Source: a virus. From it: 43,551 nucleotides of DNA. Of the stretch, positions 1 through 43,551 are shown piece by piece. The first letter of the stretch is position 1. Every line of letters begins with the position of its first letter. Under the pieces are notes generated by a model. That model made no database searches. It was not told the origin of the DNA and saw only the letters and a list, made by a program, of their open reading frames with translations. Position numbers and translations under genes: made by a program. The stretch spans positions 1-43,551 of the IMG/VR virus record IMGVR_UViG_3300037296_000061. The stretch is one strand, 5' to 3'.

Positions 1-3000
1 GCGCCTCCATACGCTCACGCACCCGACCTTCCATCGCATCAAATTGAGCGTCAGTAATATCATATTCACCATCTTCATTGGTGGTGATACCCATCTCGTC
101 AGCGACTTCATTTTGAACCTGTGCGTAGGACTCTGCCTGCTGCTTAACGTAGCTCTTTTCGTTATTAATGCCTGCGTCTAAAGTTTCGTAATTAAGGCCT
201 TTGTGGATACCGCGCTTACCGTCAACCGTTGCCTCTACCGTCACGGATTTATCATCCATGCTCTTCACGACAACATCATTAAAGACCCTGCCGCTAGACA
301 TGATTATGCGGCCAATATTTTGCTCTTCTGACAAGTTTAGTTTCGACTTGTAGTTAATCTCTCCGTTATTAGCAGTAGGTTTTTGCATCTCCCGAACCAT
401 CGCTTTGTCTGATAGCTCTCTAGGAGGTTTTTTAGCCGCTGGCAAGTCCTGTACTACTGGACTTCCATTTTCACTTATTACATCGATAGGTGCTGAGGTT
501 TGGTCATCAGCCGCACGTTGCCTTGGCGCTGGAATATTAACCGTAGGATTTTCATCGGTTAGCTGTGTGGCTGCCTGAGTATTGACGGCTGTTTGCTTAG
601 GCGCTGGCGTGTCAGCCATAACATTAGGCGCAGTGGTTTCAACGTCATTATCGAACGATAGACCGCCCTGCTTGGGATTGCCCTTGCCAGTAACCGCATT
701 GATACGCTGCTGGATATACTCACCAATAGCTTTGGCTGAGCGTCTGTTGTCAGACAGCACGCTTAGTATTTCTTTGGCACCATCGGTCAAGCCATCATCA
801 AACAAGCTATCTTGCGATAGATAGTCACCAACGTCTTGCTCACTGTTCTTGATATCCATATAGGCTTGTGTGGCATCTGCGATATCGCGTGCCAGCGTGT
901 TCTCAAACACATCGCCCGTCTTGATATCAGCATTGATTTGGCTGATCTGTGGCGCTTTATCAGTGATTGCGCGTAGTACGTTGGTGGTATCGTTATCCAA
1001 CTTCTCAGATATAGCAGACACGAGGCGCGGATTATTATAGGCGTCTTGTACGATAGCCGCTTCAATACGGTTTTTTCCTTCACGCGATAAGCCACCACTT
1101 TCATCCATCATGGCAGACTGCTCAGTGCTTGGCAGTCCTGACACAAAGTTTTTAAGGTACGACTGGCTTTGATACAAGCTCATATTGCCGTCACCATTGA
1201 ACGACAATAGGCTCGCATCGGGCAGGTTCTTAGCGTCACTTGCTGCTTGCTCTGTGCTACTCATACGTGCGGCAGTCGGCTTGTTCGCGGCTCGTGCAAA
1301 CTCGTCACGATTCATGTCTGAGGTATTGCGACGTACCAGCACTGGTGATTGCATCATGTTCACGGCATCAGTATCAAGGCCGAACTTGCTTGCCTGCTCA
1401 TTCACAAACTGGCGATACTCTTGCGCCTTCGCGCCATTCTCTTGATAGACTTTTCGGATCGCCATACTGCGGCCATTACCTGAGTCAACCACGTTATCAG
1501 TAGCGCCTACAAACGGTGCACCCGTTGATACGTCTGGGCTTTCACCTAAGATATTTGGCTGTAGCTTGCTGGCAATCTCATTGACTTGTTGCTGTGCGCT
1601 GGCACGTGTGCGGTCACGTGGTTGGCGTGAGGCTGGAAAGTCAGGGTTTGCTGTGAAGCTATCTGTATTACTGGTCACAAGGTCGCTAGCATCGACCACA
1701 TCCCATTGTGCTTTAACCTCATTACCTTCTGGTGTGTAGGCACGAGTCTGTGCGCGAGCCTCATCGAGGACACGAGTGTTAGGCTTAATCTGACGGGCGG
1801 CAACTTCGGCACGTGGTAGTTCGCTTGCTTCACGCATGAGACGGGTTTTTTCTGATATTGAGGTTGGCTCGTTCTGTATGGCCTGCGATAGTCTGCCGTA
1901 CACTTCATTGTTCTGGTCGGCATTGGCAAGGCGATCCATCATGCCGGATTGCCATGCGCTCATTTGTGGCTCTTGCGCTGCCACATCGCGCATCTGATTA
2001 CCGACTTCACTGGCACCGCTATCGACCGCCAATACTGCCGCTGCGGATAGACTGCCTTTATTGGCATCAAGCCCCATTAGCTCAGATGGCTTTGGTGCTT
2101 CGGGTACTGGCGTTCTATCTACTATCTCACCACGGGCACGACGGGCACGCTCATCGATACGTGCCTGCTGCTCGTTCTGTAAAGAAGTATTGACATCGGC
2201 ACCCGTTTGTACCGTACCATCAGGGGTAACGGTAAAGTCGTTTGGTGCTGGCAAGCGCGGGTCGTTACCGTACTGATCATAACCTTCGGTGGTCTGCGTG
2301 TTGTCTGTGAAGTTTCTAGGTTGCGGCTGATTGGCGTCACGCTCATTACGAGCACGCTCTTGTTGCTGTGCCAGATACTCATTGTACTGATCGCCTGTAA
2401 ATACCTCGCCATTAGGCCCTGCGTTAAATTGGTTGGTTGCTCTGCCTTGGAAGCCGAGTTGCGGTGCTGCTTGATTTCCTATTAATCCTGCTGGGCTGAA
2501 ACTAGGGTCTAGCGGATTGGTTGAGCCATATCCTACATCCTCTTGCCCCATGTCCTCAGTCGGGGTTATTCTTTCATCGGGTCTGCGATTGCGAGCAAAC
2601 GCGCCAGCACCAGCGCCCATCGCGGCACCTGAGAGTAAGCCAAGCGCAGCAGCATCACTCACACCTTCATCAAGTGGGCGACCTAGCGCCTCGTTTTGCA
2701 GGATGGTTTCAGATACCGATTGCGGTAGCTCTTCTAGCAAACCTTCACTGAGCGCCCCTTCTGCACCGCGTCTCAAGATACCTTTGTCTTTAGAGGTATT
2801 AGCAGCAGCGCTACCTGCAACGCTAGCGGCTGGGTTAGCAGTACGACCACCACCTGCGATGATGGTATCAACGTCACCGATACCAAGTTTTTGAGCAAGT
2901 TTACCGCCAGCAAAGCCAAAGCCTGCCGTAGTAGCGCCAGTTGCAGCAGCTAAACCTGCCTGCTTACCTGTCAGTAAACCATCATCTGTCTGTTGGCGTA

Positions 3001-3535
3001 TGCCTTCAGCAGCTAGACCTGCGCCTACTACACCCTCACCAAGCGCACCAGCAGCAACCGGGGATAAGCCTTTGGCAGCCAAACCAAGGCCACGACCAAT
3101 GACGCCACCTGCCAGCATGGATGGCAGTGACTCGACCACGGTATTAGTAATTAACGAAGGGTTGTTTAAAGCGTAACCAACCTTACCTCCAAAGCCTTCG
3201 GTATCAGTAAAGTCTTGTAGCTGCTCTTGAGATCGCTTAGTTTTAGCGCCAGCGATAGTCTCTTTTGCTTCACGAGGTCTAAATCCAACCGCACCACCTT
3301 CATTTTCTAGGAATTTACCAACACGACCACCAGTCGGAATATCAGCAAGACCGACCGCTAGCTCTGGAACCGATACGGCACCAGACAACGCAGTTAATCC
3401 TAAATCTCGAACATGCCCACCGATACCTTTATTTGGCGCGGCGCGGTTCTCTTTAATAAACTGCGCAATTTGCTGACTGCGCTGGCGAGCTGCATCCAAA
3501 GCTGGATCTTTTTCATTGTCTTTATAGTCACTCAT
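1..3535 (-). CDS. Phage large polyvalent protein, DdrB-like ParB domain (partial, C-terminus beyond window)
   Basis: The reading frame is open from the ATG at 3535 to the left edge, about 1178 codons, so the C-terminus is missing. The start follows AAGGTAG 6-7 bases upstream and lies 11 bases after the previous gene. Residues ~45-330 are Gly/Ala-rich and partly hydrophobic, as in internal or ejected virion proteins. Residues ~610-735 (DNA ~1330-1700) carry VDASDLVTS, then NPDFPASRQPRDRTR, then VDSGNGRSMAIRKVY, the signature of the DdrB-like ParB-superfamily domain found in phage polyvalent proteins. Proteins of this kind are thought to be packaged and delivered with the DNA, carrying several activities that protect or process it. 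Its place at the end of the late operon, behind a probable internal virion protein, fits. Which further domains follow is unknown. The domain call is good; the ejection role is inference. Confidence 0.75.
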   Translation of the reverse strand, partial: MSDYKDNEKDPALDAARQRSQQIAQFIKENRAAPNKGIGGHVRDLGLTALSGAVSVPELAVGLADIPTGGRVGKFLENEGGAVGFRPREAKETIAGAKTKRSQEQLQDFTDTEGFGGKVGYALNNPSLITNTVVESLPSMLAGGVIGRGLGLAAKGLSPVAAGALGEGVVGAGLAAEGIRQQTDDGLLTGKQAGLAAATGATTAGFGFAGGKLAQKLGIGDVDTIIAGGGRTANPAASVAGSAAANTSKDKGILRRGAEGALSEGLLEELPQSVSETILQNEALGRPLDEGVSDAAALGLLSGAAMGAGAGAFARNRRPDERITPTEDMGQEDVGYGSTNPLDPSFSPAGLIGNQAAPQLGFQGRATNQFNAGPNGEVFTGDQYNEYLAQQQERARNERDANQPQPRNFTDNTQTTEGYDQYGNDPRLPAPNDFTVTPDGTVQTGADVNTSLQNEQQARIDERARRARGEIVDRTPVPEAPKPSELMGLDANKGSLSAAAVLAVDSGASEVGNQMRDVAAQEPQMSAWQSGMMDRLANADQNNEVYGRLSQAIQNEPTSISEKTRLMREASELPRAEVAARQIKPNTRVLDEARAQTRAYTPEGNEVKAQWDVVDASDLVTSNTDSFTANPDFPASRQPRDRTRASAQQQVNEIASKLQPNILGESPDVSTGAPFVGATDNVVDSGNGRSMAIRKVYQENGAKAQEYRQFVNEQASKFGLDTDAVNMMQSPVLVRRNTSDMNRDEFARAANKPTAARMSSTEQAASDAKNLPDASLLSFNGDGNMSLYQSQSYLKNFVSGLPSTEQSAMMDESGGLSREGKNRIEAAIVQDAYNNPRLVSAISEKLDNDTTNVLRAITDKAPQISQINADIKTGDVFENTLARDIADATQAYMDIKNSEQDVGDYLSQDSLFDDGLTDGAKEILSVLSDNRRSAKAIGEYIQQRINAVTGKGNPKQGGLSFDNDVETTAPNVMADTPAPKQTAVNTQAATQLTDENPTVNIPAPRQRAADDQTSAPIDVISENGSPVVQDLPAAKKPPRELSDKAMVREMQKPTANNGEINYKSKLNLSEEQNIGRIIMSSGRVFNDVVVKSMDDKSVTVEATVDGKRGIHKGLNYETLDAGINNEKSYVKQQAESYAQVQNEVADEMGITTNEDGEYDITDAQFDAMEGRVRERMEA

Positions 3536-3546
3536 TGATATCTACC

Positions 3547-4746
3547 TTAGCTGTATAGGGCGGCAATTTGGGCTTGCATTTCTTCGTCGCTTAAATCTCT
3601 ATTACCTACAATGGCAAGGACTTCAGGGTCAGAGAAATTGATTTCCTTTTTCGGTAGATTGGTAAAGCCACCAGTATCAGGATTGTAGATAATTGATGGA
3701 TTTTTACTAACACCGCCCAAGCCACCCGGTATTGGCGACTCACCTGTCTGAGTGATAACCACTGGTTTGCTTTTCTTGTCAGGCGTGCCTTTTAGTGATT
3801 GAATTTGCTTGGCGATAGCACTTCTATCCTCATCGCTTTGCGCGGCATCAAACTTCTCGTAGAGCGAGTTCATCTGCTTAGGTGCAAAGTTTGCAACATC
3901 AGAATTGCTTTGATCAATATCCAAGCGACGACTGGCTAAGCTGTTTGCTTGCTGCTGCTGCTCAGCGGTTTGCTGAAACTTGCCAGCATCAAAGCCAAGC
4001 TGTGCGTTCATTCGATTGTTGCTACCAGCCTCGCCTAGAACCGCACGTTGATTAGCGCCATCCTGCGACATCTGCGCTTGTGACATCTGGCTTGCTGCAC
4101 TGAGCTGTGCGCCATACTGGTCATTCTTATACTTGTCATCAGCACCAACAATGCCAGCACGTAGCTCCATTTGTTTAGCGGTAAGCTGCCCATTCTGTGA
4201 GCCTTTATAAGCGGTACTGGCATCACGCAATAGCGCGTCACGCTCTTGGCGCTCGCTCCATGTACGGGTAGGTGCGTTTGGCATACGAAAGCCATTACCG
4301 CCACCACTTTTGATGGCTTGCGGATTACTCACTGGGTCAAAACCAATGCGCGGTGGGTTTACGGCTGGCTTGTTATTATCTGCATAGGTTTCGGTTATAG
4401 GTTCTTGTGCTGGCGCAGCCTTGCCAGCATAGACAGACGGGTAGCTGTTGATTGGTTCAGGCTTTGGTGCGCCAGTAACATAAGGGGTTTTAGCATTGAC
4501 GCCCAAACTGTTTAATGTGGCTGCATTATTGGCAAGCGATTGCTCGGTTGGATTGTATGCGGTTCTGACTTCTTGTGAGGCTTGGTTACGCGCAGCAGCT
4601 TGTTGTCCAGCCTGACCTATGCCGCCCACCCCTAAAGCGCCACCATTACGCTGACGCTCGCGCTTCTTCTTTTCCTCTTCCCAAGAACCACCTGCTCCAT
4701 TAGCACCCCATGATCCACCAGCGCCACCCATATTTCCAAGTGCCAT
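3547..4746 (-). CDS. Probable internal virion protein, Gln/Ala/Gly-rich
   Basis: The product is 399 aa. The ATG at 4746 is chosen because AGGTGA stands five bases upstream; a GTG nine bases earlier would overlap that site. Residues ~1-25 are Gly/Trp-rich (GGAGGSWGANGAGGSW). Residues ~160-310 are Gln/Ala/Ser-rich with helical heptad-like spacing (for example QTAEQQQQANSLASRRLD), and the C-terminus is acidic. No catalytic motif is visible. It is the first gene after a terminator and a late-promoter-like element, and is followed 11 bases later by the polyvalent protein, with which it is probably co-transcribed. The composition resembles small internal or ejection proteins of podoviruses. That function is inference from composition and position; a scaffold or tail accessory role is possible. 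Confidence 0.5.
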   Translation of the reverse strand: MALGNMGGAGGSWGANGAGGSWEEEKKKRERQRNGGALGVGGIGQAGQQAAARNQASQEVRTAYNPTEQSLANNAATLNSLGVNAKTPYVTGAPKPEPINSYPSVYAGKAAPAQEPITETYADNNKPAVNPPRIGFDPVSNPQAIKSGGGNGFRMPNAPTRTWSERQERDALLRDASTAYKGSQNGQLTAKQMELRAGIVGADDKYKNDQYGAQLSAASQMSQAQMSQDGANQRAVLGEAGSNNRMNAQLGFDAGKFQQTAEQQQQANSLASRRLDIDQSNSDVANFAPKQMNSLYEKFDAAQSDEDRSAIAKQIQSLKGTPDKKSKPVVITQTGESPIPGGLGGVSKNPSIIYNPDTGGFTNLPKKEINFSDPEVLAIVGNRDLSDEEMQAQIAALYS

Positions 4747-4808
4747 AACCATCACCTATAATTCAATTAGACTTTAGATGAGTATGGCGGATATACTGAG
4801 TTTCTTGA

Positions 4809-4822
4809 AACCTTATAGGGGT
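4809..4822 (-). promoter_or_regulatory. Late-promoter-like element, copy C
   Basis: On the minus strand this reads ACCCCTATAAGGTT, identical over 14 bases to the copy at 24729-24742. It lies 62 bases before the leftward gene starting at 4746, in the divergent gap shared with the rightward gene at 4833. The copies have no convincing shared -35 hexamer, so this may be an activator or sigma-specific site rather than a plain sigma-70 promoter. In the plus direction its AGGGG is also the nearest Shine-Dalgarno-like run before the ATG at 4833. Confidence 0.55.
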
Positions 4823-4832
4823 AAGCTTAGCC

Positions 4833-5342
4833 ATGGATAATGTTGTAATTTTTGCGATGGGGTTTGCAGCGCTTATCGCTTTTGTCGCCTTGCTTTGGTA
4901 TTTATTTCAAACTGTGCGAATCATATGGACTTACAATTCTTTGCTAGCAATCGCAGCAGTGATTTTTAGCCCATTGATTCACATGGTTTTTTACTTCATG
5001 CCAAAAGATGATTTTGACAGTAACGAAAGGGGTTTGTTTAAAAAATACTTCTTATCCATTGCTGCAATATTCACGATAGGTATTTCAGCTGCTGTGATCA
5101 TTCCTGCTACGCAGCAAGGTCAATCTAACAATGCCAATATTGATGAAACCACTGAGGTGCATTTTGCTGCTATCTTTAAAGCCCATCCTGATGCGGATAA
5201 AGTCGTAGAAAGCCCTGAGTTTGAGATTTGGCGTCAAAGAAAATCAGGGGTTGAAAGGGATAGTATTGAAAGGGTTTTAAGGGAGGGTTATTCTGAAGAG
5301 GTTATTGACATGCTGACTCTTTTCAAAAAAGAGTCAGCATAA
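4833..5342 (+). CDS. Rightward membrane protein (moron) with scaffold-like C-terminal domain
   Basis: The product is 169 aa, the only rightward gene in the late region. Residues 5-27 and 36-56 are hydrophobic helices and 71-92 a third, giving probably three membrane spans; the soluble C-terminal half is likely on one side of the inner membrane. Residues 110-168 align without gaps to residues 202-260 of the scaffold encoded at 23606-24625, with 21 of 59 identities by my count, including AH.DAD..VES.EFE.W and the terminal V..L....K pattern. The gene is bounded by a divergent intergenic gap and a strong terminator, the layout of a moron expressed independently of late genes. I do not recognise a named family. 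Interference with capsid assembly of related phages is a hypothesis only. Confidence 0.75.
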   Translation: MDNVVIFAMGFAALIAFVALLWYLFQTVRIIWTYNSLLAIAAVIFSPLIHMVFYFMPKDDFDSNERGLFKKYFLSIAAIFTIGISAAVIIPATQQGQSNNANIDETTEVHFAAIFKAHPDADKVVESPEFEIWRQRKSGVERDSIERVLREGYSEEVIDMLTLFKKESA

Positions 5343-5378
5343 AAAAATACCCGTCACGGTCGTGACGGGTATTTTATT
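5341..5378. terminator. Bidirectional intrinsic terminator
   Basis: A 13-bp inverted repeat (AATACCCGTCACG at 5346-5358 and its complement at 5361-5373) is separated by two bases. The plus strand continues ATTTTATTT; the minus strand continues with seven T. It would end the rightward gene at 4833-5342 and also the leftward tail operon that ends at 5398. Confidence 0.9.
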
Positions 5379-5397
5379 TCTCGTGACAGGTAATTGA

Positions 5398-8085
5398 TTA
5401 GTAGCTGTAGTTATAGCTCGTTGATTCACTTTCGCTGTCACTTGAACCGACACTTGCACTGCCTGATCCACTGATACTTGCTGATACGTGTGCTGCGCTC
5501 ATCGCACCTGCGGCAAGTTGCGCGGTATATTGGCCAGCGGCTTTAGCAGCCTCCAATGCGATACGTGCTTGCTCTTGTGCTTGACTGGTTTTGGCATTGT
5601 ATTCACTCATCTGTATCTCAGCATAGGCCAAGTTGGTGCGGGTATTCATGTCAGTGTAACGTGACTGCATCTCACTATCAGCAGTATTGGCCGCAACCTG
5701 TGCACGCCAGCCATCGACCTGAGCTTGGAATACTTGCGTATTGTATTGCACCTCACTGAGTCCTGCTTGTAGCTCTGCCTTAAAGCCATCAACATCGGCT
5801 AAGTACGTGGTCACGTAAGCGCGTGCGGCATCAATATTAATCTGAGCCTGCTTAACCTTGACATCGCCTTTAGCGGCATAGCTCTGTACGCGACTGGCAT
5901 ACGCTCTTACGGTACTGTCATAGATTTCAGCCTTCGCAGTCTCCGCTTTTACTTGACTATCAAAGGCGTCAAACTTCACTTTTTGCGCATCGTTCTGCGC
6001 CTTGTAAGCATCGATATCACTACTGTATATTCTTGCCTGCGTCTCACCAATACCAAGCTCTGCTTGCTTGGCTTTAATCTGCGCCTCAAAGCTGGCAATC
6101 TGCAATCGTCCTGACTCTGATTGTGCCAGTGCTGCTCGTACATCAGTTTCATAGATACCAGCCTCGGTCTGCATGATACCGGCTTTGATAGACTCGCCAC
6201 GCAAGGCGGCTTCGTGCATCTCAAGCTTAACCTTTTCACCACCTAATCTAGCGTTATAAGCATCGATATCGATACCGTATATCTGTGCTTGTGTCTGCGC
6301 CACACCAAGCTTGGCTTGCTCCCCTTCTATCTGTGCTTTGTAGCTCTCAAGCTTTAAGCGCTCGCCATCTAGCTTGCCGCCATAGGCTTGTATCTTCTTA
6401 GCGTAGATATCTGCTTGTGTCTGTGCAATACCGACCTTAGTTTCAGCGCCGCGCATCTCGATATCATATTTCTCAAGCTTAATACGTTCAGCACCTAACT
6501 GCTCGGCATAGGCCTGCATATCAGTACGATAGACATCAAACTGTGCCTTGATAATATCGACACGCATCTGTACTGCTAGCATCTTGGTTTTAAACAGCTC
6601 GCCATCAGCGGTCGCGCCAGCCAATTTTGCTTTATAGACTTCTAACTCTTGCGCATTAAGCTGACCTTGGGCGACCTTGCTTTCAATCTCAAGTCGTATC
6701 TGACTGACAAACATATCAAGCTTGGTTTTATAGGTATCGACCAGTATCTTAAAGCCTTCGTTCTGGGCATTAAAAATGGTGAATTGATACTCATACAAGC
6801 GGAAGTTTGCCTCGACGTTGTACTTGGCCACTTCAAACAATCGATTGGCCGTATCAAGCCAGCGATTATAAGTGGCTTGTTCAAGCGCCATGCCTTTCTC
6901 AACGGCAAAGCGTAGACTGTCAATCTGCATCTTACTTGCTTCGGTGAAGATATCACGGTTTAAATCCGCGACTCGTAACTGGCCTTCCTGCCTTGCAACG
7001 TTTACTTGTTTGGCAAGCATACCAGGCGGCATACTAAAGCCACGACTGGCCCATGTGTTGTTTGCTTCCTGCACACTACGCTCAACCTCTTGACTGATAC
7101 GCTCGCGTGGCTTATTAAATAGCGCTTGTACCACAGCATCAGGTAAGCCAAAGTTTTCAGGCTTATTGAGCATATCGCTGGCAACGGTAATCAGGTCATC
7201 ATACAACGGATGGTCGTAAGCGGTCGGCTCTTGCCACCAGTCCTCGTTAAAATCCATCTCATCGAATTGATGGTCAGCGTTTGGCATGTCCGGCAAGTTC
7301 ATATCGGGCATGACAAAATCGTCAATCTTTAACGCTTCAAGTTGGGCAAGTTCAGGCAGTACCAAGTCAAAGTCAGATGGCATGTCCACATTGACATCGA
7401 CATTAGGGCGCTCAGGGGCGTTTAATTTATCAATAGCATCGAGTGTTGGTAGCGTGACACTGGTGTCAAAGTCCGGCTCATCAGGCGCGTCAAACTCTTT
7501 GAGTGTTGGCGCATTTGGCATATTGACGCTTAGGTCAACGTCTGGTCTATCGGGCACTGCGACTGTATCGACGGTCGGCATATCAGGTATGTCAATCGTG
7601 ATAGTCGTTTGGTTGCGCTTAGGCATGACAATCGGGTCGATGATCGGTGCATCAGGGAAGGCAACGGTGGTCACGATATCAGGACGAGCTGGCAAGTCTA
7701 CTCGTTCGAGACTGGGCGCTTGCGGTGGTGCAATGGATACCTCAGTCGGTGCTACCGGCTCTTCACCTAAGTCTGATACATCGAGATTGCTTAAAAACCT
7801 ATCGATATCCGTCATGTTTGGCATGGCAGGAATGGTTAGGTTAGCAGGATCAAAGCTTGGGAAAGCGCCAATGTCATACGTTGGCACTACCGCTTCAGGT
7901 ACTTGTGGCCTGATAGGTGCGGGTATATCAGCAACAGTAATACTACCAATATCACTCAGGACAGCGGATAGCTCGCCATTAAATCGCCTAGACAAACCAT
8001 CTAGGTCTCGTATCTTTTCAACCACGGTGTCCGTGGCTCGGTATAGCATGTTATCTGCTATCGCACCTCTAATGGTTAATGGCAT
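5398..8085 (-). CDS. Large repeat-containing coiled-coil tail/virion protein
   Basis: The product is 895 aa. The ATG overlaps the previous stop by one base (TAATG). Residues ~132-240 hold five Pro/Asp-rich repeats of exactly 23 residues; the motif P-x-R/E-P-D starts at 132, 155 (degenerate), 178, 201 and 224. Residues ~484-736 hold seven repeats of exactly 42 residues, marked by an (A)Y at 484, 526, 568, 610, 652 (here A), 694 and 736, with the repeated phrase GIAQTQAxIY. Forty-two residues are six heptads, so a long continuous coiled coil is likely. The C-terminus is Ser/Gly/Tyr-rich. It is the last gene of the tail operon. I infer a structural tail or ejection-conduit role; no enzyme motif is seen. 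Confidence 0.6.
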   Translation of the reverse strand: MPLTIRGAIADNMLYRATDTVVEKIRDLDGLSRRFNGELSAVLSDIGSITVADIPAPIRPQVPEAVVPTYDIGAFPSFDPANLTIPAMPNMTDIDRFLSNLDVSDLGEEPVAPTEVSIAPPQAPSLERVDLPARPDIVTTVAFPDAPIIDPIVMPKRNQTTITIDIPDMPTVDTVAVPDRPDVDLSVNMPNAPTLKEFDAPDEPDFDTSVTLPTLDAIDKLNAPERPNVDVNVDMPSDFDLVLPELAQLEALKIDDFVMPDMNLPDMPNADHQFDEMDFNEDWWQEPTAYDHPLYDDLITVASDMLNKPENFGLPDAVVQALFNKPRERISQEVERSVQEANNTWASRGFSMPPGMLAKQVNVARQEGQLRVADLNRDIFTEASKMQIDSLRFAVEKGMALEQATYNRWLDTANRLFEVAKYNVEANFRLYEYQFTIFNAQNEGFKILVDTYKTKLDMFVSQIRLEIESKVAQGQLNAQELEVYKAKLAGATADGELFKTKMLAVQMRVDIIKAQFDVYRTDMQAYAEQLGAERIKLEKYDIEMRGAETKVGIAQTQADIYAKKIQAYGGKLDGERLKLESYKAQIEGEQAKLGVAQTQAQIYGIDIDAYNARLGGEKVKLEMHEAALRGESIKAGIMQTEAGIYETDVRAALAQSESGRLQIASFEAQIKAKQAELGIGETQARIYSSDIDAYKAQNDAQKVKFDAFDSQVKAETAKAEIYDSTVRAYASRVQSYAAKGDVKVKQAQINIDAARAYVTTYLADVDGFKAELQAGLSEVQYNTQVFQAQVDGWRAQVAANTADSEMQSRYTDMNTRTNLAYAEIQMSEYNAKTSQAQEQARIALEAAKAAGQYTAQLAAGAMSAAHVSASISGSGSASVGSSDSESESTSYNYSY

Positions 8086-9470
8086 TATACTCTCCGGCTG
8101 GTTGGCATGTGCTCGATAGACAGGTCATTAATATGCCCGTGGGTACCGATCATAATTAATTCAAAAGCAAAGTGACGACCACGCAGACCGCGACCAAAGA
8201 TAAAGCGGCCGTTGGTGAGTTCATCTGCGACTTCGTTAGGTAGCATGTAGGTGTACTGCTGCCCTACTCCTTTTTGCGTGCTGCTGACCGTCATGCTTGC
8301 CCCGCCGCTTAGCTCGTACTCTAAGTAAGCTGACGATGGGTGCGTCAGTTGCCCACGACCTAAATCCATCTTGCCCGTCTTGACGATAGCGGTAACAGCA
8401 CTCACTTCTTGGTCTAAGCGGTAGATACCATCATCAGCCTCGCCATATAGCACATCGTTAATAACCACCAAGCGGTTATAGTTATAAGGGTTATAACGGC
8501 TCATTGCCCAGCTATCGACGTTTGCTGTCCACGCTTGGCCTTGCAAGCCGCCACTATTTAAAGTGATATCCTCAATCACTGCGCCATCAATAATCAGTAC
8601 GCGAGCATCGAGCTTGTCAATCACCTCGTCACTGATCGCAATACTATCTATGATGACAGTGTTTTGAACAATACTATCAATCACGCTGTCACTAATGACT
8701 GCGCTATCAATCAATACGCCACGCGCTATCCACTTGCCAGCACTGTGATCGCTAATAGTTGCACTGTCATCAATGATATCCGCACGACTGAATAACAAAT
8801 CATCTACTATAGATAGGTTATCTATTGACAAGGTGCTGACACTGCGCTGAGCAATAACGTCATCGCTGGCACGTGTGCTATCTTCAACTAGATAAGCTGT
8901 AGTTGATACCATTTCATCAACGACTGCTACTTGCTCGCCAATCATTTGCACAGCACGCAGTTTGTCGGTCACACTATCGGTCGCGCCAGCACTATCGTCT
9001 GCCATGTCCTTAATGATGGCGGTTAGATTGTCACTTGCTTTGGCACTATCACTTACTACGCTGACCACATTACGCCGATCAGTAATGCTATCTGCTATTA
9101 CTGCGCTATCAACACTGAGCGCTGTTACGACCCCTGCTGGCAAGTAGTCGCTAATACTCGCGCTGTCATCTACCACCACAAATAAGCTGTACTTGGTGCT
9201 GTCTGATATTTTGGCGCTATCGCTATGTAGTTGGCTGGCAAGCTTGCTGTCTGTTACGCTGTCCGATATTAAGGCGCTGTCGCTTAATACCTGAACGCTA
9301 CTATCAATCACCTCGTCACTGGCAATCGCCTGACTACTTAGAGTGATAGCAATACCAAACAGTAGGGCGTCTGATACGCGCAATACCTCGTCAACCGCTG
9401 CACGTAAGCCGCCAAAGGTTCTATCAGAAGCTATCGCGGTGTCTTGGCTATCATCTCTATAATCACTCAT
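8085..9470 (-). CDS. Tail protein with tandem DSAxISD repeats
   Basis: The product is 461 aa. Its ATG overlaps the end of the upstream gene by 8 bases. Residues ~60-300 consist of about thirteen repeats of 18-20 residues built on D-S-A-x-I-S-D-x-[VIL]-x-D, strongly acidic and Ser-rich, which suggests a repeated beta-strand or solenoid spacer, possibly calcium-binding; that is inference. The last ~150 residues are not repetitive and form a compact domain ending in GRGLRGRHFAFEL and a terminal TSRRV, resembling C-terminal domains of podovirus tail proteins I have seen but cannot name. Neighbours on both sides are tail proteins. A structural tail role is likely; the exact location in the virion is unknown. 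Confidence 0.6.
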   Translation of the reverse strand: MSDYRDDSQDTAIASDRTFGGLRAAVDEVLRVSDALLFGIAITLSSQAIASDEVIDSSVQVLSDSALISDSVTDSKLASQLHSDSAKISDSTKYSLFVVVDDSASISDYLPAGVVTALSVDSAVIADSITDRRNVVSVVSDSAKASDNLTAIIKDMADDSAGATDSVTDKLRAVQMIGEQVAVVDEMVSTTAYLVEDSTRASDDVIAQRSVSTLSIDNLSIVDDLLFSRADIIDDSATISDHSAGKWIARGVLIDSAVISDSVIDSIVQNTVIIDSIAISDEVIDKLDARVLIIDGAVIEDITLNSGGLQGQAWTANVDSWAMSRYNPYNYNRLVVINDVLYGEADDGIYRLDQEVSAVTAIVKTGKMDLGRGQLTHPSSAYLEYELSGGASMTVSSTQKGVGQQYTYMLPNEVADELTNGRFIFGRGLRGRHFAFELIMIGTHGHINDLSIEHMPTSRRV

Positions 9471-12054
9471 TAATAACTCCTATGAAGCAATGGGCCGACT
9501 TATGATCAACCAGTTTGGTGCTACCCCAATAAGCGCGCAGTCCGTTATCTTTCTTTTCGTCTATATTGGTATAGCGTTGCGTACCTGATGTAATCCATGT
9601 TGCGTCACGGTAGAAGTAAACCAAAGAGCCACCACTCTCAACTGGTGAGAAGTCATAGTAAAAAGCACTTGGTATATTCTTATGTATATTCCCAGCGCCT
9701 TTTATGGTTATAGATACATCGACTCGTCCTATTTGATTGTTGTACGCGTTATTGGTATTACTATAGGTATCAAGCCGTGGCGCTTCACCACCAACCGTAA
9801 CGCCATTTGCAGGGTGTGTGCTGTTTCTGTCCGTGTATTTTGATAGCCTGCCCGTCTCATCTTTATAACTACCCTTGCTGACACCATACCAATTACCGCT
9901 GTCAGCAAACCAACTGTATTCGTTGACAATATAACTTCCATAAACAGTGTAAACGTAATCCCCTACGGTTGGTGTTGGCTCACCAATAGCTTCACTGCCA
10001 TTACCTATCCAGTGAAAAATAGGGTCATAAGTCCATATTTCATAGGTTGTAGGGTCGGTAACTGACCTACGTTCCATTTTATCGCTATAAGACTTTGAAT
10101 AGTTTGTCTCGCTGTATGCGTACAACATACTATCTCTAGTGAATGTTGGTACACACACAGCCACACTGAGACTATCGCCTGTCACAGTTGCAACCTCTGT
10201 TCTAAAACTATAGTACCTAGCCCTAGACAATCCACCCCACATATATAGAAGTGATGGCGTACTATAAGCTGGATTACCATAACCTAAATCTTTACCTGTC
10301 AACTTTGTGTATGTGGTGCTGTCGCTCGCTTCACGCCTGTCATCAAAAGCTGTGGTGTAGAGATAACCCATTAGTCCACTGGTAGCGTTGGTTTTGGTTT
10401 CCTCCCACTGACCGACAATCATTACTTTTTCAAAACTAGATTCTACTGACTTCTGAAAACGCCTTTCATCAAGAAAGTATTTAATAACCGTTAACTGATC
10501 ATTAACATAGCAGCCAAACACCACGGTATCGCATCTTTCGCTTAGGCCTTTGTATTCAGGCATGGACATGTCAAAAGATTCGCAGCCTTGGCCTGTGAGT
10601 TCAGGGAATTTTAGCGCCCCAAAAGATAATGGGTTAGGGCTGCCCCAATAAAGATTGCCTTTAGATACCTCTGACACAGTACCGTTATGTATAGCGATAG
10701 GTTTTGATATTAGGTTTTCCCAAAAATTGATATCACGCTTGGCTTCTGCGTGGGTTAAGAGTTCATTTATTGACGTTCTCATTACCTTGTAGCGTATAGC
10801 AAGCTCTCTAGCACCATTACCTGCCAGTTGATTAAACAAAAAGACGATATAGTTGTTAAGTGTGATTGCATCTTCGCCCTCGATTCGACGCGCATTGAGC
10901 GTCCAACCATTATCGGTGGCAGCGCCTAACCTTAATCGCATCTTAAAGCCGTGGGCGTAGCGCATACTTTCACCGCCACCACTCCAACAGGTGTTAAAAC
11001 CCTCTGTGCCTTGGCTATTAAAAGACCAACCGCAAGCTGCGTAAAAAGCATAATGCTGATAAAAGTCTGTGGTACCGCAAACCTTTATGATTGCGCCCGC
11101 TCTATACCACGCCTGGAAGTCGTCACCAGTAGGGAAGATCTCACCACTTGGCAACCCACCAAAGCGATTAAGAACATGTAGTATTTCGTCATCACCAACT
11201 TCAATCATGTATTCTCTGAACGCTGGAGCAGTGGTCGCAGGAATAACAGGCAGTGGCATAGCATAGACGCCTGCTGCATTTATTCGTAATAGCCACGGCT
11301 TGCCAGCGTCATCAAAAGACACGCCATTAGATAATGAGTGCAGGTAATCATATTTGTACTTACCCTCAAATTCAGGTATGCCCGTGTAGGCTGGCAAGCG
11401 CTGGTTAGCAATATAAGCTCTAATACTCTTGGTTACGTCCAGTGGTAGCTTTAAAGTTTTACGCTCTAATAATTCATCAGGTAGTGTTTCGTTGTCTTGT
11501 GTGCCGTAACCGCCTATAATCTGCACTACCTCAGACATAGCGCCTGAGTACCAAGTTGCGCGTAGTTTATGGTATTGAGTAAAGGTGCGAATGCCTTTGT
11601 ACTGTGGTTCAAAGTATTTAAACTTATCGTCATACTTAATACGAAAGCGATGTAGTTCAACTTCTTTTGGTGGCAAAGCTTCGCTGCCGCTATAATCAAC
11701 CAGCCTGCGCCTAGTGGTTTCTGTTAATCGAATAGGAACGCCATCAGATTCAAACGGCGTGGCGTTTAATATCACGCCTGAGTACAACATAGGTATGTAG
11801 TCAGTTGCCATACCATCGAGAGCGATAAGCGCTATCTCACTGGTTTTATGAGCAATAACTCGAAAGTTACCGCCCATATCTTGTATCACAACATAACCAC
11901 CATCAGGCAGATCGTAGACCATGCGCGAGCTATCTATCGACGCTAAGTCTTTTAGATTGCTAAAGCGTTTCGCTGTGACAGAGACAAACGCTTCGTCACG
12001 GTCTGTTAGCTTGCCACCAATGACATGCAAGCCATACGGTCTACCTTGGTGCAT
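9463..12054 (-). CDS. Large virion structural protein, probably tail
   Basis: The product is 863 aa. The start at 12054 follows GGTGAG and lies 7 bases behind the previous gene. The sequence is rich in Tyr, Trp and Asn with alternating hydrophobic residues, typical of beta-rich tail proteins, and has no signal peptide, membrane span or recognisable catalytic motif. It overlaps the next gene by 8 bases (the same ATTAATGAGTGA junction as at 35957-35964). Its position between two smaller structural proteins and the repeat protein suggests a tail hub, tip or spike component. I do not recognise the family; receptor binding or depolymerase activity cannot be excluded or shown from sequence. Confidence 0.55.
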   Translation of the reverse strand: MHQGRPYGLHVIGGKLTDRDEAFVSVTAKRFSNLKDLASIDSSRMVYDLPDGGYVVIQDMGGNFRVIAHKTSEIALIALDGMATDYIPMLYSGVILNATPFESDGVPIRLTETTRRRLVDYSGSEALPPKEVELHRFRIKYDDKFKYFEPQYKGIRTFTQYHKLRATWYSGAMSEVVQIIGGYGTQDNETLPDELLERKTLKLPLDVTKSIRAYIANQRLPAYTGIPEFEGKYKYDYLHSLSNGVSFDDAGKPWLLRINAAGVYAMPLPVIPATTAPAFREYMIEVGDDEILHVLNRFGGLPSGEIFPTGDDFQAWYRAGAIIKVCGTTDFYQHYAFYAACGWSFNSQGTEGFNTCWSGGGESMRYAHGFKMRLRLGAATDNGWTLNARRIEGEDAITLNNYIVFLFNQLAGNGARELAIRYKVMRTSINELLTHAEAKRDINFWENLISKPIAIHNGTVSEVSKGNLYWGSPNPLSFGALKFPELTGQGCESFDMSMPEYKGLSERCDTVVFGCYVNDQLTVIKYFLDERRFQKSVESSFEKVMIVGQWEETKTNATSGLMGYLYTTAFDDRREASDSTTYTKLTGKDLGYGNPAYSTPSLLYMWGGLSRARYYSFRTEVATVTGDSLSVAVCVPTFTRDSMLYAYSETNYSKSYSDKMERRSVTDPTTYEIWTYDPIFHWIGNGSEAIGEPTPTVGDYVYTVYGSYIVNEYSWFADSGNWYGVSKGSYKDETGRLSKYTDRNSTHPANGVTVGGEAPRLDTYSNTNNAYNNQIGRVDVSITIKGAGNIHKNIPSAFYYDFSPVESGGSLVYFYRDATWITSGTQRYTNIDEKKDNGLRAYWGSTKLVDHKSAHCFIGVINE

Positions 12055-12061
12055 AGCTCAC

Positions 12062-12658
12062 CTATACAGTCAGACTGATACGATAACCAATCTCATAGGT
12101 GTCACCATCTTGGAACACGCGAGGCGCTGCATATTTACTGGCACTGATAAGCGCTCCGGCTGTACCGCCTTTGGTGTTAGTGGTTAGCATTGCTGCACCT
12201 TGTACCGTTAACGAGCTGGCGGTTCGCATCGTGACTTTTGCGACATTACCAGCAGCCATATTATCGATAGAGTTGGTCAAGGTATTGGTTGGCGTCCATG
12301 TTGGGCGTGTTGCCGTGCTATAACCTTCAGTCATGCTCACAATTTCACTGGCGGTACTGGCAAAGCTTGCGGCTGTCCAGTTTGCGGCTGGCTGTGCGGC
12401 TGCTGAGAATAACGCTAAGTGGTAGCTGGCAGGTTTTGGTGTGGTGCCAAGCGCGACGTTTAGGATGTGCGCTAGGCCTTCGGTGGGGATTAGATTTTCT
12501 GTGCGCGTCCACTCACCGCCATTGATGCGGTCAAAGTATTCGCCTTTGGCAGTGATACCTTGACCGGTTGTGATACTGCCATCGTCATTATTGGTGTAGT
12601 CATTCGCGCTTACCGCTGCTAGTAAAGCGCTCATTGTTGCAGCTGTAGATAAATTCAC
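12062..12658 (-). CDS. Phage structural protein, Thr/Ala-rich
   Basis: The product is 198 aa. The start is GTG at 12658, supported by AAAGGAGA six bases upstream. The protein is rich in Ala, Thr and Ser, with no Cys, membrane span or enzyme motif. Its C-terminus (DTYEIGYRISLTV) and overall composition resemble minor tail or decoration proteins of podoviruses. It lies in the tail block, 35 bases after the previous gene; a sequence matching 12 of 14 positions of the late-promoter-like element occurs 67 bases upstream. The exact role is unknown. Confidence 0.5.
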   Translation of the reverse strand: MNLSTAATMSALLAAVSANDYTNNDDGSITTGQGITAKGEYFDRINGGEWTRTENLIPTEGLAHILNVALGTTPKPASYHLALFSAAAQPAANWTAASFASTASEIVSMTEGYSTATRPTWTPTNTLTNSIDNMAAGNVAKVTMRTASSLTVQGAAMLTTNTKGGTAGALISASKYAAPRVFQDGDTYEIGYRISLTV

Positions 12659-12693
12659 GGTTTTGTCTCCTTTGACAATTTGGTTAACCGTGA

Positions 12694-13869
12694 TTAGCTT
12701 ACCGCTGTTACCAGCCTCCGCGCCAACCTTACAGTGGTGCTGTCTTGACCATTAATGCTATCAATGCGACCAGCTTGATACTCGATAATCTGCCCCATGC
12801 TGTTGCCTGCGACATAACCATTACGTGCCAGCCATACCGTTACCAAGCTACCACCTTCTGCTGCCTCACCAATATCATTGCTATTGGTTTGAATGGCGCT
12901 ATTCGGTATTGGCGGCTGGGCGCTCTTAATACTTATACTCATATCATCAGGGTTCGAGCCTTCAATGAATAGCACATGGTCAACCTGTCCTACCCATAAG
13001 CCATTATCGACGGGCTGAATAAAAGTGATACGCTGGCTAGTTTGGATAAAGCTATGGCGTTCATCATGAAGATGGTAGGCCAGTGGTTCAGAAAAGCGTA
13101 TGACGTTAGCCGTAGCAGTGATTAAGCGACCTCGCCAGTAGCATAGGTATTTACCAGTAGGCATAGGCGATAGGTGCGCGAACTGTGCCGCCATGCCTAA
13201 CTTGTGATCCTTGGTGATTGCAAAGTTAGTCGCTGCTCTATCCATCGTGCCAGCTAATTGCATATCAGTGCCGCCCACATTGGTAGCATAGATATTTACG
13301 CCAGTTACGGTAGGATCAAACACCATAGGCAGTGTAATATCAGATGACTCGTCAGCGGTAATATAGTTAGATAGGCTAGATTCCATCGAGCCACGCAACC
13401 ATGATATAGCTACGCTTCTTGAATCTGTCTTGATGTTCTCTACATTATCATTAGCAATAGGTGCTGGTGGCGTGCTTATGGTTAATGGCTGCGCTACATT
13501 GCCATCATAAGTAAATAAACCATACGTACCAGCGACTACGACCAGATTGTTTAGCACCGTATGGTAGGCATCACCATCGCCAATAGTGGCTATAACCTCA
13601 AACGACCAGCCGTTAGGGTTTACTTTCACCCAGTCATTGACGTATAACCCAAAAACGTCTTTATGTAATGGGCTTTGCCATAAGTGTTTATAAGGCTGAC
13701 TTGTCACCTTGCCACCACTGGCAATCATATCTATCTTGCCAGCTGGCGTGACATTCACATTGACTGCATCGCGCATAAAGACAAAAGGCTCTTTGCCGCC
13801 TTGTACCATTGCTGCATCTTCTGAGATATTATCAATACCGCGACACGGCATAAGACTTTGATTAGCCAT
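12694..13869 (-). CDS. Phage structural protein, possibly beta-propeller-like
   Basis: The product is 391 aa, starting at an ATG that overlaps the preceding stop (TAATG) with GGAG upstream. The N-terminus (SLMPCRGIDNISEDAAM) and the recurring blocks VFGLYVNDWVKV, YHTVLNNLVVVAG, GLFTYDG, YLCYWRGRLITA, GLWVGQVDHVLFIEG and VWLARNGYVAG look like successive four-stranded blades, so I infer a beta-propeller. Similar proteins occur in the tail modules of podoviruses next to large fibre-like proteins. No catalytic residues can be assigned. The gene sits directly downstream of the 1302-residue repeat protein and is probably translationally coupled to it. Confidence 0.55.
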   Translation of the reverse strand: MANQSLMPCRGIDNISEDAAMVQGGKEPFVFMRDAVNVNVTPAGKIDMIASGGKVTSQPYKHLWQSPLHKDVFGLYVNDWVKVNPNGWSFEVIATIGDGDAYHTVLNNLVVVAGTYGLFTYDGNVAQPLTISTPPAPIANDNVENIKTDSRSVAISWLRGSMESSLSNYITADESSDITLPMVFDPTVTGVNIYATNVGGTDMQLAGTMDRAATNFAITKDHKLGMAAQFAHLSPMPTGKYLCYWRGRLITATANVIRFSEPLAYHLHDERHSFIQTSQRITFIQPVDNGLWVGQVDHVLFIEGSNPDDMSISIKSAQPPIPNSAIQTNSNDIGEAAEGGSLVTVWLARNGYVAGNSMGQIIEYQAGRIDSINGQDSTTVRLARRLVTAVS

Positions 13870-16800
13870 TAAAAAGCTCCTTTTCTGAATTGATCTGAAT
13901 TGCCGTCCGGTCTGATAAAGTGCTGACCTAGTTTGATGCCAACAGAACCCATAGACTGCGAACTTATACCACCAGCCGTAATACCTTGCGCTGTGGTTTC
14001 GTCAGTGATAGAGCCTGTCACTTTCATTCTGTCTTTAAACTTGATTGGCTCATACTCGCTTCTAAAAGCCACAAAACCCTCTACTGGTATCTCTCTTACG
14101 CGCAAGCCTATTGTTGTCTTGCCGAATAAAGAGGTATCACCAGCGCCTATGCTCATTGGTATAAACTCGCCAATACGCAATCCTTGCCACATATAAGGCG
14201 TGTCTTTATCTACAGAAGCGCCCATTCTTAGACTGCTGCTGCCGCTAGCCTGTACCTCTCTGTGTAATAACTCTACACGAGAGTTGCCACTACTAAAGCC
14301 ATCAATAGCTTCTGCTAATACCGTCTGCGGCCCTATGTATGGAGGATAAGCTATCGTGGTATTGCCGTGTACTTCACTATCAAACCCATAGTCTTTAGCG
14401 TCAATAGTCTTTAGCGTAAACGGTATCTCAGGAAACCCCATAGCAAAGCCACGTATGGTAGGCGGCTCTATGTACCTAGTTTGCAATGCGATGCTAGATT
14501 GGAAATAAACGATAGAGCTGGCATGGCCTTGTGGGTAAATTGCTCTATGTTGGTTGGTGACGACAGGAGAACCTAGCTTGCTTCGAGAAAAGGTAATACC
14601 GTCACCCTCATAATTAAAGCCTAGCGGCTTAATATAGAATGGTGTTACTTGCGCGTTTTCGCTAACTAAAATCTTATTATCAATACCCTCAACACCAATA
14701 TATCTGTTTTTATTTATTACGGTTGGGCCTGACGTTATATTCTTTGTAGATATACCTATGTCTATATAAAGATTGTTTGACGAAACGATATTATCACCGA
14801 ATTTTTGTGAGTCATGCCCTTTGTGGTAAAGCACGTTTTGATTTAAACCAGGCTCACTTGGGGCGCTGCTTGGCTCTATACCATAACCGTTTTCAGTTGG
14901 CTTGCTTTCATTTTGCAGCCATATATTTTGCGGGGTGTATGGTGGTGCGCCCGTCTTTGTGACAGTAAGCGATTGATTTGCTCTACTATCTTGCCAGCTT
15001 GTCGGCACAATAAACTGCCTACGATCTGCAATCTTAGTCAAACCGAACAATGTAGCGGTATCACCTTGCGCTTGGACATGACGCCATTGAGTCCTTATGC
15101 TGGCACGACCAAACTCTTGGCTGTCAAATGCACCTACTTGCAACTCAGGTGTGACATTGCGAACCACGCTTTCGCCAAACTTTTCACGATGGGCCCATGA
15201 TGGGCTAATGATATTAAAATGAATTGATAGCGAAGCTGTGCCGTACCTGGTTGTCTCGTAACCATTAAAGCCAACATACCTGGTGTATAAACCTATGGTT
15301 GGTAGGTTTATCTGTGGTGGAGCAATAGAGTATCGTGGCTCAATATCGATGGTTCTAATGCGATAAGCAATCATTGGTGTACCGGTCTCTAACGACTCAA
15401 ACCGACCAACACCGCTATAGTAACGCCTAGTATTGGCAACTACTGGTTGCCCTACGCTGGTATGAACCAGTCCAGTTGGCGCAATGACGCGCGCAGCATT
15501 ATGTACTACACCCCAGTCGGACATTAATACAGGATCTATTGCTTCAGGTGCTATCGACCTAATCCCGTGGCTTATCATGCTAATAGTTATTGGCGGCGGC
15601 TCGATACCAAGTGGTAGAAGTGGCGCGGCATTGTTGTCTATCTGAGAATAGCCAAACTTTGTGGCAACAAATGAGGTGACACCTATCGTCTTGTTTCTAT
15701 TCTCAATAAGCATATAGTCAGGCCACTTAGGGGGCACAAGACCGCTATTGATATCAAAATTTTGCACGATGTGTTGCAGCTTGTTATAGAAAACAACATC
15801 GCCCCAACGATCTGCTGGCTGCTGACCTACGCTGATATAGCCTACTGGTGTTATGTATTTAGTGAATAGATCGGCGGTAGCATTACCCCATGCCTCCCTA
15901 AACCCTATTGGCTGCACAGACTGACTGATAGGTATGATTCTCTCACCCCATAAGGTAGCTTCATAACCTACCGGCTTAACCGTCTGTGTCCCACCTACCA
16001 TGTGGTTAGATGGGAAGTCCTTGTAAATACCCTCCGGCTCTAATGCTCTTGTTCCTTGGCCTACCCACGATACACCCAGCTCGTCACGCCTAAAACCTTG
16101 CGGTTCGACTGTCCGTACACCATGAGTTAATTGTGGTACAGAATAACTTGATGATACCCAGCCACTAGGATTAATAGGTCGTAATCCGAACCACACTGTT
16201 TTATTGCCAGCTTTAAAGCTATCAATGCCGCGAGTATCTAAGTTTATGGTGCGGTTCTTGTACCAAACCGTAGGGCTTGATACCACAGAATTCTTGTGAC
16301 CAACCACCAGCAGCTCAGGCGCTTTTATCATAACTGGCAAGCCGAATAACAGTCGGTCAAAACCACTAGGCTGAACAAAGCGGATAGCATGGCCTATTGC
16401 TGGCGTGCCAGCGTCATAAGGCGCAATGCTCGACACAAAGATAGAAGGTGTCTTGTTGTAGATTGTGGCAGCGCCTATTGATAAAGAGCTGATACCTTTT
16501 GGTGCATAGTAACGATTACTATTGGTGAGGGTTGCGTAGTCGCTAAACGAGCTTTCATTTATAGCTTTGACGCTAACCTTGAATGACAAGTTGCGAATGG
16601 CGGTATCACCAAAAATAGCAGACTCAATCAATGATGGCGCTTGCACAAACTGCGTAGGGTCGGCAATTCTTAGATAGCCAGACTCATAGCTATACATGCC
16701 TACTGGTACTAATGGCCTCGTATGAAACCATACGGTAGGTGTGCCGTAAGCTGAATATTCATCGCCTAATGGCTTGACTGATGGGTCGCGCACCTCCGGC

Positions 16801-17777
16801 AAACCATCTGACAAACTGTTAATACCAGCTGCATACAGTATGCGAGGTGATACGGTTGGCGCTGGCATATCTAACTTGCTAATACCGGACGGTGTTACTT
16901 CTTGATCGGCTGTTGTGTTGGTTAAAACTAATGAGCCAAAAACATTGGAGCTAATACCGCTTAGCTCTAGGTACTTAACGCCACCTATAAGGTAAGCGAT
17001 ACCGTATTGTGATGAGTCAAAACCACTAAGGTATCGGTACTGAGTTGAGTTAAAAACGTCTGCAATACCAGTTACCAACTGATCATAACCAATAGTAGTG
17101 ATACGTTGGTTTTTGTTAATAATACCAATCTGCCCAAAACGCTGAGAGTCAATAGCTTTTACCAATGCGATTTGGCTATTCAGCCTTATGGCAGGAACAC
17201 CTATATTTAACTGATCGTATAGGGATGCTTCTGATACTGTTTCATTTCGGCTTCTGACATTTGGCTTAGAGAAGAAGGTAGTTATACCGCGCTCATAAAG
17301 CGACACATTGCGATAGTTTAGATTAGGGTTGTAACTACTATCTAGTTTCAGGACTATGTTAGTGCTTAATCTATTCTTGTCGTAAGAAAGCGAAACAAAC
17401 TGACGTTGCGATATCTTAGGCTCAGAAAAAACTTGAGACAACAAACCGACAGGCAATAGGTACTGGCGTTTGTTTTGTACAAGAGAATTAGTGCTGACAA
17501 CGGAGGATAGCACCCCTCCAGCTTCAAAAATATACTGAGCTTCGGGTGGTGCTACGTTGTCGAGAACAAGATTTAATGTGGTGAAGTAATTGTTGCTAGC
17601 TGGAGGTGTATAGCTAGCCTTTAGCACAGCGTTAATACTATTGTATCTTGACGGCAGGTATATGTATAAACCGCTAGAGCTTAGCGTTGTGTTATACCCA
17701 TAACTTAAAGGCGGTGTATAACCGCCTTTAAGTATCGCATCTATTTTATTATATCTTGATGGAGCATACACGCCCAT
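13869..17777 (-). CDS. Giant tandem-repeat tail fibre-like protein
   Basis: The product is 1302 aa, the largest complete gene here. Almost the whole protein is built from degenerate repeats of about 21-25 residues: [IV]-x-P-x-G-[FIY]-x4-[FWL]-G-x3-[VI]-x4-R-x-[IV] (for example VQPSGFDRLLFGLPV, VEPQGFRRDELGV, VKPVGYEATLWGE). The N-terminus has a separate near-duplicate, Y-x-PSRYN-x-I-[ND]-A-[IV]-LK followed by YTPP, at residues ~4-23 and ~38-57. Regular beta-strand repeats with Gly at turns suggest a beta-solenoid or fibre, inferred to be a tail fibre or elongated tail spoke. No enzyme domain is visible. The discoidin-like gene lies just upstream and the propeller-like gene just downstream. 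Confidence 0.65.
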   Translation of the reverse strand: MGVYAPSRYNKIDAILKGGYTPPLSYGYNTTLSSSGLYIYLPSRYNSINAVLKASYTPPASNNYFTTLNLVLDNVAPPEAQYIFEAGGVLSSVVSTNSLVQNKRQYLLPVGLLSQVFSEPKISQRQFVSLSYDKNRLSTNIVLKLDSSYNPNLNYRNVSLYERGITTFFSKPNVRSRNETVSEASLYDQLNIGVPAIRLNSQIALVKAIDSQRFGQIGIINKNQRITTIGYDQLVTGIADVFNSTQYRYLSGFDSSQYGIAYLIGGVKYLELSGISSNVFGSLVLTNTTADQEVTPSGISKLDMPAPTVSPRILYAAGINSLSDGLPEVRDPSVKPLGDEYSAYGTPTVWFHTRPLVPVGMYSYESGYLRIADPTQFVQAPSLIESAIFGDTAIRNLSFKVSVKAINESSFSDYATLTNSNRYYAPKGISSLSIGAATIYNKTPSIFVSSIAPYDAGTPAIGHAIRFVQPSGFDRLLFGLPVMIKAPELLVVGHKNSVVSSPTVWYKNRTINLDTRGIDSFKAGNKTVWFGLRPINPSGWVSSSYSVPQLTHGVRTVEPQGFRRDELGVSWVGQGTRALEPEGIYKDFPSNHMVGGTQTVKPVGYEATLWGERIIPISQSVQPIGFREAWGNATADLFTKYITPVGYISVGQQPADRWGDVVFYNKLQHIVQNFDINSGLVPPKWPDYMLIENRNKTIGVTSFVATKFGYSQIDNNAAPLLPLGIEPPPITISMISHGIRSIAPEAIDPVLMSDWGVVHNAARVIAPTGLVHTSVGQPVVANTRRYYSGVGRFESLETGTPMIAYRIRTIDIEPRYSIAPPQINLPTIGLYTRYVGFNGYETTRYGTASLSIHFNIISPSWAHREKFGESVVRNVTPELQVGAFDSQEFGRASIRTQWRHVQAQGDTATLFGLTKIADRRQFIVPTSWQDSRANQSLTVTKTGAPPYTPQNIWLQNESKPTENGYGIEPSSAPSEPGLNQNVLYHKGHDSQKFGDNIVSSNNLYIDIGISTKNITSGPTVINKNRYIGVEGIDNKILVSENAQVTPFYIKPLGFNYEGDGITFSRSKLGSPVVTNQHRAIYPQGHASSIVYFQSSIALQTRYIEPPTIRGFAMGFPEIPFTLKTIDAKDYGFDSEVHGNTTIAYPPYIGPQTVLAEAIDGFSSGNSRVELLHREVQASGSSSLRMGASVDKDTPYMWQGLRIGEFIPMSIGAGDTSLFGKTTIGLRVREIPVEGFVAFRSEYEPIKFKDRMKVTGSITDETTAQGITAGGISSQSMGSVGIKLGQHFIRPDGNSDQFRKGAF

Positions 17778-17782
17778 AGCAT

Positions 17783-18433
17783 TTACTGCCTTGAATAAGG
17801 TTTTATAGGGCCGTCAGTTTTTGGCTCGTAACCACTCGTTCCTAAATGCGTCACAAAAACGTCATCGTCATACCTTAGTGGGCAAGACCAAATGCCATTA
17901 AAACTAGGTACGATAGATTTTAACAAAGCTCCTGTAAGCCAGTCATAAACCAAAACCCTTGACGACTTATCGCCTGACTCTAACTTACTTGTTCCTGATA
18001 AATCTAAATATGGCGCGCTTAAATACGCAGACGATACATTTCCTATTACAGCCTCAATATCTATCCAAGTCGTTTGGTCGTTAGACCCTTGAAACTTAAA
18101 ATCTTTTGGTGTTTCGTTTTCGTACTGAGTTGCTATTAGCTCAAAAGCCCTTACAGACTTAGCGGTTTCATAAGAAACAACAACCCATTTTGGACTCGTT
18201 GTATTGCTAGATTCCCAATAACCAGTTTCAGTAAGTATGTTCTCAGGGCCAACCCCTGCATTGTAATTGCCACTACTGGTAGCTGTCGCGCCACTTAATG
18301 TAGTAGCAATGTTGGTTGCAGTTTTCGATACTGATTCAAATAGACGCAACTGATTAATGGTGGCGTAATCGTTGCGTGGGGTGGTTGTAATGTAAATTCT
18401 ATAATGCTTGTAAGCAATGGCTGCATCAGACAT
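17783..18433 (-). CDS. Discoidin/F5-8C-like carbohydrate-binding phage protein
   Basis: The product is 216 aa. Residues ~60-135 have the galactose-binding-like (F5/8 type C, discoidin) pattern: GVGPENILTETGYWES, then PKWVVVSYETAKSVRAFEL, then DFKFQGSNDQTTWIDIEAV, the usual jelly-roll strands with the conserved W and the FxFQGSND..TW motif. This fold often binds surface sugars. The C-terminal ~80 residues (SSRVLVYDWLTGALLKS) form a second small beta-rich unit. Two bases separate it from the previous gene and five from the 1302-residue fibre-like protein, so it may be a host-recognition accessory on the same tail structure. Fold assignment is good; ligand unknown. Confidence 0.7.
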   Translation of the reverse strand: MSDAAIAYKHYRIYITTTPRNDYATINQLRLFESVSKTATNIATTLSGATATSSGNYNAGVGPENILTETGYWESSNTTSPKWVVVSYETAKSVRAFELIATQYENETPKDFKFQGSNDQTTWIDIEAVIGNVSSAYLSAPYLDLSGTSKLESGDKSSRVLVYDWLTGALLKSIVPSFNGIWSCPLRYDDDVFVTHLGTSGYEPKTDGPIKPYSRQ

Positions 18434-18435
18434 GG

Positions 18436-18783
18436 TTACTTAGCCCCTTGTATTAGTGCGCCCATTGGTGTCTCGTCAGGCCAACAACCTTTAGCTTTAT
18501 GCCACTTAGAATATAACTCATATAACGGCTTATCGCCCATGCCAGCGCGTCTTGCGACTACCCATTCACTAGCAGACGCGCCAGCTTGCTGACCGCTTTC
18601 TTCTAGCACAAACATTTCAAACGAGGGTAGGCTGATTAGTTTATTCCAGTCGATATAATCAGCTGGGAGTACCATATCACCCATACCCCCATGAGCATTG
18701 ATACCGCCCACGCCAGCTGTTTGAGTAGGTGGCTTCTTCTTAGCTCGCGGCTTGGCTTTTGGTTTTTCAATAGCTTCTGTCAT
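18436..18783 (-). CDS. Small phage protein, Lys/Pro-rich N-terminus
   Basis: The product is 115 aa with a good Shine-Dalgarno (AAAGGA) eight bases before the ATG. Residues 1-24 are basic and Pro/Lys-rich, followed by a Gly-rich linker and a compact C-terminal domain containing WVVARRAGMGDKPLYELY and KGCWPDETPMGALI. No known motif. Its position in the tail-assembly block suggests a structural or chaperone-like component. Function unknown. Confidence 0.5.
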   Translation of the reverse strand: MTEAIEKPKAKPRAKKKPPTQTAGVGGINAHGGMGDMVLPADYIDWNKLISLPSFEMFVLEESGQQAGASASEWVVARRAGMGDKPLYELYSKWHKAKGCWPDETPMGALIQGAK

Positions 18784-18788
18784 AACAA

Positions 18789-19196
18789 TTATCCTTTGCC
18801 ATGCTTCATGTATTTTGTATGACCGCTAAACTCGTCTAGCGCCCTTGCTGCATCTTTCAGTCCATGGCTTGCTGTGTATTGGCCTTGCGTGGCCTTGTCC
18901 ATTGTTGATGTTAATGCTCTTATGGCTTCAACAGTAGTGAGAGGTTGGCATAACTGCTCGCTTGCCAGCGCTAAGTTGTCTTTGATACTTTCATCAGTAA
19001 CAACACCGCGCCCAAGCTGATCATATAGGTCGGCATACATACGCTGGCTGGTCTGTAGTGCGTTTTGCACGTTACGCCCTTGCTCTACCCAAAACTCACG
19101 TTCAACAAGCAATGCTTGTTGCTTGGCTTCTGATATCGCAAGTTTCTTGGTGAGCTGGGCGTTTTCATAGCCTAGCTCAGATATGGTGGGTATCAT
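18789..19196 (-). CDS. Small helical phage protein of unknown function
   Basis: The product is 135 aa. Its ATG overlaps the stop of the HNH gene by four bases (ATGA). The first ~60 residues are predicted coiled coil (ENAQLTKKLAISEAKQQALL); the rest is mixed helix. It lies between adaptor-type genes and the tail genes, a place where podoviruses often carry small assembly proteins. Its coupling to an HNH gene is notable because HNH genes usually insert between older genes. Function unknown. Confidence 0.5.
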   Translation of the reverse strand: MIPTISELGYENAQLTKKLAISEAKQQALLVEREFWVEQGRNVQNALQTSQRMYADLYDQLGRGVVTDESIKDNLALASEQLCQPLTTVEAIRALTSTMDKATQGQYTASHGLKDAARALDEFSGHTKYMKHGKG

Positions 19197-20038
19197 TCGA
19201 ATAACTCCTTAATCTTGTCAGCGATACGCTGTAGTTCGTCAGGTTTTAATAGCGTTAGCATATCAATCACCTTGTCTATTACGCGAACCCCATGAGGGTC
19301 TTTCTTTGAAGAACCTATACCAACCCATAACTCTAGGTTTTCAGGTCTATTGTCTTTTCTATCACCATTCTTATGATGTACGCGCTGGCTGGAATCTAGT
19401 ATTACGCCTAGCTCCCTTTCAACCACTAATCGGTGTTGCATAACATATCCGCTTGCATCTGCGTTTGGGTGTCCATTACAAAGCTCTTTGATGTAGCCGC
19501 CGCCAGCGTGGTTGGTGACGAACTCTCCGTTATTATAATTATGGTTATTAACGCCGTGTTGCCGTTCTGATAACTCGATACCTTGACATTCTCGTGAACA
19601 AAACTTTTTACCAGACTTGTAGATAGGAAATCTTATACCGCAGTTAGGACAGTCGCCAACGCCTAGTGGTATTCGACCTTCCTCATCCACTTTGAGATTG
19701 ACAGGCAGATCAACACCTATTACTTCGTACATTGCTAGCAGGTTTTTCTGCATTGGGAGTATTTTTTTATTAAACCACTTATAGGCGGTCTGCTCATTAA
19801 CTCCAATTTTATCTGCTAGCCAGCGCTTTGTTAGGTTTTGTTTTTCCAGCTCTTTCTCTAACATACCAATAGGATCAGTACCTATAAATTCTAGGTTGCT
19901 TTTAGCTAAGTCCTCTTTCAGCCCCTTTGCTCTTTGGCTGTGACAACCTCTACACCAAGATGAAATCTTGCCATTGCCACCAGACTTAGGGAAGTCTTTA
20001 ACTGCTTTTGACTTTTTGCATTTAGTACAGGTTTTCAT
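19193..20038 (-). CDS. HNH endonuclease with internal helix-turn-helix
   Basis: The product is 281 aa. Domains in order: an N-terminal zinc-finger-like unit (CTKC at 4-7, CRGC at 29-32); a helix-turn-helix at ~68-90 (LTKRWLADKIGVNEQTAYKWF); a second Cys pair set (C130, C133, C147, C151); and an HNH_3-type nuclease at ~200-238 with VHHKNGDRKDNRPENLELW holding the His-His and Asn residues. Such free-standing HNH genes in phages are usually homing endonucleases that cut a related genome and copy themselves in. It lies between two late structural genes, has its own AT-rich leader with a TATAAT-like box and a good Shine-Dalgarno (AAGGAT). Its target is not visible. Confidence 0.85.
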   Translation of the reverse strand: MKTCTKCKKSKAVKDFPKSGGNGKISSWCRGCHSQRAKGLKEDLAKSNLEFIGTDPIGMLEKELEKQNLTKRWLADKIGVNEQTAYKWFNKKILPMQKNLLAMYEVIGVDLPVNLKVDEEGRIPLGVGDCPNCGIRFPIYKSGKKFCSRECQGIELSERQHGVNNHNYNNGEFVTNHAGGGYIKELCNGHPNADASGYVMQHRLVVERELGVILDSSQRVHHKNGDRKDNRPENLELWVGIGSSKKDPHGVRVIDKVIDMLTLLKPDELQRIADKIKELFE

Positions 20039-20067
20039 AAATAATATCCTTGTTTAATTAAGCTTAT

Positions 20068-20073
20068 ATTATA
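20068..20073 (-). promoter_or_regulatory. Possible -10 box upstream of HNH gene
   Basis: The minus strand reads TATAAT in a 61-base AT-rich gap, 30 bases before the HNH start. No good -35 hexamer stands at 16-18 bases, so this is a weak call. An own promoter would fit a homing gene acquired as a unit. Confidence 0.3.
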
Positions 20074-20099
20074 AACAAAAACCCACTAAAATACGACAT

Positions 20100-20507
20100 T
20101 TAAAGTTTGAAAATACGATTTGTTCCGTTATCCCAAGTTACAATAATATCTCCACCATTCGGCGTTATTGGTAATCCAGTTGCCGTGTCTATGTAAGCAA
20201 TCAGTGGGCTGGTCGCTTCTGAGCTGGTATCTTTATAGATAACAATAGCCTCAATACTCGCGCCTGTAACAGACGTGAAAGTAATATCAGCTGCATCAGC
20301 TGCGCCACCAGCGGTAGCTTTACTTGTTAGAGTAACTGGTCCAGCAATACGTGCTGACGTTGCAATGTCAGATAAATACTCATGCGTCTGCGTCTGCGGT
20401 GTATAAGCACCAGTATCAACAAGATAGACTTTGATGGTGTCAGTCTGCCAGTTAATCTGCCCTTCTAAGAACCGCTTACGTGCGGCATCGTATAACGTGT
20501 TAGCCAT
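20100..20507 (-). CDS. Small structural phage protein, paralogue of 32980-33417
   Basis: The product is 135 aa; AGGAGA precedes the ATG by seven bases. It is clearly related to the product at 32980-33417: shared positions include [IV]xW..DT[IV]K, LSDI..SAR, LT.K, YKD, LI.YI and near the end PNGGD[IV].[VI]TWD.G...IF.L. The predicted structure is all-beta. This type occurs among minor virion or decoration-like proteins of podoviruses. It lies after the adaptor gene in the late operon and before the HNH insertion. The exact role is unknown. Confidence 0.6.
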   Translation of the reverse strand: MANTLYDAARKRFLEGQINWQTDTIKVYLVDTGAYTPQTQTHEYLSDIATSARIAGPVTLTSKATAGGAADAADITFTSVTGASIEAIVIYKDTSSEATSPLIAYIDTATGLPITPNGGDIIVTWDNGTNRIFKL

Positions 20508-20528
20508 TAGGCTGTCTCCTATATTAAA

Positions 20529-21200
20529 TTAAACCCAAAATGGGGTAACCACATGGGGAACGTCGTGTCGTGTGATACGCCTTAAATCTGAATCAGGTCT
20601 CGCACCAAAGTAATCGGTAAACTCCTGCTCTGCCAATGCGGATCGGTTCATGTCAAAAACCTCAGAATCTGGAATCCCAAAGCCTTTATGTAGCGCCCAT
20701 TGAATAAGGTACTCATGGTGAATGATGTTAATCTCAGGTCGATCGGTATCAAGCACCATTGGCGCGATTGGTGTGCGATAGCCTTCGATGTGCAACGTGC
20801 CAGCATCAAGCGGTGATGGCACGATACGTAAGTAGGTGTCGTATTGAATAACGTACTCAGGTCTATGCGCCCACTTATCTTGCCAGCCTCGATATATATC
20901 TTCGATTTCTTCAGGAGATACTAGGCTTAGCTTCTTAGACTCACTCTCGGTATTGCCTAACCATCTAATACTGGTAATCTCATAAATAGATTCGTGCGAA
21001 GGATAAGAGGATTGCTGAGCTGTCACACCAATACTGCATACAGCCGAATTGCTAGACTCATGAATGAGTCGACCACGAATAGCCGCTTCTTTCACGCCAT
21101 CGTTTAACCAGTCAGTAATGTCTTCGTCAGTGAATAGATACGGCTGCTCGTTATCAAACGCTGCGGTACGAAACCGTCGTATCAATTCAGACAAAATCAT
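20529..21200 (-). CDS. Phage head-tail adaptor protein (portal ring adaptor)
   Basis: The product is 223 aa. The N-terminal block LIRRFRTAAFDNEQPYLFTD followed by DITDWLNDGVKEAAIRGRL is the pattern of phage adaptor proteins that line up under the portal (DUF6682-like). A central beta region (YEITSIRWLG) and a C-terminal helix (EYLIQWALHKGFGI) complete it. The length is normal for such adaptors. The ATG overlaps the stop of the gene before it by one base. In podoviruses this protein closes the packaged head and receives the tail. Family placement is from pattern recognition; exact homology is unverified. Confidence 0.65.
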   Translation of the reverse strand: MILSELIRRFRTAAFDNEQPYLFTDEDITDWLNDGVKEAAIRGRLIHESSNSAVCSIGVTAQQSSYPSHESIYEITSIRWLGNTESESKKLSLVSPEEIEDIYRGWQDKWAHRPEYVIQYDTYLRIVPSPLDAGTLHIEGYRTPIAPMVLDTDRPEINIIHHEYLIQWALHKGFGIPDSEVFDMNRSALAEQEFTDYFGARPDSDLRRITRHDVPHVVTPFWV

Positions 21201-21670
21201 TACGGTGCTCCGAACTGATCAATCATGCCGTTTACATCGATACGGATGTTTTCGACCGACTTAGAGTTATTGGTATTTTGCTGATAATGGTTTTGAGCAA
21301 AGTCTTTAAGCGCTTCTTTGTCCATCACATTCACCTGGTCATACAAAGCCTGTAGCTCTGTTTGCTCGTCATCTTTGTCTTTATTCTTAGCTTCTTGCTC
21401 ATCAAGCAATGCTTGCGTATCATCAGTCGCTTCATCGCTTTCATTCTGCGCATCATCTTCTGGCGCATCATCAGTCGCATCGTCTTCGTCTTTCGCATCA
21501 GCATCCACCTTTTCAAAAAGGTCTTCGTGACGTAAAAATTTGCGCGCCATATCCCAAGGGATAGTGCGTACTTGATCGCAATCAAAGACAAGGCCAGTGC
21601 GGTAGAGACGGTCATGCCACGGCTCACGCTTACCAATGTACTTAATCGATACTTCATCTTTTGTGCTCAT
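21200..21670 (-). CDS. Acidic phage structural protein of the head-completion block
   Basis: The product is 156 aa. The N-terminal ~45 residues have the pattern KYIGKREPWHDRLYRTGLVF then VRTIPWDMARKFLRHEDLFE, common in small podovirus proteins encoded between capsid and adaptor genes. Residues ~55-105 are extremely acidic (Asp/Glu/Ala) and probably disordered; the C-terminal ~45 residues are helical. It is the first gene after an intrinsic terminator and overlaps the adaptor gene by one base. A role in head completion is inferred from context. Confidence 0.55.
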   Translation of the reverse strand: MSTKDEVSIKYIGKREPWHDRLYRTGLVFDCDQVRTIPWDMARKFLRHEDLFEKVDADAKDEDDATDDAPEDDAQNESDEATDDTQALLDEQEAKNKDKDDEQTELQALYDQVNVMDKEALKDFAQNHYQQNTNNSKSVENIRIDVNGMIDQFGAP

Positions 21671-21685
21671 CGCTGGTTTGCTCCT

Positions 21686-21719
21686 AAAAAAATAGACTGA
21701 CTGAAACCAGCCAGCCTAT
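21686..21719 (-). terminator. Intrinsic terminator after the capsid block
   Basis: A 12-bp stem (21692-21703 with 21708-21719, two G-U pairs) has a 4-base loop and is followed on the minus strand by seven T (21692-21686). It would end or attenuate the scaffold-capsid-accessory transcript before the adaptor and tail genes. Confidence 0.85.
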
Positions 21720-21757
21720 TTATTATTTATCGTTTAGACTTCTTCTAAGCTGGCAGG

Positions 21758-22240
21758 TTAGCGATAACCGGTCAGCTCGCCCGTTACCGTCACTTTAATG
21801 TCGGCTGCTTTTGCGTTAGTAACACCAGCCAAGGTTAGGATTAAACGGGCAGACTTAGGCAGAATAACCAGCTTGCTGCCGTCAGCACGTAGGCGACCAG
21901 CAGTAGCAAGGTCAGCACCAGCTTTGATGAAGTATCCATCATCTTGCGGAACGTCTGCATCATCTTCGCCATCAGAATAAGCAAAACCTAGCTTGCCAGT
22001 GGTGGAAGCACTTAAGCCGTCAGTGATAAACACTTGAGCATCAGTTAAGCACCAACCTTCTAACAGCTCGCCTAAGTCGATAATGTCACCAGCTTTTGGC
22101 GCAGTCGTCGAGTCACTGTTAGCAAGTACACCGCCAGTATTGGCTTTAAGCTGATAGGCTTGTGTGGTGCTATTGCCGTAAGGCGCTGTGACGGTATAGA
22201 AGTGAGTCATAACCTCACTGTTTGATTTAATCGTAGCCAT
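21758..22240 (-). CDS. Probable capsid decoration/accessory protein
   Basis: The product is 160 aa, starting behind GGAGATAG. It is Ala/Gly/Thr-rich and predicted all-beta, with no Cys-based site or enzyme motif; SARLILTLAGVTNAKAADI is typical of small head-decoration or capsid-stabilising proteins. It lies directly after the major capsid gene and before a strong terminator, so it would be made at capsid-like levels. That position supports a decoration role but does not prove it. Confidence 0.55.
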   Translation of the reverse strand: MATIKSNSEVMTHFYTVTAPYGNSTTQAYQLKANTGGVLANSDSTTAPKAGDIIDLGELLEGWCLTDAQVFITDGLSASTTGKLGFAYSDGEDDADVPQDDGYFIKAGADLATAGRLRADGSKLVILPKSARLILTLAGVTNAKAADIKVTVTGELTGYR

Positions 22241-22271
22241 AAGGCTATCTCCTATCTTTATGAGTTAATGT

Positions 22272-22297
22272 GCTAAGCGCTATCTCAAGCGCTTAGC
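22272..22297. other. Strong hairpin between capsid and accessory genes
   Basis: A perfect 9-bp inverted repeat (GCTAAGCGC / GCGCTTAGC) with an 8-base loop lies 8 bases upstream of the capsid gene's stop-codon end at 22305, i.e. just downstream of it on the mRNA-flanking side toward 22297 relative to the next gene. It has no T-run on either strand, so it is unlikely to be an efficient terminator; RNA stabilisation or processing is possible. Confidence 0.5.
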
Positions 22298-22304
22298 GAT
22301 AGCC

Positions 22305-23594
22305 TTACAGACCACGGCCAAATGAGTTGACCGCAGTATCGACGACAGTAATGCCGTAATCTGTGAACTCGTTCCCGTTACCAGTAGCAACATCAAAACG
22401 GATCTTTGAGACGCCACGAATAGCGCCAATCAATAGCTCCATCTTATCGCCATGATCTAGCTCTTTTTCTGACCAGAAGAATGGCATACCACTATTTTTG
22501 TGCGCTGCCATAGCTTCAGCAATAGCTTGCCCACCTAAGATAAGCGAACGGTCAACGGCAAAGTTTTCACCGAATGAGGCTGGCACGATGGCCTTGTCTT
22601 CTGCTTCACTTGTGAATGAGGTGCAATACTGCATTTCATCACCAGCATAGAAGCGGATAGGCCGTGGCATCTTGATAATCAAAAAGCCATTCCAAATACC
22701 TGCTTGACCTTTAAACAGCGGATGACCAGCAGCTTGTGCGGCACGCGATAAAGCGGCAGCTTGGAATTGACGGAACGTAGGATCAGCAGCAAACTTGTTG
22801 TACTGAGCAGGACTCATCATCCAGACGCGCAGTGGGTCATCATCTGCCATCACATCGCCTTCAAACTTGACGATAGGTGGTGGTAGCGCCATTTGATCCA
22901 TCATTGACTTCATCGAGTCAACGGTGTCCATTTTTAGCATGTCAGACGAGGTGATATTAATCTCGCCAGCAGTTACGCTAAAAGACTGAATCGCATCAGC
23001 AGTCGCTAAGTAATGACGGTTTTTAGTAGGCGCTTTGACCGTATTGACCATGATCTCATTGAACTTAGGATCATCATTGGTAGGGATAACCCACTCAATG
23101 TTGTTTTGCTTGCCACGTGCGCCAGCCATGTGAACTAGCAAGGTCTGGTCAACATAACGCGCCATTAATGCTTCGGCTTGTGGGCGTGCCATCGCTCGTA
23201 AGTCAACCGGATTACGAATAGTCGTCATCGTGTCGCCCATATCGATTGGGAAACGCGCTTGATTGACTCGTAGCTTATCTTCTGTGAAGCTCATTCCAGT
23301 ACCGCGACCTTCGGCATTTTTACTGCCCATGATCGGTTTAGCGCCTACTGGATTCAGTAAGTGAAAGGTCACTTCATCGCCAGTGCCTTTACCCAAGTCT
23401 TGTACTTGGACGATAGGCATGTGCTGAGTGGTTTGTTTGCGAACAGTCGCTTCAGCGCCAGCAATGCCTTTAGGCATCTTGCCTGTTAGCTTCTGCATGG
23501 TGCCGTTGCGACGCATGTGGGTTGCGAACACGCCAGCGGCTTGTACGCGCATGTTCGATTTATCGCCGTATGCGGCGTGGGTTGTGGTAGCCAT
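22305..23594 (-). CDS. Major capsid protein, N4-gp56 family
   Basis: The product is 429 aa. The ATG at 23594 is chosen because AGGAG stands eight bases upstream; a GTG three codons earlier would overlap it. The sequence matches the N4-gp56 / DUF4043 major capsid family by overall pattern: VRKQTTQHMPIVQVQDLGKG, then a long region with RFPIDMGDTMTTIRNPVDLR, MARPQAEALMARYVDQTLLVHMAGARG, the MMSPAQYNKF block and GQAGIWNGFLIIKMPRPIRF. Length is normal for the family. It follows the scaffold gene closely and precedes a decoration-like gene. The shell is assembled from this protein on the scaffold. Confidence in the family is high. Confidence 0.9.
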   Translation of the reverse strand: MATTTHAAYGDKSNMRVQAAGVFATHMRRNGTMQKLTGKMPKGIAGAEATVRKQTTQHMPIVQVQDLGKGTGDEVTFHLLNPVGAKPIMGSKNAEGRGTGMSFTEDKLRVNQARFPIDMGDTMTTIRNPVDLRAMARPQAEALMARYVDQTLLVHMAGARGKQNNIEWVIPTNDDPKFNEIMVNTVKAPTKNRHYLATADAIQSFSVTAGEINITSSDMLKMDTVDSMKSMMDQMALPPPIVKFEGDVMADDDPLRVWMMSPAQYNKFAADPTFRQFQAAALSRAAQAAGHPLFKGQAGIWNGFLIIKMPRPIRFYAGDEMQYCTSFTSEAEDKAIVPASFGENFAVDRSLILGGQAIAEAMAAHKNSGMPFFWSEKELDHGDKMELLIGAIRGVSKIRFDVATGNGNEFTDYGITVVDTAVNSFGRGL

Positions 23595-23605
23595 CTGTGC
23601 CACTC

Positions 23606-24625
23606 CTAAAGGTTATTTAAGTATTGCTCGCGCTTTTCAGGCGACCAGTCCATCATTGTTTCAGCCAATTCCATCGGAGACATAGAAGCCATCTGCTCAG
23701 TGATATTGGTTGCGCCTTTGTGTCCACCAGGTATGTCGCTTAGACTGGCAGGCACGACGGGCGCTGTGTTCTTGATTGCCTCACGTGCCTTGGCTTTTAG
23801 CTCATCTTTCGATGGCTCAGCCTTGGCAGGTTCAGGCGTGCTATTGGTTGACTGCTTATAGTTATTGAGTAGCTCGACCACTTGTTCGGCAGTACCTTGC
23901 TGCAATACTCCATCGAGTGCGGCTTGAATGTAGCTAGGCTGTGACGCCTTCCACGATTCAAACTCGCCACTCTCAACGATAGAGTCGGCATCTTGGTGTG
24001 CTTCATAGATGGTACGCATGTGAGATTGCGCGGCACTCTCTTGCTCTTTTTGCTGCATCGGCTTTAAGGCTTCTGCAACCTGAGCTTTGACTTGTGCTGC
24101 AACATCGGCATTAACTAAGCGCTTAATACCATCTGCCAGAGCTTGTTCGGAGAAGTCTCCAAATTGGTTAGGGTCTACGCCAGCATCGATTGCGGCCTGT
24201 GCCGTCTCAATGTCCTGCTCTTGCTGCGTTGCCACAGCGGTATCAGGCTTAGGTTGCTTGCGTAGAATCTCTAACTCAGCATTGGCAGCGGCTAACGCTT
24301 CTTGCGATACGCGGTCACGCTCACGTGCTTCGACCAGCTTTTCATAGGGAATGGTATGAAAACCATCACGAGCCATCACGACCTTCTCACCTTCTGCCTC
24401 ATCGTCCGACGGTGCTTCAGGTGTTGCTTCGTCTTGCTCGTCTGCCTTATCTTCTGCTGGCTTGTCAATCACTTCGTCTGCTGCGGTATCGGCTGGCGTC
24501 TCGATACTATCCGCTTGCGCGGTATCGCCATTCATACTGTCTTCCAAGTATTGCGCTGCTTGTTGAGGCGACCAATCACCATCATCTAAGCTGTCATCAT
24601 TCAAACTATTTGCATCAACTGTCAT
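23606..24625 (-). CDS. Capsid scaffolding protein
   Basis: The product is 339 aa. Residues 1-80 are very acidic and disordered; ~95-125 and ~165-200 are predicted coiled coil; residues 202-260 hold a compact motif (AHQDADSIVESGEFESWK ... VVELLNNYK); the C-terminus (~315-339) is a helical hook rich in Met/Glu, typical of coat-binding ends of scaffolds. Position immediately before the major capsid gene and composition make scaffold the best call. The start follows AAAGGACAG. It is the first gene behind a terminator and the late-promoter-like element at 24729-24742. Residues 202-260 recur in the membrane protein at 4833-5342. Confidence 0.85.
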   Translation of the reverse strand: MTVDANSLNDDSLDDGDWSPQQAAQYLEDSMNGDTAQADSIETPADTAADEVIDKPAEDKADEQDEATPEAPSDDEAEGEKVVMARDGFHTIPYEKLVEARERDRVSQEALAAANAELEILRKQPKPDTAVATQQEQDIETAQAAIDAGVDPNQFGDFSEQALADGIKRLVNADVAAQVKAQVAEALKPMQQKEQESAAQSHMRTIYEAHQDADSIVESGEFESWKASQPSYIQAALDGVLQQGTAEQVVELLNNYKQSTNSTPEPAKAEPSKDELKAKAREAIKNTAPVVPASLSDIPGGHKGATNITEQMASMSPMELAETMMDWSPEKREQYLNNL

Positions 24626-24728
24626 TAATCTGTCCTTTACCCATGTCGGAGGGCTACCGTTAAAAAACAGGTTTCGCCATCTAGCGAATGGCTTAACAAC
24701 AATTTACTAGGCGTGGCTAAAATGCGCC

Positions 24729-24742
24729 AACCTTATAGGGGT
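24729..24742 (-). promoter_or_regulatory. Late-promoter-like element, copy B
   Basis: The minus strand reads ACCCCTATAAGGTT, identical to the copy at 4809-4822 and 12/14 to that at 32830-32843. It lies about 30 bases after the terminator at 24772-24796 and 104 bases before the scaffold start, where a promoter for capsid genes is expected. Confidence 0.6.
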
Positions 24743-24771
24743 GCTGAGACTTGCCAGCGATTGACGGGCAC

Positions 24772-24796
24772 AAAAAAACCACCGCGAAGGTGGTTT
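24772..24796 (-). terminator. Intrinsic terminator of the seven-gene cassette
   Basis: The minus strand reads AAACCACC-TTCGC-GGTGGTTTTTTT: a GC-rich 5-bp core extended by A-T pairs with a 5-base loop and seven T (24778-24772). It follows the 51-codon gene by about 30 bases. Confidence 0.88.
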
Positions 24797-24824
24797 GGAT
24801 TTGAGGTATTAAGGCTGGCTAGTG

Positions 24825-24980
24825 TTATTTTTCGTCTTTCTTGTCGTTGGTATAATTCAAGATAGCGCTAGTTATCTTCTTCGCGTCTTCTACCAGTCTA
24901 TCTGTTTGTCCAGTGGTGTACTTATCAGATATTAGACTTACTACTTCATGCATTAATGTCTGTTCTGCTGTTAAGCTCAT
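24825..24980 (-). CDS. Small helical protein, last gene of accessory cassette
   Basis: The product is 51 aa (begins MSLTAEQTLMHEVV, ends NDKKDEK). AGAGG stands eight bases before the ATG. The sequence is amphipathic-helical and charged at the C-terminus, without a membrane span. It follows the 96-aa gene by 33 bases and is directly followed by a terminator, so it looks like a genuine short gene at the end of the cassette. Function unknown. Confidence 0.65.
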   Translation of the reverse strand: MSLTAEQTLMHEVVSLISDKYTTGQTDRLVEDAKKITSAILNYTNDKKDEK

Positions 24981-25013
24981 AGGTATTGCCTCTTTGGATG
25001 GGTTGGTTACTAC

Positions 25014-25304
25014 TTATGGTATTTTAGTTACATCAATCTTAATCATACACGACCTATCTAAATATCTAGGCCATTCAAACGGCTGCATCTCAAATGGTGC
25101 TGGCTCGAATTTCTTAGGCATGGCGCGAACTTCTTTCATAAGCTGCTCGAAAGGATTAGGGTTGGGATTGCTGGTAATAGCTATAACACCTTCAAGACTT
25201 GCCAGCAACTTATCTGCACCAGTTAATTTATCCATACACTTATCATAAAGCTCTTTGCTGATAGCACTTCTTGGGTGACTGACTTGCTCTATGTTCTGGT
25301 TCAT
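25014..25304 (-). CDS. Small protein of accessory cassette, unknown
   Basis: The product is 96 aa, with AGGGA seven bases before the ATG. Two parts are visible: a helical half (SKELYDKCMDKLTGADKLLASLEG) and a Pro/Phe-rich half (NPNPNPFEQLM, FEPAPFEMQPFEWPRYLD). It begins ten bases after the 164-aa gene. No family is recognised. Confidence 0.55.
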   Translation of the reverse strand: MNQNIEQVSHPRSAISKELYDKCMDKLTGADKLLASLEGVIAITSNPNPNPFEQLMKEVRAMPKKFEPAPFEMQPFEWPRYLDRSCMIKIDVTKIP

Positions 25305-25314
25305 CGTCTAATCC

Positions 25315-25809
25315 CTAATCATGGTCATCTGATTTGCACGACTCGAACCAATCGCCATCGCGATACGGACTGCGCTTAACAGGAATACCCTTACATACCT
25401 CAACCTTCTGTAATGGCTTCTCGGACATAATCCTATCAACCTCAGCTTGCATGCTATCTCGAACCTCTTGATCCAAGGTTTCAAAGATATAATCAATCTG
25501 TTCGATTGTAGAGTCGCTGAATGGCGGCAATCCATTGAGCACCAACATCATACTAATCGAACCCTTTGTTATAAGTATTTTATCAGGCTCGATTACATGA
25601 GCGCGATAATATACATGAGTGCTATAACCTTTAGCATTTAGAGTATTCTTAAAGCGTATCATCTCAACCTGATTGCCATCCTTGCCAGCTTCAAACGCGC
25701 ACTTAAACCAAGGGTGCTTTAGCTCTCGAATCTCACCATACTTCATTAGGTTGGCTTCGATAGTAGGTAGCTTTAGCTCAGCGGTGTATGTAACGGTATC
25801 GTCGCTCAT
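25315..25809 (-). CDS. Protein of accessory cassette, unknown
   Basis: The product is 164 aa; its ATG overlaps the preceding stop by four bases (ATGA). It is mixed alpha/beta, with KHPWFKCAFEAGKDGNQVEMIRF, a central beta section (YSTHVYYRAHVIEPDKILITKG) and an acidic C-terminus with two Cys. No membrane span, signal or known catalytic motif is visible. Tight coupling to its neighbours suggests the cassette products act together. Confidence 0.55.
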   Translation of the reverse strand: MSDDTVTYTAELKLPTIEANLMKYGEIRELKHPWFKCAFEAGKDGNQVEMIRFKNTLNAKGYSTHVYYRAHVIEPDKILITKGSISMMLVLNGLPPFSDSTIEQIDYIFETLDQEVRDSMQAEVDRIMSEKPLQKVEVCKGIPVKRSPYRDGDWFESCKSDDHD

Positions 25810-26027
25810 GATTTCACCTCATTGGTTTTCATGCTATTGGCTAGCTGCTGGTGTGTTAGCTGAATCTCTAGCATTAGAGACTGCAAGCGCATAAGTCTTG
25901 TTGTTTTGCCTAGTTGACGACCAATGGATATCGCCATATCTTTAGGTGGCATTTGGCTGGCTAGATAATCAAGGCGATACATGATTGACTGCTGCGCTAT
26001 GGTTCGATTGATTAGTGTTGGAGTCAT
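25806..26027 (-). CDS. Small protein with PPK...GRQLGKT motif, unknown
   Basis: The product is 73 aa, ATGA-coupled on both sides. The core YRLDYLASQMPPKDMAISIGRQLGKTTRLM resembles in order RIDYFANQ...IPPK...AGRQLGFT in the 91-aa protein two genes upstream, so the two are probably diverged relatives (the full phrase spans residues ~17-46). GRQLGKTT looks superficially like a P-loop but lacks the surrounding strand pattern and the protein is too short for a P-loop ATPase; a helix-turn-helix-like unit is more likely. Confidence 0.5.
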   Translation of the reverse strand: MTPTLINRTIAQQSIMYRLDYLASQMPPKDMAISIGRQLGKTTRLMRLQSLMLEIQLTHQQLANSMKTNEVKS

Positions 26028-26464
26028 AGCTTTGCCTCACTATCTCGGTTTCTGCTCTCCACTTCGCGAGCTGTACTACTCAAACAATCTCTATTACCTA
26101 AGAGATCAGCACTCACACCCATTTGGTCAGCTATCAACTGCTGCAACGCCTCACCAATCCCCACACCTTGCGTCTTGGGCTTAGCTCTAAATAGCATCAC
26201 ATCATCGTCGGTTAGCATATCGTTGATGGTAATGCGCATCTGACTGCTAGGGTTACTCACATCATTCTGTGATAGTTCGGCTGGCGCAGACTCTAAGCTC
26301 TCACGTATCAACTCACCGTTGGCAGTATTCACCATCATGGTTGCTGGCGCGTCTTCGCTACTCGTAAAGCTGTACAGATACTCAGTGACAGTCATGCCCT
26401 GCTCACTCAGGCTGACCGCTTCGGCTTGACCATTCATAAGTAAGTCGATGTTCATATTATCCAT
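26024..26464 (-). CDS. Acidic protein of accessory cassette, unknown
   Basis: The product is 146 aa from the ATG at 26464, which follows AAGGA and overlaps the previous stop by 8 bases; an upstream in-frame start would overlap much more. It is acidic and Met/Ser-rich, with a mid section MRITINDMLTDDDVMLFRAK and a helix EALQQLIADQMGVSADLLG. No recognised family. It ends in an ATGA overlap with the 73-aa gene. Confidence 0.5.
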   Translation of the reverse strand: MDNMNIDLLMNGQAEAVSLSEQGMTVTEYLYSFTSSEDAPATMMVNTANGELIRESLESAPAELSQNDVSNPSSQMRITINDMLTDDDVMLFRAKPKTQGVGIGEALQQLIADQMGVSADLLGNRDCLSSTAREVESRNRDSEAKL

Positions 26465-26732
26465 TCCATCCTTCGTTAATAACATTCTCAAGATAAGCAC
26501 GCTCAGTATTCACGCGCCACAACCATTGCATGTGGGATCTAGTAAAGCCAAGCTGACGACCAGCCATCATAAATCGCTTAGGTGGAATGTTGGCAAGTCC
26601 AGCGTTCAGTCTTGCCAGCGCATCAATAGCGGTTTGCTTGCGGATAGTGCGAGTGATTTGGTTAGCAAAGTAATCTATCCGCAGTAGGATTAACTCCTTA
26701 TCCACTTCACCCCTATTATTAACTGGTATCAC
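26457..26732 (-). CDS. Small basic protein of accessory cassette, HTH-like
   Basis: The product is 91 aa with a GTG start that overlaps the preceding stop by four bases (GTGA). The C-terminal half (PPKRFMMAGRQLGFTRSHMQ then WLWRVNTERAYL) looks like a short helix-turn-helix, and it shares order and key residues with the 73-aa product at 25806-26027. DNA binding is a guess. It is part of the seven-gene unit. Confidence 0.5.
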   Translation of the reverse strand: MIPVNNRGEVDKELILLRIDYFANQITRTIRKQTAIDALARLNAGLANIPPKRFMMAGRQLGFTRSHMQWLWRVNTERAYLENVINEGWNG

Positions 26733-27241
26733 AACTCACCTTCCTTGTTCTTAGGAGCAAACGTATCTAAGAAAGCGGCTCTACAAAAACCATCTCTCTG
26801 ACCTGTTGCCACTTCCTCAACTGCCAAAGCACCAGTTCGATTTATAGAATTTATCTTCACATCATAACCTTTCTGCTTGTGCGTCCAAGTCTGACCTGTT
26901 GATAGTTTAACTTCGGATTGCTTGCCAGCATGAGCAACGTCTGGCGTTCCCATTGCGAAACGGTCTGTGGGTTGTTCTATTTCATCGATACTCTTAGCGG
27001 TCAAATAACCTTGGATAAAAGTAGATGCGATACGCACACCGTCTCTTTCAGGGATGTTCGGCATATTTATATGCGATAGGTTGCGCCTACCTATATTTTC
27101 TAGTGCAATATTAAAGCACTTACGGCAGTAGTCTACATTACCGCTTGCGCGTGCTATTGGGTCGCTTATTAGTCGGTAGTTAATCGCTTGCGTGATAAAC
27201 TCGTGCCGTAAGGCGTCTATCTCTTGTGGGGTTATGGTCAT
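26729..27241 (-). CDS. First protein of accessory cassette, unknown
   Basis: The product is 170 aa. The N-terminal ~95 residues are helical (IDALRHEFITQAINYRLI; Cys at 39 and 42). The last ~55 residues (LSTGQTWTHKQKGYDVKINS then GALAVEEVATG, FCRAAFLDTFAP) read as a small beta-barrel like those appended to phage and plasmid regulatory proteins, though I cannot name a family. It is the first gene behind an extended -10 promoter and ends in a GTGA overlap. The Shine-Dalgarno is weak. Confidence 0.55.
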   Translation of the reverse strand: MTITPQEIDALRHEFITQAINYRLISDPIARASGNVDYCRKCFNIALENIGRRNLSHINMPNIPERDGVRIASTFIQGYLTAKSIDEIEQPTDRFAMGTPDVAHAGKQSEVKLSTGQTWTHKQKGYDVKINSINRTGALAVEEVATGQRDGFCRAAFLDTFAPKNKEGEL

Positions 27242-27281
27242 ATCATTACTCGCTATTAGTAATCGCTAGTGAGGGTGTCAG

Positions 27282-27305
27282 AAGCGCGTCTAGCGTAACG
27301 CGCTT
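27282..27305. other. Hairpin in the leader of the accessory cassette
   Basis: A perfect 8-bp inverted repeat (AAGCGCGT / ACGCGCTT) with an 8-base loop lies between the extended -10 promoter at 27348-27356 and the first gene at 27241. There is no T-run, so it could be an operator or an mRNA leader structure rather than a terminator. Confidence 0.45.
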
Positions 27306-27347
27306 GTCAGTCCTTAGAAGCTATCTAACAACTTATCTGACCTACTT

Positions 27348-27356
27348 ATTATATCA
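27348..27356 (-). promoter_or_regulatory. Extended -10 promoter of accessory cassette
   Basis: The minus strand reads TGATATAAT, a perfect TGn-TATAAT extended -10, 107 bases upstream of the 170-aa gene. The -35 region is poor, as is usual for extended -10 promoters. It sits just downstream of the HNH gene's stop and would drive all seven genes to the terminator at 24772-24796. Confidence 0.55.
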
Positions 27357-27372
27357 CTCCACTGGCAAGTTA

Positions 27373-28005
27373 TCAGAGAAGAAAGCCTTTGCTTTGCATG
27401 TAATCTACAGGGTGTTTAGCGCTCTTTCTAAGATTACAGATACCTCGTAATAGTTGAATGTTTCTATCTGTGTTTTCACCACCAAGAGCAAGTGGTATCA
27501 CATGGTCTAGATGAAAGTCATCCCCAAGCTTTTGATTACAACATGGACACTTACCTTTTTGCAGTTTGTATAACTTTCTAATTATCCCTTTCGATAAAAC
27601 CTCAGCACCTTTGCGACACCTTCTTCGCTGTTTCATCAATCGCACAGCCTCAGGGTTCGCTTGTTTCCATCTCTTACCTGATTCAGCTACTTTCTCTTTA
27701 TTATTTTCTCTGTATTTTTTATTAATTACTTTTCGTCTTTCAGGAAATTTTTCTCTATACTCTCTGGATCTAACCCTATCAATCTCTCTAACTGCTTCGA
27801 TATTCTTTTGACGCCAATCTTTAAGGTAAACAAGCTTCTTATCTCGATTTAATTTTGCGTGGTCACTAACTCTCGCTATCGCACATCTTTTACAATCCCT
27901 CCTAACGCCTCTTGCGTTGTTTCTTTTATAGAAATCAGTTAAAGGCTTCTCGATTAAACACTTTGAACAAACTTGTGTTTCCGTGGTAATATTATCGGCA
28001 GTCAT
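27373..28005 (-). CDS. HNH endonuclease (homing type)
   Basis: The product is 210 aa, starting behind GGAGGACATGAA. The N-terminus has a zinc-finger-like CSKC...CKRC (13-16, 38-41), followed by a long basic helical spacer rich in Arg/Lys (~50-130) that may bind DNA. The C-terminal nuclease domain has CPCC (153-156), HLDHVIPLALGG (165-176), N182 and CNL, an HNH/ICEA-type core. It stands alone between portal and the accessory cassette. The N-terminal finger resembles that of the HNH gene at 19193-20038, so both belong to the same mobile lineage type. Cutting specificity unknown. Confidence 0.88.
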   Translation of the reverse strand: MTADNITTETQVCSKCLIEKPLTDFYKRNNARGVRRDCKRCAIARVSDHAKLNRDKKLVYLKDWRQKNIEAVREIDRVRSREYREKFPERRKVINKKYRENNKEKVAESGKRWKQANPEAVRLMKQRRRCRKGAEVLSKGIIRKLYKLQKGKCPCCNQKLGDDFHLDHVIPLALGGENTDRNIQLLRGICNLRKSAKHPVDYMQSKGFLL

Positions 28006-28035
28006 TTCATGTCCTCCAGTGACATAAGTGATTAG

Positions 28036-28074
28036 AAGCCTTACGTTTTATCAGAACGTAAGGCTTTGTTTTGT
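28036..28074 (+). terminator. Plus-facing hairpin with T-run
   Basis: A perfect 12-bp stem (AAGCCTTACGTT at 28036-28047, complement at 28055-28066) with a 7-base loop is followed on the plus strand by TGTTTTG after TT. The minus strand side is CTAATCAC, not T-rich. It therefore faces against the leftward late operon and would stop antisense transcription. Confidence 0.6.
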
Positions 28075-28091
28075 CTAGCAATTATACCATA

Positions 28092-30350
28092 TTAATCAGC
28101 TCTAAGCGTTTCTATTCCTTGGTTTGCGCCTACTGCTGGACTATCGGGATTAGCTGGCGTGAGTGGTGATGTGTCGCCTGGTAATCCACCAGCTTGATAC
28201 TCTGATTCTTGATTATCAACTACTGGCTGGCTCGCATTGCTTGGCACAACATTATTAGCAGTTGGGAACTCTGGGTCTACGCCGCCTGGTGTTGGTAACT
28301 GATAGCCGGCGCCCTTCATGATTTCGTCAGCAATGGGCGCTATCTGAGGAACCATAGCAATCTTCTCACCTGCCTGCATAGCCGCAAACGCACTGTTGAC
28401 ACCGATTTGTACAGCCTTAGCATCAAGCCCTTTAACTTCACTATCCGCTTTACGCTCTTTAAGCTCAATCTCACGTAGTTTAATATCGTTAGCAGCTTTA
28501 ACCAGCGCGTCTTGTACTGCTTGCTCAATCTGCTGCTGGATCTCTTCGGGCGTCTGCTGCATATCAACGGCTTTCACGTCTTCGATAAACTTCTTCTTAT
28601 TCGGTATATCCATTAGTGACAGCATGTGTGGCAGTGCTGGGGTCATATACTTCTCAGGCAATGCCTTAATGACTTCGCTCAGTGCGTTCAACTGTTGTGC
28701 TCTGTAGCTGTTAGTGCTCGGTACGTCCTCAAGCGCGACTTTCAAGCGAGTCTTGCTGATATCGTTCGATAGATAGACTTGTCCAGTCTCAGGGTCACGC
28801 TCTGGTGCATTGATAACCACTGAGCGCTCTTCTGTGACCGCATCGCCTTCGATAATAATCGTCTGCGGATCTTGCCCTAAGTCATCAATGATGTTTGATA
28901 GCAGTAGCTCACCTAAATGCTTACGCGCCTCTCTAAAGTTATCCATGATATCGGCTAGAGATTGATTGCTCTGCTCAACTTGCAGCTGCTCTTGATAGCC
29001 AGACTGTGCGTTGCCTTTACCTTGAAAAGGGTCAGTAATACCGCTGGTGCGATTGATTGACTCCCTGTTCTCGGCAAGCATCTGATAATGCTGATCAGTC
29101 AACTGGTAGTCGCGGATAATCTCAAAACGCGCACCAGGCTTAGACATATGCGCTTGATTAAGCACGATATCACCATCCGGTCTTGCTGCTTGCTTGCGTA
29201 CTTGCGCGTCAGTCATATCAACAGCGCCTTTGGTGCGCTCCATACGAGTAACAGCCATGCCCCAACGTAGCTTAGCCAATGCGCTATTAAGACTATCTTG
29301 CGAGTATTTCATATCACGCACATAGCCATAAGGTATGCCAGTCGCGTCTTCACGAAAGCCCCAAAATGCCACATAAGGGAAGTGAGTGTGATTGTACGGA
29401 CTTGGTGCATCATGCAATAAATGCGGTCCTAACCAATACGAGCGACGCATACGAGTGACAGTAGCAGTGATAGGCTTGGTCATGCCAGCAGCCACAGCCA
29501 TGACATGATTCTGATTGTCTTCATCATACTCAACGACACGCCCATCTGGCGTCTTGATAACCGTCGCGGCTTCCCATCTGCGATACCACAACTCAAACAC
29601 ACACAGCTCTTTATTGGTTGGATTGTACCAGCGCTCCTCGTGCATCGTATAGCTACGACCATCACCATGTGAGTTAGCAAGTCCTGTACTAGCACCTCCA
29701 TCATAGCTTGGCGACATATGCCATGAGTCAATGCCATGCGTACCCAACTGCATAATCTTCTCTTTATGGTCAGGGAAGGACAAGGCGATACGCTCAGGAC
29801 GTAACCACTTAGCGCGTCTTAACCAACGAGCATCAGACAAGTCAGCTTCCACAGCTCGCATATCCCAATGTATCTCGTTACGATGTATCTTGCGGCAACG
29901 ATAAGGATATTTAAACGGGTCTGTCTCTTTACTCACTTCAACCCAACCAAGACCACACTTGATTTGCGTCTCAAAAGCATCGCTGCACGCTTTATCGGCT
30001 TTACTGTTACGCTCAGCTTGATTGATTTTGTAATTGAGGGCATCTGCTACATCTTGACCACCGACTTCACCATTAGGCGTCACACGCCAATCAGTTCGCA
30101 CGGTCGCCTCATAACCCTGAATAGCTCTGAGCGCTGGACCAATTAAGTTCTCGATAGCAGGCGGTAAGCCAAGATCGCGCTGCTTCTTTAATAACTCGCC
30201 ATCCAATTGATTACCGTCTGCATAATCCATCTCTGAATCTGCAATGTGCCGCCAGCGTGGTTGCTCTTCAATCTCAGCTATAATCTCTTGATACTCAATC
30301 AATGACAATGCTTGGTCATCGGCCGGCGTGTCTGTCACATCAATACTCAT
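28092..30350 (-). CDS. Portal protein, P22-like
   Basis: The product is 752 aa, in the range of P22-type portals (~700 aa). Typical blocks are present: PRWRHIADSEMDYADGNQ, then ENLIGPALRAIQGYEAT, then AERNSKADKACSDAFETQIK and GLGWVEVSKETDPFKYPYRC, and a mid section with YGYVRDMKYSQDSLNSALAK. The C-terminal ~150 residues are Gln/Ala-rich helical (EEIQQQIEQAVQDALVKAAN) as in the portal barrel. Twelve portal subunits form the DNA entry vertex and bind terminase. The gene begins 11 bases after the terminase gene. Family call is strong. Confidence 0.88.
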   Translation of the reverse strand: MSIDVTDTPADDQALSLIEYQEIIAEIEEQPRWRHIADSEMDYADGNQLDGELLKKQRDLGLPPAIENLIGPALRAIQGYEATVRTDWRVTPNGEVGGQDVADALNYKINQAERNSKADKACSDAFETQIKCGLGWVEVSKETDPFKYPYRCRKIHRNEIHWDMRAVEADLSDARWLRRAKWLRPERIALSFPDHKEKIMQLGTHGIDSWHMSPSYDGGASTGLANSHGDGRSYTMHEERWYNPTNKELCVFELWYRRWEAATVIKTPDGRVVEYDEDNQNHVMAVAAGMTKPITATVTRMRRSYWLGPHLLHDAPSPYNHTHFPYVAFWGFREDATGIPYGYVRDMKYSQDSLNSALAKLRWGMAVTRMERTKGAVDMTDAQVRKQAARPDGDIVLNQAHMSKPGARFEIIRDYQLTDQHYQMLAENRESINRTSGITDPFQGKGNAQSGYQEQLQVEQSNQSLADIMDNFREARKHLGELLLSNIIDDLGQDPQTIIIEGDAVTEERSVVINAPERDPETGQVYLSNDISKTRLKVALEDVPSTNSYRAQQLNALSEVIKALPEKYMTPALPHMLSLMDIPNKKKFIEDVKAVDMQQTPEEIQQQIEQAVQDALVKAANDIKLREIELKERKADSEVKGLDAKAVQIGVNSAFAAMQAGEKIAMVPQIAPIADEIMKGAGYQLPTPGGVDPEFPTANNVVPSNASQPVVDNQESEYQAGGLPGDTSPLTPANPDSPAVGANQGIETLRAD

Positions 30351-30361
30351 ATCTCAATCCT

Positions 30362-31978
30362 CTACATTACGCGCCAGTCGTCAGCGTCTTGTTCTTCGTA
30401 AGTGTCTGTTTTATCTGACCGATCCAGCAAGCCAGCCTCTTTTGCTTGTGCGTGTTGTCTAATAGCGTCGGCTGCTTCTGAGCAACCGTTGGCTTTGTTT
30501 GGTCTGTTCGCATAGCGATTGTCTTTACTGCTAAATACTTTCTTATAACCTTCGAGTCGCTTAATACCTAGCTGGCAGGCAAGCTCATCGAAGTAATAAC
30601 CTTTCATTGCAGCGCGAGTCTGTTGTATGCCGTTCATTAGCTCGCTGATTGCTGGCACGACTTCAAAGGCTTCACCCGGCATTAAGTCTTCTAACATCTC
30701 GCGTGTTGATTTGTTGGTATCTGATAGTCGTCTATGATCTGCATCATGCGGCAGATAGTGGCGTCCGAACACATAGCCATAGCTTCTCAGCTCTGCGACA
30801 TAGTGTTTCAGCGTCTCGTTGTGTGCTTCGTAGTATCTAATCCACCTATCTTGACCATTCATGTGCTGAAGGAACCATATCGCACAGCCGTCTGAGTTGC
30901 CGATATCCCAAAACGTATCAACCGGCATGTCTAATTCGTCTATGTGAGTAATGCCGCCACGCTTACGTAGCTGTAGCATATCCTTGGCGTAGTAGTGTCC
31001 TTCGGTAGATACTTGAAAAGGCTCGTCGGGAAATGACGGGTACTCTTGCCACATGCGTTCTTCTGCGCCAACAAAGTCACTGTTCTTGATTGCGACGTAC
31101 CAAGCGCGTTGATCGGGGTCGAGTTTCATATCGATACCCATATCACGCTTGGCTATCTGCTCGACTTGATCAAAGTATTCATGCTCTTTATCAGTGATAT
31201 CGACGGTGCGCGAGTTGACACGGTAGTTTGCTTCTTGCCACCACGCATAGAAATGCAGACGATAGTCTTTGCTTGATAGCTTTTTACGCGAGTAGAAGTG
31301 TTTTTGTGCCATCTGAGTAAGGCGAAAGAAGTCACCTTCTCGACCTTCAGCAGTTGACTCAATCACTAAAATACCGTTACCAGGCACAGTAGGGATTGAA
31401 CCAGTCATAACCTCGACGGCTTTGTCTGGATATTTAGCGCAGATTTTGCCAAACTCTGAAATATGCAGACGATGAAACGTACCTGAGCGCATAGATACGC
31501 CCACTTTCATTGACGAGTTATTGTGCGCGAACCTCAATTCGCTTGCGCTATCCTTGACCAGCGGAAAGCGGTCACGTATTTCAATCGGTAAATTCTCATA
31601 AGCAAACTTAACCTTGTCTTGAAATATACTTTCTGCCGCTTTTAAATCCTGAGCGATGATACCGCAACGCTGGTCAGCATTAAATAAAGCATGGTCAAGC
31701 CACAAGATAGCAATCAGCGTGGTAAAACCAAGCTGGCGTGCTTTCAAGATGATATTGCGGTGCCACAATCTATCTACAAACTTGCGCTGTGCTTCATTCG
31801 GCTTGAACGGTACGACATAGCTTTCAGCTTCTACGTCTTCTTCATCATCACCTTTGATCATAATCTTATACAAACAACCACTGAACACACGCCAAATAGG
31901 GTCAGATAGGCAACGTGCTAGCTCTGCCGCATCCGTTGGAAGTGGGTTAAGGGCTGTGTTGTGTACTACGTTAGTCAT
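30362..31978 (-). CDS. Terminase large subunit
   Basis: The product is 538 aa. The ATPase domain has a Walker A variant ARQLGFTT (80-87), a Walker-B-type segment RLHISEFGK (170-178, Glu175) and the coupling motif VIESTAEG (205-212). The nuclease domain has DIGNSDG (358-364), HYLPHDADH (407-415) and a late AADAIRQHA, giving the three acidic sites of a RNase H-like headful or cos nuclease. It pumps DNA into the prohead through the portal. The adjacent small terminase and portal genes confirm the call. The start overlaps the end of the 35-codon frame. Confidence 0.95.
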   Translation of the reverse strand: MTNVVHNTALNPLPTDAAELARCLSDPIWRVFSGCLYKIMIKGDDEEDVEAESYVVPFKPNEAQRKFVDRLWHRNIILKARQLGFTTLIAILWLDHALFNADQRCGIIAQDLKAAESIFQDKVKFAYENLPIEIRDRFPLVKDSASELRFAHNNSSMKVGVSMRSGTFHRLHISEFGKICAKYPDKAVEVMTGSIPTVPGNGILVIESTAEGREGDFFRLTQMAQKHFYSRKKLSSKDYRLHFYAWWQEANYRVNSRTVDITDKEHEYFDQVEQIAKRDMGIDMKLDPDQRAWYVAIKNSDFVGAEERMWQEYPSFPDEPFQVSTEGHYYAKDMLQLRKRGGITHIDELDMPVDTFWDIGNSDGCAIWFLQHMNGQDRWIRYYEAHNETLKHYVAELRSYGYVFGRHYLPHDADHRRLSDTNKSTREMLEDLMPGEAFEVVPAISELMNGIQQTRAAMKGYYFDELACQLGIKRLEGYKKVFSSKDNRYANRPNKANGCSEAADAIRQHAQAKEAGLLDRSDKTDTYEEQDADDWRVM

Positions 31979-32078
31979 TCACGTCGCTCTTACGCTTCTT
32001 ACGCTTGGTGTAAGCGACACAAGCGATATCGATTGGCAATATGACAACCCTAAGTAACCGCGAACGCTTACGCATCAT
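31971..32078 (-). CDS. Small basic peptide bridging terminase genes
   Basis: A 35-codon frame starting with two ATG codons inside the end of the small terminase gene (ATGATGCGTAA junction) and stopping inside the start of the large terminase gene (AATGACTAACG). It reads MMRKRSRLLRVVILPIDIA then CVAYTKRKKRKSDVND: a hydrophobic centre between basic ends. It fills the 89-base gap between the terminase genes completely and overlaps both, as expected of a real coupled gene. It could instead only serve to carry ribosomes to the large subunit start. Function unknown. Confidence 0.5.
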   Translation of the reverse strand: MMRKRSRLLRVVILPIDIACVAYTKRKKRKSDVND

Positions 32079-32772
32079 CATCCTCACTTACGCCAATAGC
32101 GCTAGTCGCTGGCTTGTCATACTCAGGATCATCTTTGACCACACTAAAGGCATTGCCGTTATTAGCAGCAATACTGTGTAGCAATGTGGTGAGTGCATCG
32201 ACCGGTGAGCTATCCATATCATCAAGTCCGTATGCTTGACGCTCTAATGTCACAAGCTTGGTCATGGTGTCTGCAAGCTCTTTCATAACTCGAACATGAT
32301 TAGATAGAGACGTGACACGCTCGTATGCTTCGAGTTGACTGGCATCGACCACTTCTGCTTGTAGTGCCGCAATAAACAAGTCTTCTAAGCGTGCTCTGTT
32401 CTCTGAACCTATTTGTGCTTGTAAGTCATCAAGCAAGGTCATAGATAGCTTTCGAGCTGTACCAATATCTTGGCGATGTGATAAGCGCACGTTAGCTGTG
32501 ATCTGTGCATTCTCTTCGATAGTCATGTCGTCGCTAGATACCATGTCACTTGCCAGCGATTGCACTGCGCGCTCTTGCACGATTGCGTTTGCGCGCTCTT
32601 TAATTCGATTCTTGAGGTCACGCTTCCAACCATGTTTTTTAGCGCGACGCCTAACTGTGCTGTCAGCGACGCCAAAATCTGAGGCTAGTTGAGCGAATGT
32701 GCGTAAGTCTGCGCGATATAAACGCTCAATCTCTTCCCAATCGACCTCGACTTTTTTAACTTTCTTACTCAT
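32068..32772 (-). CDS. Terminase small subunit
   Basis: The product is 234 aa. The ATG at 32772 is chosen because GGAG stands seven bases upstream; the in-frame ATG four codons earlier would place that site inside the gene. Residues ~25-50 are a helix-turn-helix (TFAQLASDFGVADSTVRRRA) that would recognise the packaging site; the middle is helical oligomerisation sequence and the C-terminus is acidic, as expected for contact with the large subunit. It is the first gene behind a terminator and the late-promoter-like element at 32830. The packaging site itself is often within or near this gene but I cannot point to it. Confidence 0.85.
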   Translation of the reverse strand: MSKKVKKVEVDWEEIERLYRADLRTFAQLASDFGVADSTVRRRAKKHGWKRDLKNRIKERANAIVQERAVQSLASDMVSSDDMTIEENAQITANVRLSHRQDIGTARKLSMTLLDDLQAQIGSENRARLEDLFIAALQAEVVDASQLEAYERVTSLSNHVRVMKELADTMTKLVTLERQAYGLDDMDSSPVDALTTLLHSIAANNGNAFSVVKDDPEYDKPATSAIGVSEDDDA

Positions 32773-32829
32773 CACACACTCCAAGCGCCTTTAATAGCTT
32801 GATGTTAGGGTCTGTACGTGAAAAGTGCG

Positions 32830-32843
32830 AACCTTAACGGGGT
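32830..32843 (-). promoter_or_regulatory. Late-promoter-like element, copy A
   Basis: The minus strand reads ACCCCGTTAAGGTT, matching the other two copies at 12 of 14 positions. Downstream, GCAC.TTTT is similar to copy B (GCGCATTTT). It lies 58 bases before the small terminase start and about 80 bases after the terminator at 32925-32951. Confidence 0.55.
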
Positions 32844-32924
32844 GTCATGCACGCTTATGCGCGTAGGCGAGCATGATTAAGCGTTTTTCATTCAACTATT
32901 AAGCAATCACCAATCATCGAGCAC

Positions 32925-32951
32925 AAAAAAACCTCACGTTTAGCGAGGTTT
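32925..32951 (-). terminator. Intrinsic terminator ahead of the late genes
   Basis: The minus strand reads AAACCTC-GCTAAACGT-GAGGTTTTTTT: a 7-bp stem (with A-T extension) and seven T (32931-32925). It separates the 145-aa gene from the late operon. Confidence 0.85.
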
Positions 32952-32979
32952 AGGTGATTGTTATGCGTAAGTTTGCAGG

Positions 32980-33417
32980 TTATGCACAACTACGTGTAGT
33001 GGCTGGCATGTCGTATAGCGTAAATATCTTCTTCAAACCTCTATCCCAAGTGATTGTAACGTCACCACCGTTGGGCAGAAAAGGCATACCAAAGCAGTTG
33101 CCAATATAGGTAATTAAATCATTGGTATCATCTTCGCCGCTATCTTTATACAACACTAAGCCACCAACCATAGCACCAATAAGATACTCAAAGAACACAT
33201 CGTCTGCATCGGCTGCATCAAAAACAAACCTCTTGTTGGTCAATGGCACAGCTCTATCGACACGCGCTGACAAAGGAATATCTGACAAAGTAGAGTGCTC
33301 AGCGTCAAAGTTGTATAACTGCGTATTAACAAACATAGCTTTGACGGTATCATTCACCCAATCTATCGAGCCGTCCTTTATCTTATCCATGGCATTAAAA
33401 TAAAATTGATTATTCAT
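32980..33417 (-). CDS. Paralogue of late structural protein (20100-20507)
   Basis: The product is 145 aa; the ATG at 33417 is preceded by GGAGG, so the upstream in-frame ATG is rejected. It shares with the 135-aa late protein the ordered motifs [IV]DW..DTVK, LSDI.LSAR, LTNK, LYKD, LITYI, PNGGD[VI]TITWD.G...IF.L. It has an extra C-terminal tail (YDMPATTRSCA). Unlike its relative it stands outside the tail block, between the winged-helix gene and the terminator before terminase. It may be a second virion protein or one with a changed role. Function unknown. Confidence 0.6.
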   Translation of the reverse strand: MNNQFYFNAMDKIKDGSIDWVNDTVKAMFVNTQLYNFDAEHSTLSDIPLSARVDRAVPLTNKRFVFDAADADDVFFEYLIGAMVGGLVLYKDSGEDDTNDLITYIGNCFGMPFLPNGGDVTITWDRGLKKIFTLYDMPATTRSCA

Positions 33418-33446
33418 GATTACCTCCATATTATCTTGCTGGCAAG

Positions 33447-33935
33447 TTACGCCTCTTTACTTGTTAACTCAAAGGGCTTTTTATCTATCATAACTCTTAA
33501 CTGCGTGATTTCTTTGCGCATTGCCTTCATTTCACGCCTAGATTGCGCTATCTCTGCGGTTGCTATATGTCCTGCCTGCATATTACTCATCTGCAAAGCC
33601 TCGAACATAAAATATTCGCCCACTGTCATCGCCTCACGTGGCGTAAGCAGTATCACTATATCACCTCTTTTTTCCGATATCGATAAACTCACTGTGCCGT
33701 CATCAAGCTTGGTTTTAGTGATAATGCGCGACTCTGGGTGCTGAATCACTGGCACATAAATACCATTCACCACTCTATCGAGTAGCCCTTCTTCTTCAAG
33801 AATGGATAAACTCTCCGTTATGCTGACTCTTTTTAAGCTGAGCACTGCCTCTAGTGTTGTTCGTGACACAACCTGCCCTTGATTATGCAAATCAATAGCG
33901 GCTTCCAATACCATCTGTTTATTAGTCATCTGCAT
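33447..33935 (-). CDS. Winged-helix DNA-binding protein, candidate late regulator
   Basis: The product is 162 aa, start ATG at 33935 behind GAGG; an upstream TTG is less likely. Residues ~8-62 form a winged helix (VVSRTTLEAVLSLKRVSITE then SLSILEEEGLLDRVVNGIYV). A small beta domain follows (DDGTVSLSISEKRGDIVILL), then a coiled coil (~115-150). It is isolated by an intergenic gap upstream and sits directly ahead of the late operon, the usual place for a phage late-gene activator. That role, and any link to the element at 32830, is inference. Confidence 0.65.
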   Translation of the reverse strand: MQMTNKQMVLEAAIDLHNQGQVVSRTTLEAVLSLKRVSITESLSILEEEGLLDRVVNGIYVPVIQHPESRIITKTKLDDGTVSLSISEKRGDIVILLTPREAMTVGEYFMFEALQMSNMQAGHIATAEIAQSRREMKAMRKEITQLRVMIDKKPFELTSKEA

Positions 33936-34002
33936 GTGATTCAATCCTCAAATTAATATATAATCAACATGCGATAACATTGCTCTGTTACTTGCCAGCC
34001 TA

Positions 34003-34035
34003 AACCGCCAACGTCTGCCAACGTGGGCGGTTTTT
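34003..34035 (+). terminator. Plus-facing terminator between early and regulator genes
   Basis: Stem AACCGCC-A-ACGT (34003-34014) pairs with ACGT-G-GGCGGTT (34021-34032) with one mismatch and a 6-base loop; five T follow on the plus strand. The minus-strand side (TAGGCTGG) has no T-run. Confidence 0.65.
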
Positions 34036-34041
34036 ATTTAT

Positions 34042-34338
34042 CTACCACTCTATAAGGACGCCGTAGAAGTCATCAGGTCTGCCACCATTAGGCGCAAATT
34101 GTTCGATATGCGACTTAACGCTATAACCGCTGCTGACTAACTTCTCGCTAGCCAGCTTATATGTTTTGCCATAACCGTTGTGCCAATCCTTATCCTCAAA
34201 AAACAATCGACTGCCGCCGTCCATTGCTCTCTTTTTTATCTCAGCAGATACTTTTTTAACTAAATCATCTAACTGCTTGTTATTTTTCATAGTCTCAGTT
34301 AATAACTTTGCTTCATCTGCGCTGAATAATTCCATCAT
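34042..34338 (-). CDS. Small early protein, unknown
   Basis: The product is 98 aa, last gene of the early operon. Its start ATGATG overlaps the preceding stop. The N-terminal half is a charged helix (KNNKQLDDLVKKVSAEIKKR) and the C-terminal half has RLFFEDKDWHNGYGKTYKLA and a terminal GGRPDDFYGVLIEW, as in small soluble phage proteins with no named function. A plus-facing hairpin follows. Confidence 0.5.
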   Translation of the reverse strand: MMELFSADEAKLLTETMKNNKQLDDLVKKVSAEIKKRAMDGGSRLFFEDKDWHNGYGKTYKLASEKLVSSGYSVKSHIEQFAPNGGRPDDFYGVLIEW

Positions 34339-34526
34339 TCACTCGCTCCTTCAATATTTAAAAACAAGTACAAAAACAGAAATAGAAAACCTAAAGCGGT
34401 AATAAATGCCAGCACGTTAAACAAGCCTTTATCAATACCAACTTGGTCAAAAATCACCAACGAAACAGTAGAAGCAAAAAGAGCTAGGCATATCGCTGCT
34501 AGTGCCAGAAAAGTATTTTTAATCAC
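34335..34526 (-). CDS. Small two-span membrane protein
   Basis: The product is 63 aa with a GTG start inside the previous stop (GTGA). Two hydrophobic segments (~5-27 and ~36-57) are linked by DQVGIDKG, leaving little soluble sequence. Size and topology would fit a holin or a small inner-membrane protein, but no endolysin is adjacent and the gene lies in the early operon, so I do not call it a holin. Confidence 0.55.
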   Translation of the reverse strand: MIKNTFLALAAICLALFASTVSLVIFDQVGIDKGLFNVLAFITALGFLFLFLYLFLNIEGASE

Positions 34527-35641
34527 TCGCCCACCTCGCTTATAAAGCTACCCAATACCGCATTGCTATCAACCTGCCCATGCATCCAAGCCAAGTCACG
34601 CGAGTTATCAATGACAATATCGCCAGCCTTAAACTCAATAGCGTTTTCGGACACATGATTACCCTCGATACCACCGCGACCAGTTAAGTGAATCAGCACA
34701 CCATGCTCGCGCACTAGGTCGGCTTCGTTCTCAAAACGCACATCAGGCACAATCACACACATGCCAGCGTTCAAACGCGCAAAAGCTTTTACCCAAATAT
34801 CACCATCAATTAGATTGCGACCCCATTCAGTGCCTAGCGTCTGCATCATGTGACGTGGTGTCACACCATAATCATCGCTTACTACTGCCTTGGCTTCGTC
34901 ACTGCAATCCACACCGATAGCCGTTAGCATGTTTTTGATCGGATCAGCGAACGATGAGCACGACCAGTCATCACTTAAATTACTCATAAGATAGCTGGCA
35001 AGTGTATCTTTACCACTGCGAGCTTGTCCTGCGATACCGATAAGGCGCATCTTGCCAGCATTAAGTTTTTCACGACTATTTTTAACACAACAATGGTTAC
35101 AAACAGCTAAACTACCGATAAGGAATAGAGCGCCATGGCTATCGTATGGCACAGCTCTATCACAGCTAGGGCAGGGTATCACTATGACTTCTTCGCATTT
35201 CTCACCTGTCCCCATATCCCATTTGATATCGCCAAACGTTTGCGCTGGCGTGTCGTCATTGAATGTGTCGTCAGCTTTAAATATCGGAAAGTCTGAGGCT
35301 TGGTAGAGGTTAAGCGCCACTACTAACTTATTAACTGGCTCCGTCATAGCTTCTGCCCACTGTATCTCGCCACCATCAACCGCATCCTCAAGAAGATTCC
35401 GCTCTGTGCGAATTTCAATAGCTGCTTGGATGATTTTGTCTATGCTTGTTGTGGCACTCACACTCTTATCCTTAACAGCTTGTTCTTCATACGCTGGCAA
35501 GCCATCTACATACTCATCAAGCGAGCCGTGACGTGCCAGCGTTTTTCTGCTTGGTTTTTCTTTTGACATAGTTATATCCTCAACTTTAATTGGAAAGTAT
35601 TTGCCGTAATTTGCAGCAAAAAGACGCTGGCTATCATTCAT
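34523..35641 (-). CDS. Deoxynucleoside monophosphate kinase with N-terminal extension
   Basis: The product is 372 aa. From residue ~198 it is a dNMP kinase: MRLIGIAGQARSGKDTLASY (P-loop 205-213), then SFADPIKNMLTAIG, VTPRHMMQTLGTEWGR, VIVPDVRFENEADLV and a C-terminal DIVIDNS. Such enzymes raise dNTP supply for phage DNA. The first ~195 residues are unusual: a charged helical region and a zinc-ribbon-like pair CPSC (157-160) and CNHC (181-184). Kinases of this family are usually ~200-240 aa, so this is a fusion. No good Shine-Dalgarno precedes the internal ATG at residue 198, so a separate kinase start is unlikely. ATGA coupling at the start. Confidence 0.8.
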   Translation of the reverse strand: MNDSQRLFAANYGKYFPIKVEDITMSKEKPSRKTLARHGSLDEYVDGLPAYEEQAVKDKSVSATTSIDKIIQAAIEIRTERNLLEDAVDGGEIQWAEAMTEPVNKLVVALNLYQASDFPIFKADDTFNDDTPAQTFGDIKWDMGTGEKCEEVIVIPCPSCDRAVPYDSHGALFLIGSLAVCNHCCVKNSREKLNAGKMRLIGIAGQARSGKDTLASYLMSNLSDDWSCSSFADPIKNMLTAIGVDCSDEAKAVVSDDYGVTPRHMMQTLGTEWGRNLIDGDIWVKAFARLNAGMCVIVPDVRFENEADLVREHGVLIHLTGRGGIEGNHVSENAIEFKAGDIVIDNSRDLAWMHGQVDSNAVLGSFISEVGE

Positions 35642-35964
35642 TTATTACTCTCCAAATCAACCCAATCCATTAAAATAAATTCCTGCTTATCAATAGCCAT
35701 ACGTTTCAAAACAATATCTTCCAAGTCACTATCATCATCTACGCGGTTTCTCTTTCTCATGCTTTCAGCTTGTTGTTTTCTTCTTTTGATACGAATTGGC
35801 TGATAGTCGGTTAAAAATTTATCGATAGGCGTATATCCGCAAGCACTAACACCTATGTAATTAAAAGAGACGACGCCGTTTGCATCACAAGTCACTTCGA
35901 CCGCTATGCGCTGAAACGTATTCCACCATATAGAACCAACCTTGATAATTTGGTCGTCACTCAT
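35638..35964 (-). CDS. Small early protein, unknown
   Basis: The product is 108 aa from the ATG at 35964 (GAGGAA eight bases upstream), overlapping the previous gene by 8 bases. The N-terminal half is beta-like (VGSIWWNTFQRIAVEVTCD), resembling small Trp-containing folds in early phage genes; a basic stretch (IRIKRRKQQAESMRKRNR) precedes an acidic C-terminus. No family recognised. It is ATGA-coupled to the kinase gene. Confidence 0.5.
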   Translation of the reverse strand: MSDDQIIKVGSIWWNTFQRIAVEVTCDANGVVSFNYIGVSACGYTPIDKFLTDYQPIRIKRRKQQAESMRKRNRVDDDSDLEDIVLKRMAIDKQEFILMDWVDLESNK

Positions 35965-36238
35965 TAATAGATTCCTCGTATTCACCCAAAGCTTCGATTA
36001 ATTCGTGTATTGAATTGACTATCCCAGAATCGAATTGCTGCATGTAGTCACTCATACTATCTCTAGCCTCACAGTCTCGCAAACCCTTGGCTGCTTCAAT
36101 CAAGCCTGCCAACCTCTCACGCTCAGCCTTAACGCCCTGCTCAAATCCCAAGTCTCTTGTTGCTCTTGCAGAATCCAACTGCTGTGCTAACAAACCGCTC
36201 ATTCCGTTGCCAAATATTGCAATATTACGATTATTCAT
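35957..36238 (-). CDS. Small helical early protein, unknown
   Basis: The product is 93 aa, helical and charged (ARATRDLGFEQGVKAERERL), with no membrane span. This EQGVKAERERL phrase is typical of small phage proteins found between replication and nucleotide-metabolism genes. It ends in an 8-base overlap with the next gene. Confidence 0.5.
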   Translation of the reverse strand: MNNRNIAIFGNGMSGLLAQQLDSARATRDLGFEQGVKAERERLAGLIEAAKGLRDCEARDSMSDYMQQFDSGIVNSIHELIEALGEYEESINE

Positions 36239-36254
36239 ATCCCTAATACCTCTC

Positions 36255-36671
36255 TCAATAAGTTTCTAAAATTTCTATGTCATGAAACGCGAGCATCATG
36301 TGCCGTCGCATTATGTAGTCTGTCTGCTTGGCTGTAGCCTTACTCTTAACATCTTCGACCACCAATTCGCCCTTCTTGGTATCGTAGTATCTAAAGTCAG
36401 CGGTATATTTCATTGCTGGCTTGGATTTCTTAGCGTTCTTATACTTCACACTTTTAACTAAGATATAAACGGGCTGAACCTCTAGGTCTTCGATCAAGCC
36501 AGCGCGAACTAGCTTCAATAATTCCCGATAGCGTCTAGCTTCTGTTTTGCTATCAAACTCAATACCATTGACCACCTCTTTTACCGCACCAAACTTGTTT
36601 TTCGGCTCTCCGCTTATTTCTCTGACCAACTGCTCAAGACTAGAGGGTCGTTTACTGCTTTTACGTGCCAA
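36255..36671 (-). CDS. DUF1064 family protein (PD-(D/E)XK nuclease-like)
   Basis: The product is 138 aa. I choose a TTG start at 36671 because AGGAGG stands exactly eight bases upstream; a GTG two codons earlier would be only two bases from it. The DUF1064 pattern is clear: NGIEFDSKTEARRYRELL (residues ~40-57), LEVQPVYIL, then MKYTADFRYYD and ELVVEDVKSKAT, the D...ED-V-K arrangement of a nuclease core, and a C-terminal FHDIEILE. Members are phage proteins thought to process recombination or replication intermediates, perhaps like a Holliday-junction resolvase. Fold assignment is good; activity is inferred. Confidence 0.78.
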   Translation of the reverse strand: MARKSSKRPSSLEQLVREISGEPKNKFGAVKEVVNGIEFDSKTEARRYRELLKLVRAGLIEDLEVQPVYILVKSVKYKNAKKSKPAMKYTADFRYYDTKKGELVVEDVKSKATAKQTDYIMRRHMMLAFHDIEILETY

Positions 36672-36691
36672 TTTCACACCCTCCTAGCTGT

Positions 36692-36997
36692 TTATATCGT
36701 CCTGACTGACGTATGTACCGAACCAAGCCTTAAATCGCTTACATCGCCTTCTAGCGCCTTCCCAAACTTATCCCAACGACACGGATCATTAAACCGAACT
36801 CCGTCAATCTCGATAGCGCTACATGAGTAACGCTGTAAATCGATGTTGTACGATAAGCCGATAATAAAGTCGCCTGCCTGTGTCACTGCGACGTTTTTAA
36901 AGTACGTCATCGCATTCGGCTTGCCAGCCTTGACCGCAAGCTGGCGAGCTGCGTACTTAGCTTCGCCTGCGGTATAGTCGGCTGGGGATTTTTTCAC
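36692..36997 (-). CDS. Small early protein, unknown
   Basis: The product is 101 aa; GTG start overlapping the preceding stop (GTGA). A helical basic N-terminus (DYTAGEAKYAARQLAVKAGK) precedes a beta-rich half (AGDFIIGLSYNIDLQRYSC). No motif recognised. It is followed 20 bases later by the DUF1064 gene. Confidence 0.5.
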   Translation of the reverse strand: MKKSPADYTAGEAKYAARQLAVKAGKPNAMTYFKNVAVTQAGDFIIGLSYNIDLQRYSCSAIEIDGVRFNDPCRWDKFGKALEGDVSDLRLGSVHTSVRTI

Positions 36998-37383
36998 TTT
37001 TGTAACTCTCTAAGCGTTATTTTCATCGCCTCAACAGTCTTGCAATACTCGCTTGCTCGGTAGTCAGCTGCAAATCTTGCGGCTCGTTCTTCTTCGTAAA
37101 GTTTTTGCAATCTCTCCAAGTCCTCAGCGACCCATCCTCGTTCTTGCGCTCTTGCCTTGCTACGCGCTTTCTTTTTCTCTATACGTACCTGCTTGTGCTC
37201 TGACCAATCATCTTGTGCATAACGTCGTACTGCATCGCGGAACGCTTTAGCATCATCAACAAACGTAATGCAAACACCTAGCATGGCAAAGCAAAGATAG
37301 TTATTAGCGGCGCCTGTCACGCTCTGGCTAGTAAATCGCTTAAATCTCGGAAGTATCGCTCTTGTTGTTTCAATAATTAGCAT
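36994..37383 (-). CDS. Early protein with coiled coil, unknown
   Basis: The product is 129 aa. Its ATG follows the preceding TAG directly. The first ~45 residues contain a moderately hydrophobic stretch (NNYLCFAMLGVCITFV), and ~60-129 form a long, basic then acidic coiled coil (RIEKKKARSKARAQER, LERLQKLYEEERAARFA). Function unknown. Confidence 0.5.
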   Translation of the reverse strand: MLIIETTRAILPRFKRFTSQSVTGAANNYLCFAMLGVCITFVDDAKAFRDAVRRYAQDDWSEHKQVRIEKKKARSKARAQERGWVAEDLERLQKLYEEERAARFAADYRASEYCKTVEAMKITLRELQK

Positions 37384-37536
37384 CTACTTAACCTCTCTAA
37401 TAATCTGCTTACGTTTCAAGTCCGTCATAGTCTCGCTAGTCCCATCCATGTATCGCACTAGCTTGTGACCTGACTTAGTAGCTTGGTCAACACGCCATAC
37501 CAGTTTTTGATTGTTGTAGTTTTTGAGTTGTTTCAT
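37384..37536 (-). CDS. Small basic early protein, unknown
   Basis: A 50-codon gene (begins MKQLKNYNNQKLVWRVD, ends KRKQIIREVK). It starts in an ATGA overlap with the methyltransferase gene and its TAG is followed at once by the next ATG, so it fits exactly into the operon. It is basic and beta-then-helix, of the size of small phage DNA-mimic or anti-restriction partners, though it is not acidic. Function unknown. Confidence 0.65.
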   Translation of the reverse strand: MKQLKNYNNQKLVWRVDQATKSGHKLVRYMDGTSETMTDLKRKQIIREVK

Positions 37537-38282
37537 GCAAATTCTCCGCTCAGTATCTTGTAAGCAGTTGCCATCACAATAGGGTCTTGCCCGTTGCCAA
37601 TGGCTTTAAGTCGCTTGCGCCGATTGGGTAGTTCATCATCCACTCCGCGAATATAGGGGAAAGGAGAACAGGATCCGTCGAGCAAGTCCTCACGCCCTCT
37701 AATACTTGACCGCCGCGATAAGTAGGACTGCCCTTGTACCGGTTGCTCGAAACTTGGTATTGCTCGCTCGCTGTTGGGGTGGGTAGCGTAAATCCAGACT
37801 CGTTTTCTCTCGTGTATGTTGTCGCAATCACGACTTCCAAGCAGTAGCGCGGGTTTTGGTCGATAACCGATTTTTTCGAAGGCTTTGTAAATTTCGATAA
37901 TGACGTTGCTGGAGAGCAAGCCGTAGACGCTTTCAAGAAGAACCCCTGCCGGTTGTACAATCTCAATTGTTTCGATAGTTTGATTGACGAGGTAGCGCTC
38001 ATCACTTGTGCCCTCGCGTTTTCCAGCCACGCTGACCGGCTGGCAGGGCATCCCTGCTGTGAGGATGTCAACGAATCCTCTGTACTTGGCTGCGTCTGTT
38101 CTGTTAAATTCTGCAATGTCACCGTAAATCTCCCCATTATCAAACCAACCGTCTTGTATTCTTTGTTTTATTGCTTTTCGGCAGTATTCGTCTTGTTCGA
38201 CATAAGCGACTGTTTGCCAGCCTAGTATCATCGAACCGTATATGCCTCCGCCTATCCCTGTAAAAAGCGATAACTCCTTCAT
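37533..38282 (-). CDS. DNA (cytosine-5) methyltransferase
   Basis: The product is 249 aa, short for the family. Motif I is LSLFTGIGGG (4-13); motif IV is AGMPCQPVSVAGKREG (76-91) with the catalytic Cys80; motif VI reads LLESVYGL (115-122) where ENV is usual, so Asn is replaced by Ser; motif VIII is RKRVWIYA; motif X is KAIGNGQDP near the C-terminus. The target-recognition region between VIII and X is very small. It probably methylates the phage DNA against host restriction; no partner restriction gene is present. ATGA coupling to both neighbours. Confidence 0.88.
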   Translation of the reverse strand: MKELSLFTGIGGGIYGSMILGWQTVAYVEQDEYCRKAIKQRIQDGWFDNGEIYGDIAEFNRTDAAKYRGFVDILTAGMPCQPVSVAGKREGTSDERYLVNQTIETIEIVQPAGVLLESVYGLLSSNVIIEIYKAFEKIGYRPKPALLLGSRDCDNIHERKRVWIYATHPNSERAIPSFEQPVQGQSYLSRRSSIRGREDLLDGSCSPFPYIRGVDDELPNRRKRLKAIGNGQDPIVMATAYKILSGEFA

Positions 38283-38980
38283 ACCGCCACCCTCCGTAAC
38301 TGCGCCAACTGCTCGCTAATTTTCTTATCCGCATCACTACCTGCCTGCACTGGTGTGTGCTTATTCTCAATCTGCTTAGACTTATCGATAGGTAAGATGA
38401 ATATCGCGCCAGCCTTATGCTCGTCACATACTTTTGGATAAACCTGCTGCCAATCGAACCACGTCATCTTCTCGCGCTGTGTCGCTAGCTTGGTGAGTCC
38501 TACGCGCTGTGCTGTCTCGTAGATCACAACGTGCTGCCAGTCGGTACGGTCATCAAACAAGCGCCCTGCATAATCTACCGCGTGGTCATAGGCTTTACGC
38601 ATGTCTGGGTAACTGCTGTCGTCCAAGTTGCCTCTGATGACTTGAATGAAGTCTGTGGCAGTCGTAGGAGGCCAGCCCTTTAACTCTTTTGCAAAACATG
38701 CTTTGGTCGTGCCAGCGATAAGCTCTGCTTCTGTGATATCAAACTCGTTTAATACTGCTGTCCAAAGCAAGACGTTGGTTATGCCCCACTCTTCCTTTTT
38801 CATTTTCGATTTAAAATAGATTTTCCACTTAGCAAACATTTCACCGACTTGAGCGCTACTGATAGTCGTATTGCTGGCGTGCTTCGTGCTCTGCGATATC
38901 TCTTGCAAGTTGTTCTGCGTAGCTCTCGGCTTCTGATTGTTTTGGCTGATGCTGGTTGTTAGCTGGTTGATGTTGTGCAT
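38279..38980 (-). CDS. Replication protein P-like helicase loader
   Basis: The product is 233 aa. The ATG at 38980 follows AGGGGA with six bases between; this makes it overlap the initiator gene by 125 bases. The first ~45 residues, encoded in the overlap, are Asn/Gln/Ser/Thr-rich and disordered. Then come FAKWKIYFKSKMKKEEW, the ITNVLLWTAVLNEFDITEAE block, GWPPTTATDFIQVIRG and DWQHVVIYETAQRVGLTKLA, the layout of lambda-P-type helicase loaders in Moraxellaceae prophages. It follows the initiator, as P follows O in lambda. Family call is by pattern and context. Confidence 0.65.
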   Translation of the reverse strand: MHNINQLTTSISQNNQKPRATQNNLQEISQSTKHASNTTISSAQVGEMFAKWKIYFKSKMKKEEWGITNVLLWTAVLNEFDITEAELIAGTTKACFAKELKGWPPTTATDFIQVIRGNLDDSSYPDMRKAYDHAVDYAGRLFDDRTDWQHVVIYETAQRVGLTKLATQREKMTWFDWQQVYPKVCDEHKAGAIFILPIDKSKQIENKHTPVQAGSDADKKISEQLAQLRRVAV

Positions 38981-39791
38981 GAGTGTTCCCCTGATATGTG
39001 TTTGTTGGCTGTGGGTGTGCGTTGATGTACCATTTCTCATCGAATCCAGCCCACGCTCTCATTACCCAATAACTAAAGATGTTTTCTAAGGTGTGACCAG
39101 TGGCTTGCTGTGCTCGTTCAATCGAATTATTAATTCGTGTCCAAGCTGTCTGAGAATCTATTGCACCTTTCTTTTTTCTAAGTGCTAACAAGTCATTCCA
39201 AACTTGGTCAGATACTTGCTCTGGTTTTACTGGTTTAAACTTATCGTTAGCTGTTTTCTTAGGTGGAGGAGTGCTCTCTTTAGTATTCTCTTGGGTAGTC
39301 TCTTTGTTATCTCTTAGAGATTGTGACAAGTTGTCACTATCTGATAAGGACAGATTGTCACTATCAGATAGTGCCAATGTGTCACTATGCTGGTGACAAG
39401 TTGACTCGCTCGATTGTGCCAATGTGTCACTATCGGCACTTATTGGCGTTGAGTTGTTTTCTAAGTCGATTTGAGCCAATTTTTCATAATTAACCGTGTA
39501 GTGATTAACGCGGTTAAAAGAGTTGCTTGCCAGCTTACTGACTAGCAATAATTCTTGACTGATAAGGCTTGTGACAGCACGTTTAATCGTCCGTGTTGAC
39601 CAAAAAGGGAAGTCTTGCTCTTGCCATTCATCAAACGTCTTGTAGAACCACATTTTGCCGTCATGCTTAACCTTGGCATGTCTAAGCCAGTAATGAGACT
39701 GTTGCAGTACAATGGACTCGTTTAAGCCCACAGCTTTCGCTAGGCTGGGCAAGACCTGCAAGGGTGGTTCGTTTATCAGTAAATTACTCAT
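38856..39791 (-). CDS. Replication initiator (lambda O-like role, HTH)
   Basis: The product is 311 aa, starting at the ATG at 39791, eight bases inside the previous gene. The N-terminal ~110 residues are a winged helix-turn-helix of phage replication proteins (LPSLAKAVGLNESIVLQQSH, then FPFWSTRTIKRAVTSLISQE). Residues ~119-160 are a Ser/Asp/Leu repeat linker (SDSDNLSL, SDSDNLSQ) encoded by iteron-like DNA. The C-terminal part has QVSDQVWNDLLALRKKKG and IERAQQATGHTLENIFSYWV, as in DnaT/GntR-type phage replication proteins, and ends in a Gln/His-rich tail. Initiator with the origin in its gene is inferred. Confidence 0.7.
   Translation of the reverse strand: MSNLLINEPPLQVLPSLAKAVGLNESIVLQQSHYWLRHAKVKHDGKMWFYKTFDEWQEQDFPFWSTRTIKRAVTSLISQELLLVSKLASNSFNRVNHYTVNYEKLAQIDLENNSTPISADSDTLAQSSESTCHQHSDTLALSDSDNLSLSDSDNLSQSLRDNKETTQENTKESTPPPKKTANDKFKPVKPEQVSDQVWNDLLALRKKKGAIDSQTAWTRINNSIERAQQATGHTLENIFSYWVMRAWAGFDEKWYINAHPQPTNTYQGNTHAQHQPANNQHQPKQSEAESYAEQLARDIAEHEARQQYDYQ
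39321..39440. repeat. Iteron-like repeats, candidate replication origin
   Basis: The 8-mer GTCACTAT occurs at 39333, 39357 and 39381, spaced exactly 24 bases, and again at 39426. The first two share TTGTCACTATC(T/A)GATA; the last two share GTGCCAATGTGTCACTAT. Inverted GTGACAAGTT copies stand at 39323 and 39393, giving GTGACAAGTTGTCAC at the left end. They lie in the linker part of the initiator gene, as lambda's origin lies in O. Confidence 0.6.
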
Positions 39792-40101
39792 TGCCCTGCT
39801 CCAATTTCTTAAACTCAATAGCCCATACCCACTGGTCGCTATCGCTATCACGCTGCAAGCCCACCTCTATAACTTCGTACAACGACTGATGGTCTTGCAA
39901 TAGACGTATGCCTCTTTTGCCAATAACAAGCTCTAAGTGATCGCCTATAGCTAGTGTTGGGTGATGAAAACCTGAACGCGGGTAGGTGCCTTCTTCTACC
40001 GCTGTGTGTAGCTCGGTAATAAAGCCAGCTTGCGCCAGCTTTTGAAATTCACTGTCGCACCCCACGCGGTGCAATCTTGGTTTACTGCCAATGACTGCCA
40101 T
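39784..40101 (-). CDS. Small early protein, unknown
   Basis: The product is 105 aa; the start overlaps the antirepressor's stop by one base. It is mostly beta: HPTLAIGDHLELVIGKRGIR then YEVIEVGLQRD and WVWAIEFKKLE, a layout that reminds me of ASCH/PUA-like barrels, but the key residues cannot be checked. No enzyme motif. It lies between antirepressor and initiator. Confidence 0.5.
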   Translation of the reverse strand: MAVIGSKPRLHRVGCDSEFQKLAQAGFITELHTAVEEGTYPRSGFHHPTLAIGDHLELVIGKRGIRLLQDHQSLYEVIEVGLQRDSDSDQWVWAIEFKKLEQGNE

Positions 40102-40868
40102 TACATAACCCTCAATTGGCCAGTTGACTTGTTTTGCATCAACTTTGCGATATGCGCCACGCCTGCTGCCGTAAACTTAACCTGCACTGTCACAAGGTCT
40201 TGACCATTCCTGCCTGCATAGCTTGTGATTTTTTGAGTCATAAAACCCTGCTTGATACGGTGTGCATAGGCTCTCAGCTTATTTTTGTCATCGCGGTACA
40301 TGAATCTTGACGACACTGGCTTGTTTTCATCGGTGCAACGGGCTATAAACTTGCGCTCTGGTATGCCAACCGTGTTTGCTGTCTCACGTATGCCAAGCGC
40401 ACCTTTAGCGTGACTGAGGGTGTCTAGTGCTGCTGCTTTTGGTAGCAGCTCAACAACCTGAGCTTGTGCGATTTCCTTAGCTTTGTATTGTTCAGCCCAA
40501 GCTAAGGCAGACTCATAAGGATCGGTAAAATCAGGCAGTGCTGGCATGACTGGACTACTGGCTGATACTTGCTGCTCTAGTTCTTGCCAGCGGTCAACTA
40601 ACGCGCCTGTAAATTCAGGTGATAACTGAGCAACTACAACAAAGCTATCTCGTTTGCCTTGTTCACCTGAAAAAACATAGACTACGGTTTTACTGTTAGG
40701 GCTAAGTGATTGATTTAATTTAACTTCCGTCACTGGTGGAAGTTGAATAACACCTCTTGCAACCAGTCGCTCGATACTTTTTCTTACTACGTCGTGACGA
40801 CTATCAACTAATTCAGCGATTTGCTGGCTAGTCATTGATTGCGTATTGTTTTGCGTTAATATATTCAT
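40101..40868 (-). CDS. Rha-family regulator with KilA-C (ANT) antirepressor domain
   Basis: The product is 255 aa. The N-terminal ~95 residues match the Rha phage regulatory domain (MTSQQIAELVDSRHDVVRKS, VYVFSGEQGKRDSFVVVAQ, LSPEFTGALVDRWQELE). From ~150 it is an ANT/KilA-C antirepressor domain (ALGIRETANTVGIPERKFIA, LRAYAHRIKQGFMTQKI, VKFTAAGVAHIAKLM). Such fusions act on the lysogeny switch or on host functions during infection. The start at 40868 has no clear Shine-Dalgarno; the Met at residue 12 is an alternative. A gap with a plus-facing hairpin precedes it. Confidence 0.82.
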   Translation of the reverse strand: MNILTQNNTQSMTSQQIAELVDSRHDVVRKSIERLVARGVIQLPPVTEVKLNQSLSPNSKTVVYVFSGEQGKRDSFVVVAQLSPEFTGALVDRWQELEQQVSASSPVMPALPDFTDPYESALAWAEQYKAKEIAQAQVVELLPKAAALDTLSHAKGALGIRETANTVGIPERKFIARCTDENKPVSSRFMYRDDKNKLRAYAHRIKQGFMTQKITSYAGRNGQDLVTVQVKFTAAGVAHIAKLMQNKSTGQLRVM

Positions 40869-40902
40869 AATGTTATAATCCGATTTAGTGTTAAGTTATT
40901 CG

Positions 40903-40933
40903 CCCTTTGAGTTCACACCTCTAAGGGTTTTTT
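40903..40933 (+). terminator. Plus-facing terminator upstream of antirepressor
   Basis: Stem CCCTT-T-GAG (40903-40911) pairs with CTC-T-AAGGG (40919-40927) with one T-T mismatch; six T follow on the plus strand (40928-40933). The minus-strand side lacks T. It faces against the early operon. Confidence 0.6.
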
Positions 40934-41408
40934 ATTGACTTTCTTTTGCTTTCTTCTCACGCAGATAATCCAGCGCATCCAGCATGTCGCCCAAGTCGCT
41001 AATTTCTGACTCGCGCTTTGCTTCTGTGCGCGGAGCTATCTCTTTAACAACTGGTTTAGCTACTTTGGCTATCTTCTTAGCTACCTTAGCCACCTTTACT
41101 GTCTTAGGCTTAGCTGCTGGCTTGTTACGTTCGCTCTTCTGACGTAGTACCGCAGTGCCACTATCAAGATTAAACATCGCATCAAGAAACTCATCTTGCG
41201 CTTTTGATTCACGCGCTTTCTTAGCTTCGTGTCGTGCCAGCTCAGACTGATTCACGTCATTGATAATCGTGCGAACTTTCGCGCTTGGATCATCTAAGTT
41301 TGTGATACCGACATTTTTTGCGAACCACTCAACGCCATCAATCGGTGTTGATGTCTCGCTCACTTTCGGATAGTTACTTCTGTCACTAAAAACTTGTTCC
41401 CTTAACAT
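40932..41408 (-). CDS. Lys/Ala-rich early protein, possible nucleic-acid binder
   Basis: The product is 158 aa from the ATG at 41408, which overlaps the CII-like gene's stop by one base (TGATG). Residues ~85-125 are a Lys/Ala/Val-rich low-complexity stretch (PKTVKVAKVAKKIAKVAKPV), like histone H1-type or nucleoid-binding tails; the ends are acidic and helical (DMLDALDYLREKKAKE). Binding to DNA or to an acidic partner is a guess from composition. Function unknown. Confidence 0.5.
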   Translation of the reverse strand: MLREQVFSDRSNYPKVSETSTPIDGVEWFAKNVGITNLDDPSAKVRTIINDVNQSELARHEAKKARESKAQDEFLDAMFNLDSGTAVLRQKSERNKPAAKPKTVKVAKVAKKIAKVAKPVVKEIAPRTEAKRESEISDLGDMLDALDYLREKKAKESQ

Positions 41409-42091
41409 CACTTGCTCCAAAAATAAATTAATGTGAATAACACCAGTGCTGCGGCTGCGACATGAACAAGGGCGTAAACCAGCTTCCAAAATGCTGCTTC
41501 GTCAGCTTCCTTGTCTTTAGCTTCCTGCTCGCACTCATTGATGGTCTGACGTGCCAGCCTTGCTTTGCGCTCATACTGTTCTTGATCGGTGGCAGGTCTT
41601 GCGGTCAGCATGATGAGTTCACGGCTATACTTCTTAGGTGCTACCAAGCTCTTGCAGGCTTTATAGAAGCTGGCAAGCAATTCAGATACGATGTTTGAAT
41701 TGGTGTTTACATCTGACAAGTCGCTTGCGCGGCTGTAACGAGCGTCGGTGCTGTCATACGTGCCAGCGTCGTTTTGAAAGAAGTCATCAACTGCGTTTAG
41801 GCTTTGAAAGTGGTCTTTTGTGATACGGAACAGTATTTCGATTTTTGCCGCATCATAGTGCTTTGCGTTGGCTGGCACGATCTTTAGGCCGCAAATGGCC
41901 AGCATGTCGCAAAAGCGCACGACTTGACTGTCCGGTTTGCTCGAATCTAGCCAGCGTCCGACTGTACTTGAGTCAACATCAAGGCATTTTGCGACGTTGA
42001 CCTGCTTGACCTCTGCAACTGCGTGCAAGATGTCTGATTGCATATTGCGTGACTGACGGCTTCTTTCGAGTGATAATTGATTTGTGGACAT
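41408..42091 (-). CDS. CII-like transcription regulator with C-terminal membrane helix
   Basis: The product is 227 aa; GAGGAAG stands seven bases before the ATG. Residues ~17-95 are the CII family helix-turn-helix (QSDILHAVAEVKQVNVAKCL, then DVDSSTVGRWLDSSKPD and FCDMLAICGLKIVP). Lambda CII is 97 aa; here a further ~130 residues follow: a Ser/Asp-rich middle, a charged coiled coil (~150-195, with EQEAKDKEADEAAFW) and a hydrophobic helix (VYALVHVAAAALVLFTLIYF) two residues from the end. Tail-anchoring in the inner membrane with the DNA-binding domain in the cytoplasm is likely. Position directly after cro matches CII in lambda. Its promoter targets are not known. Confidence 0.7.
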   Translation of the reverse strand: MSTNQLSLERSRQSRNMQSDILHAVAEVKQVNVAKCLDVDSSTVGRWLDSSKPDSQVVRFCDMLAICGLKIVPANAKHYDAAKIEILFRITKDHFQSLNAVDDFFQNDAGTYDSTDARYSRASDLSDVNTNSNIVSELLASFYKACKSLVAPKKYSRELIMLTARPATDQEQYERKARLARQTINECEQEAKDKEADEAAFWKLVYALVHVAAAALVLFTLIYFWSK

Positions 42092-42093
42092 GG

Positions 42094-42306
42094 TTATACT
42101 TCCTCTACTTCTTCTTGTTGGCATAGCTTTTTATGAGCTTCGATAAGAGCAGCGCCATTCAGATAGGTAAGGTGTGGTTTAGGTTTGCCACTTTTCAAAT
42201 CACTGATAACTCCTTGATGAACACCAGTGATTTCTTGCAGCTCGGTTTGCGTTCTACCTTTCAGTAGATCTCGGACAATAGCTGTCCAATCGATAGGTTT
42301 GGTCAT
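42094..42306 (-). CDS. cro: Cro-like repressor
   Basis: The product is 70 aa. Residues 19-40 form a helix-turn-helix (RTQTELQEITGVHQGVISDL). It is the first gene leftward of the operator region, divergent from cI, the position of cro. GGAG precedes the ATG by nine bases. It would turn off cI and tune the early operon in lytic growth by binding the same operators. The final EEVEEV tail is acidic. Symbol given for role, not for sequence identity to lambda Cro. Confidence 0.8.
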   Translation of the reverse strand: MTKPIDWTAIVRDLLKGRTQTELQEITGVHQGVISDLKSGKPKPHLTYLNGAALIEAHKKLCQQEEVEEV

Positions 42307-42335
42307 AGATATCGCTCCAGCGTTTAATGATAATC

Positions 42336-42403
42336 ATAATATCGTAATTACGTTATTTAATCAAACGTCAAAACGATATTTATTTGTATCATAATTACGA
42401 TAA
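42336..42403. promoter_or_regulatory. OR-like operator region with leftward promoter PR
   Basis: Leftward promoter: -35 TTGATT (42359-42364), 17-bp spacer, -10 TATTAT (42336-42341). The spacer holds a near-palindromic operator, ATATCGTAATTACGTTAT (42339-42356). A second site, TATCATAATTACGATAAC, lies at 42387-42404 near the cI start, and a half site AACGATATT between. The rightward cI promoter must lie here but I cannot fix its boxes. Confidence 0.7.
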
Positions 42404-42421
42404 CGAAAAAGGGGCACTAAA

Positions 42422-43162
42422 ATGAATATAGAAAAGCTCGGAGATAGAGTTAGAAAAGCCCGTAAACACGCAGGCTTTACCCAAAATCAGCTCGCTAAAA
42501 AAGTCGAAACATCGCAAGGTGCGATATCTGATATTGAGAATGGCAGAAACAAAGACTCGTCTAGTTTGTACGATATTGCCAAAGTTACTGGCGTAAGCAC
42601 TGACTGGCTTATAAAGAACCAAGGCGAAATGCTCGATGCGGATAAAGTGCCGTCTATTGATGACTTGAGGGCACAGATAAAATCCATGCAAGTTCAAAGT
42701 AGTGGCGACTTGTTTGATATACCTACTGGCACTCAACAAGCGTCAATGTCTGACAACTCCGATATGGTGCCAATACTCAGCTGGGTAGCTGCTGGAAGTT
42801 GGTCAAACGTTGAGCCGGTAACAATGCTAGACATTAAAGGCAAAGCCCCTAGGCCGCCCAACCTATCTAAACTAGGTTTTGCTTTAACGGTTCGAGGTGA
42901 AAGCATGTTGCCTAAATTTGAGCCAGACGACATTATTTATGTTGAGCCTCAGACCGGACTTTTTGCACTAAAGAATAACGATCTTGTGATAGTTCAGTGC
43001 AATGACGACACAGAAGCGACCTTTAAGCAGTTGGTTTTAGGCGAAACATCAGCAGATATGTACTTACGCCCTCTTAACCCAAATTGGCATGAGCAAAAGA
43101 TGGTGCCTATGGGTGATTGCAATTTAGTAGGTAAGGTGGTGGGTAAATATGTCGAATACTAA
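42422..43162 (+). CDS. cI: CI-like lysogeny repressor (HTH + S24 peptidase)
   Basis: The product is 246 aa, with AGGGG seven bases before the ATG. Residues ~18-40 are the helix-turn-helix (GFTQNQLAKKVETSQGAISD). The C-terminal S24 (LexA/CI) domain has the Ala-Gly cleavage site at 124-125 (WVAAG), the catalytic Ser161 in RGESM and Lys202 in ATFKQLV, so it should self-cleave with RecA after DNA damage and induce the prophage. It is flanked by operator clusters on both sides. All key residues are present, so the switch looks functional. Confidence 0.92.
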   Translation: MNIEKLGDRVRKARKHAGFTQNQLAKKVETSQGAISDIENGRNKDSSSLYDIAKVTGVSTDWLIKNQGEMLDADKVPSIDDLRAQIKSMQVQSSGDLFDIPTGTQQASMSDNSDMVPILSWVAAGSWSNVEPVTMLDIKGKAPRPPNLSKLGFALTVRGESMLPKFEPDDIIYVEPQTGLFALKNNDLVIVQCNDDTEATFKQLVLGETSADMYLRPLNPNWHEQKMVPMGDCNLVGKVVGKYVEY

Positions 43163-43268
43163 TGACTGGGCTTATATATGGGTATGTCATTTAATCAAGC
43201 ACTCACACCTAATTGAGCAACTACCTTTTGGCTGGTGCGTCTACAGTGAAGCTGTGGATTTAGACTAA
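43149..43268 (+). CDS. Small protein downstream of cI
   Basis: A 39-codon frame that overlaps the end of cI by 14 bases and has AGGTGG about nine bases upstream. It is Trp-rich (NDWAYIWVCHLIKHSHLIEQ) and not clearly a membrane span. A terminator follows directly, so it is co-transcribed with cI and would be made in the lysogen, as lambda rex genes are. Whether it is translated is unproven. Confidence 0.45.
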   Translation: MSNTNDWAYIWVCHLIKHSHLIEQLPFGWCVYSEAVDLD

Positions 43269-43287
43269 TAAGCTAAATTAACTATCA

Positions 43288-43313
43288 AGCCGTCCTTAAT
43301 GGGCGGTTTTTTT
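43288..43313 (+). terminator. Intrinsic terminator of the cI unit
   Basis: Stem CCGTCC (43290-43295) pairs with GGGCGG (43301-43306), one G-U pair, 5-base loop, then seven T. It ends the cI transcript before the second operator cluster. Confidence 0.88.
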
Positions 43314-43322
43314 ATTGTCTGT

Positions 43323-43418
43323 AAATATCGTAATAACAATACATTTACATAATAATATCGTAAATACGTTAAAAATATCGTTATAGGGGTTTACATCATA
43401 TCGTAATCACGATATTAT
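43323..43418 (+). promoter_or_regulatory. OL-like operator cluster with rightward promoter PL
   Basis: The promoter reads TTTACA (43390-43395), 17-bp spacer, TATTAT (43413-43418). Its spacer contains ATATCGT-AATC-ACGATAT (43398-43415), a perfect 7-bp-arm palindrome. Further sites are TATCGTAATAACAATA (43326-43341) and ATATCGTAAATACGTTA (43355-43371), plus a half site at 43375. Transcription would leave the window to the right, probably to integration or other early genes. Confidence 0.72.
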
Positions 43419-43491
43419 AACCACATCGAAACGGCAAACGCCCTGCGAGCAATCGCTAAAACTATTTAACAGCTAAATGTAAAACGTTAAT

Positions 43492-43525
43492 AAAAAATAG
43501 CCATTCATTTTAGACGGATGGCTAT
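43492..43525 (-). terminator. Minus-facing terminator at the right edge
   Basis: Stem ATAGCCAT (43497-43504) pairs with ATGGCTAT (43518-43525) with a 13-base loop; six T follow on the minus strand (43497-43492). It would stop transcription entering leftward from beyond the window. AAAAGGA at 43538-43544 looks like a Shine-Dalgarno for a rightward gene that may begin at the last bases of the window. Confidence 0.6.
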
Positions 43526-43551
43526 GCCGTATTAACTAAAAGGAATCGTAT

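Follow-up and report, generated by a model that had tools for sequence, protein, structure and literature searches.

What would lead a temperate phage to carry, on the strand opposite to its late genes, a small membrane protein that ends in a domain of its own capsid scaffold? The phage concerned is an F116/P22-like temperate Psychrobacter phage with a P22-type portal, and by the window we mean the whole stretch of its DNA that was analysed (43,551 nucleotides, IMG/VR record IMGVR_UViG_3300037296_000061). The initial annotation of the window had described the gene, here called P0001, as a rightward open reading frame with its own leader and a strong terminator, encoding about three membrane spans and a segment that aligns without gaps to the scaffold at 21 of 59 residues. 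These descriptions were reproduced: the reading frame was found as described (169 amino acids), hydropathy places the spans at about residues 4-24, 36-56 and 73-93, the gapless comparison of P0001 residues 110-168 with scaffold residues 202-260 gives exactly 21/59 identities, and both a promoter-like site and a strong hairpin were located (Table 1).

Table 1. Positions, strands and properties of P0001, the scaffold gene and associated features of the window
Feature	Position	Strand	Remarks
Giant late ORF	1..3529	-	at least 1176 aa, runs past window end
402-aa internal/ejection-like protein, phrog_11341	3547..4755	-	divergent neighbour of P0001
KGS motif of 402-aa protein	4132..4269	-	residues 163-208
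Rightward promoter-like site TTAGAC ... TATACT	4767..4797	+	conserved
Gene P0001	4833..5342	+	membrane module and scaffold-type domain, 169 aa
Membrane module of P0001	4833..5117	+	residues 1-95, predicted N-in, C-out
Scaffold-type 'HPDAD' domain of P0001	5139..5333	+	residues 103-167, five helices
Strong hairpin terminator	5344..5375	.	14-bp hairpin, -21.6 kcal/mol, z -5.3
Major capsid protein, Phage_capsid_3 / phrog_334	22305..23603	-	
Scaffold gene P0002, phrog_479	23606..24625	-	directly upstream of major capsid gene
Shared domain, source-type copy	23840..24043	-	scaffold residues 195-262

The likeness between P0001 and the scaffold is well above what chance would give. Pairwise BLASTP of P0001 against the scaffold of the window gave 50 bits (E 3e-12), P0001 matched phrog_479 at E 6.6e-6, and a profile of 38 scaffold domains, built without members of the membrane family, scored it at 76.2 bits (E 7.7e-20 at Z = 1e6). 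Chance or composition as the source of the likeness was rejected because the best of 2000 shuffles of the C-terminal part of P0001 reached 6.7 bits with the same profile, and the profile-profile comparison of the two segments which the initial annotation had proposed as a check returned an hhalign probability of 99.6. By sequence homology P0001 belongs to the F116-type scaffold domain (the phrog_479 mid-domain), but it is not a capsid scaffold as a whole, as it lies 17 kb away with approximately 60 residues in common, and those residues come from the middle of the scaffold and not from its C-terminal end. AlphaFold2 modelled the domain as five helices with a pLDDT of 92.4 (from 42 aligned sequences, an alignment of scaffolds), while a full-length model of P0001 was of low confidence (pLDDT 65) and was left unused. 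No credible match to the domain, by sequence or by fold (the latter with Foldseek), was found among solved structures in the PDB; its matches to predicted phage proteins in BFVD were weak, with probabilities of 0.8-1.0 but E values above 0.03, one of them being named a capsid assembly protein. Searches of P0001 against Pfam and NCBIfam gave no significant match, and membership of a known anti-phage defence family was rejected since no PADLOC 2.0 profile matched P0001 (nor did any match P0004, the L053 protein or P0005).

That P0002 is the scaffold is supported by its position and its homology: in F116, and in 78 of the 80 IMG/VR loci that contain the domain, a relative of P0002 immediately precedes the major capsid gene (L084, where the capsid match starts late, was placed among the 78 by inspection); the remaining two loci encode members of the membrane family to which P0001 belongs. 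A search of 349 Moraxellaceae genomes gave 18 matches, comprising 15 scaffolds with capsid genes and 3 members of the membrane family. This survey of the context of the homologues, also suggested at the outset, thus returned scaffolds and the membrane family only, and the idea that the domain is common in bacterial membrane proteins was discarded for these 349 genomes. When the search was widened to samples of 369 and 398 genomes, most of the matches were scaffolds, and distant versions of the domain turned up in two exported peptidoglycan (PG)-binding-type proteins from other proteobacteria (L063 1168-3186 and L175 937-3159, with a PG_binding_1 match in L175). The L063 protein has an AAA ATPase gene upstream of it. 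A further side observation from the searches was that the scaffold gene of an F116-like prophage of Neisseria gonorrhoeae (L007 5640-6387) is split over two frames. A tree of 50 domains, having only 69 columns and with its deep forks unsettled, places the membrane family as a single clade (support 98/97) nested among the F116-type scaffolds, with the PG-binding-type versions outside it. Recent internal duplication of the phage's own scaffold was rejected as the origin of the domain, as the family domains form a clade of their own over these 69 columns. The family is absent from F116 and from most of the scaffold-bearing phages seen.

The N-terminal half of P0001 has different relatives. A Psychrobacter plasmid encodes the membrane module alone, with 47% identity over P0001 residues 1-119, and in Psychrobacter chromosomes, among ordinary neighbouring genes, it is joined to Sel1 repeats or to a short tail. 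Since this Psychrobacter-type half exists as a module in its own right, P0001 is a fusion gene that joins two parts, a membrane anchor of the host type and a scaffold domain of the phage. A homologue with 85% identity lies at the identical position in Psychrobacter sp. 4Bb (L003), and comparison of the two gave a dN/dS of 0.11 for the whole gene and 0.056 for the scaffold-type domain. P0001 is under purifying selection, which is strongest in the scaffold-type domain.

Loop 2, between spans 2 and 3, carries 4-5 lysines or arginines in 11/11 relatives and loop 1 carries 1-2 in the 11, and the members with the HPDAD domain have none over the 20 residues that follow span 3; from this pattern of loop charges an N-in/C-out topology is predicted. 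Relatives in L052, L053 and L056 have a C-terminal domain with four cysteines (4-Cys) that also occurs in DUF4124 proteins with signal peptides, and from the charge counts and the analogy to this domain it is quite probable that the scaffold-type domain of P0001 is periplasmic.

Within the phages (the window, L003 and L053) the P0001-type gene lies on the opposite strand and adjoins a tail-region gene; its other neighbour, where the contig reaches so far, is the gene for the 402-aa ejection-like protein. We infer an ejection role for this protein from its position beside the giant late ORF, relatives of which are annotated as PLxRFG or DarB-like polyvalent proteins. At the same site as P0001, L055 and L056 carry a membrane module with a different C-terminus. 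The TTAGAC/TATACT pair recurs in the phages and in the satellite-like elements described below, whose upstream genes differ, and P0001 may be expressed in the lysogen from this predicted promoter of its own. The terminator hairpin is symmetric and could serve the leftward operon too. Ahead of the gene there is a leader with the conserved reading MSMADILSFLKPYRG (window 4779-4841; L053 115-172; L056 9947-10004). In L053 and L056 it shares the reading frame of the membrane protein, but in the window it ends at a stop that overlaps the P0001 start codon. Elsewhere in the window, two leftward genes at 32980-33429 and 20100-20507 have products that are similar by eye (MNNQFYFNAMDKIKDGSIDW... and MANTLYDAARKRFLEGQINW...) and may represent a second copy of a late protein, adjoining TerS.

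P0001-type genes were also found in capsid-less elements. A 29.3-kb element in the genome G010 (G010:C7:56332-85672; L049, L026, L050) is bounded by a 20-bp repeat (attL/attR) at tRNA-Arg(CCG) and encodes an integrase, an AlpA-like regulator, replication genes, TerS (phrog_1206, E 9e-44), a 511-aa ejection-like protein, a 2747-aa giant protein and a 361-aa version of the P0001-type protein, while TerL, portal, capsid, scaffold and tail genes are lacking from its gene content. The independent 21-kb contig L052 (element at 1-20295) has the same layout, with an ejection-like protein of 550 aa and a short remnant only of the giant gene. The longer P0001-type genes lie beside TerS in both of these capsid-less elements, and in G102 a P0001-type gene adjoins a TerS fragment. 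Both elements have the outline of phage-inducible chromosomal islands (PICIs), the att repeat and tRNA-Arg being found in G010 only, and in their gene content they look like PICI-type satellites of F116-like phages. It is less likely that the G010 element is a randomly deleted prophage, because its borders, its open reading frames and the order of its genes are undamaged, and L052 has the same layout. Scanning the viral contigs for TerS gave no relatives. In G010 the gene immediately ahead of the membrane-scaffold gene is a rightward one (G010:C7:75162-75443) for a 93-aa product with a signal-peptide-like start and one span, and its DNA is conserved in L052 too.

The scaffold domain is not the only motif that this family has in common with phage internal proteins, as the longer relatives of P0001, though not P0001 itself, carry one or two copies of the approximately 45-aa 'KGS' motif of the 402-aa protein. 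This motif was recovered with a profile made from ejection-like proteins alone, both in the longer relatives (E 1e-8 to 5e-5) and among exported DUF4124 proteins (E 2e-15 to 5e-8). The latter consist of a signal peptide, the KGS motif and the 4-Cys domain, and come from six Acinetobacter prophages and one phage-plasmid (L146 5518-6135; L150, L152-L154 and L156; the Acinetobacter prophages are F116-like), the gene being convergent with the ejection-like gene in several cases.

We tentatively propose, with a probability of roughly 0.4, that P0001 is a superinfection-exclusion protein resembling SieA of phage P22. P0001 would sit in the inner membrane of the lysogen with its scaffold domain facing the periplasm, where the domain would capture the ejection proteins of an incoming related phage or cause them to misassemble, so that the DNA of that phage would not be delivered. 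The effect would come from the role of this domain in the scaffold, where ejection proteins would dock on it for loading into the prohead. To our knowledge, the ejection proteins are the only scaffold partners of P22 that enter the periplasm. SieA blocks P22-like phages by acting on the ejection proteins gp16 and gp20 (PMC10883804), the P22 scaffold has been proposed as the site at which ejection proteins dock (PMC12005531), and from these two precedents the P0001 domain is therefore proposed as an ejection-protein dock, a role that the scaffold mid-domain may, by analogy, have in F116-like phages. Consistent with exclusion are the three spans and, in the whole family, a charge pattern that predicts an outward C-terminus, the 4-Cys domain that links members in L052, L053 and L056 to exported DUF4124 proteins, the position of P0001 next to an ejection-like gene but on the other strand, under a promoter-like site of its own, the independent occurrence of KGS in exported Acinetobacter proteins and in longer family members, and the purifying selection acting most strongly on the domain. 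Capsid-less elements, too, would benefit from keeping competitors out. It is conceivable, albeit doubtful, that the phages and satellites of this group more generally defend the cell by envelope-displayed copies of their own docking modules (self-mimicry exclusion), the scaffold domain and the ejection-protein motif, carried on membrane anchors or signal peptides, catching the incoming ejection apparatus in the periplasm.

The initial annotation had suggested that a membrane-held mimic of the scaffold could titrate or misdirect the capsid assembly of a superinfecting relative, or tether proheads. In such a reading the copy would face the cytoplasm and compete for the partner of the scaffold, poisoning or resizing the capsids of a relative or, for the capsid-less elements, of the helper. 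The anti-relative part of that proposal is plausible, the more so as the gene is also found in capsid-less elements with TerS, and competition of this kind agrees with the direct homology of P0001 to the scaffold and with what known satellites do by means of soluble proteins such as SaPI1 CpmB (PMC5644958). Titration or tethering of capsids, however, is weakened because it needs a cytoplasmic C-terminus, and the predicted topology and the 4-Cys partners place it outside; a membrane anchor is also unexpected in an assembly competitor, and the shared part is the scaffold middle rather than the C-terminal end which, in CpmB, binds capsid protein. We consider this explanation unlikely. A tethering function in the phage's own morphogenesis, with P0001 holding proheads or scaffold at the membrane, would suit a gene inside the late region of a phage that also has its own scaffold, but is highly improbable for one which lies on the strand opposite to the late operon with its own promoter-like site, belongs to a family missing from F116 and most scaffold-bearing phages, and is present in elements without any capsid genes.

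The domain could also be a general helical protein-protein module, with P0001 having an envelope or lysogenic-conversion role and no link to capsids or exclusion. This alternative, raised in the initial annotation too, drew limited support from the distant versions in the two exported PG-binding-type proteins, and is in keeping with the occurrence of the membrane module in ordinary Psychrobacter chromosomal genes and with the retention in L055 and L056 of a gene at the same site that lacks the domain. We nevertheless regard it as rather unlikely, since in the Moraxellaceae genomes and viral loci the domain is confined to scaffolds and the membrane family, the family clade is nested in F116-type scaffolds with the PG-binding versions falling outside, and the second motif derives from another phage internal protein.

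If the SieA-like role of P0001 is correct, the phage builds exclusion from the contacts of its own virion assembly, which would explain specificity for relatives, and a so far undescribed scaffold domain would be pointed to as a docking site for ejection proteins. Even without exclusion, a host-type anchor and a capsid scaffold domain in one gene is an unusual combination, and both phages and satellite-like elements keep this fusion gene under strong selection. The data also suggest a group of Psychrobacter satellites with ejection-type genes.

Gram-negative PICIs of the EcCICFT073 type have an integrase, an AlpA-type regulator, replication genes and TerS and no capsid genes (PMC6092414), an outline identical to that of the G010 element and L052, but these two satellite-like elements differ in keeping ejection-like genes and the membrane-scaffold gene. 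SaPI1 CpmB, which competes for capsid protein, has the RIIK motif of the 80alpha scaffold (PMC5644958); P0001-type proteins are likewise mobile-element proteins with a segment in common with the helper's scaffold, but CpmB, a soluble protein, has in common with it the C-terminal motif that binds capsid protein, whereas P0001 is a membrane protein with a domain from the middle of the scaffold. Element proteins that act on helper capsid assembly are also known in TcaP of the V. cholerae satellite PLE and Sid of P4, for which, unlike P0001, no membrane anchor is reported (PMC10945586, PMC7552001). The C-terminal domain of P0001 is homologous to the phrog_479 scaffolds of F116-like (Hollowayvirus) phages, from which P0001 differs in having membrane spans and in lacking all of the remaining scaffold. 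We know of no domain in TcaP or Sid that is copied from the phage's own scaffold. P0001 was rejected as a homologue of SieA, as SieA matches phrog_7745 and P0001 does not, with no sequence relation between the two; SieA lacks a scaffold domain, and the motif most conserved in it is predicted to lie in the cytoplasm, unlike the probably periplasmic domain of P0001. Nonetheless, SieA is a three-span inner-membrane protein of 162-164 aa (PMC10883804), and P0001 (169 aa) resembles it in length, in its three spans, in being a gene of a P22-like short-tailed prophage and in lying, with its own promoter (a predicted one for P0001), on the opposite strand beside an ejection-type gene, which is gene 16 for sieA and, for P0001, a neighbour whose ejection role is taken from its position.
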